From assembly GCF_008639165.1 (NCBI RefSeq), contig NZ_CP029197.1, positions 1,488,001 through 1,552,000 of the forward strand: 64,000 nt of DNA, in the 5' to 3' direction. A program made the position numbers and the translations under genes. The notes beneath the pieces are model-generated. The model saw only the letters and a program-made list of their open reading frames with translations. It did not search any database and was not told the DNA's origin. The DNA is from Streptomyces venezuelae ATCC 10712 (GTDB lineage: Bacteria > Actinomycetota > Actinomycetes > Streptomycetales > Streptomycetaceae). This document shows, piece after piece, positions 1 to 64,000 of the stretch (the first letter of the stretch is position 1; every line of letters starts with the position of its first letter).

Positions 1-12
1 TCGAGCGGTCAT
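1..12 (-). CDS. Start of an unidentified gene cut by the left edge
   Basis: Only the first four codons are present (ATG ACC GCT CGA on the minus strand). A strong ribosome binding site, GGAGG, lies 7 nt before the ATG, which is why I call a start here. The gene runs off the window to the left, in the same direction as the CitMHS transporter upstream of it. Its product cannot be told. Confidence 0.5.
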
Positions 13-51
13 GCGGGTTCCTCCGGAAGGAGTTCGTCGGACAGGTCAACC

Positions 52-66
52 GATAATCCGACTATC
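52..66. promoter_or_regulatory. Imperfect palindrome upstream of the truncated gene
   Basis: GATAATC and GACTATC flank a single C, matching as an inverted repeat at 6 of 7 positions. It lies about 40 nt upstream of the start codon at position 12, where an operator would be expected. No regulator can be assigned. Confidence 0.22.
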
Positions 67-131
67 CGTCACCACATGACTACGAAGGGTGGCGACATGC
101 CCACGCCACCCCTCGAAGTCGCCCGTCCGGC

Positions 132-1598
132 TCAGATGATCCCGAAGAGCATCCCCGCCGCCAGCACGACCAGCGCGGTCAGCGCCGCCCACTTCACCGT
201 GAACTTGGTGTGGTCGCCGAACTCCACCTTCGCCATGCCGACGAGCACGTACACGGCGGGCACCAGGGGGCTCGACATGTGCAGGGCCTGGCCGACCAGC
301 GAGGCCCGCGCGATCTCCAGCGGCGACACGCCGTGGGCGGCGCCCGCCTCCGCGAGGACCGGCACGACACCGAAGTAGAAGCCGTCGTTCGACATGAAGT
401 AGGTGAGCGGGATGCTGAGGAGACCGGTGATCAGGCCCATGTGCGGGCCCATCCCCTCGGGGATGGCGCCGACGAGCCAGTCGGCCATGTGCTTGACCAT
501 GCCGGTGCCGGTGAGGACGCCGGTGAAGACGGCGGCGGCGAAGACCATGCCCGAGACGTTGAGGACGTTGTCGGCGTGGGCGGCGATCCGGGCCTTCTGC
601 TCGGCCATCTTCGGGTAATTGACGGTGAGCGCGAGCGCGGCGCCGAGCAGGAACAGCACCGGGATCGGCATCAGTTCGAGGATCATCGCGGCGAGCAGGG
701 CGACCGTCAGGCCCGCGTTGAACCAGTACAGCCCGGGCCGCAGGGTCGCCCGGTTCGGGTCGAGCCCCTGGAAGCCCTCGTCCTCCCCGGCACCCGCACC
801 GGCGGGGGCGACGGGGGCGGCCGCGCCCTGCGCGTCGCCGGAGGTGTCGGCGCCCGGCGCGTCACCGGCACCGCCGGCCGGCCTCTTGCGCAGGTTCACG
901 CGACCGCCGGCGCCGCCGCCCCCGCCACCCGCCGTGACCAGCACCGCGTCGGTCTCGGACACCAGGGCCTCGTCGAGCGTGAGGTAGCCGATGCGCTTGC
1001 GCTCCCGGCGGCCGAGGACGTACGCGAGGACGAAGACGAAGAGCAGGCCCATGCCGAGCGCGGGGATCATCGGCACGAAGATGTCCCCGGCGTCCAGCTT
1101 CAGCGCGGTCGCCGCGCGGGCCGTCGGCCCGCCCCAGGGCAGGGTGTTCATGACGCCGTTCGCGGTGGCGGCGACACCGGTCATGACCACCAGGCTCATG
1201 CCGAGCCGCTTGTAGAGCGGATACATCGCCGACACGGTGATCATGAAGGTGGTGGACCCGTCGCCGTCCAGCGAGACGATCGCGGCGAGCACCGCCGTAC
1301 CCACGACGACCCGCACCGGGTCCGCCTTGCAGAAGCGCAGGATGCCCCGGACGATCGGGTCGAACAGGCCGACGTCGATCATCACGCCGAAGTAGACGAT
1401 CGCGAACATCAGCATGGCGGCGGTCGGCGCCAGCTTGCCGACGCCTTCGATGACGTAGTCGCCGAGCTGGGCCCCCTGCCCGACCGCGACGCAGAAGAGC
1501 GCGGGGATCAGCACGAGCGCCGCGATCGGCGACATCTTTTTCATCATGATCAGGACCAGGAAGGTCGCGATCATGGCGAAGCCGAGGACGGTCAGCAT
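132..1598 (-). CDS. CitMHS family citrate-divalent cation/proton symporter
   Basis: A polytopic membrane protein of 488 residues that resembles the CitMHS family throughout. These carriers import citrate as a complex with Mg2+ or another divalent metal, driven by protons. The N-terminus (LTVLGFAMIATFLVLIMMKKM) and the segment SLDGDGSTTFMITVSAMYPL are family-like, and the two hydrophobic halves are split by a Gly/Ala/Pro-rich cytoplasmic loop at about residues 225-285. I prefer the ATG at 1598 to the in-frame GTG at 1607 because GAGG sits 8 nt before the ATG but would overlap the GTG. A second, unrelated tricarboxylate importer (TctCBA) lies 25 kb away. The exact metal preference cannot be read from sequence. 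Confidence 0.88.
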   Translation of the reverse strand: MLTVLGFAMIATFLVLIMMKKMSPIAALVLIPALFCVAVGQGAQLGDYVIEGVGKLAPTAAMLMFAIVYFGVMIDVGLFDPIVRGILRFCKADPVRVVVGTAVLAAIVSLDGDGSTTFMITVSAMYPLYKRLGMSLVVMTGVAATANGVMNTLPWGGPTARAATALKLDAGDIFVPMIPALGMGLLFVFVLAYVLGRRERKRIGYLTLDEALVSETDAVLVTAGGGGGGAGGRVNLRKRPAGGAGDAPGADTSGDAQGAAAPVAPAGAGAGEDEGFQGLDPNRATLRPGLYWFNAGLTVALLAAMILELMPIPVLFLLGAALALTVNYPKMAEQKARIAAHADNVLNVSGMVFAAAVFTGVLTGTGMVKHMADWLVGAIPEGMGPHMGLITGLLSIPLTYFMSNDGFYFGVVPVLAEAGAAHGVSPLEIARASLVGQALHMSSPLVPAVYVLVGMAKVEFGDHTKFTVKWAALTALVVLAAGMLFGII

Positions 1599-1717
1599 GG
1601 AGGGCACCTCACGTTCACCGTTGAACTGCCGCCGAGCGGCGGTCCGGATGACCGTAGGTGCCCCCTTCCGCCGTTAACAAGATGTCGACGCGTGAGCAAT
1701 ACGAGCAAAACCCCAGG

Positions 1718-3919
1718 TCACGGCAGGGGTGACACCTCGACGGGGAAACCGTTGAGCACGGCGGTGCCCGACAGCGGGTCGAGCCGGGAGCCGTCGAGCA
1801 GCTGGTTGACGTTGACGCCGGGGCGCGCGGACGCCACGGTCAGACGGGTCCCCGGCCGGTCGTGGCCCCAGCCGTGCGGGAGGCTCACCACGCCCGGGCG
1901 CACCCCGTCGGTCACCTCGACCGGCACCTCGAGCTCGCCGCCCTCGCCCTTGATCCGGGCGAGGCCGCCGTCGGCGAGCCGCAGCCGGGCCGCGTCGTCG
2001 GGGTGCACCTGGAGGGTGCACCGGTTCGAGCCGCCGCCGAGCGCGGGCGTGTTGTGCAGCCAGCTGTTGTTCGAGCGCAGGTGACGGCGCCCGACGAGCT
2101 GGAGGGTGCCGGGGTCGGGTACGGCGTCGAGCGCGGCCCGCAGCCGGGGCAGGTCGGCGGCGATCGGCGCGGGGAACAGTTCGATCCGCCCGCTGCGGGT
2201 CCTGAGGAGCTGGGGCAGGCGCGGCTTCAACGGGCCGAGGTCGATGCCGTGCGGGTGGGCGCGCACCTCGTCGAGGGTGAGTCCGTACGGGCCGAGGCGC
2301 AGCATCAGGTCGAGCCGGCGCTCCGGCCCGGTGTCCCCCGTGAGCCGGGCGGCGAACTCCTGGGGATCCGCCCCGAACGCGGGCGAGTGCTCCTGCGTCA
2401 CCGCCTTGGCGAGGGTGGTCTCGATGGCGAGCCGGTCCACGGCGGACGGCGGCGCCCCGTGCATCCCGGAGACGGCGAGGATCAGCCGGGCGTGGATCTC
2501 GCACTCGTCCATGCGGTCGGCTTCGAGGGGGACGGCGGCGGGGGTGTAGCGGACCTGGTCTCGGACGGCGAAGCCGTTGAAGGCGAAGTCGAAGTGGGCG
2601 CTCCGGGAGGGCGGGGGCGGCGGCAGCACGACGTCGGCGTGGCGGGTGGTCTCGTTGAGGTAGGGGTCGACGGCGACCATCAGGTCGAGGGCGTCGAGGG
2701 CGGCGTCCAGGCGCTGTCCGTCGGGTGCGGACAGCACGGGGTTGGAGGCGACGGTGATCAGGGCGCGGATCTTCCCCTCCCCCGGTGTCTCGATCTCCTC
2801 GGCGAGCGCGACGAGCGGCAACTCCCCCTTGACCTCGGGGTGCTGGGAGACCCGGCTGCGGCGGCGGCCGAGGGCGAAGCCCTTGCCCGGTCCGGCCGGG
2901 CGCGGGGCGGGCGCGGTGGCGGAGAGCGGGAAGAGGGCGCCGCCGGGCCGGTCGAGGTTGCCGGTGAGGATGTCGAGGACGTCGACCAGCCAGTTGCCGA
3001 GGGTGCCGTGGGCCACGGTGGAGCTGCCCATCCGCCCGTAGACGGCGGCGGTGGGCGCGGCGGCCAGTTCCCGGGCGAGGGTGCGGAGGGTGGCGGCGTC
3101 CACGTCGCAGGCGTCGGCGACCGCCTCCGGGCTGAACTCCCGGACCGCCGCGCGGACCTCCTCGACCCCCTCCACATGGGCGGCGAGCGGGCCGAGGTCG
3201 GTGAGCCCCTCCTCGAAGAGGGTGTGGACGAGCGCGGCGAGGAGCAGCGCGTCGGCGCCCGGGCGGATGGCGACGTGCCGGTCGGCGAGGCGGGCGGTGC
3301 GGGTGCGCCGGGGGTCGACGACGGTGAGGGTGCCGCCGCGCCGGCGCAGCGCCTTGAGCCTGCCGGGGAAGTCGGGGGCGGTGCAGAGACTTCCGTTGGA
3401 GTCGAGGGGGTTGGCTCCGAGGATCAGCAGGTGATCGGTGCGGTCCAGGTCCGGCACGGGGACGGCGAAGGGGTCTCCGAAGAGCAGGCCGCTGGAGACG
3501 TGCTTGGGCATCTGGTCGAGCGTGGACGCCGTGAAGAGGTTCCGCGTGCGCAAGGCACCGATCAGCAGGGGCGGGTAGAGGGCGCCGGCCATCGTGTGCA
3601 CATTGGGGTTGCCCAGGACGATACCCACGGCATCCGGCCCGTACTCCTCGATCAGCGGGCGAATTCTCGCGGCGATCGTGTCGAACGCCTCTTCCCAGGT
3701 GGCCTCCTGGAGCCGGCCGTCCTTCCGGACCAGGGGAACGCGCAGCCGGTCCGGGTCGGAGTCGACCTCGGGGAACGCGGCACCCTTGGGGCAGATGAAC
3801 CCCTGGCTGAAGACGTCGTCGCGGTCGCCACGCGCCCCGGTGACGCGTGCCCCCTCGATCGTCAGCGTCAGTCCGCAGGTCGCTTCGCAGAGCGGGCAGA
3901 TGCGCAGGGCGGTGGACAT
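1718..3919 (-). CDS. Molybdopterin-dependent oxidoreductase (bis-MGD, Fe-S)
   Basis: A 733-residue member of the DMSO reductase/formate dehydrogenase/assimilatory nitrate reductase superfamily. Cys8, Cys11, Cys15 and Cys43 form the N-terminal [4Fe-4S] motif (CPLCEATC...CPKG). The molybdopterin-binding regions follow, including ILGANPLDSNGS, and a C-terminal dinucleotide-binding domain contains SNNSWLHNTP. At the place where many relatives carry a Cys or selenocysteine metal ligand, this protein reads KHVSSG, so the metal ligand may be Ser or absent. The ATG at 3919 is chosen because AGGGAG lies just upstream and because the protein then begins directly before the Fe-S motif. There is no twin-arginine signal, so it is probably cytoplasmic. 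The substrate is unknown, and no dedicated electron-transfer subunit is adjacent. Confidence 0.85.
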   Translation of the reverse strand: MSTALRICPLCEATCGLTLTIEGARVTGARGDRDDVFSQGFICPKGAAFPEVDSDPDRLRVPLVRKDGRLQEATWEEAFDTIAARIRPLIEEYGPDAVGIVLGNPNVHTMAGALYPPLLIGALRTRNLFTASTLDQMPKHVSSGLLFGDPFAVPVPDLDRTDHLLILGANPLDSNGSLCTAPDFPGRLKALRRRGGTLTVVDPRRTRTARLADRHVAIRPGADALLLAALVHTLFEEGLTDLGPLAAHVEGVEEVRAAVREFSPEAVADACDVDAATLRTLARELAAAPTAAVYGRMGSSTVAHGTLGNWLVDVLDILTGNLDRPGGALFPLSATAPAPRPAGPGKGFALGRRRSRVSQHPEVKGELPLVALAEEIETPGEGKIRALITVASNPVLSAPDGQRLDAALDALDLMVAVDPYLNETTRHADVVLPPPPPSRSAHFDFAFNGFAVRDQVRYTPAAVPLEADRMDECEIHARLILAVSGMHGAPPSAVDRLAIETTLAKAVTQEHSPAFGADPQEFAARLTGDTGPERRLDLMLRLGPYGLTLDEVRAHPHGIDLGPLKPRLPQLLRTRSGRIELFPAPIAADLPRLRAALDAVPDPGTLQLVGRRHLRSNNSWLHNTPALGGGSNRCTLQVHPDDAARLRLADGGLARIKGEGGELEVPVEVTDGVRPGVVSLPHGWGHDRPGTRLTVASARPGVNVNQLLDGSRLDPLSGTAVLNGFPVEVSPLP

Positions 3920-4012
3920 GGCGTCTCCCTGGGGCGGCGGGTCGGGGCCGGGGCGTCGGCCCGCCGCGAGCATACCGACCGGTAGGCACGGTGGGGAGGG
4001 GTGCGCGGGGGT

Positions 4013-4717
4013 TCAGGCGAGCGAGGGCGCCAGATAGGCGTAGAGGAGCTGACGGGTCTCGTCGATCAGCGCGGGGTCCCCGGCGGGGTCGGTCCGGAAG
4101 GCGAGCCGGACGAGGGCGTCGGCGGTCTCGACGCCGACCAGGACCTTTCGGCGCAGCCCGTCGTCGGCGGGGCGGTTCAGGTGGGTGGCGAGGAGCTCAC
4201 AGATCCGCTCGACGACGAGCCGGTTGGGGTCCTCGGCGGCGCTCTCGGCCGCCTCCTCCCCCTCCCCTCCCCCTTCCCTCTCCCCCTCGCCGGCGTCGCC
4301 TTCGGCGCTGTCGCCGGGCGCGGCGGCGGGCACGCCGAAGTCGACGAGCGCGAAGCCCGGGACGGTCCGCTTCATCTCGATGAACTCGTCCAGCACCCCG
4401 TCGATGGCGCCGTACGCGTCGAGGAGCGGCGCGGCCGCGAGGCGGTCCGAGATCCGCCGGGCGTACTCGTCGAGGTTGCGGTGCGCGAGCGCCGCGACCA
4501 TCGCCCGCTTGTTGCCGAAGAAGCGGTAGACGGAGCCGATGGGCACACCGGCGCGGGCGGCGACGGCGCGGGTGCTCAGCTGCTCGTAGCCGGACTCGTC
4601 GAGGAGTCCGGCGCAGGCGTCGAGGATCCGGGCGAGCCGCTCGGCGCTGCGCTGCTGCACCGGGGTGCGGCGGAGCGCCGGCGGGTTCTGGGGGCGGGTC
4701 TGGGGCACGGGGACCAT
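4013..4717 (-). CDS. TetR family transcriptional regulator
   Basis: A 234-residue one-component repressor. The N-terminal helix-turn-helix spans about residues 25-70 (ILDACAGLLDESGYEQLSTRAVAARAGVPIGSVYRFFGNK), and a variable ligand-binding half follows. An acidic, Gly/Glu-rich insert at about residues 135-160 is unusual. The ATG at 4717 has GGAG 7 nt upstream and lies only 19 nt after the stop of the membrane-protein gene, so the regulator is probably the last gene of the beta-helix operon and may control it. The ligand is unknown. Confidence 0.85.
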   Translation of the reverse strand: MVPVPQTRPQNPPALRRTPVQQRSAERLARILDACAGLLDESGYEQLSTRAVAARAGVPIGSVYRFFGNKRAMVAALAHRNLDEYARRISDRLAAAPLLDAYGAIDGVLDEFIEMKRTVPGFALVDFGVPAAAPGDSAEGDAGEGEREGGGEGEEAAESAAEDPNRLVVERICELLATHLNRPADDGLRRKVLVGVETADALVRLAFRTDPAGDPALIDETRQLLYAYLAPSLA

Positions 4718-4736
4718 GATGCCGCTCCGGTCGGGG

Positions 4737-6041
4737 TCAGGCGATCAGCAGGCCGATGCCGCCGAGGGTGTACGCGATCATCAGCGCGAACAGCGGGAGT
4801 TGACCGGCGACCGCGCGGTCGGCCGGGAAGAGGCGCACGGAGCGGTCGTGGGCGGCGACGACACCGAGGACGTGACCGGTGACGATCGCGGCGACCTGGA
4901 GGGTCGCGAGGCCGCCGGGGCCCAGGAACGGGGCGGGTGAGGGGGCGTTGTCAGACCCCCCTGCCAAGATGACTGTGCGTGGTCCTTCGGTGACGAAGAG
5001 CGAGAAGTAGTGGGCGACGAGATAGCCGAGGGCGATGGGCAGGAGCGAGTGGGCGAAGGAGGTGAGGGGTGTGGAGAGCGCGCGGTTCATCAGGCGGAGG
5101 GCGCCCGCGCACAGTCCGTAGCAGGCGGCGACGAGGGCGACGGCGGAGAGGAGGCCGAGCGTGGCGGTGGGGGTGGGGCCGAGGGGTGAGGTCTGGAGGG
5201 AGGTGATCCATCGGGGGTTGTCGGAGAAGCCGTCGTACGCGGTGGAGCCGAGGAGGACGCAGACGGTGGCGACGAGACCTGGCGTCCGGGGGGTGGCGTC
5301 CAGGCCGTTGAAGGGGGAGCGCAGCACGAGACGGCCGTCGGCGCGGCGGCCGAGCGGCGAGAGGCGGGCGAGAAGGGAGGAGTAGACCTCGAAGGGGTCG
5401 GCATGGGCGAACCACCGGTCGCCGTAGCGGGCGGCGCCGGTGAGCTGGACGCCGAGGTGGACGGTGAGCGCGAGGAGAAGGGTGCGGGAGGAGGTGTTGT
5501 CGGGGGCGACGAGCTCGAGCCAGGTGAAGAGGAGGAGCCCGGCGGCGGCCGGGCGGATGCCGACGGCGGCGGGCACGGGGCGGGGGTTCCGGGGCGGACG
5601 CAGGGAGAGGAGGGCGCGCAGGGGGTTGAGGAGGCGCCAGACGGGGCCGAGGAGGAGGGAGGCGGGGACGAGTCCGACCCAGAGCAGGACGTAGAGGGCG
5701 CCGGGTGCGGGGTTGCGGTCGGGGTCGTCGGGGCCGAGGAGGAGGTGGAGCAGGAAGAGAAGAGCGGCGGCGGAGCCGAGGAGGCGGAGGGCGGCACGGG
5801 TGGCGGGGGCGTCGGCCGCCCGTTGCAGGGCGGCGGGTAGCGGGCGCCCTGCCAGGTCGCCCTGGAAACGGGAGGAGGACCAGAGCAGTCCGAGGGCGAG
5901 GAAGGAGATGAGGAGCGCGGCGAAGGCACCGGCGTACGCGTAGAACGGCGAGAGGGGGAGGTCGTGCCGGGAGCCCACACCGTGGGCGAGGACGGTGTGG
6001 GCGGGGCGGGCGAGGACGAGGCCGGCGAGGACGCCGGTCAT
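4737..6041 (-). CDS. Polytopic membrane protein, third gene of the beta-helix operon
   Basis: 434 residues with about ten to twelve hydrophobic segments. The N-terminus has a conserved-looking exported segment, HGVGSRHDLPLSPFYAYAG, followed directly by a membrane helix. Similar proteins next to cupredoxin-domain genes in other actinobacteria are, from memory, sometimes auto-named 'fenitrothion hydrolase', a label I would not transfer. The ATG at 6041 overlaps the stop codon of the lipoprotein gene by ATGA, so translation is coupled. The neighbours suggest that the beta-helix, lipoprotein and membrane proteins work together at the cell surface. No catalytic motif is recognisable and the function is unknown. 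Confidence 0.72.
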   Translation of the reverse strand: MTGVLAGLVLARPAHTVLAHGVGSRHDLPLSPFYAYAGAFAALLISFLALGLLWSSSRFQGDLAGRPLPAALQRAADAPATRAALRLLGSAAALLFLLHLLLGPDDPDRNPAPGALYVLLWVGLVPASLLLGPVWRLLNPLRALLSLRPPRNPRPVPAAVGIRPAAAGLLLFTWLELVAPDNTSSRTLLLALTVHLGVQLTGAARYGDRWFAHADPFEVYSSLLARLSPLGRRADGRLVLRSPFNGLDATPRTPGLVATVCVLLGSTAYDGFSDNPRWITSLQTSPLGPTPTATLGLLSAVALVAACYGLCAGALRLMNRALSTPLTSFAHSLLPIALGYLVAHYFSLFVTEGPRTVILAGGSDNAPSPAPFLGPGGLATLQVAAIVTGHVLGVVAAHDRSVRLFPADRAVAGQLPLFALMIAYTLGGIGLLIA

Positions 6042-7000
6042 CGGACGACGAGTTGGGTGAGCAGGAGACCGGACTCGTGCGTCTCCACCTCGAACAGACC
6101 GGTGCGGTCCACGGTGAGGGTGAGGGTCGCGGGCGTGCCGGGAGAGAGGGGGAGTTCGCGGTCGTAGCCGTGCACATGGAGGGTGTCGGCGCGGTCGCCG
6201 GTGACCCGGAGGGTGAGGCGTTCACCCTTCTTCAACTCGATGCGGGAAGGGGGTGGTGAGACGGTCCGACCGCTGATGGTGAGGACGACGGTCCGACCGG
6301 GGTCGGGCGTGCGGGGGCTCACGGGGGCGGGGGCGGAGGGGGATGCGGGGGTCGGCGCGGGCGCGGTGGGGACGGGTGTGGTGGGGGCGCCGTCCAGGCG
6401 GACGGTGGCCTGGACGGGCGTGCCGGAGACGGCCCAGACCGTGTGGTCGTCCGCGTGGAGCCGGACGGTCAGGGTGTGGGCGCCCGCCGGTACGTGGCCC
6501 CAGGGGCCGTAGAGCCGGGCGGTCTCCCGGCCGTCGACCAGGAGGCGGGCGTGGCCCCGGCCCGGGAGGGCCGCGCCGCCGGTGCTCTCGGGAGTGAAGC
6601 GGAACCTCTCCACCGTGAGGTGGACGTTCCAGCCGCCCTCGCTGTCGGGGCGGGCCTCGGCCCGGACGGTGGGCGCCTCCGCCACCGGCAGCTCCCGGAG
6701 CCGGTGCCCTCCCTCGTCACGGGCCGGCAGGAGGGTGCCGCTGCTCCCGGTGGCCTCCTGATGGCTGGTGCCGGGCTTGTGATGCGTGGTGGGCCGCCCC
6801 CCGCACCCCACGAGCACGAGCGCGGCGACCAGAAGCAGCCCGGCCGCCGGCCCGACCCGCCGGGGACGGCCACCGGCCCGGGAACGACGGCCCCGGAAAC
6901 GCCGGCCCCGCGAGCGGGCCTCGGGCGGGACGGCGGCGGGCGGGACCGCCCGTGTGGTGATGCGTGCGGCCACCGGCGGCGTCGCGGGTCGGTGGGTCAT
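6038..7000 (-). CDS. Lipoprotein with C-terminal cupredoxin-like domain
   Basis: 320 residues. After an unusually long Arg/Pro-rich lead of about 50 residues comes a hydrophobic helix ending in a lipobox (VLVGC, Cys66), so the protein should be exported and lipid-anchored. A middle domain (about 95-215) is followed by a Pro/Ala-rich linker. The last 90 residues, from TVVLTISG to the end, form a cupredoxin-like beta domain containing DTLHVHGYD and ending GLFEVETHESGLLLTQLVVR. The His-containing loop could bind copper, but a full type 1 copper ligand set is not evident. The start at 7000 overlaps the beta-helix gene stop by ATGA. The length of the N-terminal lead leaves some doubt about the start. 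Confidence 0.72.
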   Translation of the reverse strand: MTHRPATPPVAARITTRAVPPAAVPPEARSRGRRFRGRRSRAGGRPRRVGPAAGLLLVAALVLVGCGGRPTTHHKPGTSHQEATGSSGTLLPARDEGGHRLRELPVAEAPTVRAEARPDSEGGWNVHLTVERFRFTPESTGGAALPGRGHARLLVDGRETARLYGPWGHVPAGAHTLTVRLHADDHTVWAVSGTPVQATVRLDGAPTTPVPTAPAPTPASPSAPAPVSPRTPDPGRTVVLTISGRTVSPPPSRIELKKGERLTLRVTGDRADTLHVHGYDRELPLSPGTPATLTLTVDRTGLFEVETHESGLLLTQLVVR

Positions 7001-9153
7001 GCCGGGGTCCCCCCGTGAGGGTGGGACCCGGGGTGCGGCGCCGGGGCGGGGGTCGGTGCGTCGGGGGTCGGTGCGTCGGGGTCCGGTGCGTCGGGGTCTG
7101 GGGTCCGGGCGGGGGTTTGTGGGTTCGGGGTCGGGGGTTGGGTGCCCGTGCGGGTGCGGGTGCCTGCGGCTGTCACGGCCCACAGGACCCAGATCACGCC
7201 GAGGAGGAGGCGGAGCCAGGCGGGGCTCAGGGGGATGCCGGGGACCATCAGGACCGCCTTGTCGAAGGCGTCGAGAAGGGTGAGGGCGCCGAGGGCCACG
7301 GTGGTCCAGGCGAAGACCGGGCGGGAGGGGCGCAGGGCGAGGCCGATGAGGGTCCACCACAGGCCGGTGAGCAGCAGGGCGAGGGCCGGGACGGCGGTCG
7401 GGGTGAGGGCGAGGGTCGAGCCGGCGACGTCGAGGGCGAGGCCCACGAGGCCGATGAGGGTGGCCGCGCCGGCGAGGCGGCTGCCGCGCAGCCGGCGCCA
7501 CCAGAGGGCGAGGCCGACGAGGGCGAGGAGGAGGGAGGTGCCGAGGGCGAGTTGGGTCTCGACGCGCTGGATGCCGCGGGCGCCGTACCAGTCGCAGCCG
7601 GCCGGGAGGCGGCGGGCCTGGACGTTGTAGTCGGCGCAGACGAGGAGTTGGGCGAGTTTGACGGGTTCGCCGATGAGCCGGTCGGCGTTGCCGGTGACGT
7701 CGCCGCGGCGTGCTCCGCAGCCGGGCAGGGCGCCGGGGCTTGCGGCGCCGGTGTCGGTCTGCCAGCAGTTGCCGCTGCCCTGGCCGTCCCACCAGACGTC
7801 GCTGCGGTTGGGGCGGGCGTTGCCGGCCTTGTCGACGCCGAGGTGGTTGCGGGCGTAGCGGTTGTGGTGGGAGGTGTCGGTCTGCTTGCCCCAGGCGGAT
7901 TCGCCGCGGATGAAGGCGGGGACGGCGTTGAGGTAGAAGGCGGTGCGCTGGTGGCCGTAGACCCAGTTGTCCTCGTAGAGGTTCCAGTTGCCGCCGGCGG
8001 TGATGATGCCGGTGCCGGGGGGCATGGAGATCTGGGGGCAGACGACACCTTGTTCGTAGCCGCGTTCGACGGGCGGCTTCGCGCAGGTGCCGTCGGCGAC
8101 GTACGGGTAGTAGTTCTGGTTGTTGTCGTGGATGAGGTTGCGTTCGAAGCGGGCGTGGTTCTGGGGCAGTCCGGGGTGGCCGGGGAAGGCGGAGTCCATG
8201 GAGGCGCCGCCCATGTTGTGGTCGAACTCGTTGTCGTGGACCCAGACGGAGTCTCCGGCGGTGCCGGAGTAGCCGACCATGTTGTGGTGGCTGCGGCAGC
8301 CGGTGATCTCGATGGAGTAGCGGGGGACGTCGTAGCCGCGGCCGTCGTTGATGTCGGAGGCCGAGCCGGGGTAGATGCCGGAGTCGCCGTTGCCGTGGGA
8401 CTCGCAGTTCTTGTAGAGGCCGTGGTCGGAGGCGAAGGTGAGGAAGCCGTACTCGTCGTTCCAGCGGGTGAGGACGTCGTCGATGACGAAGCCGTCGGCG
8501 GCGAGCACGTACAGCGAGTTGAACGTGGTGCGCTGGGCGGTGAAGTTGCGGAAGTAGATGCCGTCGGTGCCGTCGGCCCGCAGGGCGTTGAGTTTCTGGT
8601 ACTTGGCGTCGATGACGACGTCGAGGCGGGAGGCTCCGGTGCCCTCGATCTGGAGGTCCTTCTTGCCGAGGATCGCCACGAGGTTCTGGTTGTGCGGGCA
8701 CTGCCGCTGCTGTTCGTAGCTGAGGATCTGGTAGCCGAGCGAGGACGTGGGGGCCTTGAGGGTGGCGCAGGCGCCGGTGGGCGGGGGCAGGGAGGGCTCT
8801 TCCTCGTAGAGGCCGGGGAGGATCGCGATGGTGAGGCCGGGCCGGTCGACGGCGTCGACGGCCTGCTGGAGGTGGCGGTAGCCGTCGCGGAGGCAGCGCT
8901 CGTGGAGGGTGCGGTTGCGGGCTTTGAGGGGGGCCGGGAAGCGGGAGATCCGGCTTTCGAAGGCGGCGCGGTCGGTCTTGCAGACGAGGAGGTCGGGTTC
9001 TCCGGTGCGGAGTTTCGGCACGGTGCCGGTGCCGTCGGGGAAGGTGACGGGCCGTTCCTCGTGGGCCTGGGCCCCGGGGGCGGTGAGCAGGGCTGCGGCG
9101 AGCGCCGCGAGCACGACCGTGAGCGCGAGGACGATCCTTCGGGACCAGGACAT
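6997..9153 (-). CDS. Secreted right-handed beta-helix protein with C-terminal membrane domain
   Basis: 718 residues. A clear signal peptide (RRIVLALTVVLAALAAALL, cleavage after AQA30) leads into an exported region rich in Asn, Asp, Gly and His turns typical of parallel beta-helix repeats at about residues 170-430 (for example NCESHGNGDSGIYPGSASDI and DNEFDHNMGGASMDS). Several Cys residues could form disulfides. Five hydrophobic segments follow between about residues 533 and 664, and then a Pro/Asp/Thr-rich tail with DPDAP/TPDAP repeats. The start at 9153 is supported by a -10 element (TACTCT) 7 nt upstream, giving a leaderless mRNA; a longer reading would hide the signal peptide. The fold suggests a polysaccharide-binding or -modifying role, but I see no catalytic signature. 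Confidence 0.75.
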   Translation of the reverse strand: MSWSRRIVLALTVVLAALAAALLTAPGAQAHEERPVTFPDGTGTVPKLRTGEPDLLVCKTDRAAFESRISRFPAPLKARNRTLHERCLRDGYRHLQQAVDAVDRPGLTIAILPGLYEEEPSLPPPTGACATLKAPTSSLGYQILSYEQQRQCPHNQNLVAILGKKDLQIEGTGASRLDVVIDAKYQKLNALRADGTDGIYFRNFTAQRTTFNSLYVLAADGFVIDDVLTRWNDEYGFLTFASDHGLYKNCESHGNGDSGIYPGSASDINDGRGYDVPRYSIEITGCRSHHNMVGYSGTAGDSVWVHDNEFDHNMGGASMDSAFPGHPGLPQNHARFERNLIHDNNQNYYPYVADGTCAKPPVERGYEQGVVCPQISMPPGTGIITAGGNWNLYEDNWVYGHQRTAFYLNAVPAFIRGESAWGKQTDTSHHNRYARNHLGVDKAGNARPNRSDVWWDGQGSGNCWQTDTGAASPGALPGCGARRGDVTGNADRLIGEPVKLAQLLVCADYNVQARRLPAGCDWYGARGIQRVETQLALGTSLLLALVGLALWWRRLRGSRLAGAATLIGLVGLALDVAGSTLALTPTAVPALALLLTGLWWTLIGLALRPSRPVFAWTTVALGALTLLDAFDKAVLMVPGIPLSPAWLRLLLGVIWVLWAVTAAGTRTRTGTQPPTPNPQTPARTPDPDAPDPDAPTPDAPTPAPAPHPGSHPHGGTPA

Positions 9154-9160
9154 GCGCGAG

Positions 9161-9189
9161 AGAGTAGAGCAATGTTCATCTTTTTGAAC
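9161..9189 (-). promoter_or_regulatory. Leaderless promoter of the beta-helix operon with inverted repeat
   Basis: On the minus strand TACTCT (9166-9161) is a good -10 element, and 7 nt separate it from the ATG at 9153, so transcription should begin at the start codon. An inverted repeat GTTCA-N6-TGAAC (9174-9189) covers the spacer and -35 region and is a candidate operator, possibly for the TetR at the end of the operon. Confidence 0.45.
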
Positions 9190-9193
9190 CCCT

Positions 9194-9238
9194 CGCGCAC
9201 GTACCAATTCGAGCCCCCGCGCACATACCGGTCCGAGC
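9194..9238. repeat. Pair of 21-nt direct repeats upstream of the beta-helix operon
   Basis: Positions 9194-9214 and 9218-9238 match at 17 of 21 bases and are offset by 24 nt. Each begins CGCGCAC and ends CGAGC. They lie just upstream of the minus-strand promoter and could be activator sites. No function is known. Confidence 0.4.
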
Positions 9239-9277
9239 GAGGGGCGCCCCGATCCGAGGAAGGGCGTCTGCGCCCCG

Positions 9278-9319
9278 TTGACGAAGGGCGCGCGGAATCC
9301 TACGGTCATCCATAGGATT
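9278..9319 (+). promoter_or_regulatory. hmgA promoter with overlapping inverted repeat
   Basis: TTGACG (9278-9283), a 17-nt spacer and TACGGT (9301-9306) form a near-consensus housekeeping promoter 43 nt before the hmgA start. The arms AATCCTA (9296-9302) and TAGGATT (9313-9319) form a perfect 7-bp inverted repeat spanning the -10 and start-site region, as expected of a repressor operator. The GntR regulator downstream of hmgA is one candidate to bind it. Confidence 0.55.
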
Positions 9320-9348
9320 TCTTTGTGGGCTCAGGACAGGAGCGGTCG

Positions 9349-10671
9349 ATGACCACGGAGCAGGCCAGGAAGACGGCCGAGGCGCTCGGCTACAGCACCG
9401 GATTCGGCAACGAGCACAGCTCGGAGGCGATCCCCGGCGCGCTGCCGCACGGCCGCAACGCGCCGCAGCGCGCGCCCCTCGGCCTCTATGCCGAGCAGCT
9501 CAGCGGCAGTGCGTTCACGGAGCCGAGGGCCCACAACCGCCGGTCCTGGCTCTACCGGATCCGCCCCTCGGCCGCGCACCCGCCGTTCACCCGGATCGAC
9601 AACGGCGCCGTCCGCTCCGCGCCGTTCACCGAGACCGTCCCCGACCCCAACCGGCTGCGCTGGAACCCGCTGCCGGACCCGGCCCCCGGCACGGACTGGC
9701 TGGCCGGCCTGTGGACCCTCGGGGGCAACGGCGACGCGGCCCAGCGCAGCGGCATGGCCGTGCACCTCTACCACGCGAACGCCTCGATGGAGCGGGTGTT
9801 CGGCGACGCCGACGGCGAGCTGCTGATCGTCCCCGAGCAGGGCGGTCTCCTGCTGCGCACCGAGCTCGGCCTGCTCGCGGTCCACCCCGGCGAGGTCGCG
9901 CTCGTCCCGCGCGGGGTCCGCTTCCGCGTGGAACTGCTGGAGGAGACGGCCCGCGGGTACGTCTGCGAGAACTACGGCGCCCCGTTCCAGCTGCCCGACC
10001 TCGGCCCGATCGGCGCCAACGGACTGGCCAACGCCCGGGACTTCCGGGCCCCCGTCGCCGCCTACGAGGACGTCGAGGGCCCGGTCGAGGTGGTCAACAA
10101 GTACTGCGGCAACCTCTGGTCGGCGACGTACGGCCACTCGCCGCTCGATGTCGTCGCCTGGCACGGCAACCACACCCCGTACGTGTACGACCTGCACCGT
10201 TTCAATGTCATCGGGACCATCTCGTACGACCACCCGGACCCGTCGATCTTCACGGTGCTCACCTCGCCCTCCGACACCCCGGGGCTCGCGAGCGTGGACT
10301 TCGTGGTCTTCGCCCCGCGCTGGCTGGTCGGCGAGGACACCTTCCGGCCGCCGTACTTCCACCGGAACGTGATGAGCGAGTACATGGGCCTGATCGAGGG
10401 CGCGTACGACGCCAAGACCGCCGGAAAGGGAGGGTTCGTGCCGGGCGGCGGCTCGCTGCACAACATGATGTCCGCGCACGGCCCCGACCGGGAGACCTTC
10501 GACAAGGCCAGCGCCGCCGAGCTGAAGCCGCAGAAGATCGACGACGGCCTGGCCTTCATGTTCGAGACCCGCTGGCCGGTGACGACCACCCCGCAGGCCG
10601 CCGAGGCCGACCACCTCCAGCAGGGGTACGACGACGTATGGCAGGGTCTGGAGCGCCACTTTCGGCCGTAG
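9349..10671 (+). CDS. hmgA: Homogentisate 1,2-dioxygenase
   Basis: A 440-residue enzyme of normal family length that opens the homogentisate ring to maleylacetoacetate in tyrosine and phenylalanine breakdown. The start [19 protein letters not shown] is typical of the family. The Fe(II)-binding C-terminal region is intact: [16 protein letters not shown], then [18 protein letters not shown] (HRN..SE motif) and NMMSAHGPD. The ATG at 9349 has AGGAG 6 nt upstream; the in-frame GTG further up lacks this spacing. It is followed by a GntR-family gene on the same strand. Later pathway genes (maleylacetoacetate isomerase, fumarylacetoacetase) are not in the window. Confidence 0.96.
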
Positions 10672-10711
10672 TGTCTCGGCCGTAAGCCCGTAGCCTTCGT
10701 ACGGAGAACCC

Positions 10712-11461
10712 GTGACCGCCTTCGCTCCCGACTCGCTGGTCCTGAACCGCAAGCTGCCGCTCTGGTATCAGGTCTCGCAGTCGCTGCGCGCCTCGATACT
10801 GGGCCGCACGCCCGACGCCTCGCTGCGGCTGCCCACCGAGGAGCAGCTCGCGGCGCACTACGGCGTGAGCGTGCTCACGATGCGCCAGGCCCTCAAGGAA
10901 CTGGAGGAGGAGGGCCTGATCAGCCGGCACAGGCGGCGCGGGACCTTCATCGAGCCGGGCGCCCGGCGCTCCACGCCGCGCCGGCTGCTCGGCTCGATCG
11001 ACGCGATCGTGGCCCAGCAGTCGGGCGAGCGGACGACGGTCCTCGGGCACGGCACCGAACCGGTGCCGGGTGAGCTCGCCGAGCACTTCCCGGATCTCGC
11101 GGAGGTGGTGGCGTACCGGCGGCTGCGCCGCGACGGGGAGAGCGGCGAGCCCACGAACTGGGCGGAGAACGCGGTGCGCCCCGAGCTGGCGGCCGGGATC
11201 GATCCGGCCGATCTGGAGCGCTGGCCGATGACGAAGGTGCTGCGGGACGTCGTCGGGGTGCGGATCAGCCGCATCACGGACACGGTGGAGGCGCGCCTCG
11301 CCGATCCGGAGACGGCCGCGCTCCTCCAGGTCCCGCTGCTGTCGCCGATCCTCCACTACACCGGTGTGACCTACGACGAGGACGGCAGGGTCGTCGACGT
11401 GGCGCGCATCCGCTACCGCGGGGACCGCTTCTCCTTCACGGTGACGGTCGAAGCCCAGTAG
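10712..11461 (+). CDS. GntR family regulator, HutC subfamily
   Basis: 249 residues: an N-terminal winged helix-turn-helix (about 15-80; LPTEEQLAAHYGVSVLTMRQALKELEEEGLISRHRRRGTF) and a C-terminal UTRA ligand-binding domain ending in the typical RIRYRGDRFSFTVTVE. It starts with GTG at 10712, preceded by GGAG. The gene lies 40 nt after hmgA on the same strand, so it may be co-transcribed with and control homogentisate breakdown. That link is inference from position and from the operator-like repeat before hmgA. Confidence 0.88.
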   Translation: MTAFAPDSLVLNRKLPLWYQVSQSLRASILGRTPDASLRLPTEEQLAAHYGVSVLTMRQALKELEEEGLISRHRRRGTFIEPGARRSTPRRLLGSIDAIVAQQSGERTTVLGHGTEPVPGELAEHFPDLAEVVAYRRLRRDGESGEPTNWAENAVRPELAAGIDPADLERWPMTKVLRDVVGVRISRITDTVEARLADPETAALLQVPLLSPILHYTGVTYDEDGRVVDVARIRYRGDRFSFTVTVEAQ

Positions 11462-11504
11462 GCCTGCCCGCGGCGGGCGGTGGAGACCCACGGACGGCGG
11501 TCGT

Positions 11505-11510
11505 TAGCAT
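11505..11510 (+). promoter_or_regulatory. -10 element of a leaderless promoter
   Basis: TAGCAT ends 7 nt before the GTG at 11518. This supports that GTG, rather than the ATG at 11509, as both transcription and translation start of the type ISP-like gene. Confidence 0.45.
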
Positions 11511-11517
11511 GCGGGGC

Positions 11518-12762
11518 GTGACGGTAGCCCCGGGAGCGCACGACGACGCACCGCCCCTCCTCGACGACCTCATGCCGTGGTCCGTCGCGCCGCTGCGCTT
11601 CGGACGCTCGTGGATCGTGGCGCCGGACGCGCGGACGCTGCGGGCCCGCTGGGACCGTCTGGTGGCCGCCGAAGGCGCCGAGCGGGACGCGCTGTTCCGG
11701 CCGAGCCGGGCGCGGACCCCGGCGAGCGCGGTGGCCGCACTGCCCGGGCAGCGGACCGGCACCGTGCGCTGGGCCCGTGAACCGGGCCCGTGCCCGGAGC
11801 CCGTACGGGTGGCGCGCGGGCCGTTCGACGAGCAGTGGCTGCTGCCCGACCACCGGCTGATCGACACCGCCCGCCCGGAGCTGTGGCGGGTGGCCGGGGA
11901 ACCGCAGCTCTTCGCCGTCGAGCAGGGATACGTGCCGGGGGCGGCCGGGCCGGCCCTCCTGGTGACGGCCGCGCTCCCCGAGGGCCGCTCCCCCGCGGGC
12001 CGGCCGGGCCGTATCCGGCCGCTGTTCCGGCGTCCCGGGGGCCGCGAGCCCAATCTCGCCCCCGGTCTCCTCGATGCGCTCGGGGAGCGGTACGGGCACG
12101 AGGTCGACGCCCTGGAGTGGCTCGCGTGGACGGTGGCGGCGGCCCGGCCCTCCCCCGCCGGGTGCCGGGTCCCGCTGCCGGAGGACCCGGCGGTCTGGGC
12201 GGCGGGGGTGGAGCTCGGCCGGGAGCTCCTCGACATCCAGGTGCGGGGCGCGGTCAGCGGGACGAAGCCGCGGCTGCCGGGCGGGCGCCGGCCCTATGTG
12301 CGGGCGGCGGTCCCGGCGCGTCCCACGGCGATGACGTACGAGGCCGGGGACGAGGCGCTGTGTCTCGACGGGGGCCGCGTCTCGCCCGTGCCGGCGGAGG
12401 CCTGGGAGTTCACGGTCGGTGGTGTGCGGGTCCTGGAGCAGTGGTTCGCGCAGCGCACGGCCGCCGCGGAGCCCGGCTCGCTGGACGCGATCGGGCCGGC
12501 GGCGTGGCCGCAGGAGTGGACCTCGGAGCTGCTCGACCTGATCACCGTGCTGGCCCTGCTCGGCGCGCGGGAGCCGGAGCGCGCGGCCCTCGCCGCGGAA
12601 CTCGAGCGCGCGGCCCTCGCCGCGGAACCCGAGGGCGCGACCGGGCCGGCGGCGGCGTTGCGTGCGGCGGGTGTGCTGCCCCCGCCGTCCGCGTGCCGTC
12701 GCCCCGCCTCCGTGCTCGACCATCAGGAGGAGGGCCCGGAGGGGCAGTTCATGCTGCTGTGA
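11518..12762 (+). CDS. Stand-alone type ISP restriction enzyme C-terminal-like protein
   Basis: 414 residues resembling only the C-terminal part of type ISP (LlaGI-like) restriction-modification proteins. Recognisable stretches are LLDALGERYGHEVDALEWLAWTVA, VPLPEDPAVWAAGVELGRELL and PVPAEAWEFTVGGVRVLEQWF, which align in my memory with the target-recognition end of such enzymes. Helicase, nuclease and methylase (NPPY-type) motifs are all absent, so it cannot restrict or modify DNA alone. I chose the GTG at 11518 because of the -10 element just upstream; an ATG at 11509 would add three residues. The last 14 nt overlap the convergent TetR gene. The C-terminal region has a duplicated ERAALAAELERAALAAE stretch. 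Confidence 0.65.
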   Translation: MTVAPGAHDDAPPLLDDLMPWSVAPLRFGRSWIVAPDARTLRARWDRLVAAEGAERDALFRPSRARTPASAVAALPGQRTGTVRWAREPGPCPEPVRVARGPFDEQWLLPDHRLIDTARPELWRVAGEPQLFAVEQGYVPGAAGPALLVTAALPEGRSPAGRPGRIRPLFRRPGGREPNLAPGLLDALGERYGHEVDALEWLAWTVAAARPSPAGCRVPLPEDPAVWAAGVELGRELLDIQVRGAVSGTKPRLPGGRRPYVRAAVPARPTAMTYEAGDEALCLDGGRVSPVPAEAWEFTVGGVRVLEQWFAQRTAAAEPGSLDAIGPAAWPQEWTSELLDLITVLALLGAREPERAALAAELERAALAAEPEGATGPAAALRAAGVLPPPSACRRPASVLDHQEEGPEGQFMLL

Positions 12763-13486
12763 CGGGGCCCTCGGGCGGTGCGAACGAGTCGAGCAGACGG
12801 CTGATGGTCATGGCGAAGATCTCGTCCGCGTCGACGGGCGCGGCCGGGGCCTCGGCGAGCAGTTCGGCGAGGTGGGGGTACTTCCCGCTGGCGACCTGCG
12901 CCGTGAGGTAGGCGCCGCGCACGGCCTGCTCGGCCTCCTCGGACCAGGGCAGTCCGCGGGCGCGTTCGGCGATGGCCTGCTCGTTGGCGACGGTCGCCAT
13001 CACCGTGCCGTTGACCATGGCGATCAGCTGCATCTTCAGTCCCGGGGGCACGTCGAGCGGGACGAGGCAGCCCAGGCACCACTCCAGGAAGCGCAGGGCG
13101 TTGGGGCTGAAGCCGTAGGCGGTGGTCATCACCCGGGGCAGCCAGGGGTGCCGGTACATGATCGCGCGGGTCTGGTGGGCGATGCCGGTCATGTCGGCGC
13201 GCCAGTCGCCGCTGGGTTCCGCGGGGAGTTCGTACTCGCCGCTGACCGCGTCGACCATCAGCTCGTAGAGGTCCTCCTTGCGGGGGACGTAGTTGTAGAG
13301 CGACATGGTGCCGCAGCCGAGTTCGGTGGCGACGCGGCGCATGGAGAGCGCGTCGATGCCGTCCGTGTCGGCGATGCGCACGGCGGCGTCCACGATGTCC
13401 CGCCGGCTGTACGCCGGTTTCGGGCCTCGGCCCGCGCGCTCGGGCCGCGCCCAGATCACTTCCGGTTCGGCCGCTCGGCCCGCCAT
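12749..13486 (-). CDS. TetR family repressor of the adjacent ABC exporter
   Basis: 245 residues. A helix-turn-helix at about residues 25-70 (RRDIVDAAVRIADTDGIDALSMRRVATELGCGTMSLYNYVPRKEDL) is followed by a TetR_C-type ligand domain. It is divergent from a DrrA-type ATPase gene, and the 63-nt gap plus the first codons of that gene contain two matching palindromes (13515-13531 and 13558-13574), the probable operators. The ATG at 13486 has GAGG upstream. Such regulators are usually released by a drug or toxic metabolite; the inducer here is unknown. The 3' end overlaps the convergent gene by 14 nt. Confidence 0.9.
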   Translation of the reverse strand: MAGRAAEPEVIWARPERAGRGPKPAYSRRDIVDAAVRIADTDGIDALSMRRVATELGCGTMSLYNYVPRKEDLYELMVDAVSGEYELPAEPSGDWRADMTGIAHQTRAIMYRHPWLPRVMTTAYGFSPNALRFLEWCLGCLVPLDVPPGLKMQLIAMVNGTVMATVANEQAIAERARGLPWSEEAEQAVRGAYLTAQVASGKYPHLAELLAEAPAAPVDADEIFAMTISRLLDSFAPPEGPVTAA

Positions 13487-13514
13487 GGATCATCACCTCG
13501 CCCCCCATCGTAGT

Positions 13515-13531
13515 TACGTACAGCGTACGTA
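13515..13531. promoter_or_regulatory. TetR operator 1 in the exporter promoter
   Basis: TACGTAC-AGC-GTACGTA is a perfect palindrome with 7-bp arms. It covers the -35 region relative to the -10 element at 13538-13543, so binding would block the exporter promoter. It also lies upstream of the divergent TetR gene, suggesting autoregulation. Confidence 0.72.
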
Positions 13532-13537
13532 GTGGGG

Positions 13538-13543
13538 TAAGGT
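13538..13543 (+). promoter_or_regulatory. -10 element of the leaderless exporter promoter
   Basis: TAAGGT ends 6 nt before the ATG at 13550, which indicates a leaderless transcript for the ABC genes. It sits between the two operators. Confidence 0.55.
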
Positions 13544-13549
13544 CGCGCC

Positions 13550-14488
13550 ATGACAACTACGTACGCTGTACTTAGTGAGGGTCTCCAGAAGCGGTACGGC
13601 GAGGTCCACGCGCTCCGCGGCCTCGACCTCGCCGTCCCCGAAGGCTCGGTCTGCGGCGTCCTCGGCCCCAACGGCGCGGGGAAGACCACCGCCGTCCGCG
13701 TCCTCACCACCCTCGTCAGGCCCGACGCGGGCAGTGCGCGGGTCGCCGGGCACGACGTGGTGCGCGACCCGGCGGGGGTACGGAAGCGGATCGCGGTCAC
13801 CGGGCAGTACGCCTCCGTCGACGGCGACCTGACCGGCGCCGAGAACCTGCGGCTCTTCGCCCGGCTGCTGCGCGCCCCGCGCGCCCGCGCCGACGAGCTC
13901 CTGGAGCGCTTCGGCCTCACCGCGGCCGCCGGCCGCCCGGCCCGCACCTACTCCGGCGGGATGCGGCGCCGGCTCGACCTGGCCGCCAGCCTGCTCGTAC
14001 CGCCGCGGGTGCTCTTCCTCGACGAGCCGACGACCGGGCTCGACCCGCACAGCCGCAACGGGATCTGGGACGCCGTACGGGGGTTGGCGTCCGAGGGCAC
14101 GACCGTGCTGCTCACCACGCAGTACCTGGAGGAGGCCGACCAGCTCGCCGACGACATCGTCCTGATCGACGAGGGCCGGGCCGCTCAGCGCGGCACCCCG
14201 GCCGAACTCAAGGCGCTCGTCGGCAGCTACGCCGAGGTCGTCGTCGCCGACCCCGCCGCCCTGGTGGCGGCCGCCGCCGTCCTCGACCGGCTGACCGGCT
14301 CGGCCCCGGTGCTGGACGCCGAGCGCCGCACGGTCGGCGCGGTGACCACCGACGGCACGCTCACCCTCCCCCGGCTCGTCCGCGAGATCGACGCGGCCGG
14401 CGTGCTCATCGTCGACGCTTCGCTGCGCCCGCCCACCCTCGACGAGGTGTTCCTGCGCCTCACCGGCCGGAAGGAGCTCGTCCCATGA
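13550..14488 (+). CDS. Daunorubicin-resistance-type ABC transporter ATPase (DrrA-like)
   Basis: 312 residues with all nucleotide-binding motifs: Walker A GPNGAGKTT (about 40-48), signature YSGGMRRRLDLA, Walker B LLFLDEP followed by TTGLDP, and the H-loop region TTQYLEEAD. The extra C-terminal domain of about 90 residues is typical of DrrA. It energises efflux of drugs or lipids through the permease encoded next, whose ATG overlaps this stop codon by 4 nt. The first codons carry the second TetR operator. The cargo cannot be inferred. Confidence 0.93.
   Translation: MTTTYAVLSEGLQKRYGEVHALRGLDLAVPEGSVCGVLGPNGAGKTTAVRVLTTLVRPDAGSARVAGHDVVRDPAGVRKRIAVTGQYASVDGDLTGAENLRLFARLLRAPRARADELLERFGLTAAAGRPARTYSGGMRRRLDLAASLLVPPRVLFLDEPTTGLDPHSRNGIWDAVRGLASEGTTVLLTTQYLEEADQLADDIVLIDEGRAAQRGTPAELKALVGSYAEVVVADPAALVAAAAVLDRLTGSAPVLDAERRTVGAVTTDGTLTLPRLVREIDAAGVLIVDASLRPPTLDEVFLRLTGRKELVP
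13558..13574. promoter_or_regulatory. TetR operator 2 inside the first codons of the ATPase gene
   Basis: TACGTAC-GCT-GTACTTA is a near-perfect palindrome and is almost the exact reverse complement of operator 1. The two centres are 43 nt apart, about four helical turns, and flank the transcription start. This fits cooperative binding or a roadblock. Confidence 0.65.
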
Positions 14489-15264
14489 GCACCGCGTTCG
14501 TCCACGACGGAACGGCCGTCCTCGGCCGCCATCTGCGGCGCGTCCGGCACGCGCCCGCGATCACCGTGATGACGCAGACGATGCCGATCGTGTTCCTGCT
14601 GTTCTTCGGGTACGTGTTCGGCAGCGCGCTCGCCGTGCCGGGCGCCGAGTACCGCTCGCAGCTGGTGCCCGGCCTGCTCGTCGCGACGGCGGCGGGCGGC
14701 CTGATGACCGGTATGTTCCAGGCCGCCCAGGACACCCACCGGGGCGTCATGGACCGCTTCCGGACGATGCCCGTGAGCCGCTCCGCCGTCCCCCTCGGGC
14801 AGGCCCTCGCCGACCTCGTGACCAGCGCCGTCGGCACCGTGCCGCTGATCCTGGTCGGCCTTGCGATGGGCTGGCGGATCGAGGGGACGGCGGCGGAGGC
14901 CCTGGGCGCCTTCGGTCTGCTGCTGCTCTTCCGCTTCGCGACGACCTGGGCGGGCATCCTGCTCGGCCTGGCCTCGAAGAGCGAGGAGGCGGCGGGACAG
15001 CTCGGCAGCGCCACGTTCATGCTGCCGCTGCTGTCCAACGCGTACCTCCCGACCGACACCCTGCCCGGCTGGCTGCGGACGGTCGCCGAGTGGAACCCGA
15101 TCTCGGCGGTCACCACGGCGGTACGGGTCCTCTTCGGCAACGCGCCCGTCCCCGCGGACGGGGCCTGGCCGGTGGCCCACCCGATCGCGGGTGCGCTGCT
15201 CTGGTCACTGGCCCTGATCGCCCTCTGCGCCCCGCTCGCGGTGCGCCGCCACACCCGGGGCTGA
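14485..15264 (+). CDS. ABC-2 type permease (DrrB-like)
   Basis: 259 residues with about six membrane helices, beginning after a short cytoplasmic tail (TVMTQTMPIVFLLFFGYVFG). The segment FQAAQDTHRGVMDRFRTMPVSR is the conserved cytoplasmic loop that contacts the ATPase in this family, and LLSNAYLPTDTLPGWLRTVAEWNPIS near the C-terminus is also typical. It forms the membrane half of the exporter with the preceding gene, to which it is coupled by an ATGA overlap. Confidence 0.92.
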   Translation: MSTAFVHDGTAVLGRHLRRVRHAPAITVMTQTMPIVFLLFFGYVFGSALAVPGAEYRSQLVPGLLVATAAGGLMTGMFQAAQDTHRGVMDRFRTMPVSRSAVPLGQALADLVTSAVGTVPLILVGLAMGWRIEGTAAEALGAFGLLLLFRFATTWAGILLGLASKSEEAAGQLGSATFMLPLLSNAYLPTDTLPGWLRTVAEWNPISAVTTAVRVLFGNAPVPADGAWPVAHPIAGALLWSLALIALCAPLAVRRHTRG

Positions 15265-15328
15265 CGGCCTCCCGGGTGAGATGCGCCCTGGTGACAAGGG
15301 GCCGCCCCGCAGGGTAGGCAGGGCTTCC

Positions 15329-16525
15329 ATGAGTACTCAGCCACTCCCCCTCGAAGGGATCACGGTCGTCGCCGTCGAGCAGGCCGTCGCCGCGCCCTTC
15401 GCCACCCGGCAGCTCGCCGACCTCGGCGCCCGCGTCGTGAAGATCGAGCGCCCCGACGGCGGGGACTTCGCCCGGGGGTACGACACGGCCGCCCGGGGCC
15501 TCGCCTCGCACTTCGTCTGGTGCAACCGCGGCAAGGAGTCCGTGGCGGTCGACCTCAAGGACCCGCGCGGCCTCGCCCTCGTCCGGCGGCTGGTGGCGGA
15601 CGCGGACGTCTTCGTGCAGAACCTGGCCCAGGGGGCGGCGGCCCGGCTCGGTCTCGACGCCGCCACCCTGTGCGCCGCGCACCCGGAGCTGATCGCGGTG
15701 GACGTCTCCGGGTACGGGCCGTCGGGGCCGTACGCGGAGAAGCGGGCGTACGACATGCTCGTGCAGTGCGAGGCCGGTCTCGTCTCGGTGACCGGCACGC
15801 CGGAGCAGCCGGTCAAGTCCGGTATCCCGGCCGCGGACATCGCGGCCGGGATGTACGCGTTCTCGGGGGTCCTCGCCGCGCTCGTCCGGCGCGGCACGAC
15901 GGGCCGGGGCGGCCCGGTGGAGGTCTCCCTGCTCGACTCGCTGGCCGAGTGGATGGGGCACCCGTTGCATCACGGGATGCACGGGGGTACGCCCCCGGCG
16001 CGTACGGGGCTCGCGCACGCGGTGATCGCGCCGTACGACGCCTATCCGACGGCGGACGGCGGCCTGGTGCTGCTCTCCGTGCAGAACGACCGGGAGTGGC
16101 GGCGCCTCGCCGAACAGGTCCTGGCCCGACCTGAGCTGGCCGACGCCCCGGCCTTCGCTACGAACACCGCGCGGGTCGCCGGGCGTGCGGCCACGGACGC
16201 GGTGGTCGCCGAGGCGCTGGCCCCGCTGACGGCGCCCGAGGCACTGGCCCGGCTGGACGCGGCGGGCATCGCCTGCGCCCGGCTCAACTCGGTCGCGGAG
16301 CTCGCGGAGCACCCGCAGCTGACGGCGCGCGACCGCTGGCGGGAGGTGGAGTCGCCGGTCGGGCCGCTGCGTTCACTGCTGCCGCCGGTCGTCTTCCCGG
16401 ACGCGCCGGAGCCGCGGATGGACCGGATTCCGGCCCTGGGCCAGGACACGGACACGGTGCTCACCGGTCTCGGGGTGCCGGAGGCGGAGCGGAAGGAGCT
16501 GCGGGACGCGGGAGTGATCGCCTGA
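15329..16525 (+). CDS. CaiB/BaiF family CoA-transferase
   Basis: 398 residues of the class III CoA-transferase family (formyl-CoA transferase type), which move CoA between organic acids through an aspartyl-CoA intermediate. Family landmarks are LPLEGITVVAVEQAVAAPFATRQLADLGARVVKIE at the N-terminus, GYGPSGPY, and the probable catalytic Asp in IPAADIAAGMYA. The ATG at 15329 is preceded by a -10-like TAGGCA 8 nt upstream, suggesting a leaderless mRNA. It stands alone between the exporter and a terminator, so the acid it serves is unknown. Confidence 0.9.
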   Translation: MSTQPLPLEGITVVAVEQAVAAPFATRQLADLGARVVKIERPDGGDFARGYDTAARGLASHFVWCNRGKESVAVDLKDPRGLALVRRLVADADVFVQNLAQGAAARLGLDAATLCAAHPELIAVDVSGYGPSGPYAEKRAYDMLVQCEAGLVSVTGTPEQPVKSGIPAADIAAGMYAFSGVLAALVRRGTTGRGGPVEVSLLDSLAEWMGHPLHHGMHGGTPPARTGLAHAVIAPYDAYPTADGGLVLLSVQNDREWRRLAEQVLARPELADAPAFATNTARVAGRAATDAVVAEALAPLTAPEALARLDAAGIACARLNSVAELAEHPQLTARDRWREVESPVGPLRSLLPPVVFPDAPEPRMDRIPALGQDTDTVLTGLGVPEAERKELRDAGVIA

Positions 16526-16548
16526 CCGGGCGTACGGGTACGGGTGCG

Positions 16549-16569
16549 GGGCCCCGGGTCACGGGGCCC
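16549..16569 (+). terminator. Terminator hairpin after the CoA-transferase gene
   Basis: A perfect 8-bp G/C stem (GGGCCCCG...CGGGGCCC) with a 5-nt loop, 24 nt after the stop codon. There is no U-run, as is usual in streptomycetes. Confidence 0.55.
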
Positions 16570-16750
16570 GTCGAGGGACTGCCGGCCCGCTGTCGGGTAC
16601 GACTGAGCGCCGGACGGGCGGGGACACGTCCGGCGGTGTCGCAGTCATCGCGAGCGCCGCGGTCGAGGCGGTCGTCGCGAGCGGAGTCGTACGGGCGACC
16701 GGGCGGAAGCGGGCGGGAACCTCGGGGGTACTCGGCCCGGCACCCGACTC

Positions 16751-17023
16751 CTAGTGGCGCGTCCCGAAGAGGGAGCGGCGGAGCCGGCGGAGCGGGGCGA
16801 AGAGCGAGACCCGCGCGCTACGGCTGCGGTGACCGTGCACCGGCGCCTCCGGCGTACGCGTCGTCAGTTCCCGCATCAGCAGCGTCGCCTCGGCCACCTC
16901 GCGCTGCGGCACGGCGGGACCGCCGAGCACCGCGAGATGACGGTCGAGACGCGAACTCGTCGCGCTGCTCCCGCAGGTGATGGCAGGCACTCGCGGCCTG
17001 CTGCGCATTGCTATCTGTTCCAT
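16751..17023 (-). CDS. Small basic protein of unknown function
   Basis: 90 residues, rich in Arg and Ser, with no signal peptide or membrane helix. A middle helix (PQREVAEATLLMRELTTRTPE) is followed by a strongly basic C-terminus (SLFAPLRRLRRSLFGTRH) that could be amphipathic or bind nucleic acid or membrane. The ATG at 17023 is supported by GGGGAG 5 nt upstream; longer readings have no such site. The gene is divergent from the pseudokinase gene. I do not recognise the family. Confidence 0.6.
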   Translation of the reverse strand: MEQIAMRSRPRVPAITCGSSATSSRLDRHLAVLGGPAVPQREVAEATLLMRELTTRTPEAPVHGHRSRSARVSLFAPLRRLRRSLFGTRH

Positions 17024-17358
17024 GTCACTCCCCACCCGTACAAGGGCACCCGACCCAGGGCAGGTTAACCCTATCGCCCCTCCGTGACACCCGTGTATCC
17101 CGGCGACGGGATTCAGGGCATTCGTACGAGGGTTGACGGTCACCGTGCGAATCCATCTGATTCCAGGGCGAGTTGGACAGGGCTCGAACACCTGCCGAAC
17201 CGTCATGAACCATCCTGCACTCCGGACCGCCGACCCTGGCCACCCGGACCGGTGTGATCTCCACCACCAAGATCGTCCCGGCCGCCGCCGAAGGACCGGA
17301 GCACGGACCCGGGTACGGACCCGAGCCATGACGACACCCCCTCGGCTACCGTGGATCC
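17024..17358. other. Divergent intergenic region before the pseudokinase
   Basis: No gene is supported. On the plus strand TACCGT (17347-17352) is a -10 element 6 nt before the pseudokinase ATG, indicating a leaderless start. A small perfect hairpin, ATCCCG-gcga-CGGGAT, lies at 17097-17112. On the minus strand TAGGGT and TAACCT near 17060-17080 are possible -10 elements for the small basic protein. Confidence 0.4.
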
Positions 17359-18423
17359 ATGACGGTGGTCGCGGGTCGTTACCGGCTTCTGGACGTCCTC
17401 GCCGAGGGGGCGACGGGCACCGTATGGCGCGCCCTGGACGAGACGGACCGGCGCGAGGTGGCGCTCAAGGAACTCCGCGCCCCGGACGGCCTCCCGGCGG
17501 ACGAGGTTCCCCTGCTCTACGCGCGGCGCGAGCGGGCGGCACGGGCCGCCGCCCGGATCTCCCACCCCGCGGTCGTACGGGTCCTGGGCGTCGCCACCGA
17601 GGACGGCCGGCCGTGGATGGTGACGGAGCTCGTCCGGGGCCTCACCCTCGCCGAGACGCTGGAGGCGGCCGGCCCGCTGCCCCCGCGCGAGGCCGCCCGT
17701 GTCGGCGCCGAAGTCCTCGCCGGGCTCCGGGCGGCCCGGACGGCGGGAGCCCCGCACCGGGGCCCTGGACCCGGGCACGTCCTCCTCGCCAACGACGGAC
17801 GGATCGTCATGACGGGCTTCGGCGCGACTCCGGAGGACGATCCGGGGCCCGAGGCGGACCTGAGGGCGGTGGGCGCGCTCCTGGCCGGGGCGGTCTCCGC
17901 GCCGCCGTCGCCGGGGGCGTCGAAGGACGGGCGGGCCGGTGCGCTCCGGGCCGTGATCGAGGACCTGCTGGACGAGGGGCCGGAGCGCGGGCCGACCACG
18001 GACCGGGCCGAGCGGGCCGAGCGGGAGCTGCGGCGGCTGGCGGCGGGCGGGGCGCGTCCCGCCCGACCGGAGCCCGGCACGGCGTCGGCAGGAGCGGGGC
18101 CGAGTCGCCGGGCGGAGGGCGCCGGCGGCTCCGGCCATGACGACGGCGACGGCTTCGACGACGGCGACGGCGGGGCCGGGGAGCGGACTTCGGTGAAACC
18201 CGGCGGTGGGCGGCCCGGCCGGCGGGGGGCGCCGCGCCGGAGTCACGTCCTGCTCGCCGGGGCGGTCGGCGCGCTGGTGATCGCGGGGGCTCTGACGTAC
18301 CACGCGGTCCGGGGGGACGAACGAGGCGCCGGGCCCGGTCCGGGCGGTGTCACGAGCACCGCTCCGGCCGGCCCCGGCGCCACGAGCGGCGCGGGTGGCG
18401 GTCCGGTCAGACCGCGTTCCTGA
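17359..18423 (+). CDS. Membrane-anchored serine/threonine kinase homologue, probable pseudokinase
   Basis: 354 residues with a Hanks-type kinase fold in the N-terminal half. The Gly-rich loop (EGATGTVW, 16-23) and the ATP-binding Lys37 in REVALKEL are present. The catalytic loop reads HRG (133-135) instead of HRD, its Asn is replaced by His140, and the metal-binding DFG is replaced by GFG (153-155). Both catalytic aspartates are thus missing and the C-lobe looks shortened. A low-complexity Asp/Gly linker leads to one membrane helix (about 295-317) and a short Gly/Pro/Thr-rich outer tail. It could bind nucleotide or act as a scaffold, but phosphotransfer is unlikely. The stop overlaps the convergent lipase gene by 17 nt. 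Confidence 0.82.
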   Translation: MTVVAGRYRLLDVLAEGATGTVWRALDETDRREVALKELRAPDGLPADEVPLLYARRERAARAAARISHPAVVRVLGVATEDGRPWMVTELVRGLTLAETLEAAGPLPPREAARVGAEVLAGLRAARTAGAPHRGPGPGHVLLANDGRIVMTGFGATPEDDPGPEADLRAVGALLAGAVSAPPSPGASKDGRAGALRAVIEDLLDEGPERGPTTDRAERAERELRRLAAGGARPARPEPGTASAGAGPSRRAEGAGGSGHDDGDGFDDGDGGAGERTSVKPGGGRPGRRGAPRRSHVLLAGAVGALVIAGALTYHAVRGDERGAGPGPGGVTSTAPAGPGATSGAGGGPVRPRS

Positions 18424-19213
18424 AGCTGGGCAGGTAGCCGCCGGACTGGCCCGCGGCCGTCGGGTGGTAGGACTCCCCGATGTTGAGCCAGTTGACGCTG
18501 TGCAGCCAGGCGGAGCCGGAGCAGATCTCGTGTCCGGTGAAGGCCGGGACGACGCTGGAGAAGGTGTAGCCGTGGTCGGCCGCGCGCTTGGCGACGGCCG
18601 CGTTGAGGTAGTCGGAGGCTCCGTTGATGGCGCTGCGCTCGGCCTCGCTCAGGCCGGCGACGCAGTTGCCGCCCAGCTGGTAGAAGCGCGGGTAGCCGAG
18701 CACGACCACGTGGGCGGCGGGCGCCTTGTTCCTGATCGCCGTGTAGACGGAGTCGAGCTTGCCGGGCAGCGTCGTGTCGACGTAGCTCTTGGCCTGATTC
18801 ACGCGGTTGATACAGGTGGCCTCGGACTGCAGCACACAGGTCGTCATGACGTCAGCGAAACCGGCGTCATTTCCCCCGATCGTGACGGAGACCAGGTCGG
18901 TGGCGGCCGAGAGCGGGCCGAGCTGATTCGCGGTCACATCACCCGTTCGGGCGCCCGAGCACGCGGTGAACGCGAAGGACGACGGGGCGTTGGCGTTCTT
19001 CCACAGCACCGGGAACGCCTTTGTGGAGCGCTTGCAGTCGCCACTGGCGCTGTCGTAACTCCCGGATCCGACACCCGAGGAGTAGGAGTCGCCGAGGGCC
19101 ACATAGTCGAGGGCGGCGGTTTCGGCGGCCTGTGCGGCGCCCGCCCCGGTGAGGGCGAGGACGGCACCGAGCAGGAGCGAGGACGAAACGGCGGCAAAGC
19201 GGGACAGTCTCAT
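18407..19213 (-). CDS. Secreted SGNH/GDSL lipase-esterase
   Basis: 268 residues, matching the length of the secreted GDSL lipases known from S. rimosus and S. coelicolor. A signal peptide ends at AQA about residue 30. The catalytic blocks are intact: block I GDSYSSG with the nucleophile Ser, block III GGND, and block V SYHPTAAG with the Asp/His pair replaced by the family's Ser-His arrangement. Six Cys residues fit three disulfides. It hydrolyses ester bonds of lipids outside the cell. The ATG at 19213 has GGAGG just upstream. Its 3' end overlaps the pseudokinase gene. Confidence 0.93.
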   Translation of the reverse strand: MRLSRFAAVSSSLLLGAVLALTGAGAAQAAETAALDYVALGDSYSSGVGSGSYDSASGDCKRSTKAFPVLWKNANAPSSFAFTACSGARTGDVTANQLGPLSAATDLVSVTIGGNDAGFADVMTTCVLQSEATCINRVNQAKSYVDTTLPGKLDSVYTAIRNKAPAAHVVVLGYPRFYQLGGNCVAGLSEAERSAINGASDYLNAAVAKRAADHGYTFSSVVPAFTGHEICSGSAWLHSVNWLNIGESYHPTAAGQSGGYLPSFRNAV

Positions 19214-19850
19214 GGAACCTCCCTGTAGCAGGATCTCTGCGCTACCAGGTAGTAGCATCCGATCCGCCGCTCCGGAAGTGTTCATGTCAAAACTGGGGAT
19301 GAACGTCCCCGATCCCCCTTCCGTGACCATCGAGTTCCGGCCATGACAGGAAGCGGAAGTTCCGGTCCCGCCAAACGATCGAACGGGATCGCGACCCAGA
19401 ACACCCGACAATGCACAGAACCGTGATCCCACATCACTGTTCCCTGCATGCAAACGGATTGAACGAACGCGACCGGGTCGGGTGCACATCTGACCGGCGA
19501 AGCTTCGCCAAACTACGGAAAAGCGGGCCACAGATCCGGGACTTGCCATACAGTCCCAATCATCAATACCGTCGTACATCTCACCCGCACCGATCCATCA
19601 CGCACAGCGGCTCAGGGGAGGGCTCTAGCGTCGCTGATGGTCCCGGTGCGGGGCGCGGTAGGGGGGTGCCGTGCTCGGTGTTCGTAGGTGCGCCGAGTCG
19701 CGGATGCCGCGCGGCCAGACATGCCAACTCGCCGATCCCGCAAGGAGATCGTTTCTGTGCGGGCGGGCGAGAACCCCCCTTTCGAACCGGACACACCATC
19801 GGACCGCCCAAGGGGTGGGCGGCCCACCGGACGAGAGGGAAACCAGACCT
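19214..19850. other. Long intergenic region before the glycosyltransferase operon
   Basis: 637 nt with no convincing gene and visibly lower G+C in its left half (about 19250-19600), which fits a promoter region for both the lipase and the glycan cluster. TAGCGT at 19626-19631 is a possible -10 for the plus strand. A hairpin CCGCCCA-AGGGG-TGGGCGG (19804-19822) lies in the leader about 30 nt before the first glycosyltransferase start and could influence its translation. I recognised no riboswitch class. Confidence 0.4.
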
Positions 19851-20681
19851 ATGAGCTCGTTCCTGCGCCCATCCGTCTCGGGCCAAGAAATGACCGAGCC
19901 GAGTCGAATAGCCGCCCAGTACCGGGCCATCACCTCACATCTGGCGATCGCTCCGCCGGTGAGTGTGGTCATTCCCGCGATGAACGAAGCCGAAAATCTT
20001 CCGTACGTCTTCAAGACGCTGCCGGAATGGATTCACGAAGTCGTTCTCGTCGACGGAAATTCCACCGACAACACGGTGGACGTCGCCCGTGAACTCCGGC
20101 CGGACGTCAAGGTCGTCAAGCAGGTCGGCAAGGGCAAGGGCGACGCGCTGATCAGCGGCTTCGCCGCCTGCACGGGCGACATCATCGTCATGGTCGACGC
20201 GGACGGATCGGCCGACGGCCAGGAGATCGTCTCGTACGTCTCCGCGCTCGTGGGCGGCGCCGATTTCGCCAAGGGATCCCGCTTCGCCAACGGCGGCGGC
20301 ACCGACGACATGACGACCATTCGCAGACTCGGCAACTGGGTCCTCTGCGGACTCGTCAACCGCAAGTTCGGCGCCCGCTACACCGACCTCTGCTACGGCT
20401 ACAACGCCTTCTGGCGTCACTGCCTCGACAAGATCACCCTCGACTGCACCGGCTTCGAGATAGAGACCCTCATCAACATCCGGGTCGTCAAGGCCGGACT
20501 CAAGGTGCAGGAGGTGCCGAGCCACGAATACAACCGCATTCACGGCGTCAGCAACCTCAACGCGGTGCGCGACGGAATCCGGGTCCTGAAGGTCATCCTC
20601 AAGGAGAAGGCCGTCAGCAAGGCCGCCCGGCGCCGGCCGGCCCCGTTCTCGGTCAACGTCCCCCGGGGAGAGGTGTCTTGA
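19851..20681 (+). CDS. Family 2 glycosyltransferase
   Basis: 276 residues resembling dolichyl/polyprenyl-phosphate mannosyltransferase-like GT2 enzymes. VSVVIPAMNEAENLPYVF begins the GT-A fold at about residue 38, the first Asp is in VVLVDGNSTDNT, and the metal-binding DAD motif is in IIVMVDADGSADG. The C-terminal half includes GARYTDLCYGYNAFWR and lacks membrane helices. It probably moves a sugar from a nucleotide sugar to a lipid carrier or growing glycan. The stop overlaps the next start by 4 nt, so the three-gene cluster is translated as a unit. Confidence 0.88.
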   Translation: MSSFLRPSVSGQEMTEPSRIAAQYRAITSHLAIAPPVSVVIPAMNEAENLPYVFKTLPEWIHEVVLVDGNSTDNTVDVARELRPDVKVVKQVGKGKGDALISGFAACTGDIIVMVDADGSADGQEIVSYVSALVGGADFAKGSRFANGGGTDDMTTIRRLGNWVLCGLVNRKFGARYTDLCYGYNAFWRHCLDKITLDCTGFEIETLINIRVVKAGLKVQEVPSHEYNRIHGVSNLNAVRDGIRVLKVILKEKAVSKAARRRPAPFSVNVPRGEVS

Positions 20682-21790
20682 ACCACCGCACGTCCCCGCC
20701 CGGCTTCTCGGTGGTGATCTGCGTCTACACGGAGGAGCGGTGGGAGGACATCCTCGCCGCCGTCGACTCCGTACGGAAGCAGTCGCTGCCGCCGCTGGAG
20801 ACGCTCCTCGTGGTCGACCACAACGAGCGGCTCCGCCAACGGCTCACCGAGGAGTACGCGGAGCAGCGGCTGACCGAGGAGGTGCGGGTGCTCGCCAACG
20901 CGGGCCCCCGCGGCCTCTCCTCCGGCCGCAACACCGGAATCGCCGCATCCCGCGGCGAGTTCGTGGCCTTCCTCGACGACGACGCCGTCGCCGAGGCGGA
21001 CTGGCTCCACCACTTCGCCGCCGCCTACGACGACCCGCGCGTCATGGCCGTCGGCGGCCGGACCCTGCCCGCCTGGGCGTCCGGCCGCCGCCCGGCCTGG
21101 TTCCCGGAGGAGTTCGACTGGGTCGTCGGCTGCACGTACCGGGGCCTGCCCCCCGGCCGCGTCCCGGTGCGCAACGTGCTCGGCGGCAACGCCTCCTTCC
21201 GTCGCACGGCCTTCGACGCGGCCGGCGGTTTCGCCACCGGCATCGGCCGGGACGGCGACCGGCGGCCCCTCGGCGGCGAGGAGACCGAACTCTGCATCCG
21301 GCTCTCCCAGGCGCTGCCCGAGGCGATCCTGCTCATCGACGACCGGGCCGTCATCCACCACAAGGTGCCCGCGGCCCGGGAGCGCTTCGGCTACTTCCGC
21401 ACCCGGGTCTACGCCGAGGGCCTCTCCAAGGCGCTGGTCGCCCGGAGCGTCGGCCCGCAGAAGGGCCTGGAGTCCGAACGGCGCTACACCACACGGGTGC
21501 TGCCCGCCGGCGTCCTGCGCGGGGTGCGCGACGCCCTGCGGGGCCGCTCCGGCGGCGCGGGGCGGGCCGGCGCGATCGTCACGGGCGTCACGGTCGCGGC
21601 CGGCGGCTACGCGCTGGGGACCCTGCGGGCCCGCCGGACCGGGACGACGTTCTTCTCGGGGCCTATCGAGGGACCGATCGAGGGGCCGATCGAGGGACCG
21701 CCGCCCCACGGGCCGATCGAGGGCCCGGAGGCCGTTGCGCGGGCCGAGGCGGTCCCCGGGGCCAGGACTCCCGAAGGACGGGTCTCGTGA
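20678..21790 (+). CDS. Family 2 glycosyltransferase with GPIE repeat tail
   Basis: 370 residues. The GT-A domain shows FSVVICVYTEERWEDILAAVDSV at the N-terminus, FLDDDAVAEADWL with the metal-binding Asp cluster, and GGEETELCIRLSQ, a typical acceptor-side ED motif. It starts with TTG at 20678 inside the TTGA overlap with the previous gene; GGAGAGG lies just upstream and no better start exists. A short hydrophobic stretch (GAIVTGVTVAAGGYALGTL) near residue 310 may touch the membrane. The tail contains repeated GPIE units. It works with the neighbouring GT2 and the deacetylase in making or trimming a surface glycan. Confidence 0.85.
   Translation: MNHRTSPPGFSVVICVYTEERWEDILAAVDSVRKQSLPPLETLLVVDHNERLRQRLTEEYAEQRLTEEVRVLANAGPRGLSSGRNTGIAASRGEFVAFLDDDAVAEADWLHHFAAAYDDPRVMAVGGRTLPAWASGRRPAWFPEEFDWVVGCTYRGLPPGRVPVRNVLGGNASFRRTAFDAAGGFATGIGRDGDRRPLGGEETELCIRLSQALPEAILLIDDRAVIHHKVPAARERFGYFRTRVYAEGLSKALVARSVGPQKGLESERRYTTRVLPAGVLRGVRDALRGRSGGAGRAGAIVTGVTVAAGGYALGTLRARRTGTTFFSGPIEGPIEGPIEGPPPHGPIEGPEAVARAEAVPGARTPEGRVS
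21659..21727 (+). repeat. 12-nt tandem repeats encoding GPIE units
   Basis: Three contiguous copies of a 12-nt unit encoding Gly-Pro-Ile-Glu, then a short Pro/His spacer and a fourth copy, covering residues 328-350 of the second glycosyltransferase. Copies differ only at wobble positions. Copy number may vary between strains. Confidence 0.75.
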
Positions 21791-22581
21791 CCGGTACCAC
21801 CGCCGTACCCATCCTCATGTACCACGCCGTCGGTCCCGACCCCGCCCCCGCGACCCTGGGGCTCTCCGTCACCCCCGAAGCGTTCGCCGCGCAGATGGAG
21901 GTGGTCGCCGAGCGGGGGTTCACCCCGCTGACCACCGCCGCGCTCGCCACCGCCTGGCGCACCGGTGGCCCGCTGCCCGCGCGGCCGCTCCTCGTCACCT
22001 TCGACGACGGCTACGAGGGCGTGCACCGGTACGCGCTCCCGGTGCTGGCCCGGCACTCCTTCGCGAGCACCGTCTTCGTGTCCACCGGCTGGCTGCCCGG
22101 CCGGCACGCCACCGGCGGGGCGCTCGACACCATGCTCGACTGGGCGCAGGTGCGTGAACTCGCGGACGCGGGCACCGAGATCGGCGGGCACAGTCACACC
22201 CACCCGCAGCTCGACCAGCTCGACGCGCGTCGGCTCCGGTTCGAGACGCTGCGCTGCCGGGAGATCGTCGGCGAGGAGCTCGGCACCGCCCCGGCCTCCT
22301 TCGCGTACCCCTACGGCTACTCGAGCCGCCGGGTCCGCCGTACCGTCCGCGAGGTGGGGTTCACCCAGGCGCTGGCGGTCGGCAACGCGCTGGCGAGGCG
22401 CCGCCAGGGGCCGTACGCCCTGGAGCGGGTGACGGTACGGCGGTCCACCGACGTCGAGGAGTTCACCCGGCTCGTGGAGGGCCGGGCGATCGGCCGGAAC
22501 TTCGCGGCCGACCGGGTCATGACGAAGGGGTACGCGCTCGCGCGACGCGCCCGGGGCGCGGTGCGCGGCCACTGGATCTGA
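21787..22581 (+). CDS. Polysaccharide deacetylase (NodB/CE4 family)
   Basis: 264 residues. The CE4 motifs are clear: PILMYHAVG near the N-terminus, motif 1 LLVTFDDGYEG with the catalytic base Asp and metal Asp, motif 2 GGHSHTHPQL with the two metal-binding His, and motif 3 FAYPYGY. It removes acetyl groups from N-acetylated sugars. The GTG at 21787 overlaps the preceding stop as GTGA. No signal peptide is seen, so it may act in the cytoplasm on lipid-linked intermediates, or be exported by other means. It completes the three-gene glycan cluster. Confidence 0.9.
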   Translation: MTGTTAVPILMYHAVGPDPAPATLGLSVTPEAFAAQMEVVAERGFTPLTTAALATAWRTGGPLPARPLLVTFDDGYEGVHRYALPVLARHSFASTVFVSTGWLPGRHATGGALDTMLDWAQVRELADAGTEIGGHSHTHPQLDQLDARRLRFETLRCREIVGEELGTAPASFAYPYGYSSRRVRRTVREVGFTQALAVGNALARRRQGPYALERVTVRRSTDVEEFTRLVEGRAIGRNFAADRVMTKGYALARRARGAVRGHWI

Positions 22582-22674
22582 ACGCCCGGTCGGGGTGCGG
22601 AGCGCGGCCGTCGGCGGTGGTGTCCCGGTCAAAACCCGGTGCGCGCCCCGCCCGGTTGCCGGATCATGGGCGCC

Positions 22675-23784
22675 ATGGCCGACACCCCCTCCGTACCGTC
22701 CGAGCCGCAGCGGTCGCTGCCGATCAGGCTGAACCTCGACGACAGCGACTCGCCCTCGGACGTCGTCGACGCGCTGTTCCTCGGCCGCTTCGCCACCGGG
22801 GAGCAGCCGCACTCGCACAGCACCACCCTGGACCGGGTCAAGCCGGAGGCGACGCTGCTTCCGCCGGGGGCCACGGTGCTGCGGGCCGCGAAGGACGACG
22901 ACCGCAGCGCCGTGCTCGCCGAGGGCGAGGGCTGGACGCTGCTGGTCTCGCGCTGGAACCGGGGCGCCGACGTGACCGTCACGGCCACCGCGGCGGAGCT
23001 CGCCGAGCGGGTCCTGAAGGAGGCGACGGACGGGGCGAAGGACGAGCCCGAACCGCAGCCGGAGAACGTGACGATGGGGTTCTGGTACGTGTCGCCCCGG
23101 CGCGGCCCGCACCGGACCACCCGTCAGATCAGCGCGGGGACCTGGGACGAGGTGCGGCCCAACTATTCGGCGCAGGTGGCCGAGTCGATGGACCGGCTGA
23201 TGAAGGTGACGCCCGAGTCGATCGCCGGCAGGCTCCTGCTGCTGCACGGCCCGCCGGGCACGGGCAAGACCTCGGCGCTGCGCACGCTGGCCCGGTCGTG
23301 GCGGGACTGGTGCCAGGTGGACTGCGTGCTCGACCCGGAGCGGCTCTTCAACGACGTCGGCTATCTGATGGACATCGCCATCGGAGAGGACGAGGGCACG
23401 GCGAAGGGGCGCTGGCGGCTGCTGCTCCTGGAGGACTGCGACGAGCTGATCCGGGGCGAGGCGAAGCACACGGCGGGGCAGGCGCTGTCCCGGCTGCTCA
23501 ATCTGACGGACGGTCTGCTCGGCCAGGGGCGCAACGTCCTGGTCGGCGTCACCACCAACGAGGACCTGGAGCGGCTCCATCCGGCGGTCGTCCGGCCGGG
23601 GCGCTGCCTGGCCCGCATCGAGGTGGGGCCGTTGAGCCGGGCCGAGTCGGTGGAGTGGCTCGGGCGCGCGGAGGACGTGCCGCGCGAGGGCGCGACGCTG
23701 GCGGAGCTGTTCGCCCTGCGCCGCGGCACGCCCCCGGCGGAGCTCCCGGAGCCCCGCACGGCGGGGGCGGGCCTGTACTTGTAG
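22675..23784 (+). CDS. AAA ATPase with N-terminal DUF5925 domain
   Basis: 369 residues. The N-terminal 140 residues match, from memory, the actinobacterial DUF5925 family. The C-terminal AAA module has Walker A GPPGTGKTS (about 195-203), Walker B LLLLEDCDEL and a sensor-like VGVTTNEDLERLHPAVVRPGR with arginine finger candidates. This module pattern resembles ATPases that remodel proteins. The ATG at 22675 is preferred; another ATG lies 9 nt upstream. The gene stands alone and its target is unknown. Confidence 0.82.
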   Translation: MADTPSVPSEPQRSLPIRLNLDDSDSPSDVVDALFLGRFATGEQPHSHSTTLDRVKPEATLLPPGATVLRAAKDDDRSAVLAEGEGWTLLVSRWNRGADVTVTATAAELAERVLKEATDGAKDEPEPQPENVTMGFWYVSPRRGPHRTTRQISAGTWDEVRPNYSAQVAESMDRLMKVTPESIAGRLLLLHGPPGTGKTSALRTLARSWRDWCQVDCVLDPERLFNDVGYLMDIAIGEDEGTAKGRWRLLLLEDCDELIRGEAKHTAGQALSRLLNLTDGLLGQGRNVLVGVTTNEDLERLHPAVVRPGRCLARIEVGPLSRAESVEWLGRAEDVPREGATLAELFALRRGTPPAELPEPRTAGAGLYL

Positions 23785-23800
23785 GTCCTTCGGATCGGGA

Positions 23801-24175
23801 TCAGCTGTCGTAGGCGGCGCGCAGGGCCTCGTTCAACGCGGCCTCCGCCGCCTCGCGGCTGAGGCCGAGGCGGCGGGCCTCCTCGGCGTACTGGGCGGCG
23901 GCGGTGGCCGCCCGGCGGGTGGCCGCGTCGCCGGCGGCCGCGACGAAGGTGCCGTGACGCCCGCGCGTCTCGATCACCCCGTCCGCCTCCAGTGCCTTGT
24001 ACGCCTTGGCGACCGTGTTCGCGGCGAGGCCCAGCTGCTCCGCGAGTCCTCGTACCGTCGGCAGCTTGTATCCGACCGGCAGACTGCCGGACCGGGCCCG
24101 CTCCGAGATCTGGGCACGCAGTTGTTCGTACGGAGCGGTGGTGGATTCGTGGTCCACGGCGATGGTGAGTGTCAC
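23801..24175 (-). CDS. GntR family regulator, YtrA-like
   Basis: 124 residues, the short length typical of the YtrA subfamily: a winged helix-turn-helix (about 12-80; PYEQLRAQISERARSGSLPVGYKLPTVRGLAEQLGLAANTVAKAYKALEADGVIETRGRHGTFV) followed by only about 45 residues of helical tail. YtrA regulators often control ABC transporters, but here the divergent neighbour is a GNAT gene. The GTG start at 24175 has a weak -10 (CAGAAT) 7 nt upstream, again suggesting a leaderless mRNA. Confidence 0.9.
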   Translation of the reverse strand: MTLTIAVDHESTTAPYEQLRAQISERARSGSLPVGYKLPTVRGLAEQLGLAANTVAKAYKALEADGVIETRGRHGTFVAAAGDAATRRAATAAAQYAEEARRLGLSREAAEAALNEALRAAYDS

Positions 24176-24235
24176 CCCGCCGATTCTGCCCCCACCCCAC
24201 CGGAAAATGGGAGGCGGTGGCGCGTCCGCTGCCCG

Positions 24236-24241
24236 TAGCGT
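24236..24241 (+). promoter_or_regulatory. -10 element of a leaderless promoter
   Basis: TAGCGT ends 8 nt before the ATG at 24250. The 74-nt gap to the divergent GntR start means that the two promoters overlap, so the regulator could affect both. Confidence 0.45.
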
Positions 24242-24249
24242 GCGGCCCC

Positions 24250-25173
24250 ATGACTGTGATCGTCCGTGATGTAGACACCCAGGACGCCGAGGGATTCGCC
24301 CGGGTCCGCCGGGCGGCCCTCCCGTACATGCTGTCCACCGCCGAGCAGCTCGTCTTCGACTGGGCGCACGCCCACCCCGACAGCCACTACCGGCCGCTCG
24401 TCGCCGTGACCGAGGCGGGCGGGGTCGTCGGGACCGCCCAGGTCGGCATCGCGCACGACGCGGCGGAGCCCGGGATCGGCTACGCGAACGTGTACGTGGA
24501 CCCCGCCCACCGGGGACGGGGCGCGGGGAGCCTGCTGCTGCGCGCCGCCGAGGAGCACCTGGCCGAGCGGGGGGCGCGGACCCAGTACAGCTGGGTCCTG
24601 GACGCCCCGGAGAACCTCGCCTGGGCCGGGCGGCGGGGGTACTCCCCCAGCCGTTCCGCGTACTTCCTCCGGCTCGACCTCACCGCCGCCGAGCTGCCGC
24701 CGCTCCAGGCGCCGCCGGCCGGTGTCGAACTGCTCACGGCCGAGGACTTCGCGGCCGATCCGCGGCCGCTGTTCGAGCTCGACGCGGTGACGACGGCCGA
24801 CGAGCCGAGCGACGTGGGGGCCGAGCTGGACGACTTCGCGCACTGGCGGGCGACCACCTGGGAGCATCCGCTCTTCGACCGGGCGCTGACGACGGTCGCG
24901 GTGGTGGACGGTGTGCCGGCGGCGTTCAGCGCGGCGCAGACGGACGGTCTGGGCCGGTACAACTCGGGGATGACCGGCACCGCGCCGGCGTTCCGGGGCC
25001 GCGGGCTCGCGAAGCTCGCCAAGAACGCCTCGCTGCACCGGGCCCGCGCGGCGGGCTGCACGGAGGCGTTCACCGGGAACGACACCGGGAACGGGCCGAT
25101 GCTGGCGATCAACAAGTGGTTCGGGTACGAGATCGGGGCGCGGGAGGTACGGCATGTCCGGACGCTCGGTTGA
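24250..25173 (+). CDS. GNAT N-acetyltransferase with two acetyltransferase folds
   Basis: 307 residues. The N-terminal GNAT domain has the acetyl-CoA loop VDPAHRGRGAGSLLL (about residues 83-97). The C-terminal half carries a second, more divergent loop, TAPAFRGRGLAKLAK, so this is a tandem GNAT like those seen in mycothiol synthase and related actinobacterial enzymes. The substrate is not evident. The next gene starts 20 nt before this one ends. Confidence 0.88.
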   Translation: MTVIVRDVDTQDAEGFARVRRAALPYMLSTAEQLVFDWAHAHPDSHYRPLVAVTEAGGVVGTAQVGIAHDAAEPGIGYANVYVDPAHRGRGAGSLLLRAAEEHLAERGARTQYSWVLDAPENLAWAGRRGYSPSRSAYFLRLDLTAAELPPLQAPPAGVELLTAEDFAADPRPLFELDAVTTADEPSDVGAELDDFAHWRATTWEHPLFDRALTTVAVVDGVPAAFSAAQTDGLGRYNSGMTGTAPAFRGRGLAKLAKNASLHRARAAGCTEAFTGNDTGNGPMLAINKWFGYEIGAREVRHVRTLG

Positions 25174-25633
25174 GGTCACGCTGACGAAGGCCGGCCGGAC
25201 GAAGATCCGCTATCCGGCGGAGGTGCTCGCGGAGGACGGTGTCCGGCTCTCGGTGCGCGCCCCCTGGGCGGCCGAGGGGGTGCGGGACTTCGGCTTCGTG
25301 CGGTTCGAGCCGGGCGATGTCTTCGTGGAGCACTACTGGCGCGACCGCTGGTTCACGGTCAAGGAGGTGTGGTCCGGCGACGGCACCCTGAAGGGCTGGT
25401 ACTGCGACATCACCCGGCCGGCCGTGTTCGACGGCTCCGGGGTGGTGATCGACGACCTGGACCTGGATCTGTGGGTGTCGGCGGACGGCAGTGAGGTGCT
25501 GCGGCTCGACGAGGACGAGTTCGCGGCGAGCGGGCTCGCCGCCTCCGATCCGGAGGCGGCGGCGTGCGCCGTGGTCGCCCTCGACGAGCTTGCGGTGCTG
25601 GGCCGTGAGGGCCTGATCGAGCTGCTGCGCTGA
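25154..25633 (+). CDS. DUF402 family protein (FomD-like phosphohydrolase fold)
   Basis: 159 residues of the DUF402 family. FVEHYWRDRWFTVKEVW, then KGWYCDITRPAVFDGSGVVIDDLDLDLWV, is the conserved core; its acidic residues (DDLDLDLWV) bind divalent metal in characterised relatives such as FomD, which hydrolyses a cytidylylated phosphonate. Other relatives are nucleoside phosphatases, so a nucleotide-related phosphohydrolase is the likely role. The ATG at 25154 lies inside the end of the GNAT gene, indicating coupled expression. Confidence 0.82.
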   Translation: MSGRSVEVTLTKAGRTKIRYPAEVLAEDGVRLSVRAPWAAEGVRDFGFVRFEPGDVFVEHYWRDRWFTVKEVWSGDGTLKGWYCDITRPAVFDGSGVVIDDLDLDLWVSADGSEVLRLDEDEFAASGLAASDPEAAACAVVALDELAVLGREGLIELLR

Positions 25634-25637
25634 GGCC

Positions 25638-26147
25638 TCAGCGGAGTTCGACGTCCGCTTCCTCGGAGGCGAGGAAGCCGGGCGTCGGCAGGCCCGTCGT
25701 ACCGGAGGTGAGCTGCATCAGGGTGGCGCGCACCCGGGCGGCGCCGGGCCGGTAGGCGGGGTCCTTCACGACGGAGGTGTTGACCCACTCGTGGAGGTGT
25801 CCGTCGCAGACGGCCCGGGTGCCGCCGATCCCGGCGGAACGGTTCCCCTGGACGAGGGTGGAGCTGACGAAGACCGGGCCCGCGCTGTCGTCGAGGCAGC
25901 GGTACATGCCGGAGAGGGTCACCGTGGCGTCGTCGCCGACGGTGCCGTAGCCGTGGACGGAGAGGCCGTCGGCGGCGAAGCCGTCGAGCGAGCCGCCGTC
26001 GGTGGGGCCGTCGGTGGGGAAGCCGCCGTGCGCGTGCCCGTCGGTGGGCAGGCCGGGAGCGCCGGCGGCCCCTCCCGCGTGGGCGAGAGGGGCGACGGCT
26101 GAGGCGGCGAGCAGGACGCCTGCGGCGATGAGGAGTCGGACGCGCAT
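25638..26147 (-). CDS. Secreted protein of unknown function (possibly DUF6299)
   Basis: 169 residues with a signal peptide (MRVRLLIAAGVLLAASAVAPLAHA) and a Gly/Asp/Thr-rich linker (about 25-65). A small beta-rich domain with two Cys follows (TVTLSGMYRCLDDS ... CDGHLHEWVNTSVV). It resembles, from memory, the actinobacterial DUF6299 secreted proteins; this is not certain. The ATG at 26147 has AAGGGA 8 nt upstream. The stop is only 4 nt from that of the convergent DUF402 gene. Confidence 0.6.
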   Translation of the reverse strand: MRVRLLIAAGVLLAASAVAPLAHAGGAAGAPGLPTDGHAHGGFPTDGPTDGGSLDGFAADGLSVHGYGTVGDDATVTLSGMYRCLDDSAGPVFVSSTLVQGNRSAGIGGTRAVCDGHLHEWVNTSVVKDPAYRPGAARVRATLMQLTSGTTGLPTPGFLASEEADVELR

Positions 26148-26266
26148 GGGCGGGGTCCCTTCGGAGTGGGGGGATGGTGCTGCCCGCCAGGCATACCGGA
26201 TCAAGCCGCGTACTGTCCGAAACTCACCCCATCGGGGGCGAGTTGGACGAACCCGCGCATACCGTC

Positions 26267-27763
26267 CTACGGTCGGTGCGCGGCGCGGCGCCCCACCGCC
26301 TTCCGCACCAGCGGCCAGGCCAGCAGGATCAGCACGACCGCGTACACGGTGACCGAGAACGGCGTGTTCACCAGACCCGTCACCGAACCGTCGCTGATCT
26401 GCAGGGCCCGGCGCAGCTGCTGTTCGGCGGCCGGGCCCAGGATGACCCCGATGACGGCCGGCAGGACCGGCAGGCCGTACCGCCGCATGCCGAGCCCGAT
26501 CAGGCCGATGACCAGCAGGATGACCAGGTCGAAGGCCTCGCCGCCCACCGCGTACGCGCCGACGGCGGCGAAGAAGAGGATGCCGGCGTACAGGTAGGGC
26601 CGCGGGATGCGCAGCAGCTTGGCCCAGACCGGCGCCAGCGGCAGGTTGAGCGCGAGCAGCAGCACCATGCCGACGAACAGCGAGGCGATGAGCCCCCACA
26701 CCAGGTCGGGCTCCCGCTCGAACAGGAGCGGTCCCGGCTGGATGCCGTACTGCTGGAACGCGGCCAGCATCACGGCGGCGACGGCCGTCGTCGGCAGCCC
26801 CAGGGTCAGCATGGAGACGAGCGTCCCGGCGGCCGAGGCGGAGGCCGCGGACTCCGGTCCGGCCACGCCCTCGATGGCGCCCTTGCCGAACTGCTCCTTG
26901 TGCCGGGAGAGACGCTTCTCCGTGACGTACGAGAGGAAGGTCGGGATCTCGGCGCCGCCGGCCGGGATCGCGCCGAACGGGAAGCCGATGAACGGGCCGC
27001 GCAGCCAGGGCTTCCAGGTGCGCCGCACATCGTCCCCGCCCAGCCAGGGGCGCCCCACGGGGATGGCCTCCCCCGCCGTGCGGCGCAGGTGCGCGGCGAC
27101 CCAGAGGGCCTCGCCGATGGCGAAGAGACCGACCGCGACGATGACGACGTCGACGCCGTCGGCGAGCTGGAGGGAGCCGAAGGTGAGGCGCTGCTGCCCG
27201 GTCATCTGGTCCAGGCCGACCAGGCCGATCGTCAGGCCGACGAGCAGGGACGCGAGCCCGCGGATGCGGGAGGAGCCGAGGACCGAGGTCACCGCGATGA
27301 AGGCGAGGACCATCAGGGCGAGGTAGTCGGGGGCCCCGATGTCGACGGCGAGCGCGGCGACCGTGGGGGCGAGGACGACGAGCAGGATCGTGCCGATCAT
27401 CCCGCCGGCGAAGTGGCCGACGGCGGCCGCGGCGAGCGCCTGCGCGCCCCGGCCCGCCTTGGCCATCGGGTTGCCCTCGATGGCGGCGACGACGGCCGCG
27501 CTCTCCCCTGGGGTGTTGAGGAGGATCGAGGTGGTCGAGCCGCCGAACATGGCGCCGTAGTAGATGCCGGCGAACATGATGAAGGCGCCGGTCGGTTCGA
27601 GTCCGTACGTCACCGGGAGCAGCAGGGCGACGGCCATGGCGGGGCCGATGCCGGGCAGGACGCCGATGGCGGTGCCGAGGAGCACGCCGATGGCGGCCCA
27701 CAGCAGGTTCATCGGGGTGAGGGCGGTGCCGAAGCCGTCGATGAGGGAGTTCAGGGAATCCAC
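26267..27763 (-). CDS. tctA: Tripartite tricarboxylate transporter, large membrane subunit
   Basis: 498 residues, usual length for TctA, with about twelve membrane helices. Family stretches are [25 protein letters not shown] near the N-terminus and [26 protein letters not shown], a repeated Gly-rich signature. It is the transport channel, working with TctB and the extracytoplasmic receptor TctC, and imports citrate or related carboxylates using the proton or sodium gradient. GTG start; the gap to tctB is 3 nt. Confidence 0.95.
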
Positions 27764-27766
27764 GGG

Positions 27767-28273
27767 TCAGATCACTCCCATCAGCGGGCCGCCGGGCAGC
27801 GGGACGCCGAGCAGCTTGTCGAAGACGGCGTAGGTGAGGAGCGAGAGGGCGGCCGCGATCAGCGGGTCGCGGTGGAGGTGGCGGCTGCCGAGCGCGTACG
27901 CCGCGCCCCAGAAGAGGAGGGCGCCGGCGACGGGGAAGCCGACGGGGCCGATGAGGACGGCGAAGGCGAGGAAGACGCCGGCGAGGAGCAGGACGGTGCG
28001 CCAGTCGGCGGGTTCGGTGAGGTCGACGTCCTCGCCGGTCTCGGCCTCGCCGCGGCCGCCGCGCAGGACGTCGACGGAGAGCAGCACGGCGACGACGAGC
28101 AGTCCGCAGCCGACGACGAGGGGGACGGTGGCGGGGCCGACGGGGCCGCGGCCCGCGAGGTCGGCGTCGAGGGTGAGGGCGTCGGTGAGGACGAGCACGC
28201 CGAGGACGAACAGCAGGACGCCGACGCCGAGTTCGGACCGCTCGCGGAGCCAGGTCTTCACGGTGGTGTTCAC
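27767..28273 (-). CDS. tctB: Tripartite tricarboxylate transporter, small membrane subunit
   Basis: 168 residues with four predicted membrane helices, as usual for TctB. The start is the GTG at 28273, which overlaps the tctC stop as GTGA; a longer reading would run inside tctC. An acidic loop (EAETGEDVDLTEP) separates the two helix pairs. It pairs with TctA in the membrane. Confidence 0.9.
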   Translation of the reverse strand: MNTTVKTWLRERSELGVGVLLFVLGVLVLTDALTLDADLAGRGPVGPATVPLVVGCGLLVVAVLLSVDVLRGGRGEAETGEDVDLTEPADWRTVLLLAGVFLAFAVLIGPVGFPVAGALLFWGAAYALGSRHLHRDPLIAAALSLLTYAVFDKLLGVPLPGGPLMGVI

Positions 28274-29253
28274 AGTCCGAGCTCCTTGAGGACGGAGCCG
28301 ACGCGGCGGTCCTGTTCCGCGAGGAAGGCGCCGAACTCCTCGCCGGGCAGGAACGCGTCGTTCCAGCCGTGGGTCTTGAGGGACTCGCGCCACTGCGGGG
28401 AGTCGTGCAGCTCGGTCACCAGGGTGACGAGCTTCTCCCGCTCGGCGTCGGAGAGGCCGGGCGGGGCGACGATGCCGCGCCAGTTGGTGAACTCGGTGTC
28501 GAGGCCCGCCTCGCGGAGGGTGGGGGCGTCGAGGCCGGGGACCCGCTTCGGGCCGGTGACGGCGAGCAGGCGCAGCTCACCGGCCTTGATCTGGTCGAGG
28601 TACTCGCCGACGCCGGAGACGCCGAAGGCGACCTTGTCACCGAGGATGGAGGCGAGGAGCTCGCCGCCGCCGTCGAAGGGGACGTAGTTGACGTCCTTGG
28701 GGGCGATGCCGGCGGCCTGGGCCATCAGCATCGGGGCGAGGTGGTCGGGGCCGCCGGGCGAGGAACCGCCGCCGACGGGCAGCTTGCCGGGGTTGGCCTT
28801 CCAGGCGGTGAGGAGGTCCTGGATGGTCCGGTACGGCGAGTCCTTGCCGACCACGACGATGTCCTGCTCCTCGGTGAGCCGGGCGATCGGGGTGGTGTCG
28901 GCGAGGGTCCTGGGGGTCTCGTTGGTGTGGACGGCGCCGACGACGCCGAGGCCCATGGACATGGCGAGGCGGCCGTTGCCGCGCTCGCCGACCAGCCGGG
29001 TGAGGCCGACGGTGCCGCCGGCGCCGGGCAGGTTGAAGACCTCGACGTCGCCGGTGAGACCGGCCTCCTCGGCGTTCTTGGCGGCGGTGCGGGCGGTGAT
29101 GTCGTATCCGCCGCCGGGGGTGTTGGGGACCATGAGACGCAGGCCGGGTATGCGGGTGCCGGTGTCGGAGCCGCTGCCGGGACTGAGCAGGGGCGGACCC
29201 ACAAGGACCAGGAGCGCGGCCCCGAGGAGGGCGAAGGGGGTGCGCAACCGCAC
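28270..29253 (-). CDS. tctC: Tripartite tricarboxylate transporter, substrate receptor
   Basis: 327 residues of the Bug/TctC receptor family. An N-terminal hydrophobic segment (about 5-24) exports or anchors it; no lipobox Cys is present. The ligand-binding landmarks are LMVPNTPGGGYDITAR near residue 40 and GGGSSPGGPDHLAPMLMAQAAG around residue 167, the two loops that hold carboxylates in this family. First gene of the tctCBA operon, divergent from a CitB-type response regulator. Confidence 0.94.
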   Translation of the reverse strand: MRLRTPFALLGAALLVLVGPPLLSPGSGSDTGTRIPGLRLMVPNTPGGGYDITARTAAKNAEEAGLTGDVEVFNLPGAGGTVGLTRLVGERGNGRLAMSMGLGVVGAVHTNETPRTLADTTPIARLTEEQDIVVVGKDSPYRTIQDLLTAWKANPGKLPVGGGSSPGGPDHLAPMLMAQAAGIAPKDVNYVPFDGGGELLASILGDKVAFGVSGVGEYLDQIKAGELRLLAVTGPKRVPGLDAPTLREAGLDTEFTNWRGIVAPPGLSDAEREKLVTLVTELHDSPQWRESLKTHGWNDAFLPGEEFGAFLAEQDRRVGSVLKELGL

Positions 29254-29350
29254 GTGTGCCGCCTCTCAGCTGTAGGGGGACGGGGATGTGAAGTGGCCCA
29301 CATGTTGCCCTCGCGTGAGGAAGCTGTCTCTCTTCCGCAATCAACGGACG

Positions 29351-29379
29351 TTGTGGTCGTTGTGGTCGGGACCTAGCGT
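29351..29379 (+). promoter_or_regulatory. Promoter of the response regulator gene
   Basis: TTGTGG (29351-29356), a 17-nt spacer and TAGCGT (29374-29379), with the GTG start 8 nt later, form a leaderless promoter. The -35 hexamer lies in a tandem pair of GTTGTGGTC units (29350-29367), which could be a binding site. Confidence 0.5.
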
Positions 29380-29387
29380 GGGTCGTC

Positions 29388-30056
29388 GTGACGAACGTGC
29401 TGGTGGTGGACGACGACTTCATGGTCGCCAAGCTGCACTGCCGCTATGTGTCGGCGGTGGCGGGCTTCACGGTGTCCGGGGTCGCGCACAGCGGCGCCGA
29501 GGCACTGCGCGCGGCCGAGCGGCTGAGGCCGGACCTGGTGCTCCTCGACGTGTTCCTGCCGGACATGGACGGCATCCGGGTGCTGCGGGAGCTGCGCGCG
29601 GCGGGTCTGGGCACGGACGCGCTCTTCATCACGGCGGCCCGGGACGTGGGGACGATCCGCGAGGCGCTGCGGGCGGGGGCGCTGCACTATCTGATCAAGC
29701 CGTTCAGCCAGGCGGCGCTGCACGAGCAGCTCCGTCACGTGGCCTCGCTGCGCAGCCGTCTGGACGAACTGGACGAGGCCCGTCAGGAGGACGTCGACCA
29801 GATCTTCGGCGCCCGCCCCCGCGGCTCCCGGGAGCTCCCCAAGGGCCTCGCCGCGCACACGGCCGACCTGGTGGACTCGGTCCTGCGCGCCCACCCGGAG
29901 GGCCTCTCGGCCACGGAGTGCGCCGAGGCGGGCTCCCTCTCCCGCGTCAGCGCCCGCCGCTACCTGGAGTACTTCGCGGAGACCGGCCGGGCCGAGGTCA
30001 CCCTGCGCTACGGCGGCACGGGCCGCCCGGAGCGCCGCTACCGCCGGCTGGGGTGA
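29388..30056 (+). CDS. CitB/DcuR-type response regulator without an adjacent kinase
   Basis: 222 residues. The receiver domain is complete: acidic pocket Asp8-Asp9-Asp10, phosphoacceptor Asp54 in LVLLDVFLPDMDG, Thr82 and Lys104 in LIKPF. A coiled linker and a C-terminal DNA-binding domain typical of CitB/DcuR/MalR regulators follow (LSATECAEAGSLSRVSARRYLEYFAETGRAEV). It is divergent from tctCBA and almost surely its activator. Such regulators normally sit beside a PAS-type sensor kinase for citrate or C4-dicarboxylates; none is in this window. GTG start at 29388, leaderless. Confidence 0.9.
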   Translation: MTNVLVVDDDFMVAKLHCRYVSAVAGFTVSGVAHSGAEALRAAERLRPDLVLLDVFLPDMDGIRVLRELRAAGLGTDALFITAARDVGTIREALRAGALHYLIKPFSQAALHEQLRHVASLRSRLDELDEARQEDVDQIFGARPRGSRELPKGLAAHTADLVDSVLRAHPEGLSATECAEAGSLSRVSARRYLEYFAETGRAEVTLRYGGTGRPERRYRRLG

Positions 30057-30216
30057 GGCCGTCGGCGGCGGGGGTTCCTCAGCCGGTGCTTAGTGCTTCC
30101 TTAAAGCGGTCCTAAGAATCGCCGTATCCCGCTCTCCCGCGGCGATTTCACGGATCCGGGCGGCTAGTTTCCTGGGCATCCCCCCCACCTCACCCTCGTG
30201 AAGGAGCTGTCCCCCC

Positions 30217-31233
30217 ATGACTTCTCGCCGTACCGCCGCCGTCGCCGCCACCGCGGTTCTGGCTCTCTCCGGGGTCGGTCTCGCGTCCGTGCCCGCGGTC
30301 GCCCACGGGTCGATGACCGATCCGGTGAGCCGGGTCTCGGCCTGTTACGCGGAGGGGCCCGAGGCGCCGAAGTCGGCGGCGTGCAAGGCGGCGGTGGCGG
30401 CGAGCGGGGCGCAGGCGTTCTACGACTGGAACGCGGTGAACATCGCCAACGCCGCCGGCAAGCACCGCGAGCTGATCCCGGACGGCAAGCTGTGCAGCGC
30501 GGGCAACGACAAGTACCGGGGGCTCGACCTGGCGCGGGCCGACTGGCCGGCGAGCCCGATGTCCTCCGGGGCGCACACCTTCCGGTACAAGGGGACCGCG
30601 CCGCACCGGGGCTCGTTCGAGCTGTACGTGACGAAGGACGGGTACGACCCGTCGAAGCCGCTGACGTGGGCGGATCTGGAGGCCGAGCCGTTCGCGACGG
30701 TGACCGACCCGCGGATGGAGGGCGGGGACTACGTCTTCCGGGGCACGGTGCCGAACAAGTCCGGCCGCCACCTGATCTACTCGATCTGGCAGCGCTCCGA
30801 CTCCCCCGAGGCCTTCTACACCTGCTCGGACGTGGTGTTCGGGAAGGACAGCGGGGGTACGGCCCCGGCGCCGACCGCCTCCGCGCCGAGCGAGGAGCAG
30901 ATCGAGGAGGGTCAGGACGAGTCCTCGGTCGAGCACGGCGGGCACGGGGACGGGGACGCCGCCACGGGTGCGCAGGAGACGGCGGCCGCTCCCGGGCCCG
31001 GTCACGAGTCGCGGCCCGCTGCCGCACGGCCCGAGGCCACCCGGGCCGCCGCGCCCAACGCGCCCGCGCCCGCGGCCGGTTCGGGCTCCGGTACCGGTGT
31101 GGTGCTCGCCGAGACCGGTGGCGACGCCACCACCCCGTATCTCGCGGTCGGTGGCGCCGCCGTGCTCGCGGTCGGCGCGGCCGTGCTGTTCGGGTCGACC
31201 CGCCGGCGCCGCGCTCGGGGCCTGAACGGCTAG
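30217..31233 (+). CDS. AA10 lytic polysaccharide monooxygenase with LAXTG sortase anchor
   Basis: 338 residues. Signal cleavage after VAVA-like residues at 29 exposes His30 (HGSMTDPVSR), the N-terminal copper ligand of LPMOs; the second His is probably in GTAPHRG. The catalytic domain ends near residue 210 (EAFYTCSDVVFG). It is followed by a low-complexity Glu/Gly/Ala/Pro stretch of about 85 residues that could span the wall. The end has a sortase signal: LAETG at about 297-301, a hydrophobic helix and a basic tail (RRRRAR). It oxidatively cleaves chitin or cellulose, here probably held at the cell surface. AAGGAG lies 11 nt before the ATG. Confidence 0.92.
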   Translation: MTSRRTAAVAATAVLALSGVGLASVPAVAHGSMTDPVSRVSACYAEGPEAPKSAACKAAVAASGAQAFYDWNAVNIANAAGKHRELIPDGKLCSAGNDKYRGLDLARADWPASPMSSGAHTFRYKGTAPHRGSFELYVTKDGYDPSKPLTWADLEAEPFATVTDPRMEGGDYVFRGTVPNKSGRHLIYSIWQRSDSPEAFYTCSDVVFGKDSGGTAPAPTASAPSEEQIEEGQDESSVEHGGHGDGDAATGAQETAAAPGPGHESRPAAARPEATRAAAPNAPAPAAGSGSGTGVVLAETGGDATTPYLAVGGAAVLAVGAAVLFGSTRRRRARGLNG

Positions 31234-32099
31234 CCGATCACCGACAGGCAGGTGGTCGGGCTCGCGTGGGCCGGGTCGAGGGCGTTGGCGACCTCGTGGA
31301 AGGTGACCCGGTCCACCGTGCCGATCGCCACGTGCTCGGACAGGTCGAGCGCGCACTTGTCCTGGATGAGGACGTTGGTGACGTTCGGGCCGCTCAGGAA
31401 CTGCGAGCGGTACGGGGTGACCACCTCGTCGTACTGGGTCGCGATGACGTGGTAGCGGACGCCGGGGACGGTGTCGCCGCCCGCGTTGAGCTTGGTGAGG
31501 AACGGCGAGCCGGCGATCTGGTCGGCGAGGCCCGGGGTGTTGGCCTTGATGAGGTCCTCCGCGCCGGGGAAGTACGGCAGGAGCTTGGTGAGGCCGAGGA
31601 GGGTGGTGCCGTGGTTGTCGGGGGCGATCCCGACGAGCGTGTTCACCTTCGCGGCCCCGCCGAGGAACTTGAGGTACCAGCGGGGCATCATGCCGCCCTG
31701 CGAGTGTCCGACGAGGTCGGCCTCGGGGGCGCCGGTGGCGGCGAGGACCCGGTCGACGTACGTGGCGAGCTGCCCGGCGGAGGCCTCGATGGGTCCGAGT
31801 CCGTGGAAGAACGGCACGTTCGGCAGCTGGCCGTAGTCGAGCGAGAAGACGCAGTACCCGCGGTTGACCAGGTACGGCGCGAGGACGAGCCAGTTGTCGA
31901 CGGAGTTCCCGAGGGTTCCGTGGACGAGGACGACGGGGCGCGGGTGCTCGGCGGAGGGCTTGCAGGAGAAGTCGTTCCAGCCGCGGCTGGTGGTCGCGGC
32001 CTCGGTGTGGGCCGAGGCGGCGGCGGTCGGGGCGAGCGTGGCGGCGGCGGTCAGCAGCAGGACGGACAGGGCTCTGACGGCGTGCTTCCAGGGCAGCAT
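31230..32099 (-). CDS. Secreted alpha/beta-hydrolase lipase
   Basis: 289 residues. A signal peptide (ends about AASA-H) precedes an alpha/beta-hydrolase with PVVLVHGTLGNSVDNW (oxyanion region) and the nucleophile elbow GHSQGG. The Asp and His of the triad are probably in YDEVVTP and SEHVAIG. Two Cys pairs fit extracellular disulfides. It belongs to the triacylglycerol lipase/esterase group common in Streptomyces. Its stop codon shares the tetranucleotide CTAG with the stop of the convergent LPMO gene. Confidence 0.9.
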   Translation of the reverse strand: MLPWKHAVRALSVLLLTAAATLAPTAAASAHTEAATTSRGWNDFSCKPSAEHPRPVVLVHGTLGNSVDNWLVLAPYLVNRGYCVFSLDYGQLPNVPFFHGLGPIEASAGQLATYVDRVLAATGAPEADLVGHSQGGMMPRWYLKFLGGAAKVNTLVGIAPDNHGTTLLGLTKLLPYFPGAEDLIKANTPGLADQIAGSPFLTKLNAGGDTVPGVRYHVIATQYDEVVTPYRSQFLSGPNVTNVLIQDKCALDLSEHVAIGTVDRVTFHEVANALDPAHASPTTCLSVIG

Positions 32100-32300
32100 C
32101 GGGCGATCTCCTTGCGGCTCAAGGGGATGGTGGGGGTGCTACGCCCTGCGGTCCGGACCACAAGTGGGGATGCGTTCCCAGCCAAGCTACGCACGGGTAG
32201 CCTCGACTGGGAAGTTACGCGTCGGTAAAAAGTGATGCGACGTCATGAAGGCGTGACAGCAAGCCCGTTGGGCGGGAAAGCCGCCCGGCACGTCGTGCCC

Positions 32301-33260
32301 TCAGGCCGCCAGCGACCCCGGCAGCACCGCCCGTGGCCCGAACCTCGCCCGCGCCCGGTCCGCCACCGCCTCGATCCGCCGGGCCTTCTCGTCCGCCGGG
32401 TCCAGGGACAGCTGGTGGGCCGCGCCCTCCGCGCCCGTCAGACCCTCGGCGCGCAGGGCGATGCCCCGCACCCGGGCGCGCTGGAGGCCGAAGGAGTCGT
32501 GGACGGCGTACGCGAGGGCGGTGAGCGCCGCCGAGTGGGCGGTGGGTTCGGGCAGGGTACGGCTCCGGGTGGTCGTGGTCCGGTCCGCGTACCGCACGGT
32601 GACGGCGAGCCCGCGGCACACCTGCCCCTCGGCCCGGAGCCGCGCGCCCAGCTCCTCGGTGAGCGAGAGGAGGGCCCGGCGCTGTTCCGTCCGGTCGGTC
32701 TCGTCGCGCGGGAAGGCGCGCTCGGCCGCCAGTGAGCGGGAGGCGGCGTGCGGCACGACGGGGGTGCGGTCGACGCCCCGGGCCCGCTCCCACAGTTCGC
32801 GGCCGGTCTTCGCGCCGACGAGCCGTTGGAGCACGGCGAGCGGCGCGGCCGCGACGCGGCCGACGGAGTCGAGGCCGTAGCCGCAGAGGGTGCGGGCGGT
32901 GGCGCGGCCGACGCCGTCGAGCGCGACGACCGGCCGGTCGCGGAGGAAGGCCTCGGGGTCCTCGACGACCAGGGTGACGCCGGGCCGGGCCTCGCTCGCC
33001 GCCATCCTGGCCAGCATCGGGTTGGGTCCGGCGCCGATGACGCAGTCGACGCCGTACAGGGCGAGCGCCCGGACCCGGATGACCGAGGCGAGCTCGGCGG
33101 CGCTCCGGTCGAAGTAGCGCAGCGCGCCCCGGACGTCGGCGAGTGCCCCGTCCGGCGGGGCGGCCTCGACGACGGGGGTGAACTCGCCGAGCAGGTCGAC
33201 TAGTTGAGGGAACAGCGCTTCGTACATCGGCTCGATCCGGAACCGTACGCAGAGGATCAT
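32301..33260 (-). CDS. ImuB-like Y-family polymerase homologue lacking catalytic residues
   Basis: 319 residues with the thumb, little-finger and helix-hairpin-helix parts of a Y-family (DinB) polymerase: GAGPNPMLARMAA, VVALDGVGRATARTLCGYGLDSVGRVAA, GVDRTPVVPH. The N-terminus (MILCVRFRIEPMYEALFPQL) lacks the DxDxF metal site, and the usual SIDE motif is replaced by ADVRGAL, so catalysis is unlikely. QLSLD at 283-287 resembles a sliding-clamp binding motif. These are hallmarks of ImuB, the clamp adaptor of the DnaE2 mutasome. The start overlaps the dnaE2 stop as ATGA. Confidence 0.78.
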   Translation of the reverse strand: MILCVRFRIEPMYEALFPQLVDLLGEFTPVVEAAPPDGALADVRGALRYFDRSAAELASVIRVRALALYGVDCVIGAGPNPMLARMAASEARPGVTLVVEDPEAFLRDRPVVALDGVGRATARTLCGYGLDSVGRVAAAPLAVLQRLVGAKTGRELWERARGVDRTPVVPHAASRSLAAERAFPRDETDRTEQRRALLSLTEELGARLRAEGQVCRGLAVTVRYADRTTTTRSRTLPEPTAHSAALTALAYAVHDSFGLQRARVRGIALRAEGLTGAEGAAHQLSLDPADEKARRIEAVADRARARFGPRAVLPGSLAA

Positions 33261-36200
33261 CCCGCGCTCCCCGGGCTGCTGTGCCACAGCTTCCTTCCGC
33301 TCGGGAGCCCTTCGCCGGCCGGTTTGAGGTCGGCCCAGGGGTTCATCTCGTAACCGGTGGACAGGGTGATGCGGCGGCCGGAGTCGGCGGGCCGTCCGGC
33401 GGGGGCGGAGTCGCCGTTCCCCTCGGCGGGCCGGGGCTCCGCGAGCCGTTCGCTGACCGCCTCCAGGCCGCCGGACGCGCGGAGTTCGACGAGTTCGGCG
33501 AGGTTCCAGGCGGCGGCGCCGACCACGCTGACGCTGCGCGGGCCGCGCCGCTGCACCACGCCCCGGACCAGGAGCAGCCAGGAGTGGAAGACGGTGTGGG
33601 CGCAGCGCTCGTGGGCGTCGTCGAAGAAGGCGAGGTCGACCAGGCCCGTGCCGTCGTCGAGGGTGGTGAAGATGACCCGTTTGCCGGAGCGGATCGGCGG
33701 GGTCTGGGTGGCGGCCTTGGCGCCCGCGACGAGGACGGTCCGGCCGTGCGGGGTGTCGCGGAGGCGCTGGGCGGAGACGACGCCGAGTTCGCGGAGGAAG
33801 GCGTGGTGGTCGCCCATGAGGTGCCGGGAGGCGTCCATGCCGAGGATGCCGAGCTCGGCGCTGAGGCGTTCCGTCTCGTCGAGGTCGGGCAGGCCGACGG
33901 GGGCGGTCTTCCCGCCCTGGGCGAGCGGGAGCTGGCCGCCGTGGGAGGCGGCTCCGCGCTGGATGCGGCGGAGTTCGGTGAGGTGGAGGAGGAGGTCGCG
34001 GCGGTTGGCGCCGAAGGCGTCGAGCGCGCCGACCTGGGCGAGCCGTTCGGCGACGGGGGTGCGGGGGCGGGCCCGTTCCCAGAAGTCGAGGAGGGAGGCG
34101 TACGGCTGTCCGGCCTCGATCCGGGCGCTCTCGGCCTCGCTGATGCCATGGACGTCGGTGAGGCCGAGCCGGAGCCCCCACCGCACCTTCGATTCAGACA
34201 CCAGTTCGATACGGTGGGCGACCGCCGACCGGTTCACGTCCAGCGGCAGCACCGGCACCCCCCGCCGCCGGGCGTCCGCGAGCAGCAGCCGCTTGGGGTA
34301 CATGCCGGGGTCGTGGGTGAGCAGCCCGGCGTAGAAGGCGGCCGGGTGGTGCGCCTTGAGCCAGGCCGACTGGTACGTCGGCACGGCGAAGGCCACCGCG
34401 TGCGCCTTGCAGAAGCCGTACGAGCCGAAGGCCGCCACGATCTCCCAGGTACGGGCGACGACCTCGTCCGCGTATCCGCGCGCCGCGGCCTCCCTGGTGA
34501 ACCAGAGCTTGATCCGGCCCTGCGACTCGGGGTCCGAGAGCCCGCGCCGCACCTGGTCGGCCTCGTCGCGCCGGCAGCCGGTCATGATCCGTACGATCTC
34601 GATGATCTGCTCGTGGAAGACGACCACGCCGTACGTCTCCCGCAGCGTCTCCTCCAGGTCGGGGTGCGGGTAGCGGACGGGGGCGCGGCCATGCCGGGCC
34701 TCGATGAAGGGGCGGACCATGTCGGCGGCGACCGGGCCCGGCCGGAAGAGCGAGATGTCGACGACGAGGTCGTGGAAGGTGGCGGGCTGGAGCCGGCCGA
34801 CCAGGTCGCGCTGGCCGGGCGACTCGATCTGGAAGCAGCCGAGGGTCTCGGTGGAGCGGATGAGCCGGTACGTCTCGGGGTCGCCGTCCGGGACCGCGTC
34901 GATGTCCGGGCGGGTGCCGGTGGCCCGCTCGACCTCGGCGACGGCATGGGCCATCGCGGACTGCATCCGCACCCCGAGGACGTCCAGCTTGAGCAGCCCG
35001 AGGTCCTCCACGTCCTCCTTGTCGAACTGGGACATGGGGAACCCCTCGCCGCTGGTGGGCACCACGGGGGTGCGGGCGAGCAGCGAGGCGTCCGAGAGGA
35101 GGACCCCGCAGGGGTGCATGGCGGTGCCGCGCGGCAGCGCGTCGAGGGCCTCGACCAGCTCCCAGAGCTTTCCGTACTTCTGCCGCTCGCCCGCGAGTTC
35201 GCGCAGCTCGGGCAGTTCGTCGAGGGCGGCGAGCGCGTCCCGGGCACGGATGTGCGGGAAGGCCTTGGCGATCCGGTCGATGTCGGCCGGGTCGAGGGAG
35301 AGGGCCGCGCCCACGTCCCGGACCGCGTGGCGGACGCGGTAGGTCTCGGGCATGGCGACGGTGGCGACGCGCGCGGTGCCGAAGCGGTCGATGATCGCCC
35401 GGTAGACCTCCAGGCGGCGGGCGGACTCCACGTCGATGTCGATGTCGGGCAGCGCGGTGCGGCGCTTGGAGAGGAAGCGTTCCATCAGCAGGCCGTGCTC
35501 GACCGGGTCGGCGTGGGCGATGCCGAGGAGGTGGTTGACGAGGGAGCCGGCGCCGGAGCCGCGGGCGGCCACCCGGATGCCCATCTCCCGTACGTCGTCG
35601 ACGACCTGGGCGACCGTCAGGAAGTAGGGGGCGAAGCGGTGGTGGGCGATGACGTCCAGCTCCTGGTGCATCCGGTCCCAGTAGGCGCCCCGCTTCTCGT
35701 ACCCCTTGAGGATCATGCCGGCGGCGGCCCGCGAGGCGAGGACGCGCTGGGCGGTGCGGTACTCGGCGCCGACGAGGTGCGGCTCGGGGAAGTGCGCGGA
35801 GCCGATGCCGAGGTCGTCCTCGGGGTCGACGAGGCAGTCGGCGGCGACCGTCGCGGTCTGTTCGAGGAGGCGGTGGGCGGTGTCCCGGCGGAAGCCGGCC
35901 GCCTCGACGATCCGTTCGGCGGCGGCCCGCATGCCGTCGGCGCCCTTGAGCCAGGCCTCGCCGCTGTCGAGCTCCTTGCGGGGGTCGACGGGGACGAGGC
36001 GGCGGGCGGAGTCGAGGACGTCGGCGACCGGTCCCTGGCCGGGGTCGGCGTACCGGACGGCGTTGCCGATGACGGGCCGGACGCCCTGCTCGGCGGCGAA
36101 GCCGACGGTCCGGGCGGCGAGCCGCAGGGAGCCGGGTCCGGTGCCGCTCCGGCCGTGGTCGACGGCCGTCAGCCGCAGCGCGTCGCCGTACCGCTCGCGC

Positions 36201-36769
36201 CAGGGGGCGAGCAGCCGGACGGCCCGGTCGGGGCGGCCGGCGGCGAGGGCGCGGCCGACGTCGGACGCGGGGCCGAGGAGGACGAACACGTCGTCGTCGC
36301 AGAGGGCGGACCAGGGCAGCAGGGGGTGGTCCCCGCCGCCGGCGTGGGCGGCGGTGATCATCGCGCAGAGGGAGGCCCAGCCGGCGCGGGAGCGGGCGAG
36401 GAAGAGGGCACGGGGGGCGGACTCGTCGACGAAGGCGCCGCCCCGGACGGGGACCCGGCGTATGTCCTGCGGGCCGCGGCCGGGCGCCCGCCGGACGTCC
36501 CGCGGGTCGCCGCCGGGCGAGGCCGCCGGCGTCCGTCCCGGCCCTGGTGTCGTCGGCTCGTACGCCAGGTCCACTCCGAACAGCGGGCGGATGCCCTCCT
36601 TCGCGCACGCCTTGGCGAAGCGGATCGTGCCCGCGAGGGTGTCGCGGTCGGTCAGGGCGAGCGCGTCCATGCCGCGCTCGGCGGCGCGGGCGGCCAGGCG
36701 TTCGGGGTGGGAGGCGCCGTAGCGCAGGGAGTAGCCCGACGCGGTGTGCAGATGCGTGAACCCCGGCAT
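33257..36769 (-). CDS. dnaE2: Error-prone DNA polymerase III alpha subunit
   Basis: 1170 residues. The N-terminal PHP domain begins FTHLHTASGYSLRYGASHPERL. The polymerase palm has PDIDIDVE with two of the three catalytic Asp, and the fingers carry conserved stretches such as GVVVFHEQIIEIVRIMTG and GSYGFCKAHAVAFAVPTYQSAWLKAH. The C-terminal OB fold includes KRVIFTTLDDGTGLVDLAFF. Its length and its pairing with an ImuB-like gene fit DnaE2/ImuC, which makes errors while copying damaged DNA, rather than the replicative DnaE. The ATG at 36769 has GGGAGG just upstream; longer in-frame readings are upstream noise. LexA-like boxes precede it. Confidence 0.92.
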   Translation of the reverse strand: MPGFTHLHTASGYSLRYGASHPERLAARAAERGMDALALTDRDTLAGTIRFAKACAKEGIRPLFGVDLAYEPTTPGPGRTPAASPGGDPRDVRRAPGRGPQDIRRVPVRGGAFVDESAPRALFLARSRAGWASLCAMITAAHAGGGDHPLLPWSALCDDDVFVLLGPASDVGRALAAGRPDRAVRLLAPWRERYGDALRLTAVDHGRSGTGPGSLRLAARTVGFAAEQGVRPVIGNAVRYADPGQGPVADVLDSARRLVPVDPRKELDSGEAWLKGADGMRAAAERIVEAAGFRRDTAHRLLEQTATVAADCLVDPEDDLGIGSAHFPEPHLVGAEYRTAQRVLASRAAAGMILKGYEKRGAYWDRMHQELDVIAHHRFAPYFLTVAQVVDDVREMGIRVAARGSGAGSLVNHLLGIAHADPVEHGLLMERFLSKRRTALPDIDIDVESARRLEVYRAIIDRFGTARVATVAMPETYRVRHAVRDVGAALSLDPADIDRIAKAFPHIRARDALAALDELPELRELAGERQKYGKLWELVEALDALPRGTAMHPCGVLLSDASLLARTPVVPTSGEGFPMSQFDKEDVEDLGLLKLDVLGVRMQSAMAHAVAEVERATGTRPDIDAVPDGDPETYRLIRSTETLGCFQIESPGQRDLVGRLQPATFHDLVVDISLFRPGPVAADMVRPFIEARHGRAPVRYPHPDLEETLRETYGVVVFHEQIIEIVRIMTGCRRDEADQVRRGLSDPESQGRIKLWFTREAAARGYADEVVARTWEIVAAFGSYGFCKAHAVAFAVPTYQSAWLKAHHPAAFYAGLLTHDPGMYPKRLLLADARRRGVPVLPLDVNRSAVAHRIELVSESKVRWGLRLGLTDVHGISEAESARIEAGQPYASLLDFWERARPRTPVAERLAQVGALDAFGANRRDLLLHLTELRRIQRGAASHGGQLPLAQGGKTAPVGLPDLDETERLSAELGILGMDASRHLMGDHHAFLRELGVVSAQRLRDTPHGRTVLVAGAKAATQTPPIRSGKRVIFTTLDDGTGLVDLAFFDDAHERCAHTVFHSWLLLVRGVVQRRGPRSVSVVGAAAWNLAELVELRASGGLEAVSERLAEPRPAEGNGDSAPAGRPADSGRRITLSTGYEMNPWADLKPAGEGLPSGRKLWHSSPGSAG

Positions 36770-36797
36770 GGTGCACCTCCCGGCTCCCGCATCGAAA

Positions 36798-36813
36798 TCG
36801 TACGTACGTTCCC
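36798..36813. promoter_or_regulatory. Possible second, degenerate LexA box
   Basis: TCGTAC-GTAC-GTTCCC matches the actinobacterial SOS consensus TCGAAC-N4-GTTCGA at 9 of 12 defined positions. It is 29-44 nt upstream of the dnaE2 start. It is weaker than the box at 36841. Confidence 0.35.
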
Positions 36814-36840
36814 ACCCCCTGCTCTTCACCATAGCCCATT

Positions 36841-36856
36841 TCGAACGTCCGTACGA
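36841..36856. promoter_or_regulatory. LexA (SOS) box upstream of dnaE2
   Basis: TCGAAC-GTCC-GTACGA matches the consensus TCGAAC-N4-GTTCGA at 11 of 12 positions. It lies 72 nt before the dnaE2 start and 83 nt before the divergent membrane-protein start, so LexA may control either or both. Confidence 0.75.
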
Positions 36857-36938
36857 TAAGCGTGTTCGACCCACCCGGGTCAGCCATTCGGACGCATCCC
36901 ACCTGCGAAAACACCCCTCGCCCCCGAACCTGGGGGGC

Positions 36939-37988
36939 ATGAGCCTCGTCGACGAACTGAAAAGCGCCGTCACCCCCCGAGCCGCCCTCCTTGTCGTCGG
37001 CGTCTTCGCCCTCCAGCTGCTGTTCATCGCCTCGTACGTCGGGGCCCTGCACCACCCCAAGCCCAGGGACGTCCCCTTCGGCGTCGTCGCGCCGCCACAG
37101 GTCTCCGCCCAGCTCGTCGGGCAGCTGGAGAAACTCCCCGGCGCCCCGCTCGACCCCCGTACGGTCGCCGACGAGGCCACGGCACGGAACCAGATCCTGA
37201 ACCGGGACATCGACGGCGCCCTGCTCGTCGCCCCCACCGGCCGCACGGACACCCTGCTCGTCGCCTCCGGCGGCGGAACCGTGCTCTCCACGGCCCTGGA
37301 GACGATCCTCACCCAGGTCGAGGGCGCCCAGCAGCGCACCGTACGGACGGTCGACGTGGCCCCCGCGTCGGCGCAGGACTTCGACGGGCTCTCGGCCTTC
37401 TACCTCGTCGTCGGCTGGTGCGTCGGCGGCTACATCTGCGCCGCGATCCTGGCGATCAGCGCGGGCTCCCGGCCCGCCAACCGGGAACGCGCGATCATCC
37501 GCCTCGGCGCCCTCGCGATCTACTCGGTGCTCGGCGGACTCGGCGGCGCGATCATCGTCGGCCCGATCCTCGGCGCCCTGCCCGGCAGCGTCGCTGCCCT
37601 GTGGGGCCTGGGCGCCCTGGTCGTCTTCGCCGTCGGCGCCGCCACCCTCGCCCTCCAGTCGGTCTTCGGGATCGTCGGCATCGGCCTGGCGATCCTGCTC
37701 GTGGTCGTCGCGGGCAATCCGAGCGCGGGCGGCGCCTTCCCGCTGCCGATGCTGCCCCCGTTCTGGAACGCGATCGGACCCGCCCTGCCGCCGGGCGCGG
37801 GCACCTGGGCGGCGCGCTCGATCGCGTACTTCAAGGGCAACGACATGACCGGCTCGATGCTGGTCCTCGCGGCCTGGGCGGTCGTCGGCGCGGCGGTGAC
37901 CCTGGTGATGTCCTCCCTGAAGCGCAAGCCGGCGGCGGAGCCGATCGCGGAGGAGCTGGGCACGGCGAGCGGCGCCCGGGCCCACTGA
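36939..37988 (+). CDS. Membrane protein with YhgE/DUF3533-like topology
   Basis: 349 residues. One N-terminal helix (AALLVVGVFALQLLFIASYVGAL), about 150 residues outside the membrane (residues about 35-160), then five to six helices at the C-terminus. This layout is that of YhgE/Pip-like and ABC-2-related membrane proteins, which lack their own ATPase. The external part shows RDVPFGVVAPPQVSAQLVGQLEKLPGAPLD, common in that group. It is divergent from dnaE2 and shares the SOS box region. Role unknown; transport or envelope stress is possible. Confidence 0.75.
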   Translation: MSLVDELKSAVTPRAALLVVGVFALQLLFIASYVGALHHPKPRDVPFGVVAPPQVSAQLVGQLEKLPGAPLDPRTVADEATARNQILNRDIDGALLVAPTGRTDTLLVASGGGTVLSTALETILTQVEGAQQRTVRTVDVAPASAQDFDGLSAFYLVVGWCVGGYICAAILAISAGSRPANRERAIIRLGALAIYSVLGGLGGAIIVGPILGALPGSVAALWGLGALVVFAVGAATLALQSVFGIVGIGLAILLVVVAGNPSAGGAFPLPMLPPFWNAIGPALPPGAGTWAARSIAYFKGNDMTGSMLVLAAWAVVGAAVTLVMSSLKRKPAAEPIAEELGTASGARAH

Positions 37989-38074
37989 AGACCCCAAAAC
38001 CACTGGCCTCCCTCCTCGTCGGCCGCTACGTTCGCGGGGCAGCGACCACCGTCCCCGAACCGACAAGGCTCTCC

Positions 38075-39055
38075 GTGGCATCTGTCCGCCCCGCCCGTCC
38101 CGACGAACTCCCCGCCCTGGTCGAGCACTCTGGCGACCCCGAGCGCAACGCCGCCACCCGCGCGTACCTCACCCAGCTCCTCGACAACCGGTGCACCCGG
38201 CCCGAGTGGTGCCTGGTCGCCGAGGACGGCGACGGCCGGCTCACCGGCAGCGTGGTGCTGTGGACCATGCCGGGGCACGAGGTCCCGCTGGCGCTCGTGC
38301 TGTTCGAGGCGCCGAAGGACGCGCCGGAGACCGCCGCCGCCCTGCTCGACGCGGCGGCGTCGGTGGCCGGGAAGCTGGGCGCGACGGAGCTCGAACACGT
38401 CGTCGACTCCCCCGCCCAGGCCCCGCAGTTCCAGCGGGACCCGGAGCGCCGGGCCGAGCTGCTGCGGGCGTCCGGCTTCGGCGTGATCCGCGACGGACGC
38501 CGGTTCGGCCTCCGGGTCCCCGCCGCGGACGGAAGCGGTGACGCCGGACCGGAGGCGCCCGGCGCCCCGGACGCACTGCCCGCCGACGACCCCCGGCTGA
38601 CCTTCCGCTCACTCGCCGAGCTCGGCCCCGAGCCCTTCGTCGCGGTCCTCGCCGAGCTGCTCGCGGACACCGCCGACGCCCGCCTCGCGGCGGACGTGCG
38701 GCAGCACGGCGCCCGGCGTGCGGCCGAGCTGCTCTTCGAGGAGACGGCCGAGCTGAAGCACGAGCCGGCGTGGTGGGAGCTCGGCTACGACGCGGACGGC
38801 ACCGTCGCCGTGATCAGCCTGCCCGCCGAGAACCCCGCCTTCCCGGTGATCGGCTTCGTCGGCGTCGCCCCCGCCCACCGGGGCAAGGGGTACGCGACCT
38901 CGGTCGTGATCCGGGGCACGCGCGTCCTGGTCGCCGCCGGGGCCACCGAGATCCGCGGCGACTGCGACGCCGCGAACGTGGCGATGGCCAGGGCCTTCGA
39001 GCGCGCCGGCTACGAGAACTTCGCCGCCCGGCTGGAGTTCGCCCGCGCCCTCTGA
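38075..39055 (+). CDS. GNAT family N-acetyltransferase
   Basis: 326 residues with a degenerate GNAT fold in the N-terminal half (RPARPDELPALVEHSG...). The canonical C-terminal GNAT has the acetyl-CoA loop VAPAHRGKGYATSVV and the following CDAANVAMARAFERAGYENFAARLEF. The GTG at 38075 is the first start that gives the full N-terminal domain. The gene is 86 nt after the membrane-protein gene and may be co-transcribed with it. Substrate unknown. Confidence 0.82.
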   Translation: MASVRPARPDELPALVEHSGDPERNAATRAYLTQLLDNRCTRPEWCLVAEDGDGRLTGSVVLWTMPGHEVPLALVLFEAPKDAPETAAALLDAAASVAGKLGATELEHVVDSPAQAPQFQRDPERRAELLRASGFGVIRDGRRFGLRVPAADGSGDAGPEAPGAPDALPADDPRLTFRSLAELGPEPFVAVLAELLADTADARLAADVRQHGARRAAELLFEETAELKHEPAWWELGYDADGTVAVISLPAENPAFPVIGFVGVAPAHRGKGYATSVVIRGTRVLVAAGATEIRGDCDAANVAMARAFERAGYENFAARLEFARAL

Positions 39056-39133
39056 CCCGCGCCCTCTGACCCCGCGCCCCCTGACCCCGCGCTCTCCGAT
39101 CCCGTGCTTTCCGATCCGGCGCCCCCTGGCCCG
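39045..39133 (+). repeat. Six tandem 14/15-nt repeats over the GNAT stop codon
   Basis: Six units of the pattern GCGCCCTCTGACCCC and close variants start at 39045, 39059, 39074, 39089, 39104 and 39119. The first unit contains the last codons and stop of the GNAT gene. Units 4 and 5 have drifted most. A simple explanation is slippage duplication of the gene end. Confidence 0.7.
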
Positions 39134-39143
39134 GCTTCCGCAC

Positions 39144-39189
39144 ACGACGGTGCCGCCCCGTGCTTCCTCGCACGGGGCGGCACCGTCGT
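39144..39189. terminator. Bidirectional terminator with 20-bp stem
   Basis: A perfect 20-bp inverted repeat (39144-39163 and 39170-39189) around the 6-nt loop TTCCTC. It lies between the convergent GNAT and adhE genes, 12 nt from the adhE stop, and should end transcription from both sides. Confidence 0.88.
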
Positions 39190-39200
39190 ACGGTGGCGGG

Positions 39201-41795
39201 CTACGCGCCGTAGTACGCCCGGGTCATCAGTTCCTTCATCTCGTCGATCATCGGCATCCGGGGGTTGGCCGGGGCGCACTGGTCGGCGTAGGCGTTCATC
39301 GCCTGCTGCGGCAGGGCCGCGAGGAAGGCCTGCTCGTCGACGCCCTCCGCCTGGAAGGAGGCCGGGATGCCGCACCGCTCGCGCAGCTCCTCCACCGCCC
39401 GGGCGTAGGACTCGACGCCCTCCTCGGGGGTCGCGGCCGGCAGCCCGAGCATCCGCGCGATCTCCTGGAAGCGCTCCGGGGCCCGGTAGACCTCGGCCTT
39501 CGGCCACGGCACGGCCTTGTGGGTGACGGTGCCGTTGTGGCGGATCACGTGCGGGAGCAGCAGCGCGTTGGTGCGGCCGTGGGCGACGTGGAAGGTGTTG
39601 CCGAGGGTGTGGGCCATGGCGTGGACCAGGCCGAGGAAGGCGTTGGCGAAGGCCATGCCGGCGATGGTGGACGCGTTGTGCATCTTCTCGCGGGCCTCGG
39701 GCGCCTTGGCGCCCTGTGTCACGCAGGTCTCCAGGTTCTGGAAGATCAGCTTGATCGCCTGGAGGCACTGCCCGTCGGTGAAGTCGTTCGCGTAGGCGGA
39801 GACGTAGGCCTCGGTGGCGTGGGTCAGGGCGTCGAAGCCGGAGTCGGCGGTGACCGTCGGCGGGAGGTCGAGCGGCAGGAGCGGGTCGACGATGGCGACG
39901 TCGGGGGTGAGCGCGTAGTCGGCGAGCGGGTACTTCTGCGCGGCCTCCGGGTCGGAGATGACGGCGAAGGGGGTGACCTCGCTGCCGGTGCCCGAGGTGG
40001 TGGGGATCGCGACGAGCTTCGCCTTCTCGCCGAGCCGCGGGAAGCGGTAGGCGCGCTTGCGGATGTCGAAGAACTTCTCCTTGGTGTCCGCGAACTCGAC
40101 CTCGGGCCGCTCGTACATCAGCCACATGATCTTCGCCGCGTCCATCGGGGAGCCGCCGCCGAGGGCGATGACGGTGTCCGGCCGGAACTCCCGCATGGCG
40201 GCGGCGCCGGCCCGGACGGTGGCGAGCTCCGGGTTGGGCTCGACGGAGTCGATGACCTGGAGGGTGACCGGCTCCTCGCGCCCGCCCAGGATGTCGGTGA
40301 TCCGCCGGACGAAGCCGAGGGCGCTCATCGTGCGGTCGGTGACGATGGTGACCCGCTTCAGGCCCTCCATCTCGCCGAGGTAGCGGATGGCTCCCCGTTC
40401 GAAGTAGATCTTCGGCGGCACCTTGTACCACTGCATGTTGGTGTTGCGCCGTCCGATCCGCTTGACGTTGATCAGGTTGACCGCGGTGACGTTGTTCGAG
40501 ACGGAGTTGTGTCCGTAGGAGCCGCAGCCGAGGGTGAGCGAGGGGAGGAAGGAGTTGTAGACGTCGCCGATGCCGCCGAAGGTGGAGGGGGCGTTGACGA
40601 TGACGCGGACCGCCTTGACGCGCTGGCCGAACTCCTCGGCGAGCGCCTCGTCCTCGGTGTGGATGGCGGCGCTGTGGCCGAGGCCGTGGAACTCGACCAT
40701 CCGGGCGGAGAGTTCGAGGCCGTGCTCGGTGCTGTCGGCCTTGAGGGCGGCGAGGACCGGTGAGAGCTTCTCGCGGGTGAGCGGCTCGCCCTCGCCGACC
40801 TCGGCGCACTCGGCGAGGAGGATCGAGGTGTCCTCGGGGACCTCGAAGCCGGCCTGGGCGGCGATCCAGTGGGCGGACCTGCCGACGACGTCGGCGTTGA
40901 GCCTGGCTCCGGCGCAGTCGGTGGCGTAGGCGGTGGTGCCGAAGACGTACTCCTCCAGCTTGGTCTTCTCGGCGGCGGTGACGACGTGGGCGCCGAGCCG
41001 CTCGAACTCGGCGATGCCCTCCTCGTACACCTCCTCGTCGAGGATGACGGCCTGCTCGGAGGCGCAGATCATGCCGTTGTCGAAGGCCTTCGAGAGCACG
41101 ATGTCGTGGATGGCGCGCGGGAGCTTGCCGCTGCGGGTGACATAGGCGGGGACGTTGCCCGCGCCGACGCCGAGGGCGGGCTTGCCGCATGAGTAGGCGG
41201 CCTTGACCATGGCGTTTCCGCCGGTGGCGAGGATGGTGGAGACGCCCTCGTGGTTCATCAGGAGGGCGGTGGCCGCCATGGAGGGTTCCTCGATCCACTG
41301 CACGCAGCCGGCGGGCGCCCCGGCGGCGACGGCGGCGTCGCGGACGATCCGGGCGGCCTCGGCGGAGCACTTCTGCGCGGAGGGGTGGAAGGCGAAGACG
41401 ATCGGGTTGCGGGTCTTGAGGGCGATGAGCGCCTTGAAGACCGTGGTCGAGGTGGGGTTGGTGACGGGGGTCATCGCGCAGATGACGCCGACGGGTTCGG
41501 CGATCTCGGTGATGCCGTTCAGTTCGTCGCGGCGGATGACTCCGGCGGTCTTGAGGCCGGCCATCGAGTGGGTGACGTGTTCGCAGGCGAAGAGGTTCTT
41601 GACGGCCTTGTCCTCGAAGAGGCCGCGTCCGGTCTCCTCGACGGCGAGCCTGGCCAGTTCGCCGTGCGCGGCCAGCGCGGCGAGGGAGGCCTTCTTGACG
41701 ATGTGGTCGACCTGTTCCTGGTCGAGCTCCTCGAACCGGTCAAGTGCCCCGAGGGCCTCGCGCACCAGTCCGTCCACCTTCTCCTCGGTCTCCAT
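39201..41795 (-). CDS. adhE: Bifunctional acetaldehyde-CoA/alcohol dehydrogenase
   Basis: 864 residues, the normal AdhE length. The N-terminal aldehyde dehydrogenase half has the catalytic Cys in NGMICASEQAV (about residue 245). The C-terminal iron-dependent alcohol dehydrogenase half begins about residue 450 (PKIYFERGAIRYLGEM), with the NAD site GGGSPMDAAKIMW and the Fe ligands in DALTHATEAY and MAHTLGNTFHVAHGRTNALLL. It reduces acetyl-CoA to acetaldehyde and ethanol, regenerating two NAD+. The ATG at 41795 has AAGGAG 8 nt upstream. A Rex-type operator lies upstream, so it should be induced when NADH accumulates under oxygen shortage, in an otherwise aerobic genus. Confidence 0.95.
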   Translation of the reverse strand: METEEKVDGLVREALGALDRFEELDQEQVDHIVKKASLAALAAHGELARLAVEETGRGLFEDKAVKNLFACEHVTHSMAGLKTAGVIRRDELNGITEIAEPVGVICAMTPVTNPTSTTVFKALIALKTRNPIVFAFHPSAQKCSAEAARIVRDAAVAAGAPAGCVQWIEEPSMAATALLMNHEGVSTILATGGNAMVKAAYSCGKPALGVGAGNVPAYVTRSGKLPRAIHDIVLSKAFDNGMICASEQAVILDEEVYEEGIAEFERLGAHVVTAAEKTKLEEYVFGTTAYATDCAGARLNADVVGRSAHWIAAQAGFEVPEDTSILLAECAEVGEGEPLTREKLSPVLAALKADSTEHGLELSARMVEFHGLGHSAAIHTEDEALAEEFGQRVKAVRVIVNAPSTFGGIGDVYNSFLPSLTLGCGSYGHNSVSNNVTAVNLINVKRIGRRNTNMQWYKVPPKIYFERGAIRYLGEMEGLKRVTIVTDRTMSALGFVRRITDILGGREEPVTLQVIDSVEPNPELATVRAGAAAMREFRPDTVIALGGGSPMDAAKIMWLMYERPEVEFADTKEKFFDIRKRAYRFPRLGEKAKLVAIPTTSGTGSEVTPFAVISDPEAAQKYPLADYALTPDVAIVDPLLPLDLPPTVTADSGFDALTHATEAYVSAYANDFTDGQCLQAIKLIFQNLETCVTQGAKAPEAREKMHNASTIAGMAFANAFLGLVHAMAHTLGNTFHVAHGRTNALLLPHVIRHNGTVTHKAVPWPKAEVYRAPERFQEIARMLGLPAATPEEGVESYARAVEELRERCGIPASFQAEGVDEQAFLAALPQQAMNAYADQCAPANPRMPMIDEMKELMTRAYYGA

Positions 41796-41896
41796 GGCAG
41801 GCACTCCTTCGTGGGTCCCTTTTTCTCCGATGTCTCCATTCGACACCCGATGACCTGCGAAAAGGCCAGGAAAAGGGCCTGCGGGGAGGGGCCGGA

Positions 41897-41928
41897 AGTC
41901 CCTTTGTGAACGCATTCACAAAGGGACT
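41897..41928. promoter_or_regulatory. Rex operator upstream of adhE
   Basis: The core TGTGAACGCATTCACA (41905-41920) matches the streptomycete Rex operator consensus (TGTGAAC-N2-3-TTCACA type). It sits in a perfect inverted repeat with 14-bp arms and a CGCA centre. It is 101 nt upstream of the adhE start and just past the end of the protease gene. Rex represses respiratory and fermentative genes and leaves DNA when the NADH/NAD+ ratio rises. Confidence 0.85.
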
Positions 41929-41951
41929 CCGGGGTGCGTGCGGAAGATCGA

Positions 41952-42851
41952 CTAGAAGACGCTGACCCCGTACGCGCTCAGCGCCTCGGTCACGGGCTGG
42001 AAGAAGGTCGTGCCGCCCGTGGAGCAGTTGCCGCTGCCGCCCGAGGTGAGGCCGACGGCCCGGCTGCCCGAGTAGAGCGGACCGCCGGAGTCGCCGGGCT
42101 CGGCGCACACGTTCGTACGGATCAGCCCGGAGACGATGTCACCGCCGCCGTAGTTCACGGTGGCGTTCAGGCCCGTCACGGAGCCGCTGTGGATGCCGGT
42201 GGTGGAGCCGCGGCGGGTGACCGACATGCCGACGGTGGCGTTGGCGGCGCTGGTGATGTCCACGCTGCCGACCGTGCCGGACTTGGTGACGGAGGAGTTG
42301 GTGTAGCGCACCAGACCGTAGTCGTTGCCGGGGAAGCTGGACCCCGCGGTGGTGCCGAGGACGGTGGTCCGGGAGGAGTTGGAGTACCAGGTGCCCGCGC
42401 CGTCGGTGCAGTGGCCGGCGGTCAGGAAGTAGTAGTTGCCCGCACTGTCCCGGACGTTGAAACCCAGCGAGCAGCGCCAGCTGGTGGCGTAGATCGCGTC
42501 GCCGCCGGAGATCAGCTTGGTGAACTTGCCCGGGGTCCGCTCGACCCGGATGGCGTCCGCGTTCGCCCCCGCCTGCCGCTTGATCTTCGCGATCCCGGCG
42601 GGGGTGACGGTGGAGTCGGCGGTGACGACCAGCTCGCCGGTGGCCGTGTCGGCGTACCAGGCGGTGCCGGCCACGTCGGCGGCGCGGACGGCGTCGCCGG
42701 TCGCCGAGAGGGCGGCGGCGTCGAAGGTGCGGGTGCTCCGCGCGGAGTCGGCGGTGCCCGCGCTCGCGGTGGGGGCGGCGAGCGCGGCGGCGGCGGCGAG
42801 GCCTGCCGCGACGGCGAGCAGCCGGACGGTTCTCGTGGGGGTGGTGCGCAT
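41952..42851 (-). CDS. Secreted chymotrypsin-like protease of the streptogrisin family
   Basis: 299 residues, the length of the streptogrisin A/B precursors. A signal peptide (to ASA about 32) and a propeptide of about 80 residues precede the mature domain, which starts near [20 protein letters not shown]. The triad is intact: His in YYFLTAGHC, Asp in GNDYGLVRY and Ser in [11 protein letters not shown]. Four Cys give the family's two disulfides. The ATG at 42851 is close to GAGG. It digests extracellular protein; specificity is not assigned. Confidence 0.94.
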
Positions 42852-43045
42852 GGTCCTCACTTCTCGTTCCTCCCGAGGGGAATCGGGGGCCCGCCGTGGG
42901 GTGCCGGGCCCGTGAGGCGCGGCCTGGGGCCGGCGCTGTGGGGGAGTCTCGGGCCGTACGACTTCACGCCGCAAGGGCGCCTTTCGGCCGTACGGCCCTC
43001 AACTACCTACCGCTCCCAGCGAGTTGAGAAGGGGTCAGAACGCGG

Positions 43046-43888
43046 TCAGGCGCCGCTCAGCCGCCGTTCGCCCGCCGCGACGGCGGTGTCGAGGGTGTTC
43101 CCCGGCGGCGGGAACGGGCAGATGAAGTGGTCGGCGAAGGCGCACGGCGGCAGCAGCGCGCGATTGAAGTCGACCGTCACCGAACCGTCCGCCGCCGGGG
43201 CCGGCGGGCGCAGGAAGCGGAAGCGGTAGCTGTCCCGGCCGCTGGTGGCGTCCGCGAAGACCGCCCACAGGGTGCCGTCGTCCTCGACGGCCACCTGCAG
43301 GGTGTGCTCGCCGCCGTGCAGGTCGAAGACCAGTTCGCCGGAGAGCCCGAGGCCACGCTCCCGGCCGTCCGCGTTCTCGACGCGCACGCTGCGCGTCTCC
43401 TCGTACGGGCGGAAGACGCCGGGCACCACCCAGCGCTCGTCGTACGGCGTGGCCTCGATGCCCCGGAAGGCGGCGCGGGCCGCCGAGCCGGGGTCGAAGT
43501 CCCGTACGGCCCAGAGGCCTTCGCGGCGCAGCACCACGAGCCGCCGGCCCGCCGACTCGACCCGGGACTCGTGGATCGGGGGGTGGTCGGCGGTGAGCCG
43601 GACCGTGCCGGCCAGGGGCTTGCCGTCGACGGTGACACCGTCCTCGGCCGCCGCGCTGAGGAGCACCTCGTCGCCGTCCTCCCGCCACTCCCCCGGAACG
43701 GCCGGAATTCGCCCCTCCGGGAAGTCCGAGAGCCAGTAGGTCCCCGTGAGGGAGAGCGGGCCGTACGAGGAGGAGACCGCGGCCTCCCGCTGCTCGTGCC
43801 AGTGCTGCCACTCCTGCCGGGGGCCGGCCCCGGCGTCCGCGTCCGGGCGCGTGCCCGCGTCCGTGCCGCTGTCGTTGTCCGTGCTCAT
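43046..43888 (-). CDS. DUF1684 family protein
   Basis: 280 residues. The C-terminal core VTVDFNRALLPPCAFADHFICPFPPPGN is the DUF1684 signature. The N-terminal 25 residues are a disordered Asp/Gly tail. No signal peptide is seen. It is the last gene of a run that starts with ABC and monooxygenase genes and follows the first flavin monooxygenase by 5 nt, so it probably serves the same pathway. Its biochemical role is unknown. Confidence 0.82.
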   Translation of the reverse strand: MSTDNDSGTDAGTRPDADAGAGPRQEWQHWHEQREAAVSSSYGPLSLTGTYWLSDFPEGRIPAVPGEWREDGDEVLLSAAAEDGVTVDGKPLAGTVRLTADHPPIHESRVESAGRRLVVLRREGLWAVRDFDPGSAARAAFRGIEATPYDERWVVPGVFRPYEETRSVRVENADGRERGLGLSGELVFDLHGGEHTLQVAVEDDGTLWAVFADATSGRDSYRFRFLRPPAPAADGSVTVDFNRALLPPCAFADHFICPFPPPGNTLDTAVAAGERRLSGA

Positions 43889-43893
43889 GGTGC

Positions 43894-45201
43894 TCAACCC
43901 TTCCATACGGGCTCGGGAAGCCCGAGGTGCGAGCGGAGCGTCGTGCCGGAGTACTCCGTACGGAAGACCCCGCGCTCCTGGAGCAGCGGGACGACCCGGT
44001 CGACGAAGCCGTCGAGTCCGCCGGGCGTGAGGTGCGGGACGAGGATGAAGCCGTCGGCGGCGTCCGTGGCGACGAACTCCGCGAGGGCCGCCGCCACCGT
44101 GCCCGGGCTGCCGACGAAGGACTGCCGGCCGCTGGTCTCGATGACCGTCTGACGGATCGACAGGCCCTTGGCCTCGGAGAGCGCCCGCCACTTCCGGGCC
44201 ACCGCCACCGGGTCGGCGATCCGCACCCGGCCCTGGACGAGCGTCGATTCGGGGTCGGGGTCGATGTCGGGCAGCGGCCCGTCCGGGTCGTAGCCGGACA
44301 GGTCGCGGCCCCAGACCTGCTCCAGGGCGAGGATCGCGTTCTGCGGGGAGACCTGCTGCCGGCGGATCTCGGCGGCCAGCTCCTGCGCCTCGGCGTCGGT
44401 GTCCCCGAGGACGTACGTCACGCCCGGCATGATCTTCAGGTCGCCGGGCTCCCGGCCGTACCGGGCGAGCCGCCCCTTGACGTCGGCGTAGAACTCCCGG
44501 CCGGCCTCCAGGGTGGAATGCCGTGTGAAGATCACATCGGCGGCCGAGGCGGCGAACTCCCGGCCCTCGGCGGAGTCGCCGGCCTGGATGACGACCGGAT
44601 GCCCCTGCGGGGAGCGCGGGACGGTGAACTCGCCCTCGATGCCGAACTGCGGGCCGTGGTGGGCGAAGGGGCGCTGCCTGCCCTCCGGGGTCCAGGAGTC
44701 CCACAGTTCCCGGGCGGTGGCGAGGAACTCGGCGGCCCGGGTGTACCGGTCGGCCCGGTCCAGATAGCCGCCGCGCCGGAAGTTCTCCCCGGTGAAGGCG
44801 TCGGACGAGGTGACGACGTTCCAGGCGGCCCGGCCCCCGCTGAGGTGGTCGAGCGAGGCGAGCCGCCGGGCCAGTTCGTACGGCTCGTTGAAGGTGGCGT
44901 TGACCGTGCCGGCCAGGCCGAGCCGGTCGGTGACGGCGGCGAGCGCGTTCAGGACGGTGATCGACTCGGGCCGGCCGACGACGTCGAGGTCGTGGATCCG
45001 CCCGTTGTGCTCACGCAGCCGCAGCCCCTCGGCCAGGAAGAAGAAGTCGAACAGACCGCGCTCCGCCGTCCTCGCGAGGTGCTCGAAGGAGGAGAAGTCG
45101 ATCTGCGAGCCGGAGCGCGGATCGGCCCAGACGGTGGTGGAGTTGACGCCGGGGAAGTGCGCGGCGAGATGGACCTGCTTGGGCCCCGTGCCGGTGCTCA
45201 C
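43894..45201 (-). CDS. FMN-dependent monooxygenase, NtaA/SnaA/DszA family
   Basis: 435 residues of the bacterial-luciferase-like monooxygenase group that includes nitrilotriacetate monooxygenase, pristinamycin synthase SnaA and dibenzothiophene-sulfone DszA. Landmarks: FEHLARTAERGLFDFFFLAEGL, GRAAWNVVTSSD and HPVVIQAGDSAEGREFAA. It needs reduced FMN from a separate reductase, which is not adjacent. The GTG at 45201 overlaps the stop of the next upstream gene as GTGA. With the ABC genes and the leader peptide nearby, desulfurisation of an organosulfur compound is the favoured role. Confidence 0.86.
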   Translation of the reverse strand: MSTGTGPKQVHLAAHFPGVNSTTVWADPRSGSQIDFSSFEHLARTAERGLFDFFFLAEGLRLREHNGRIHDLDVVGRPESITVLNALAAVTDRLGLAGTVNATFNEPYELARRLASLDHLSGGRAAWNVVTSSDAFTGENFRRGGYLDRADRYTRAAEFLATARELWDSWTPEGRQRPFAHHGPQFGIEGEFTVPRSPQGHPVVIQAGDSAEGREFAASAADVIFTRHSTLEAGREFYADVKGRLARYGREPGDLKIMPGVTYVLGDTDAEAQELAAEIRRQQVSPQNAILALEQVWGRDLSGYDPDGPLPDIDPDPESTLVQGRVRIADPVAVARKWRALSEAKGLSIRQTVIETSGRQSFVGSPGTVAAALAEFVATDAADGFILVPHLTPGGLDGFVDRVVPLLQERGVFRTEYSGTTLRSHLGLPEPVWKG

Positions 45202-46247
45202 GCGTGGGCTCCCGTCGTCGCGTACTGGCTGACGGGACGGGTGAGTCCCAGGTGGTCGCGGAGGGTCCCGCCCTCGTACGCGGTACGGAAGAGGCCGCGG
45301 TCCCTGAGCCGGGTGACGGTGTCGGAGGCGAACCGGTCCAGGTCCCGCTCGGGCACCGCCGGCACCAGGTGGAAGCCGTCGATCGCGCCGCCGCCGTGCC
45401 AGCCCGCGATCAGCTCGGCGAGCGCTCCCGGCCCGCCCTCGTACGCGTCGAGGTCGACGGTCGCGGAGAGCAGCACGCGCAGCTGTCCGGGGTCCCTGCC
45501 GTGGGCGCGGGCGCCCTGGAGCAGCTCGGCGCGGAGCGCCGCGGCCTCCTCGGCGGAGGAGGCCCGGATCAGGGCCACGTCGGCGTGGTGGGCGGCGGTG
45601 TCGCGGGCGGCGGGGCGGGTGGCGTCGACGACGGTCACCGGATGGCCCTGCGGGGGCCGGGGGACGATCGAGGGGCCCTTGACCGAGAAGGTCGCCCCCT
45701 GGAAGTTCACGTGGTGCAGCTTGCGGCGGTCGACGAACCGCCCGGTCGCCACGTCCCGTATCTCGGCGTCGTCCTCCCAGCTGTCCCACAGCTTGCGGGA
45801 GACCTCGGCGACCTCGCCCGCCTCCTGCCAGAGCGCGGCGGTGGGCGGGGCCGGACGGCGGCCGAAGAGGCGGGCCTCGGCACCGCTGGGGGAGACCGCG
45901 ATCCGCCAGCCCGCCCGGCCCCGGCTCACCCAGTCGAGGGTGGCGACGGCGGCCTGGACGTGGAAGGGCTCGGTGTGGGTGGTGGTCACGGTCGGGACGA
46001 GGCCGACGGAGCGGGTCTCGGGGGCGACCCGGGCGAGGACGGCGAGCGCGTCGAGGCCGGGCCGGGCGAAGGAGTCGTCGTGGGTGAGGAAGTCGAGCCC
46101 GGCGGCCTCGGCGAGCCGGGCGAGCGCGACGGTACGGGCGGCGGCCGTCCCGGCGGAGGAGGCGGCCAGCGGGTCGGCGGCGGACGCCGACGGGCCGGTG
46201 CCCGGGGCGAGTTCGGCGGCGAGGTGGAGCGTTCGGGTGCGGGGCAT
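45198..46247 (-). CDS. Second luciferase-like flavin monooxygenase
   Basis: 349 residues, shorter than its neighbour but of the same superfamily: LARLAEAAGLDFLTHDDSFARPGLDALAVLARVAPETRSVGLVPTVTTTHTEPFHVQAAVATLDWVSRGRAGWRIAVSPSG, HPVTVVDATRPAARDTAA, and a C-terminus GLFRTAYEGGTLRDHLGL similar to the end of the other enzyme. It may act on a different bond of the same imported compound. The ATG at 46247 is 40 nt after the binding-protein gene. Confidence 0.82.
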   Translation of the reverse strand: MPRTRTLHLAAELAPGTGPSASAADPLAASSAGTAAARTVALARLAEAAGLDFLTHDDSFARPGLDALAVLARVAPETRSVGLVPTVTTTHTEPFHVQAAVATLDWVSRGRAGWRIAVSPSGAEARLFGRRPAPPTAALWQEAGEVAEVSRKLWDSWEDDAEIRDVATGRFVDRRKLHHVNFQGATFSVKGPSIVPRPPQGHPVTVVDATRPAARDTAAHHADVALIRASSAEEAAALRAELLQGARAHGRDPGQLRVLLSATVDLDAYEGGPGALAELIAGWHGGGAIDGFHLVPAVPERDLDRFASDTVTRLRDRGLFRTAYEGGTLRDHLGLTRPVSQYATTGAHA

Positions 46248-46287
46248 GCGGTCTCTCTCGAAGCGGTGCGGAGCGGACGGAGCGGGG

Positions 46288-47268
46288 TCAGTTCTTGGTG
46301 CGGGGCAGCCCGGGCGGGTTGATCTCCGATGCCGTGACGGCCTCGCCTTCGAGGCCCCAGCGCTTGAGGACCTGGGCGTAGGTGCCGTTCCCGATGACGT
46401 GGTCGAGGGCGGCCGCGTAGGCGGCGACGAGACCGCTGTCCTTCTTCGTGGCGGCCGCGATCTTCCCCTGGAGGCCGGCGCCCGCGCCGGAGAACTTCCC
46501 GACGATCTCGGTCTGTCCGGCGGAGAGCACGTGGTAGGCGGCGACGGGGTTGGGGCCGAGGTAGCCGTCGATCCGGCCGGACTGGAGCGCCAGGTAGTAG
46601 TCGGAGGTGTTCTGGAAGTACGTGATGTCGACCGGCTTCCGGCCGGCCTTCTCGTTCTGCGCGGACCAGTCGACCAGGATCTTCTCCTGGTTGGTGCCGG
46701 AGCCCACGGCGATCTTCTTCCCCGCCACGTCCTCGGGGCCCTTCACCTTCCAGCCGGAGCCCTTCTTCGCCTCGAAGGCGAGGTCGTCGAGGCGGTAGGT
46801 GGCGAAGTCGTACTTGTCCTTGCGCTCCTCGGTGACCGTGACGTTGGAGAAGACGGCGTCGTACTTGCCGCTGTCGAGGCCGACGAAGAGGTTCTCCCAG
46901 GAGACCGGGTTGAACTCGGGCTTCAGGCCGAGGGCGTCGGCGACCAGGGTGGCGAGGTCGACCTCGACGCCGATCAGCGTCCGGTCGTCGGTGGCGTGGA
47001 AGGCGAGCGGCGGGTTGCTGGTCGCGGAGACGCCGAGGACGAGCGTGCCTCTCTTGCGGACGGCCTCGGGCAGCTTCGCGGCGAGGGCGTCGACCTTGGG
47101 GGTGTGGACGCGGTTCTGCTCGGGGCTGAGGTTGATGCCGTTGCCGCCGCCCTGCTTCCCGGCGGGCTCCAGGGCGTCGACGGCGGCGTCACCCGAGCCG
47201 CATGCCGTGAGGACCCCGAGGGCGGTGAGCGAGGCGAGGGCGGTGAGGACGGTGCGACGGGTCTTCAT
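46288..47268 (-). CDS. ABC transporter solute-binding lipoprotein, amino-acid family
   Basis: 326 residues. The lipobox LTAC puts the lipidated Cys at residue 23. The mature protein is a type 3 (polar amino acid) binding fold: RKRGTLVLGVSATSNPPLAFH, then IGVEVDLATLVADALGLKPEF and YDAVFSNVTVTEERKDKYDFATY, with YYLALQSGRIDGYLG near the end. AGGAG lies upstream of the ATG. It delivers substrate to the permease and ATPase encoded just upstream. A second, similar binding protein is encoded divergently at 52.7 kb. Confidence 0.92.
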   Translation of the reverse strand: MKTRRTVLTALASLTALGVLTACGSGDAAVDALEPAGKQGGGNGINLSPEQNRVHTPKVDALAAKLPEAVRKRGTLVLGVSATSNPPLAFHATDDRTLIGVEVDLATLVADALGLKPEFNPVSWENLFVGLDSGKYDAVFSNVTVTEERKDKYDFATYRLDDLAFEAKKGSGWKVKGPEDVAGKKIAVGSGTNQEKILVDWSAQNEKAGRKPVDITYFQNTSDYYLALQSGRIDGYLGPNPVAAYHVLSAGQTEIVGKFSGAGAGLQGKIAAATKKDSGLVAAYAAALDHVIGNGTYAQVLKRWGLEGEAVTASEINPPGLPRTKN

Positions 47269-47314
47269 GGCAGTACTCCTGAACGAGGGAGGGAGGAAAG
47301 AAGGGAGGGGTGGG

Positions 47315-48112
47315 TCAGAGGACCTTGGAGAGGAAGGCACGGGTGCGTTCGTGGCGCGGGCTGTCCAGCACCTCGGCCGGGGGGCCCTGTTCGACGATCC
47401 GGCCCTCGTCCATGAACACCACGGTGTCGGCGACCTCGCGGGCGAAGCCGATCTCATGGGTGACGACGATCATGGTGGTGCCGGAGGCGGCCAGGTCCTT
47501 GATGACGTCGAGGACCTCGCCGACCAGCTCCGGGTCGAGCGCGGAGGTCGGCTCGTCGAAGAGGAGCAGGCCCGGTTCGAGGGCGAGCGCGCGGGCGATG
47601 GCGACCCGCTGCTGCTGTCCGCCGGAGAGCTGCTTGGGGTACGCCTCCGCCTTGTCGGCGAGTCCGACGCGTTCGAGGAGCGTCCGGGCCGCGGCCTCGG
47701 CCTCCTTGCGGGGGCGCTTCAGGGCCGAGACGGGGGCCTCGACGATGTTCTCCAGGACGGTGAGGTGCGGGAAGAGGTGGAAGTTCTGGAAGACGAAGCC
47801 GATCCGGGTGCGCTGCTTGAGGACGTCCCGCTCGCGGAGCTCGTACAGCTTGTTCCCGGAGCGGCGGTAGCCGACGAGGGTGCCGTCGACGCTGACGGTG
47901 CCGCTGTCGACCTTCTCCAGGTGGTTGATGGTCCGCAGGAGCGTCGACTTGCCGGATCCGGAGGGGCCGAGGACGACGGTGACCTCGCCGGCGCGGACGT
48001 CGAGGTCGATGCCGCGCAGGACGTGGAGGGGGCCGAAGGTCTTGTGGACGGAGCGGATCTCGACCTTGGCGGTGGATCCGGCAGACGGTTCCGCGGTGGT
48101 GACGGAGCTCAT
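47315..48112 (-). CDS. Amino-acid-type ABC transporter ATPase
   Basis: 265 residues with Walker A GPSGSGKST (about 49-57), Q-loop FVFQNFHLFPHLTVLEN, signature LSGGQQQRVAIARALAL and Walker B LLLFDEPTSALDPE. The ATG at 48112 overlaps the permease stop by ATGA. It is the only ATPase in the locus although two permease genes and two binding-protein genes are present, so it probably powers both permeases. Confidence 0.95.
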   Translation of the reverse strand: MSSVTTAEPSAGSTAKVEIRSVHKTFGPLHVLRGIDLDVRAGEVTVVLGPSGSGKSTLLRTINHLEKVDSGTVSVDGTLVGYRRSGNKLYELRERDVLKQRTRIGFVFQNFHLFPHLTVLENIVEAPVSALKRPRKEAEAAARTLLERVGLADKAEAYPKQLSGGQQQRVAIARALALEPGLLLFDEPTSALDPELVGEVLDVIKDLAASGTTMIVVTHEIGFAREVADTVVFMDEGRIVEQGPPAEVLDSPRHERTRAFLSKVL

Positions 48113-48993
48113 CGGACGCTCCCCTTCGCGTAGTGGCGTTCGACGTAGTGCTGGACGACGGAGAGCGCGGTGGTGAGCAGGACGTACCAGGCGGTGGCGA
48201 CCATCAGGAGCGGGACGACCCGGCCGTTGCGGCCGTAGACGACCTGCACCTGGTAGAAGAGTTCGCCGATCGCCATGACGGAGACGATCGAGGTGCCCTT
48301 GAAGAGCGAGATGATCTCGTTGGCGGCGTTGGGCAGGATCGAGCGCATGGCCTGGGGCAGGACGATCCTCCGCAGCTGCCGCAGCCTGGGGATGCCGAGC
48401 GAGGCGGCGGCCTCCGCCTGGCCCTCGTCCACGGCCAGTACACCGCCGCGGACGATCTCCGCCGCGTAGGCCGCCTGGTGCAGGGCGAGCCCGAGGACGG
48501 CGGCGCTCATCTCGCCGACCAGGCCCGTCGTGTCGAAGGAGAGGAAGCCCGGCCCGAACGGGATGCCGATGCTCAGCTCCTTGTAGAGGTAGGCGAGGTT
48601 GAACCAGAAGAGCAGCTGGACGATGAGCGGGATCGAGCGGAAGGCCCAGATGTACCCGAAGGCCACGGAGCGCAGGAACGGGCTGGCCGACAGGCGCATG
48701 AAGGCGAGCACGATCCCGATCGCGAAGCCGAGCGCGGTGCCGTAGAAGGTGAGCTGGAGGGTGACCCAGACGGCCCGGAGGATCGTCTCGGTGGTGAAGA
48801 AGGCGGCGAAGACGTCCCATTCCCAGCCGGGGTTGGTGGCGAGCCCGTGGACGAACTGGACGAGCAGCACGGCGGTGACGACGACGGCGACCCAGCGCCA
48901 GGGGTGGCGCACGGGTACGACGACGAGTTCGGGTCCGGCCGCCGGTTCCTTCAGGACGGCTCTGGTGGCGGGCGGATCGCTGGTGAGAGACAT
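48109..48993 (-). CDS. Amino-acid-type ABC transporter permease
   Basis: 294 residues with a cytoplasmic N-tail, five or more membrane helices and the ATPase-contact loop EGQAEAAASLGIPRLRQLRRIVLPQAMRSILP. WVTLQLTFYGTALGFAIGI and FRSIPLIVQLLFWF are typical of the HisMQ/GlnP group. A gap of 100 nt separates it from the upstream FAD protein gene, and a separate promoter could lie there, but I see no clear one. Confidence 0.93.
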   Translation of the reverse strand: MSLTSDPPATRAVLKEPAAGPELVVVPVRHPWRWVAVVVTAVLLVQFVHGLATNPGWEWDVFAAFFTTETILRAVWVTLQLTFYGTALGFAIGIVLAFMRLSASPFLRSVAFGYIWAFRSIPLIVQLLFWFNLAYLYKELSIGIPFGPGFLSFDTTGLVGEMSAAVLGLALHQAAYAAEIVRGGVLAVDEGQAEAAASLGIPRLRQLRRIVLPQAMRSILPNAANEIISLFKGTSIVSVMAIGELFYQVQVVYGRNGRVVPLLMVATAWYVLLTTALSVVQHYVERHYAKGSVR

Positions 48994-49093
48994 GACGGTT
49001 CCTCGGCAGGGGCTCGGGCGGCGGGGAGAGCGGCGCGGTCGCGGGGCGCCGGGTCGGGCGCACGGCGGCGCGGTCGCGGGGCGGGGCGCGGGG

Positions 49094-50899
49094 TCAGGCG
49101 CTCAGGGGCGCCGGGAGCGGACACGCCCCGTCGCGCAGGAGCGTCAGGGCGGCCCGTGCGGCGGCGTCGTTCTGCGCGAACGCGGCCCCGCCGGTACGGG
49201 GCCGGGTGAAGGCGCTGCCCGTGCGGGCGGTGGTGTGCGGCCCGAGCGCGAAGCGGCGCGGGTGCGGGCGGCCGTCGCGCTCCAGGACGCGACCGTCGGC
49301 GGGGTCGACGACGAGGAGCCCGGCGGCGGTGGCCCGGGCGCCGTCCTCGTGGAGGGCGCGCAGGAGCGGACTGCCGGTGAGTTCCAGGGTGGGGTCGGGG
49401 ATGCGGGCCTCGACCAGGGCGCGGGCCTCGGTCCACTCCCCCGGTACGGCGGCGGAGGCGGCCCGGAAGAGCCCGCGTTCCTCGTCGGTCTCGACGGTGA
49501 GCCCGGGACCGAGGAAGCGGACGACGCCCGCGCGGGAGAGGGCGAGGAGCTGCCGCATCCGGGGGCCGGGCGGCCCGGAGGCGAGGTAGCTGAAGAAGCC
49601 GTGCCACCAGGGGCCGGGGTCGACCCGCTTGCCGAGCCGCAGGAGCTGGCCGTAGACGGAGAGGAGGCCGGCGAAGACGGCGGCGTCCGCGCTGTGGGCG
49701 GGGTCGTGGCGCCGGGTGAGGTTGTCGCCGATGTAGTCCCGCAGGCCGTGCTGGAGGGCTTCCGTGGAGCTGAAGCGGATGCCGTCCAGGGGGTGGTCGA
49801 GGGCGTCCAGGTCGAGCCGGTCGGCGGGGTCGGGGACGGCGGCGGCGACCACGGCGGCGAGCTCGGCCCCGCTCGGCGGCGCCGTCTCGTAGGCCCGCTC
49901 GAAGTCGTCCCAGGCGAGGGCGGTCCGCTCGGGGTGGGCGGCGAACAGCCGGTGGTAGTGGGCCCAGCCGAGTTCCTTGTCGATGAGGGGCCACACGTCG
50001 CGCCGGAAGTCGACCGGCCCGGTCCTGCGCAGCAGGGCGTCGGTCTGCGCGGCTCCGAAGAAGCGGGGCAGCGGCGGCGGTTCGCCGTCGAGGGAGTAGC
50101 CGATCTTCGTCTGGTACGGGACGCCCCGCCGCGATCCGACGTGCAGCCGCGGCTCCCTGCCGGAGGGGACGTAGACCAGGGCGTCGCCCTCGCCCTCGTA
50201 CCGTCCGCCACGGCCCTCGGTGAGCAGGACCATCAGGTCGACGAAGGCGAGCCCGAAGCCGCGGACGAGGACGGGTTCGCCGGCCGGGAGGGCGGCGAGG
50301 TCGCTGTCGGCGGTGAAGTCGGGCGGCAGGTGGAGGAGGCCGTGGCGGGCGGCGAAGCGGGTCAGGGCCCGCTGCTCCGGGTCGGGTTCGGCGTCGAGGT
50401 GGCCGACGGTGAGGACGACGAGGTCGGCGAGGAGGGGCGCGGCGCCGCCCTCCAGCCAGACCCGCTGGCGTCCCTCGCGGGGGCCGGCGATCCGCAGGGC
50501 GGTGGTGCGGTGCTCGTGGAGGCGGGCGGTGGCGGGCAGCGCCGCCCGGGCCCGTTCGTACACCCAGCGCAGGTAGGCGCCCTGCTGGGGGCGGGTGGGG
50601 AAGGTGCGGCCCTCGATGCCGGACCATTCGGCGACGGTGGGGCCGGGCCGGACGGGGCCGGCCATGTCCACGGTCTCGTCGGTGAACATGGTGACGTCCT
50701 CGGCCCGGGAGTTCATCCAGAGCAGCGGGGACTGCGCGGTGCGCCAGATGCGGCCCGGGCCCGGCGGGTGGGGGTCGACGACGTGGATGTCGACGGGGCG
50801 GTCGCCGTACAGCTCGGGCAGGTTGGCGGCGAGCCGTTCGAGGTAGCCGGTCCCCCGCGGCCCGGCACCCACGATCACGATCGACGCGTGGCCGTTCAT
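49094..50899 (-). CDS. FAD/NAD(P)-binding oxidoreductase
   Basis: 601 residues beginning with a dinucleotide-binding motif (SIVIVGAGPRGTGYLERLA). It matches the FAD-NAD(P)-binding family (PF13454 type) often found in biosynthetic or scavenging loci. WMNSRAEDVTMFTDE and PTRPQQGAYLRWVYERA are typical. A second dinucleotide-like region (VLVRGFGLAFVDLMVLLTEGRGG) lies near 215. The ATG at 50899 overlaps the permease stop by ATGA. It may oxidise the imported compound or act with the flavin monooxygenases. The reaction is unknown. Confidence 0.82.
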   Translation of the reverse strand: MNGHASIVIVGAGPRGTGYLERLAANLPELYGDRPVDIHVVDPHPPGPGRIWRTAQSPLLWMNSRAEDVTMFTDETVDMAGPVRPGPTVAEWSGIEGRTFPTRPQQGAYLRWVYERARAALPATARLHEHRTTALRIAGPREGRQRVWLEGGAAPLLADLVVLTVGHLDAEPDPEQRALTRFAARHGLLHLPPDFTADSDLAALPAGEPVLVRGFGLAFVDLMVLLTEGRGGRYEGEGDALVYVPSGREPRLHVGSRRGVPYQTKIGYSLDGEPPPLPRFFGAAQTDALLRRTGPVDFRRDVWPLIDKELGWAHYHRLFAAHPERTALAWDDFERAYETAPPSGAELAAVVAAAVPDPADRLDLDALDHPLDGIRFSSTEALQHGLRDYIGDNLTRRHDPAHSADAAVFAGLLSVYGQLLRLGKRVDPGPWWHGFFSYLASGPPGPRMRQLLALSRAGVVRFLGPGLTVETDEERGLFRAASAAVPGEWTEARALVEARIPDPTLELTGSPLLRALHEDGARATAAGLLVVDPADGRVLERDGRPHPRRFALGPHTTARTGSAFTRPRTGGAAFAQNDAAARAALTLLRDGACPLPAPLSA

Positions 50900-51744
50900 C
50901 GCCCACCGGCCGTTCCGCGGGCGTAGTGCCGCTCGACGTAGTACTGGCCGAGGCTGAGGACCGAGGTGACGGCGACGTACCAGAGGGTGGCGACGAGCAG
51001 CAGCGGGATGATCTCGTAGGTGCGGTGGTAGACGAGCTGGGTCGAGTAGAGCAGGTCCTGGACGGCGATCACGGAGACGATCGAGGTGCCCTTGAGGGTG
51101 CCGATGAGCATGTTCCCGGCCGGCGGGACGATGGCGCGCATGGCCTGCGGCAGCACGATCCGGGAGAGCCGGCGCCACCGGCCGAGGCCGAGCGACTGGG
51201 CCGCTTCGATCTGGCCGCGGTCGACGGAGAGGATGCCGCCGCGCACGACCTCGGCGGCGTAGGCCGCCTCGTGCAGGGTGAGGCCGATGACGGCGACGGA
51301 GACGGGGCCGAGGAGGTTGACCGTGTTCACGCCGAGGATCTGCGGGTAGAGCGCGCCGATGTTGAACCAGAACAGCAGCTGGACCAGGATCGGGGTGGAC
51401 CGGAAGAACCAGACGTATCCCCAGCTGACCGCGCGCAGCACGGGGTTGGCGGAGAGCCGGAGCACGGCGAGCAGGGTCCCGAGGGCGAAGCCGAGCGCCA
51501 TGACGAGGGCGGTCAGCCACAGGGTGAGGCCGAGGCCGCGCAGGACGGACGCGGAGGTGAAGTACTCGGCGACGACGTCCCATTGGAAGGCCTTGTTGCG
51601 GACGACCGAGACGAGGCCGAGCGCGAGCAGGACGAGGACGAGGCCGGCCGCGGTCCACTGCCCGGTGCGGCGGGCGGGGACGATGCGGGGCGGTGGGGCG
51701 GCCGGTGGGGCCGTGGAGGGGATCTTGACCAGGGTCGCGGACAT
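50896..51744 (-). CDS. Second amino-acid-type ABC transporter permease
   Basis: 282 residues, homologous to the other permease of the locus: LTLWLTALVMALGFALGTLLAVL, FRSTPILVQLLFWFNIGALYP and the coupling loop RGQIEAAQSLGLGRWRRLSRIVLPQAMRAIVPP. It is the first gene of the minus-strand operon, 100 nt downstream of a promoter with a consensus -35. It probably pairs with the first permease as a heterodimer, or forms a second importer with the divergently encoded binding protein. Confidence 0.93.
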   Translation of the reverse strand: MSATLVKIPSTAPPAAPPPRIVPARRTGQWTAAGLVLVLLALGLVSVVRNKAFQWDVVAEYFTSASVLRGLGLTLWLTALVMALGFALGTLLAVLRLSANPVLRAVSWGYVWFFRSTPILVQLLFWFNIGALYPQILGVNTVNLLGPVSVAVIGLTLHEAAYAAEVVRGGILSVDRGQIEAAQSLGLGRWRRLSRIVLPQAMRAIVPPAGNMLIGTLKGTSIVSVIAVQDLLYSTQLVYHRTYEIIPLLLVATLWYVAVTSVLSLGQYYVERHYARGTAGGR

Positions 51745-51843
51745 ACGAAGACTCCGTGGATGCCAGAGGCGGATCGAACACGGGGTGCGCCTTCACACGC
51801 GCTGAGCACGGTCCCGGGCCCCTCAGCCCGGTTCCGCCCTTCG

Positions 51844-51874
51844 AGGCTATGCGGTCAACACGGCCCGCTGTCAA
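51844..51874 (-). promoter_or_regulatory. Promoter of the minus-strand import operon
   Basis: On the minus strand TTGACA (51874-51869), a 19-nt spacer (18 nt if ATAGCC is used) and TAGCCT (51849-51844) form a promoter about 100 nt before the permease start. It is back to back with the leader-peptide promoter, so one regulator could control both sides. Confidence 0.5.
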
Positions 51875-51910
51875 GGCTGTCCGCACTGTGAGCCGTACGT
51901 CTCATCGTGG

Positions 51911-51939
51911 TTGACGCCGGAACGGATGCCTGTTCCACT
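51911..51939 (+). promoter_or_regulatory. Promoter of the leader peptide transcript
   Basis: TTGACG (51911-51916), a 17-nt spacer and a weak -10 TCCACT (51934-51939) that ends 6 nt before the leader ATG. The leader is thus probably translated from a leaderless mRNA. Confidence 0.45.
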
Positions 51940-51945
51940 GGGGCC

Positions 51946-52014
51946 ATGCATCCGCAGCAGCTGGTCACGCGCTCCCACATCGACTTCGGTCGCGTGTGGT
52001 CCTCTTCCTGTTGA
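51946..52014 (+). CDS. Cysteine-ending leader peptide
   Basis: 22 codons that contain LVTRSHIDF and end SSSC immediately before the stop. This closely follows the actinobacterial 'putative leader peptide' pattern (..L.TRR.HIDL.R..S..C) that sits before sulfur-assimilation and transport genes. In mycobacteria, peptides ending in Cys codons act by cysteine-dependent ribosome stalling. The following 176 nt contain competing hairpins. It probably senses charged tRNA-Cys and adjusts expression of the downstream GNAT and binding-protein genes. Confidence 0.85.
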   Translation: MHPQQLVTRSHIDFGRVWSSSC

Positions 52015-52088
52015 GCCGACCCGCTGTTCGCTGAGCCGGTCTCCGGCTCGCCCCGTCCGCGTGCTGTTCTCCGCGGCGCCTTCACACC

Positions 52089-52108
52089 CGGGCATCTCGT
52101 GATGCCCG
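52089..52108 (+). other. Leader hairpin (anti-stalling or terminator-like)
   Basis: CGGGCATC-TCGT-GATGCCCG, a perfect 8-bp stem with a 4-nt loop, 75 nt after the leader stop codon. It may be a pause or Rho-independent-like terminator element of the attenuator. Confidence 0.5.
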
Positions 52109-52138
52109 TGCTCTCCCCTCCCCTCGCTCCGTCACGCC

Positions 52139-52185
52139 GCCCTTCCGCGCTCTGAAGGGCTGCTGCCCTCCTTCGTCCTGAAGGA
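52139..52185 (+). promoter_or_regulatory. Mutually exclusive hairpins masking the GNAT ribosome binding site
   Basis: Segment A GCCCTTC (52139-52145) pairs perfectly with B GAAGGGC (52154-52160). B can instead pair with C (GCCC-TC-CTTC, 52165-52174). The end of C, TCCTTC (52169-52174), pairs perfectly with D GAAGGA (52180-52185), and D contains the ribosome binding site AAGGA of the gene starting at 52191. A:B with C:D hides the site; B:C frees it. This is the classic layout of a translational attenuator and fits control by the upstream leader peptide. Confidence 0.6.
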
Positions 52186-52190
52186 CCGTC

Positions 52191-52670
52191 ATGACCTTCG
52201 CGTTGTCCGTGCACCGGACCACGACCACCGACCCGCTGGCCCGCCCGCTCCTCGACGAGCTGGCGCACGAGTACACGACCCGGTACGGCTCCGCGCACGA
52301 TCTGAGCCGCTACCCGGCGGAGGAGTTCGCCCCGCCGCACGGCGCCTTCCTGCTCCTCCTGGAGCACGGCAGGCCGGTGGCGGGCGGTGCCTACCGCCGC
52401 TACGACGACGACACCGCCGAACTGAAGCGGATCTGGACCAGCTCGGCGCACCGCAGGCGCGGACTCGCCCGTCAGGTCCTGACCGTGCTCGAACGGGAGG
52501 CCGCCGCCCGCGGCTACTCCCGCCTCTACCTCACGACCGGACCGCGCCAGCCGGAGGCCAGGGGCCTCTATCTGGCGAGCGGCTACCGCCCGCTCTTCGA
52601 CGTGTCCGCCGATCCCGAGTCGATCGGCCCGCTGCCGTTCGAGAAACTCCTGGAGAACCCGAAGCCATGA
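52191..52670 (+). CDS. GNAT acetyltransferase of the leader-controlled operon
   Basis: 159 residues with a single GNAT domain: RIWTSSAHRRRGLARQVLTVLEREAAARGYSRLYLTTGPRQPEARGLYLASGYRPL. The acetyl-CoA loop is RRRGLA. The ribosome binding site AAGGA is 5 nt before the ATG and is part of a hairpin. The stop overlaps the next start by ATGA. It could acetylate an amine-containing sulfur compound such as a cysteine derivative before or after import; this is inference. Confidence 0.88.
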   Translation: MTFALSVHRTTTTDPLARPLLDELAHEYTTRYGSAHDLSRYPAEEFAPPHGAFLLLLEHGRPVAGGAYRRYDDDTAELKRIWTSSAHRRRGLARQVLTVLEREAAARGYSRLYLTTGPRQPEARGLYLASGYRPLFDVSADPESIGPLPFEKLLENPKP

Positions 52671-53632
52671 CCACGCGCACCCCACCCGGCACCGCACGCA
52701 CCGCCGTCGCCTTCGCCCTGATCACCGCCGCCGCGCTGGGTCTCACCGCCTGCGCCGGGGGCGATCCCGCGACCGCCCCGGCCGGCGCCGCCGCCGCGAA
52801 GGGCGGGCTCCCGACCGAGGACGTGGTGGCCGCGGTCACGCGGAACGAGGCGGCGGCGAAGCTGCTCCCCGCCGACGTGCGGCAGCGGGGCGGCCTGACG
52901 CTCGCCGCCTCCGTGGGGACCCCGCCCAGCTCGGCCTATCTGCCCGACGGCAAGACGGTCGTCGGGGTGGACGCCGACTTCTCGGCCGCCGTGGCGAAGG
53001 CCCTCGGCCTTGAGCTGAAGCGCGAGGTGGTGGGCTTCGAGGCGATCCTGCCGGCGCTCGGCAGCGGCAAGTACGACGTGGGCACCGGGAACTTCGGTGT
53101 GACCGAGGAGCGGCGCAAGACCATCGACTTCGTGACGTACGTCAACGACGGCCAGGGCTTCGCGAGCCGGGCCGACAGCCCGCTGAAGGCGGTCACCGAC
53201 CTCACCCAGCTGTGCGGCCTGAAGGTCGCGGTGAACGCGGGCACCACCTTCGAGCGGACCCTGGAGAAGAACAAGGGCCGGTGCGCGGCGGCCGGGAAGC
53301 AGCCGTACGAGGTGAACGTCTACAGCGAGACGGGGGCGATCTGGATGTCGCTCCGGCAGGGCCGCAGCGATGTCGTGATGAACACCATCAACGGCGTGCG
53401 GTACGCGGTGACGCAGCAGAAGGACGTGAAGTTCCTGAACGAGTACCGGCGGCTCGACGTCGGTTTCGCCTTCAAGAAGGGCACCCCGCTCGCGCCCGCC
53501 TTCCAGGCCGCGGTGAACGGACTGAAGGCGGACGGGACGTACGACAGGATCCTGCGGAAGTGGGGCGTGACGGCGTCCGGCATCGCCACCTCGCGGATCT
53601 CCCCGCCGGAGCTCCCGGCCCCGGAGAAGTAG
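52667..53632 (+). CDS. Second ABC solute-binding lipoprotein, amino-acid family
   Basis: 321 residues. The lipobox LTAC gives Cys29. The binding fold shows RQRGGLTLAASVGTPPSSAYL, VGVDADFSAAVAKALGLELKRE, YDVGTGNFGVTEERRKTIDFVTY and the C-terminal WGVTASGIATSRISPPELP, closely similar to the binding protein at 46.3 kb. No permease follows it, so it probably feeds the permeases and ATPase of the divergent operon. Confidence 0.92.
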   Translation: MTTRTPPGTARTAVAFALITAAALGLTACAGGDPATAPAGAAAAKGGLPTEDVVAAVTRNEAAAKLLPADVRQRGGLTLAASVGTPPSSAYLPDGKTVVGVDADFSAAVAKALGLELKREVVGFEAILPALGSGKYDVGTGNFGVTEERRKTIDFVTYVNDGQGFASRADSPLKAVTDLTQLCGLKVAVNAGTTFERTLEKNKGRCAAAGKQPYEVNVYSETGAIWMSLRQGRSDVVMNTINGVRYAVTQQKDVKFLNEYRRLDVGFAFKKGTPLAPAFQAAVNGLKADGTYDRILRKWGVTASGIATSRISPPELPAPEK

Positions 53633-53677
53633 GAGGCCGGGAGTCCCGGGGACCGGGCGGCGGTGCCCTACGGACCG

Positions 53678-54931
53678 TCAGCAGCCGTCGCAGGGGCAGC
53701 AGCAGTCGCAGTTGCCGCAGCCGGGGTCGCCGTCGCAGTCCCGGCAGCAGCCCTCGCGCTTCTTGCGGGACCAGGGGCCCTCGTACTCCTTGGCGCAGCA
53801 GATCTGGCAGGTGCAGAAGAGCCAGGTGAACATGGCGCACCCGGCGAGGAAGCCGCGCGGCTTGGGTGCCTGCGGGGCGCCGCCGCCGAACTGCGGCGGC
53901 AGCCCGCCGGGCCCGCCAGGACCGCCGCCGCCGTAAGGGTTCCCGCCGCCCCCGTACGGGTTCCCGCCGCCGTACGGGTTCCCGCCCTGGGGACCGTACG
54001 GGCCGGGCGCCCCGCCCGCGTACGGATTGCCCGGCACCGGCCCCTGGCCCGGGCCCGGCGCGCCGTGGGAGCAGCGGGTCGTGCCGAAGGCGCGGTCCAC
54101 CGAGGCGCGGAGCTCGTGGGCGAGCAGGACGTGCGCCAGCTTGTCGTCGGCGAACTCGGCGTCCCGCAGGGCCAGGCGGATGCCGTGCAGGGCGTCGTCG
54201 GCGAGCCGGCGGGCCTCCTCGCGTGAGGTGCCGGTCGCGGTGAGCGGGTTCCAGGCGCCGCTCTCCGCGTCGGCGTTCTGGTCCTCGACGGCGTCGAGGA
54301 GGTGGGCGAGCCGGCCGAAGAGCCGGCCCGCCTCGGCGAGCGGTTCGGCGTTCCCGGGGCGCCCGGCGAGGACGGCGGTGTGCGCGAAGGCGGCCGCGGT
54401 GGCCGTCTCGGTCGGTTCGGTGACGGCGAGCAGCGGGGTGCCGGGTCCGGCGAGGGACTCGATGCCGGTCTGGCGGTCGACGGCGTCGACGAGGACGGCG
54501 GTGTCGAAGCCGAGGGAGCGGCCGGTCCTGGCGCCTGCCCGGTCCCAGGAGCGGGCGACCCGGCGGGCCGCGGCGGCGACGGGCCGCCGGGCCAACAGGC
54601 CGTCCCGGTCGGCGACGTGGTCCCGTACCTTCGCGGAGGCGAGGACGAGCGAGACGGCGGCGGCGAGCCTGGCCCCTTCGCCCTTGGCCACGGGGGCGGT
54701 GCGCATGGCGCGCAGCGCGCACGGTCCGGCGGTGCGTCGGTCCGCGGCCGTGACCCCGGTCTGAGCCTCCGTCAGGACCGAGACGATGAGGCCGTCGTAG
54801 TTGGTGACGACCCGGGCGAACTGTCCGTGGTCGGCGCGAAGTGCCAGGCAGAGGCCGCAGAGATGGGCCATCCACTCGACTTTGAGGCCGTCGGTGAGCC
54901 GATGGGTGCAGGGTCTGACGATTCCGAACAT
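53678..54931 (-). CDS. DUF5685 family protein with NPYGGG repeats and Cys-rich tail
   Basis: 417 residues. The first 270 residues are helical and match DUF5685 (MFGIVRPCTHRL... HLCGLCLALRADHGQFARVVTNYDGL, with early Cys pairs). A Gly/Pro/Tyr-rich linker with NPYGGG-type repeats (about 290-345) follows. The last 55 residues carry a large cluster of Cys (CTCQICC, CCRDCDGDPGCGNCDCCCPCDGC) that looks metal-binding. The ATG at 54931 has GGGGGAG upstream. It lies next to sepF on the opposite strand. Function unknown. Confidence 0.8.
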   Translation of the reverse strand: MFGIVRPCTHRLTDGLKVEWMAHLCGLCLALRADHGQFARVVTNYDGLIVSVLTEAQTGVTAADRRTAGPCALRAMRTAPVAKGEGARLAAAVSLVLASAKVRDHVADRDGLLARRPVAAAARRVARSWDRAGARTGRSLGFDTAVLVDAVDRQTGIESLAGPGTPLLAVTEPTETATAAAFAHTAVLAGRPGNAEPLAEAGRLFGRLAHLLDAVEDQNADAESGAWNPLTATGTSREEARRLADDALHGIRLALRDAEFADDKLAHVLLAHELRASVDRAFGTTRCSHGAPGPGQGPVPGNPYAGGAPGPYGPQGGNPYGGGNPYGGGGNPYGGGGPGGPGGLPPQFGGGAPQAPKPRGFLAGCAMFTWLFCTCQICCAKEYEGPWSRKKREGCCRDCDGDPGCGNCDCCCPCDGC

Positions 54932-55254
54932 GGACTCCCCCGTGAGTCGTGGACCTGGCGGTGCGGCTGCCCGCGGGGCGGCCTCGCGGCATCGTAGCGA
55001 GCGGCTCCGTTCACCCGAACGCGCCCATCGTCACCCTTGTGGCACGACTTTCATATTTTCAGCTGCATGGCCCTCTCTCAGGCCCCGCATACCGCAAGTT
55101 TCCTGACGAATCGCCAGAAAACGGTGCTCACGTTCTGCACCAGTACCGTCACGAATCCCCTGCGCGCCGACTATCCACTTGGCGCGCGATCCGCATCATG
55201 AAGGACGATAGGGAAATGCGGAACCACAAGTGACCGCGCTGAAAGGAGGCGTCC
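54932..55254. other. Divergent intergenic region before sepF
   Basis: No gene is supported. The stretch has lower G+C around 55040-55140. An inverted repeat GCGCGCC-N12-GGCGCGC at 55162-55187, about 68 nt before the sepF start, is a candidate operator. The sepF ribosome binding site is the very strong AAAGGAGG at the right end. I see no convincing -35/-10 pair for either gene. Confidence 0.4.
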
Positions 55255-55689
55255 ATGGGATCGGTGCGTAAGGCGAGTGCCTGGCTGGGACTCGTCGAGG
55301 ACAACGACGAGCGTTACTACGACGACGAGTACGCCGACGGTGCCGAGGGCGGCGACGCCTGGGTGACGGACCCCCGCGTCCGGGTGGCCACCGACACCGC
55401 CGAGGAGCGGGGCCGCCGGATCGCCACCGTCTCCCCGGACGGCTTCCGGGACGCCCGGGGCATCGGCGAGCTCTTCCGGGACGGTGTTCCGGTGATCGTG
55501 AACCTGACCGCGATGGAGCCGAACGACGCCAAGCGCGTGGTCGACTTCGCCGCCGGTCTCGCCTTCGGTCTGCGGGGTTCGATCGAGCGCGTGGCGACGC
55601 GGGTCTTCCTGCTGACCCCCGCCGACACCCAGATCGTCACCGGCGAGACGGGCCGGCGCCAGCAGGACGGTTTCTTCAACCAGAGCTGA
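55255..55689 (+). CDS. SepF-like cell division protein
   Basis: 144 residues. The N-terminal [26 protein letters not shown] begins with the short amphipathic segment that binds membrane in SepF, followed by an acidic linker and the SepF core (about 58-135: [59 protein letters not shown]). SepF anchors FtsZ filaments to the membrane. Streptomycetes carry several paralogues; this one is outside the dcw cluster and shorter than the main SepF, so it may act in a particular stage such as sporulation septation. Strong AAAGGAGG start site. Confidence 0.9.
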
Positions 55690-55731
55690 GCGGGTCCGCC
55701 GGCCCGGCCGGGCACCCCCCGAGGGATCGGG

Positions 55732-57504
55732 TCAGTGCGCCGGACGCCCCGAGCCGGCGGGCTCGATCGCTTCCCGGGTCGTGGGCACCCGCGGTTCGAC
55801 GGACGCGGAGAGCCCCACCGGCGCCGGCGCCCCCTCCGCCACCGACACCGGCCCGGACCCCGACCCCGCGTCCAGGTCGACGTCCAGGTCCGCGCCCGGA
55901 TCCGCGGCCGCGCCCACGTTCATGTCCACGCCGAGGTCCGCATCCGGGTCCGCGTGCGCGTCCACCGGGCACTCCATCACCGGGGGCAGTCGCCGCGCCA
56001 TCGCCGCGCCCAAAAGCAGCAGCCCGGCGCTCACGAAGAGCGTCATGTGCAGGCCGTTCACGAAGGCGTGCCGGGCGGCCTGGTGCAGGGCCTCGCCCGC
56101 CGCGCCACCGAGCTGCCGGGCGACCTGGTAGGCCTCGCCCAGCGAGTTCCCCGCGGCCCGGCTCGCCTCGGCGGGCACCCCGGGGACCGAGGCGAGCCCG
56201 GGGGCGTACGCCGCGTTCATCACACTGCCGAGCAGCGCGGTGCCCATGCCCGCGCCGAGCTGGTACGAGGTCTCCCCGATCGAGGCCGCCGCTCCCGCGC
56301 TCCGCTGGGGCGCCTCGCTGAGCATCGACTCGTACGCCGAGAAGAGCGTGGTCTGCAGGCCGAAGCCGAGCAGCACGAAGCCGACCGTGAGCAGCAGCGG
56401 CCGGTCGTGCTGCCCCATGAAGGTGAGCAGCAGCACGGCGGCGGCGGTGAGGACGAAGCCCCAGCCGACCATCCGGCGCGGTCCGATCCTGCGCAGGGTG
56501 TACGAGCCGGTGGCGCCGGCGGCCATGGCGGCGAAGGTGAGCGGGAGCAGCCGCAGCCCGGTCTCCAGGGGGCTGAGGCCGAGCACCAGCTGGAGGTACT
56601 GGACGGCGATGAGCTGGAGGCCGACCAGGGCCAGCATGGCGAGCACGATGCAGCCGACGGAGGTGGTGAAGGCCGCCCGGGAGAAGAGCCGCATGTCGAT
56701 CAGCGGATGCGGACGTCGCTTCTGCCGCCGGACGAAGAGGACGAGCAGCGCGGCGCCGAGCAGCAGCGGCCCGGCGGTCGGCAGGGCGAGGAGCTGGTCG
56801 CCTGCGCCGGCGCGCTTGACCCCGAGGACGCAGCCGAGCACACCGGCGGCGGCCATCAGCGCGCCGAGGACGTCCCAGGGGCCGTCGGTGGCGCCCCGGG
56901 ACTCGGGGAGGAGCCGGCGGCCGAGCGGCAGGATCAGGGCCATCAGCGGGATGTTGATGAGGAAGACGGAACCCCACCAGTAGTTCTCGACGAGGAAGCC
57001 GCCGAGGACCGGTCCGGTGGCGGCGCCGATCGCGGCGACCGCGGTCCAGACGCCGATGGCGGTGGCGCGTTCTCGCCGGTCGGGGAAGACCGCGCGGAGG
57101 ATGGAGAGGGTGGCGGGCATGATCATGGCGCCGCCGACGCCGAGGAGCACCCGGGCCCCGATGAGGACCGAGGGTTCGGTGGCGAGCGCGGCGACCGCCG
57201 AGGCGATGCCGAAGAGCGCGTAACCGAGCAGGAGGACTCTGCGCCGTCCGACCCGGTCGCCGAGCGTGCCGAAGAGGATCAGCAGCGAGGCGCAGACCAG
57301 GGGGTAGGCGTCGACGATCCAGAGCAGCGACGTGGAGCTGGGACGCAGGTCCTCGGTGAGCGAGGGGATCGCGACGTGGAGGATGGTCGCGTCGAGGGCG
57401 ACGACGAGGAGGCTGACGCAGAGGACGACGAGGACGACCCAGCGGTTGGCTCCGCCGTCGGCTGCGGCACGCGGTGGTGCTGGGGCCGTGTTCGTCCGCG
57501 ACAT
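55732..57504 (-). CDS. DHA2-type MFS drug exporter with acidic C-terminal tail
   Basis: 590 residues with fourteen predicted helices of the EmrB/QacA type. Motif A-like GTLGDRVGRRRVLLLG and motif C-like GVGGAMIMPATLSI and GAATGPVLGG are present. It exports drugs or metabolites using the proton gradient. The last 85 residues form an unusual hydrophilic tail with D-rich DPDAD/DLDVDLD repeats. The ATG at 57504 has GGGAGGT 6 nt upstream. No regulator gene is adjacent. Confidence 0.92.
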   Translation of the reverse strand: MSRTNTAPAPPRAAADGGANRWVVLVVLCVSLLVVALDATILHVAIPSLTEDLRPSSTSLLWIVDAYPLVCASLLILFGTLGDRVGRRRVLLLGYALFGIASAVAALATEPSVLIGARVLLGVGGAMIMPATLSILRAVFPDRRERATAIGVWTAVAAIGAATGPVLGGFLVENYWWGSVFLINIPLMALILPLGRRLLPESRGATDGPWDVLGALMAAAGVLGCVLGVKRAGAGDQLLALPTAGPLLLGAALLVLFVRRQKRRPHPLIDMRLFSRAAFTTSVGCIVLAMLALVGLQLIAVQYLQLVLGLSPLETGLRLLPLTFAAMAAGATGSYTLRRIGPRRMVGWGFVLTAAAVLLLTFMGQHDRPLLLTVGFVLLGFGLQTTLFSAYESMLSEAPQRSAGAAASIGETSYQLGAGMGTALLGSVMNAAYAPGLASVPGVPAEASRAAGNSLGEAYQVARQLGGAAGEALHQAARHAFVNGLHMTLFVSAGLLLLGAAMARRLPPVMECPVDAHADPDADLGVDMNVGAAADPGADLDVDLDAGSGSGPVSVAEGAPAPVGLSASVEPRVPTTREAIEPAGSGRPAH

Positions 57505-57909
57505 GTACGTACCTCCCAGTGAAGCTCTCGCGCTCGGCGGGCCCCGACCAGGGCTTATGCCCCTGGGGCGGCCCGGCATCGACGGGCGAGTGAGCCGTCA
57601 GCGTACGCGAGTTCAAGCCCCGAGCGCGTGGTGCAGCTCTCACCTCGGCGGGGCTCGCGGTGTGGCGTACGCCACTCGGGGCGGCCCGCGCGTCGCATGG
57701 AATTCCGTACGGACGCCTGTTTGAAGCAATTCCCGCACGCTCAAACACTCTTCCGGAATCGCCCCTGCTGCATTAGGGCGGAAGGTCATCGGATTTCCCG
57801 ACGGACGCCCGGAATAGGCCGGGCACTGAGACCTACTCCACATCACATCAACATCACGAAGGGACCGGATCGACCGGGTCGGCTTCTCACTCCCTGTAAC
57901 GTCGATTGG
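57505..57909. other. Divergent intergenic region between the exporter and PAP2 genes
   Basis: 405 nt without a supported gene. It contains a perfect 14-bp palindrome GTGGCGTACGCCAC at 57662-57675, 158 nt upstream of the exporter start, which is a candidate repressor site. At the right end TAACGT (57897-57902) is a -10 element 7 nt before the PAP2 GTG start, marking a leaderless transcript. G+C falls around 57700-57900. Confidence 0.45.
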
Positions 57910-58860
57910 GTGCGTACCGACATCTTTGCCCGGCTGGACCGGGAGCCGGAACCGCCGAAGATAGAGGTCCCGCGGATGACCCGCACGCGTCTCGCCCTCT
58001 TCGGCGGGACGTCGGCGTTCTATCTGGCCATCGTCGTCGCCGTACTGCTGTCGACGTGGCTGGTGACCCTCGACTGGAAGATCATGCTCTTCCGGCCCTA
58101 TCAGCAGTGGCCCGAATTGCATGCCTTCCTCGACTACTACGTCGTCCTCGGCCAGCGCGGCCCCACGGCCGTCATGGTGGCCGCCTGGCTGGGCTGGCGC
58201 TCCTGGCGCCAGCACACCCTGCGGCCGCTGCTCTGCCTCGGCGCCGCCCTCCTGCTGCTGAACGTCACGGTCGGCGCGGTCAAGCTCGGACTCGGCCGGC
58301 TCGGCCCCCACTACGCGACCGAGATCGGCTCCGCCGAGCTCTTCGCGGGCGGCGACATATTCCCCTCCGGTCACACCGCCAACGCGGTCGTGACCTGGGG
58401 CATCCTCGCCTACCTGGCGACCACCCCACGGGCCAGGCGCTATCTGTCGGCACTCTCCGCCGTGGTCGCGCTCGGCGTCGGCCTCACCACCGTCTACCTG
58501 GGCACGCACTGGCTGAGCGACGTGCTCCTCGGCTGGGCCGCCGGGCTGCTCATCCTGCTGGCCCTGCCCTGGTGCGAGCCGGTCCTGGCCGTGGCGGAGT
58601 CGTGGATCCTGGCCGCCCGCGACCGGGTACGGGAGCGGCTGCGGGACCGCCGCCGCCTGGTGCCCTCGCTGCCCGTGGCCTCCGGCGGACCGCGCCCCGG
58701 CTTCTTCCCGCAGCGCCCCGCCGGCTCGGAGGAGCCGGCCAGGGAGACCGCGGGAGTGGCCGCGGGCCGCGCACCGGCGACCCGCACGGGAGTGGCCGGC
58801 CGCGCGCCCGCGACGCGCACGGGAGTGGCCGCCGGCCGCGCCCCGGCGACCCGCGGCTGA
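57910..58860 (+). CDS. PAP2 family membrane phosphatase with repeat tail
   Basis: 316 residues with about six membrane helices. The PAP2 signature is visible as KLGLGRLGPHY (motif 1, degenerate), DIFPSGHTANA (motif 2, PSGH) and TVYLGTHWLSDVLLG (motif 3, HxxxD). These enzymes dephosphorylate lipid phosphates such as phosphatidate or undecaprenyl diphosphate. The GTG at 57910 is chosen for its leaderless promoter; the ATG 66 nt further on would keep the domain. The C-terminus ends in three GVAAGRAPATRT-type repeats. Confidence 0.88.
   Translation: MRTDIFARLDREPEPPKIEVPRMTRTRLALFGGTSAFYLAIVVAVLLSTWLVTLDWKIMLFRPYQQWPELHAFLDYYVVLGQRGPTAVMVAAWLGWRSWRQHTLRPLLCLGAALLLLNVTVGAVKLGLGRLGPHYATEIGSAELFAGGDIFPSGHTANAVVTWGILAYLATTPRARRYLSALSAVVALGVGLTTVYLGTHWLSDVLLGWAAGLLILLALPWCEPVLAVAESWILAARDRVRERLRDRRRLVPSLPVASGGPRPGFFPQRPAGSEEPARETAGVAAGRAPATRTGVAGRAPATRTGVAAGRAPATRG
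58753..58857 (+). repeat. Three tandem GV(A)AGRAPATRT repeats at the PAP2 C-terminus
   Basis: Units of 36, 33 and 36 nt encode GVAAGRAPATRT, GVAGRAPATRT and GVAAGRAPATRG just before the stop codon. They look like a recent slippage expansion in a basic cytoplasmic tail. Confidence 0.75.
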
Positions 58861-58903
58861 CCGCGGGACGCATCTCACGGGCGCACGCCCCCTACGTACG
58901 GGA

Positions 58904-58935
58904 AAGGGCCCCGGCCGACCTCGGCCGGGGCCCTT
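58904..58935. terminator. Bidirectional terminator between PAP2 and I78 genes
   Basis: A perfect 14-bp stem (58904-58917 with 58922-58935) and the 4-nt loop ACCT, 43 nt after the PAP2 stop and 21 nt after the I78 stop read from the other side. Confidence 0.85.
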
Positions 58936-58956
58936 CCGCGTGCCCGGCGGGCCCGC

Positions 58957-59172
58957 TCAGCCGATCCAGCAGCGGTTGACGGTGCCGTCCTCGACCTCGA
59001 AGTTGATGCGTCCGGCCAAGTACTCCATGGTGATGATCGAGCCCGGCGGCAGCGACCTGACGGTCTTCCAGCCCCGGGTCCTGGCCAGCTGTGTGGCGCC
59101 TTCCGCGTCGAGGCCCACATAGGACTCGGGGGCGTCGCGGGGCGGTTGGGGAGTGCGCGAAGTGGGTGCCAT
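58957..59172 (-). CDS. I78-family peptidase inhibitor-like protein
   Basis: 71 residues. After a disordered Pro-rich lead, [54 protein letters not shown] matches the potato-inhibitor-like I78 fold; the [16 protein letters not shown] part is most typical. No signal peptide is visible, which is unusual for a protease inhibitor. The ATG at 59172 is preferred because TAACGT lies 7 nt upstream (leaderless); an in-frame GTG at 59181 would overlap that -10 element. Confidence 0.78.
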
Positions 59173-59482
59173 GTCCCTCACGTTAGTCCCTTGGCGGTCA
59201 CGCTTGTGTCACAAGTTCTCGACATATGTTTGGCGTGCTCCCGGTCACTCGACGGGAGTGATTCCGGCCGTTTCTCCAGTAATTCCGGAGGGCCTCGGGT
59301 ACTTCACACGAAGGGTTCCGAAGTGCCGATGGAGCGTGGGTAATTCCCCGTTCCCGCACCGCCGTCCCGAATTGTCTCGGCGACGCGCACGCGAGCCGCT
59401 CACTCTTCCCTTACACAATGCTTACGCTGGCCGAACGCCCGGAGACGCGGAGCCGGGACGACGGCGAGGCGGAGGCAGCGGG
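59173..59482. other. Divergent intergenic region between the I78 and ctaD genes
   Basis: No gene supported. For the minus strand, TAACGT (59185-59180) is the -10 of the I78 gene, and a perfect palindrome CTTGTG-T-CACAAG (59203-59215) covers its -35, a likely operator. A hairpin TCACTC-GACGG-GAGTGA lies at 59245-59261. Near 59430 TACGCT is a possible -10 for ctaD. The ctaD ribosome binding site GGAGG is at the right end. Confidence 0.45.
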
Positions 59483-61195
59483 ATGGGCAACGGGACAGCG
59501 ACCGCGACCGTCGAATCGGCGCCGGAGCGACACGGCCGGGTGCTGATCGACTGGCTCACCACCACCGACCACAAGAAGATCGGCCACCTCTATCTGGTGA
59601 CCGCGTTCCTCTTCTTCCTGGTGGCCGGTCTGATGGCGATGCTGATGCGGGCCGAGCTGGCCCGCCCCGGACTCCAGCTGCTCACCCACCAGGAGTTCAA
59701 CCAGGCCTTCACCCTGCACGGCACGATCATGCTGCTGCTCTTCGCGACCCCCACCTTCGCCGGCTTCGCCAACGAGCTGGTGCCGCTCCAGATCGGCTCG
59801 CCGGACGTCGCCTTCCCCCGGCTGAACATGTTCTCGTACTGGCTGTTCCTCTTCGGCGGCCTGATGGTGATCGGCTCGCTGCTCACCCCGACCGGCCCGG
59901 CGGCCTTCGGCTGGACCGCGTACGCCCCGCTCAACAGCCTGGAACGCTCCCCCGGCGTCGGCGTCGACCTGTGGATCACGGGACTCGCGCTCTCCGGCTT
60001 CGGCACCATCCTGACCTCGGTGAACTTCCTCGCCACCATCGTCGGGATGCGGGCCCCCGGCATGACCATGTTCCGGATGCCGATCTTCACCTGGAACGTG
60101 CTCTTCACCGCGGTCCTGGTGATCGTCGCCTTCCCCGTGCTCGCGGCGGCCCTGCTCGTCCTGGAGGCCGACCGGCGGCTCGGCTCGGTGGTCTTCCAGC
60201 CCGAGAACGGCGGGGCGCTGCTCTGGCAGCACCTCTTCTGGTTCTTCGGCCACCCCGAGGTCTACATCATCGCGCTGCCGTTCTTCGGGATCGTCAGCGA
60301 GATCATCCCGGTCTTCGCACGCAAGCCGATCTTCGGCTACACGACGCTGATCGCCGCCACCATGGCGATCACCGGACTCTCGGTGGTCGTCTGGGCGCAC
60401 CACATGTTCGTGACGGGCGCGGTGCTGCTGCCGTTCTTCTCGATGCTGTCGTTCCTCATCGCCGTGCCCACCGGGGTGAAGTTCTTCAACTGGACCGGGA
60501 CGATGCTGCGGGGCTCGCTCTCCTTCGAGACTCCGATGCTGTGGTCCGTCGGCTTCCTCGTGTCGTTCCTCTTCGGCGGCCTCACCGGAGTGATCCTCGC
60601 CTCGCCGCCGATGGACTTCCAGGTCACCGACTCGTACTTCGTGGTCGCCCACTTCCACTACACGGTCTTCGGCACGGTCGTCTTCGCCACCTTCGCCGGC
60701 TTCTACTTCTGGTGGCCGAAGTTCACCGGCCGGATGCTCGACGAACGGCTCGGCAAGATCCACTTCTGGACCCTGTTCGTCGGCTTCCACCTGACGTTCC
60801 TGGTGCAGCACTGGCTGGGGGCGGAGGGCATGCCCCGGCGGTACGCCGACTACCTGAACGCGGACGGCTTCACCACGCTCAACACCGTCTCCACCATCGG
60901 CGCGTTCCTGCTCGGCGCGTCCACGCTGCCGTTCCTCTACAACGTGTGGCGGACCGCCCTCGACGCGCCCAAGGTGGAGGTCGACGACCCCTGGGGCTTC
61001 GGGCGCTCGCTGGAGTGGGCCACCTCCTGCCCGCCGCCCCGGCACAACTTCGAGGCCGTGCCCCGGATCCGCTCCGAGTCACCGGCCTTCGACCTGCACC
61101 ACCCGGAGTTCGCGGCCTACGAGCGGGCGCGGCTCACGGGCCCTCCGCCGGAGCGGCGGCCGTCCGGTCGAGGGAGCGGGACAGCAGGTCCCTGA
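59483..61195 (+). CDS. ctaD: Cytochrome c oxidase subunit I (aa3 type), isolated copy
   Basis: 570 residues with twelve membrane helices. The ligands are intact: haem a His in FTLHGTIM, CuB/Tyr cross-link in FGHPEVYI (with the D-channel Glu), CuB His pair in VWAHHMF, and the two haem His in [10 protein letters not shown]. It should reduce O2 to water and pump protons if given subunit II and cytochrome c or bc1 partners. Those genes are not adjacent, so this appears to be a second copy outside the main cta-qcr cluster. GGAGG is 8 nt before the ATG. The last 62 nt overlap the convergent WYL gene. Confidence 0.94.
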
Positions 61196-62120
61196 GCGCC
61201 CGCACCCGGTCGGCCAGCTCCGGCGGGTCGAGCACCTCGAACTCGAAGCCGATCATCGACACGTGGATCACCATCACGTCCAGGCTGTGGGCGCCGGTGC
61301 GCAGCAGACAGGAGTGGTCCCCCTCGGCCGTCAGGACGCCGTCGGCGATGCCGACGGCCGTGGCGGCCTCGGCGAGCGGCACGTGCAGCCGGACCGTCGC
61401 CTCCGTGGTGTACGCGGAGGTGGACACGCCCTTCGCCACATAGGCGGCCAGGTCCTCGGCGGGCGGCTCACGGGGCGGGAAGCGCGGCCCGTGCGGCGGT
61501 GTCGGCACGATCCGGTCGGCCCGGAAGGTCCGCCAGCCGGCCCGGTCCACGTCCCAGGCGACCAGGTACCAGCGCCGCTCGCTGCACACCAGGCGGTGCG
61601 GCTCGACGGTCCTGCGGGTGGCGGACCCGCCGTGGTCCCGGTACTCGAAGCGCAGCCGCTCGGAGTCCCGGCAGGCGTGGGCGAGCTCGGTAAGCACGGC
61701 CGGGTCGGTCCGCTCGCGGGGGGTGCGCAGCATCGGCACGGTGAAGGCGTTCAGGGCGCTCACCCGGCGCCGAAGCCGCCCGGGGAGCACCTGTTCCAGT
61801 TTGGCCAGGGCCCGTACGGAGCTCTCCCCGATGCCCTCGACGCCCTGTCCGGCGGCGGCGCGCAGGCCGACCGCGACCGCGACGGCCTCCTCGTCGTCGA
61901 GGAGCAGCGGCGGCAGCTCGGCACCGGCGCCCAGCTGGTAGCCGCCGCCGGTCCCGGGGCTGGCGTTGACCGGGTAGCCGAGCTCGCGGAGCCGGTCGAC
62001 GTCCCGCCGTACGGTGCGGGGTGTGACGCCGAGCCGGTCGGCGAGGTCGGCGCCGGACCACTCGCGGTGGGCCTGGAGCAGCGAGAGCAGACGCAAGAGC
62101 CGTGCGGAGGTCTCCAACAT
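61134..62120 (-). CDS. HTH and WYL domain transcriptional regulator
   Basis: 328 residues. An N-terminal DeoR-like helix-turn-helix (about 1-55: [44 protein letters not shown]) precedes a WYL domain (about 140-220) with [23 protein letters not shown], and a WCX C-terminal extension. WYL regulators sense ligands, often nucleic-acid-related signals. A 10-bp-arm palindrome lies 21-43 nt upstream of the ATG at 62120, consistent with self-control. The 3' end overlaps ctaD by 62 nt. Confidence 0.9.
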
Positions 62121-62140
62121 GGCCCCGAGTCTGCCAGCCC

Positions 62141-62163
62141 TCGCGGACAGGTACTGTCCGCGA
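62141..62163. promoter_or_regulatory. Palindrome upstream of the WYL regulator
   Basis: TCGCGGACAG-GTA-CTGTCCGCGA, a perfect inverted repeat with 10-bp arms. It lies in the promoter region of the WYL gene and is the likely binding site of its product. No gene starts just to the right on the plus strand, so autoregulation is the simplest reading. Confidence 0.7.
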
Positions 62164-62266
62164 TGAACGGCCGACCGACCGCCCGGCGCGGGACCGGCGC
62201 GGGCCGCGGTCGAGCCCGCCGCCGCGAGGTCCGGCGCAGGCCGCGGACGAGTCGGCCGCCGCCGGT

Positions 62267-63541
62267 TCAGCGGAAGCGGCGGACGAGCCGGCCGGCCTTC
62301 GCCTTCAGCGTGTAGACCGCGTCGATCGCCCGGCCGGTCCCGGCGTGCACCGCCACCCGTCCCCGCGGATGGGTGCGCCGGCCCGCGCCCCGCTCGACGA
62401 GCTCTGTCCACAGCTCCTCGTGGCGGGCGGCGATCCGGGCGGGGTCGAAGCGCTCGGAGGCTTCGAGCGCGGCCCGTGCCGTCTTGGCCCGCAGCTCGTC
62501 GTCCTCGACGAGCCGGCGCAGCGCCCGCGCGAACGCGGCCACGTCGTCGACCGGCGTCAGGAACCCGTCGACGCCGTCCTCGATGATCTCGCGCGGCCCG
62601 TGCGGGCAGTCGGTGGACACCACCGGAAGGCCGCAGCGCATCGCCTCGACGATGGTCATGCCGAAGGACTCGCGCTGCGAGGTCACGGCCGCGATCGACG
62701 CCTTGACCAGCTCGGGCTCCAGCGGGGTCACCGAACCCATGAGGAAGACCCGCTCGGTGAGGCCCTTCTCCTTGATCTGCCGGGTCAGCGGCCCCTTGAG
62801 GTCCTGGACGGCGTCACCGGTGCCGTAGATCCGCAGCTTCCACTCCGGGTGGTCCGCGGCCACCTCGGCGAAGGCGTCGATCAGCACGTCGTACCGCTTG
62901 ACGCCGGTGAGCCGGCCCGCCGCGACGACGGTCCGCGCGGAGGGGTCGGCGGGCCCCACCGTGGGCGCGGGCACGCTGTTGGGCACGGCCTCGATCCGTA
63001 CGCCGGGCAGCGCCAGCTTCCGGTAGGCGCGGGCGTCCGCCTCGGTGACGGTCGTGAGGGCGTCGAGGAGCGCGTACTCGTGGCCGATGTCCCGGCGCAG
63101 CCGGTAGCTGTGCCCGGCGAGCACCAGGTGCTCCTGGCCGACCAGGACCGGGCCGCGCCGGGCCTGCCGGGTGAGGTGGACGTTGAGCCCGGGGCGGGTG
63201 CCGACGAGGACGTCGGCCTCCACGCCGCGCAGGTGCTCCCCGATCCGGGCGTCGGTGAGGGCGCTGTACTGCTTCCAGCGTCCGTCGCCGCGCGGGAAGA
63301 CCTCGGCGGGGCGGTGGAAGTCGGGGTGGTCGCCGTCGTATCCGGGGCTGTCCTTGCGGAGGTCGACGAGGTGGCGCAGGGCCACCCCGGCGGGCAGGCC
63401 GAGGAGCGGCCGGTCGCGGTGGCGGAAGACCGAGACGATCTCCACCTCGTGACGTTCCGCCAGTTCCTCGGCGAGGGTGAAGGTCGTCCGGATCGTGCCG
63501 CCGTAGTGGTAGCCGTTGTGGAGCAGAAAGGAGATACGCAT
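62267..63541 (-). CDS. Family 4 glycosyltransferase
   Basis: 424 residues with two Rossmann-like domains. The N-terminal acceptor domain starts RISFLLHNGYHYGGTIRTTFTLAEELAERHEVEIVSVFR. The C-terminal donor domain shows VVAAGRLTGVKRYDVLIDAFAEV, FLMGSVTPLEPELVKASIAAVTSQRESFGMTIVEAMRCGLPVVSTDCPHGPREII, including the E-x7-E motif. It transfers a sugar to a surface glycan or lipid with retention. No export machinery is adjacent. The C-terminal tail is basic (KAKAGRLVRRFR), perhaps for membrane contact. Confidence 0.9.
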   Translation of the reverse strand: MRISFLLHNGYHYGGTIRTTFTLAEELAERHEVEIVSVFRHRDRPLLGLPAGVALRHLVDLRKDSPGYDGDHPDFHRPAEVFPRGDGRWKQYSALTDARIGEHLRGVEADVLVGTRPGLNVHLTRQARRGPVLVGQEHLVLAGHSYRLRRDIGHEYALLDALTTVTEADARAYRKLALPGVRIEAVPNSVPAPTVGPADPSARTVVAAGRLTGVKRYDVLIDAFAEVAADHPEWKLRIYGTGDAVQDLKGPLTRQIKEKGLTERVFLMGSVTPLEPELVKASIAAVTSQRESFGMTIVEAMRCGLPVVSTDCPHGPREIIEDGVDGFLTPVDDVAAFARALRRLVEDDELRAKTARAALEASERFDPARIAARHEELWTELVERGAGRRTHPRGRVAVHAGTGRAIDAVYTLKAKAGRLVRRFR

Positions 63542-63631
63542 CGCGCTGCCGGTTCCCCCCGGTCAGTTGATCGGTCGCTCGACTGTACTGCCGGTGAAGG
63601 GCGGGTGTTCGCGGGCCGTGGCGGAGGGGGC

Positions 63632-64000
63632 TCAGGGGCGGTAGCCCAGCTGGGGCACGGTCGCGCAGTTCTCGGTCATCTCGCCCTGGCTCACCCAGCC
63701 CCGGCCGTCCTGCCAACGGGCCACGGACAGACAGGTGTTCCGGGTCGCGGGCGGTCGCGCGAGGTGCTCGTAGCGGACCGGGAGCAGCAGTCCCCGCGCG
63801 GTGTACGGCTCCGGGCGGTTCAGGTACCGCTCCACGCACGCACGGGTGAGTCCGCCACCGCCGCCCGGCCCGCTCCCGCTCCCCGCGAGGCAGGAGCGCG
63901 CCGCGTCGGTGAACCACATCGCCGCCGCCCACCCCTCCAGCTGCCATTGGGACAACGGCCGGTCCCCCATCGCCGCCCGGAACTCGCGGACCGCCGGGCT
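63632..64000 (-). CDS. C-terminal part of an ABC-type solute-binding protein, cut by the right edge
   Basis: About 122 codons of the 3' end. AVREFRAAMGDRPLSQWQLEGWAAAMWFTDAARSC, then LTRACVERYLNRPEPYTARGLLLPVRY, matches the end of type 1 (branched-chain amino-acid-like) periplasmic binding proteins found in actinobacteria. The open frame continues past the window edge, so the start is not here; the internal ATG at 63970 is not the true start. Two Cys pairs suggest an exported protein. Confidence 0.72.
   Translation of the reverse strand, partial: SPAVREFRAAMGDRPLSQWQLEGWAAAMWFTDAARSCLAGSGSGPGGGGGLTRACVERYLNRPEPYTARGLLLPVRYEHLARPPATRNTCLSVARWQDGRGWVSQGEMTENCATVPQLGYRP

Follow-up and report, generated by a model that had tools for sequence, protein, structure and literature searches.

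A cysteine-ending leader peptide ahead of an acetyltransferase gene of Streptomyces venezuelae: a candidate attenuator with a single UGU sensor codon

In 2020 Canestrari et al. reportedly described mycobacterial polycysteine ORFs, short and leaderless, which lie ahead of cysteine and sulfur genes. Such ORFs are touched on in the accessible parts of PMC9031893, PMC9094748 and PMC13236596, and according to the last of these the cysteine genes of M. smegmatis are regulated by translation attenuation. For leaders of cys operons in Mycobacterium and Propionibacterium, Rho-dependent termination has been suggested, a suggestion called weak by its own authors (Seliverstov et al. 2005, PMC1262725); as far as the available text of these two papers goes, both kinds of output therefore have a precedent. 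In Rhodobacterales, uORFC-8-2 before cysS contains leader cysteine codons and was proposed to be a ribosome-mediated attenuator (PMC8632094, available part). In addition, a reannotation of S. lividans contains eight leader peptides, none of which is assigned to cysteine in the portion of that paper at hand (PMC8079986).

The leader considered here is a 22-codon ORF (MHPQQLVTRSHIDFGRVWSSSC-stop) on the forward strand at positions 51946-52014 of the window, i.e. of the whole stretch of 64,000 nucleotides that was analysed, which comes from the 8.2 Mb, single-contig genome of Streptomyces venezuelae ATCC 10712. The ATG lies at 51946 and the TGA stop codon at 52012-52014; the first gene after the leader encodes a GNAT acetyltransferase (52191-52670, forward strand; Pfam PF00583, E 1.5e-16). 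As in the mycobacterial polycysteine ORFs, insofar as the accessible text describes them, the leader stands at the (predicted) transcript start, has a cysteine near its end and is followed by genes of the cysteine/sulfur kind, but it contains one cysteine in 22 codons and no run, carries a hairpin in the codons for HIDFGRVW, and differs in its downstream genes and linker. With the cys leaders of PMC1262725 it shares the cysteine near the stop and the lack of a terminator hairpin (for the window, by consensus scan); those leaders, however, have runs of cysteine codons, and cys leaders of Streptomyces are not named in the available part of that paper. Similarly, the leader cysteine codons and the proposed ribosome-mediated attenuation recall uORFC-8-2, which in contrast, going by the accessible text of PMC8632094, contains tandem cysteines encoded mostly by UGC, where the window family has UGU, and also an intrinsic terminator.

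Two NCBIfam models describe leaders of this kind. Against NF042936, named after the mycobacterial polycysteine leader Ms4527A, the leader at 51946-52014 gives 22.2 bits (E 7.9e-5), the cut-off being 45, and although its layout is like the LV.R.HVD..RV.SA.C of NF042934 (cis_reg_atten, 'putative leader peptide'; cut-off 27 bits), there is no match to that model at E <= 1. The window subtype passes neither cut-off, and the window thereby adds a leader subtype that is beyond the reach of both models at their cut-offs.

Orthologous loci were defined as the best 68 matches to the acetyltransferase, down to E 2.3e-35 and including the window locus, from a search of 295 genomes of the genus, 222 of which contain matches at 1e-20. 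The leader core together with a start codon was found in 59 of the 68 loci, which bears out the initial annotation in its description of a 22-codon, cysteine-ending leader that fits a known pattern. One locus (L026) has the core only, its start lying outside the sequence examined, and no core was found in L027, L031, L036, L041, L059, L062, L063 and L068, where some of the stretches are short upstream (105 nt in L059). The core pattern required T/S-R, an aliphatic residue, Asp, an Arg and Cys, so that these are partly conserved by construction, and it left F, G, V, W, S and every codon unconstrained. The conserved peptide of the orthologs reads LVTR.HIDFGRVWS..C; Leu and both Arg are invariant (59/59) and the codons for them are variable. 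The comparison clearly argues for a leader that is more than a product of chance.

The window leader is one of many cysteine leaders, a wide set whose members often stand ahead of sulfite or PAPS reductase genes. Within the class of the source organism, NF042936 has matches at E <= 0.01 in 87 of 148 genomes, which represent 46 of 81 genera; single genomes have up to 7 places, and only five of the 148 exceed the curated cut-off. None of 14 control genomes has a match at this level, and at a loose E <= 10 nine of the 14 have one. NF042934 at 0.001 matches 89 of 118 genomes, 78 over the cut-off, and 0/14 controls; the source genome has nine places. Leaders were read at 30 loci plus 40 taken by position among the NF042936 matches listed, and at 30 among the NF042934 matches. 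Seven further leaders of the source genome were read (L071, L072 and L074-L078), four of which pass the NF042934 cut-off. The leaders obtained at the loose cut-off (L077-L081) need other grounds: L077 is confirmed by NF042934, L078 reaches 25.8 bits with this model and stays under the cut-off of 27, and L079-L081 were not used.

The next genes of the family leaders were picked by codon score, giving 59 genes from 65 leaders, six leaders being without a confident gene, and some of the frames may be wrong. Among the 59 proteins are 27 with a nitrite/sulfite reductase half domain and five PAPS reductases; there are also two sulfatases, one PALP enzyme, one Cys/Met PLP enzyme and one cysteine dioxygenase. 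Dicarboxylate symporters, dioxygenase N-domains, regulator domains and family-5 binding proteins occur three times each, and there is a single DUF1684 besides others and unknowns.

The strongest result is a rule for the codon of one cysteine, which was absent from the initial annotation; the kind of leader itself was already known. In 69 of 73 distinct family leaders a cysteine lies exactly 11 residues past the His of HxDxxR (H+11), the parse having required a Cys somewhere in the tail and not specifically at this place. The codon there is UGU in 67 of the 69 and UGC in two (L097, L115), and the base that follows is a pyrimidine in 65 (C 53, T 12, A 4, G 0). For the other cysteines of the same peptides, the counts are UGC 35 and UGU 15. 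Fisher's test of H+11 against other cysteines in the first 65 leaders gives 8.8e-16 with relatedness ignored; as the family leaders are related, tests that assume independence overstate the significance. In 39 downstream genes, hand-picked out of the 59 next genes, cysteine is encoded by UGC 110 times and by UGU five times, and the base after these codons is G 53, A 30, C 24 and T 8 times; the twelve window genes used for codon usage have UGC in 97% of 32 cysteine codons.

A second set, drawn from the NF042934 matches, follows the same rule: in all 22 new leaders the codon at +11 is UGU, followed by C in 16 and by T in six, L165 with UGU being left out of this count, and their other cysteines are UGC 45 times and UGU 13 times. 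Ala replaces His in 19 of the 22, and Cys is at +11 in all 19. L153-L182 appear as a second subfamily of the form LTKRRAVDLCRV.CLC, in which Ala stands for His and both the spacing and UGU are unchanged. The window leader itself has HxDxxR with Cys at H+11, UGU and a following pyrimidine: the presumed sensor codon lies at 52009-52011 on the forward strand, 11 residues past the His of HID, and the next base is the U of the stop codon. Its orthologs have UGU in 59/59, followed by T in 50, C in eight and A in one, these being close relatives and not independent.

The 73 leaders were obtained after dropping L093, L148, L149 and L150 as identical, and L144 gave no leader. They include the off-centre leaders L089, L097, L103, L111 and L118, of which L097 counts against the rule and L118 repeats L125. 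Cysteine is missing from H+11 in L070, L094, L106 and L132. L070, L106 and L132, all of the LTSRRHIDL type, instead have a cysteine at H+7, encoded by UGC, and perhaps use a different sensor or are decayed copies.

If true, the UGU-pyrimidine rule would pinpoint the cysteine-sensing codon in many leaders of the class, those with long runs included, and would offer a one-base test (UGU to UGC) of how codon choice, and not the amino acid, determines an attenuator's sensitivity. To our knowledge, only one kind of tRNA-Cys is presumed to exist, and with a single kind, wobble and context would stand in for a choice among isoacceptors. According to the available part of PMC1183508, theory holds that sensitive attenuation needs a particular choice of synonymous codons, among isoacceptors. 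The rule was not met in the open literature searched, and it may stand in Canestrari 2020 or in other work outside that literature.

Upstream of the leader, a -35 element, TTGACG, is located at 51911-51916 on the forward strand. Its conserved TTGAC is present upstream of the leader in 59/59 orthologs, in 58 of them at a distance of 50-55 nt from the conserved core. It is followed after 17 nt by a -10-like element, TCCACT (51934-51939, forward strand), recognised from the sequence and from conserved columns, which is TCAATT-like in other relatives. As TTGAC keeps a near-fixed distance and TCCACT ends 6 nt before the ATG, the transcript likely begins at the AUG, and the leader mRNA is then probably leaderless. 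A scan for E. coli-consensus promoters around the leader returned none, so that the promoter is proposed from conservation.

Between the leader and the acetyltransferase gene lies an untranslated linker (52015-52190, forward strand) that is rich in C and poor in G (45% C, 26% G), the richest 78 nt being 52069-52146. C-minus-G is above 0.1 in 57 of the 59 orthologous loci (median 0.20); over the 60 nt that directly follow each of 65 family leaders, it has a median of 0.17. Of all 176-nt segments of the 64 kb, both strands taken together, 4.4% reach the value of the window linker. Among the upstream regions of 29 codon-score ORFs in the window the median is 0.017, and four regions, that of the acetyltransferase included, are at 0.19 or more. 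The 100 nt upstream of the second permease gene (48994-49093, minus strand) have a C-minus-G of 0.30, the top value of the 29 regions. A consensus scan of 51700-52300 in the window found no intrinsic terminator, in which the leader is unlike a classical transcription attenuator, and a match to the Rho N-domain is encoded in the genome. The C-rich linker fits Rho-dependent termination, with the qualification that 4/29 upstream regions of the window are equally C-rich, and termination by Rho in this linker appears to be the likeliest output.

The codons for HIDFGRVW can form a hairpin, CCACAUCGAC-UUCG-GUCG(N)GUGUGG, at 51975-51999 on the forward strand. It has -7 kcal/mol or less in 59/59 orthologs, and of 5000 synonymous recodings made with the codon usage of the twelve window genes, only 1.6% reach the stability of the window hairpin. 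The hairpin codons of the orthologs are GGT for Gly in 56/56 (usage 7%) and GTG for Val in 58/59 (usage 30%); if only the shorter 24-base stretch is folded, the hairpin of L038, in which GTA replaces GTG, is less stable. The hairpin looked like the reason for the conserved peptide; in seven other leaders of the source genome, however, 7-89% of synonymous recodings are equally stable (lowest in L072, 6.9%), so that it is a feature of the window subtype. CTTCAC (window 52080-52086) occurs within 260 nt past the stop in 21 of 22 SSSC-type leaders and could pair with the GUGUGG of the leader hairpin.

Taken together, we consider it likely, with a probability of about two in three, that the locus is a ribosome-mediated, cysteine-responsive attenuator with a single slow sensor codon. 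A ribosome would load on the leader at once at the start of the transcript. When Cys-tRNA is short, it would wait at the single UGU, which may be slow through G-U wobble and the pyrimidine context, and the waiting ribosome would keep the downstream genes on. With cysteine plentiful, the ribosome would finish and leave, and the operon would be turned down. The least certain steps are those of the off state, which might consist of Rho-dependent termination in the freed C-rich linker, perhaps helped in the window lineage by masking of the Shine-Dalgarno sequence (SD) through the hairpin C:D described below.

A different switch had been suggested in the initial annotation, in which a ribosome on the leader chooses between two pairings of four segments, A:B with C:D or B:C, and thereby frees the SD at 52180. 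All pairings exist, and A:B and C:D form as drawn. The A:B hairpin (52139-52160, forward strand; A 52139-52145 with B 52154-52160) has 7 bp and -12.1 kcal/mol, and C:D (52169-52185, forward strand; TCCTTC 52169-52174 with GAAGGA 52180-52185) has 6 bp and -7.1 kcal/mol; both together reach -19.2 kcal/mol (MFE -22.4) with pair probabilities of 0.89-1.0 in the folded leader (0.89-0.97 for the A:B and C:D pairings), and D (GAAGGA) is indeed the SD for the acetyltransferase, whose gene begins at 52191. For B:C by itself, however, the most favourable pairing (52156-52160 with 52165-52169) gives -8.8 kcal/mol, so that this alternative has a deficit of 10-13 kcal/mol as long as A is not removed. A stalled ribosome covers about 15 nt downstream. 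As the distance from the stop to the start of A (52139) is 125 nt, stalling at 52009 should leave A out of the ribosome's reach.

In an alignment of 14 window-type leaders, C:D is paired in 88.9% of cells and the inner five pairs of A:B in 87.5% of those where letters are present, 5-8 of the 14 sequences being gapped there; the outer two pairs of A:B form in one of the four sequences that have letters at these places, and B is lacking by eye in several close relatives (L007, L008, L069, L009, L010 and L011-L014). Covariation of the four segments, the check proposed for them, does not exceed that of shuffles: 126 of 500 match the whole A-D set, which contains one two-sided change. With B missing in these relatives, B:C weak and covariation no better than in shuffles, A-D was rejected as a conserved switch; the idea that the segments constitute a fully developed, leader-coupled anti-SD attenuator is not supported, and the choice among them would not decide the translation of the next gene. 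We therefore regard this reading as very improbable. The unit CTCCTTCG.CCTGAAGG is present twice in L006 and, in variant form, also in L065, and from this doubling of the C:D unit the lineage-limited A:B is likely a tandem copy of C:D.

If the choice among A-D is set aside, C:D alone might still mask the SD and be opened by a longer-range rearrangement when the ribosome stalls, as in Mycobacterium smegmatis, a precedent taken from the accessible part of PMC13236596. The opening energy of the SD in the window lies in the top 3% of shuffles, and it is at or under the 5% level in five of 15 loci, the window included, against 0.11-0.74 in the other ten. Among the SSSC-type leaders (21 examined, 20 tested, L015 giving no SD), a complement of the SD core is found within 50 nt upstream in 16/20 with 8.5 expected, the nominal value of 5e-5 assuming an independence which these relatives do not have; L009, L010, L012 and L069 are without it, and leaders of the MPVEFLG type have it in 4/33 with 2.4 expected. 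The consensus fold of the 14 window-type leaders contains two-sided changes in 3/33 pairs, one of them long-range, with a covariation term of +0.42; the term is about zero in the monooxygenase group and slight in subsets of the window group. That C:D exceeds chance has moderate support, and its masking of the SD may be a feature of one lineage; translational attenuation as the way in which the leader acts seems rather unlikely to us.

The relatives in which a monooxygenase gene comes next (L028-L066) have a strongly conserved block, CTCGGCAGCGGGCCG...CGGCCCTTCCCTCCCTCGGTGACCCCGTCGCGGGCCGAG, with competing helices in the first 66 nt past the stop. Its segments (CTCGGC..GGGCCG..CGGCCC..CTCGG..GCCGAG) form alternative helices with 95-98% of cells paired over 24 loci; 24 of 25 sequences were aligned, the exception being L048, in which the block is missing, and the divergent L046, L061, L044 and L047 had already been set aside. 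As the block is mostly invariant and without covariation, it speaks neither for nor against a switch there. The block was not seen in the window. In L028-L066 a part of it would be accessible to a ribosome that stalls on the leader.

It is also conceivable, though we hold it for less likely than not, that the nascent chain itself acts, (H/A)xDxxR in the exit tunnel pausing the ribosome at UGU in the manner of an arrest peptide, with cysteine or Cys-tRNA as a possible ligand. A codon-only attenuator would need no such peptide, and the fixed distance to the cysteine, kept in the Ala-type leaders as well, agrees with this reading. In the family peptide His is kept in 64/65 and Arg in 65/65 leaders while their codons vary, suggesting selection on the peptide, with the caveat that a peptide model served to find the loci and that the parse of the 65 leaders required Asp, allowing H, Q, Y, R at the His position and R, K, C, L at the Arg position. 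Shared ancestry, however, could also preserve the peptide, and the RNA hairpin may explain part of it in the window subtype. An action of the nascent chain would add to the single-codon attenuator and would not exclude it. A combination of the two may tentatively be put forward, in which (H/A)xDxxR positions the ribosome so that the slow, wobble-read UGU-pyrimidine 11 residues later would respond with extreme sensitivity to Cys-tRNA; all other cysteines, runs included, would be passengers, and outputs would vary by operon and lineage. That the small peptide acts in trans, or that the ORF is a chance frame, is hardly credible: the peptide is conserved, as an action in trans would predict, but the promoter stands at a near-fixed distance in 58/59, there is constraint at the level of the codon at the cysteine, and the same gene group follows all 59 orthologous leaders.

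The distance between leader and acetyltransferase falls into two classes. It is less than 500 nt in 27 of the 59 orthologs and more than 1.2 kb in 32, and in 32/32 of the latter a monooxygenase-type start comes first; in both of two loci tested, the first gene after the leader is a luciferase-like monooxygenase. L019, L020, L022 and L023 have an acetyltransferase N-terminus with what appear to be the first codons of the monooxygenase gene. Such codons would be the relic of a deletion, which suggests that the monooxygenase was lost in the window lineage and that the acetyltransferase probably took over its initiation region.

Downstream of the acetyltransferase gene, and on the same strand, a family-3 solute-binding protein of an amino-acid ABC transporter is encoded at 52667-53632 (PF00497, E 3.3e-25), which matches the NCBIfam models for Lys/Arg/Orn, Gln and cystine binding proteins, all below cut-off. 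The opposite strand encodes two amino-acid ABC permeases, an ATPase, a second binding protein, a FAD-NAD(P)-binding protein and a luciferase-like monooxygenase; their NCBIfam relatives include cystine transport proteins as well as monooxygenases (NtaA/DmoA or SfnG), most of the matches staying under the curated cut-offs. From this gene content, the neighbourhood would be a sulfur-scavenging cluster. As the first gene encodes an acetyltransferase, the link of the window operon to sulfur rests on the transporter and on the relatives. No Rfam family reaches its gathering score in the 64-kb window. A predicted protein encoded on the minus strand at 53678-54931 has a C-terminal tail that is strongly cysteine-rich.
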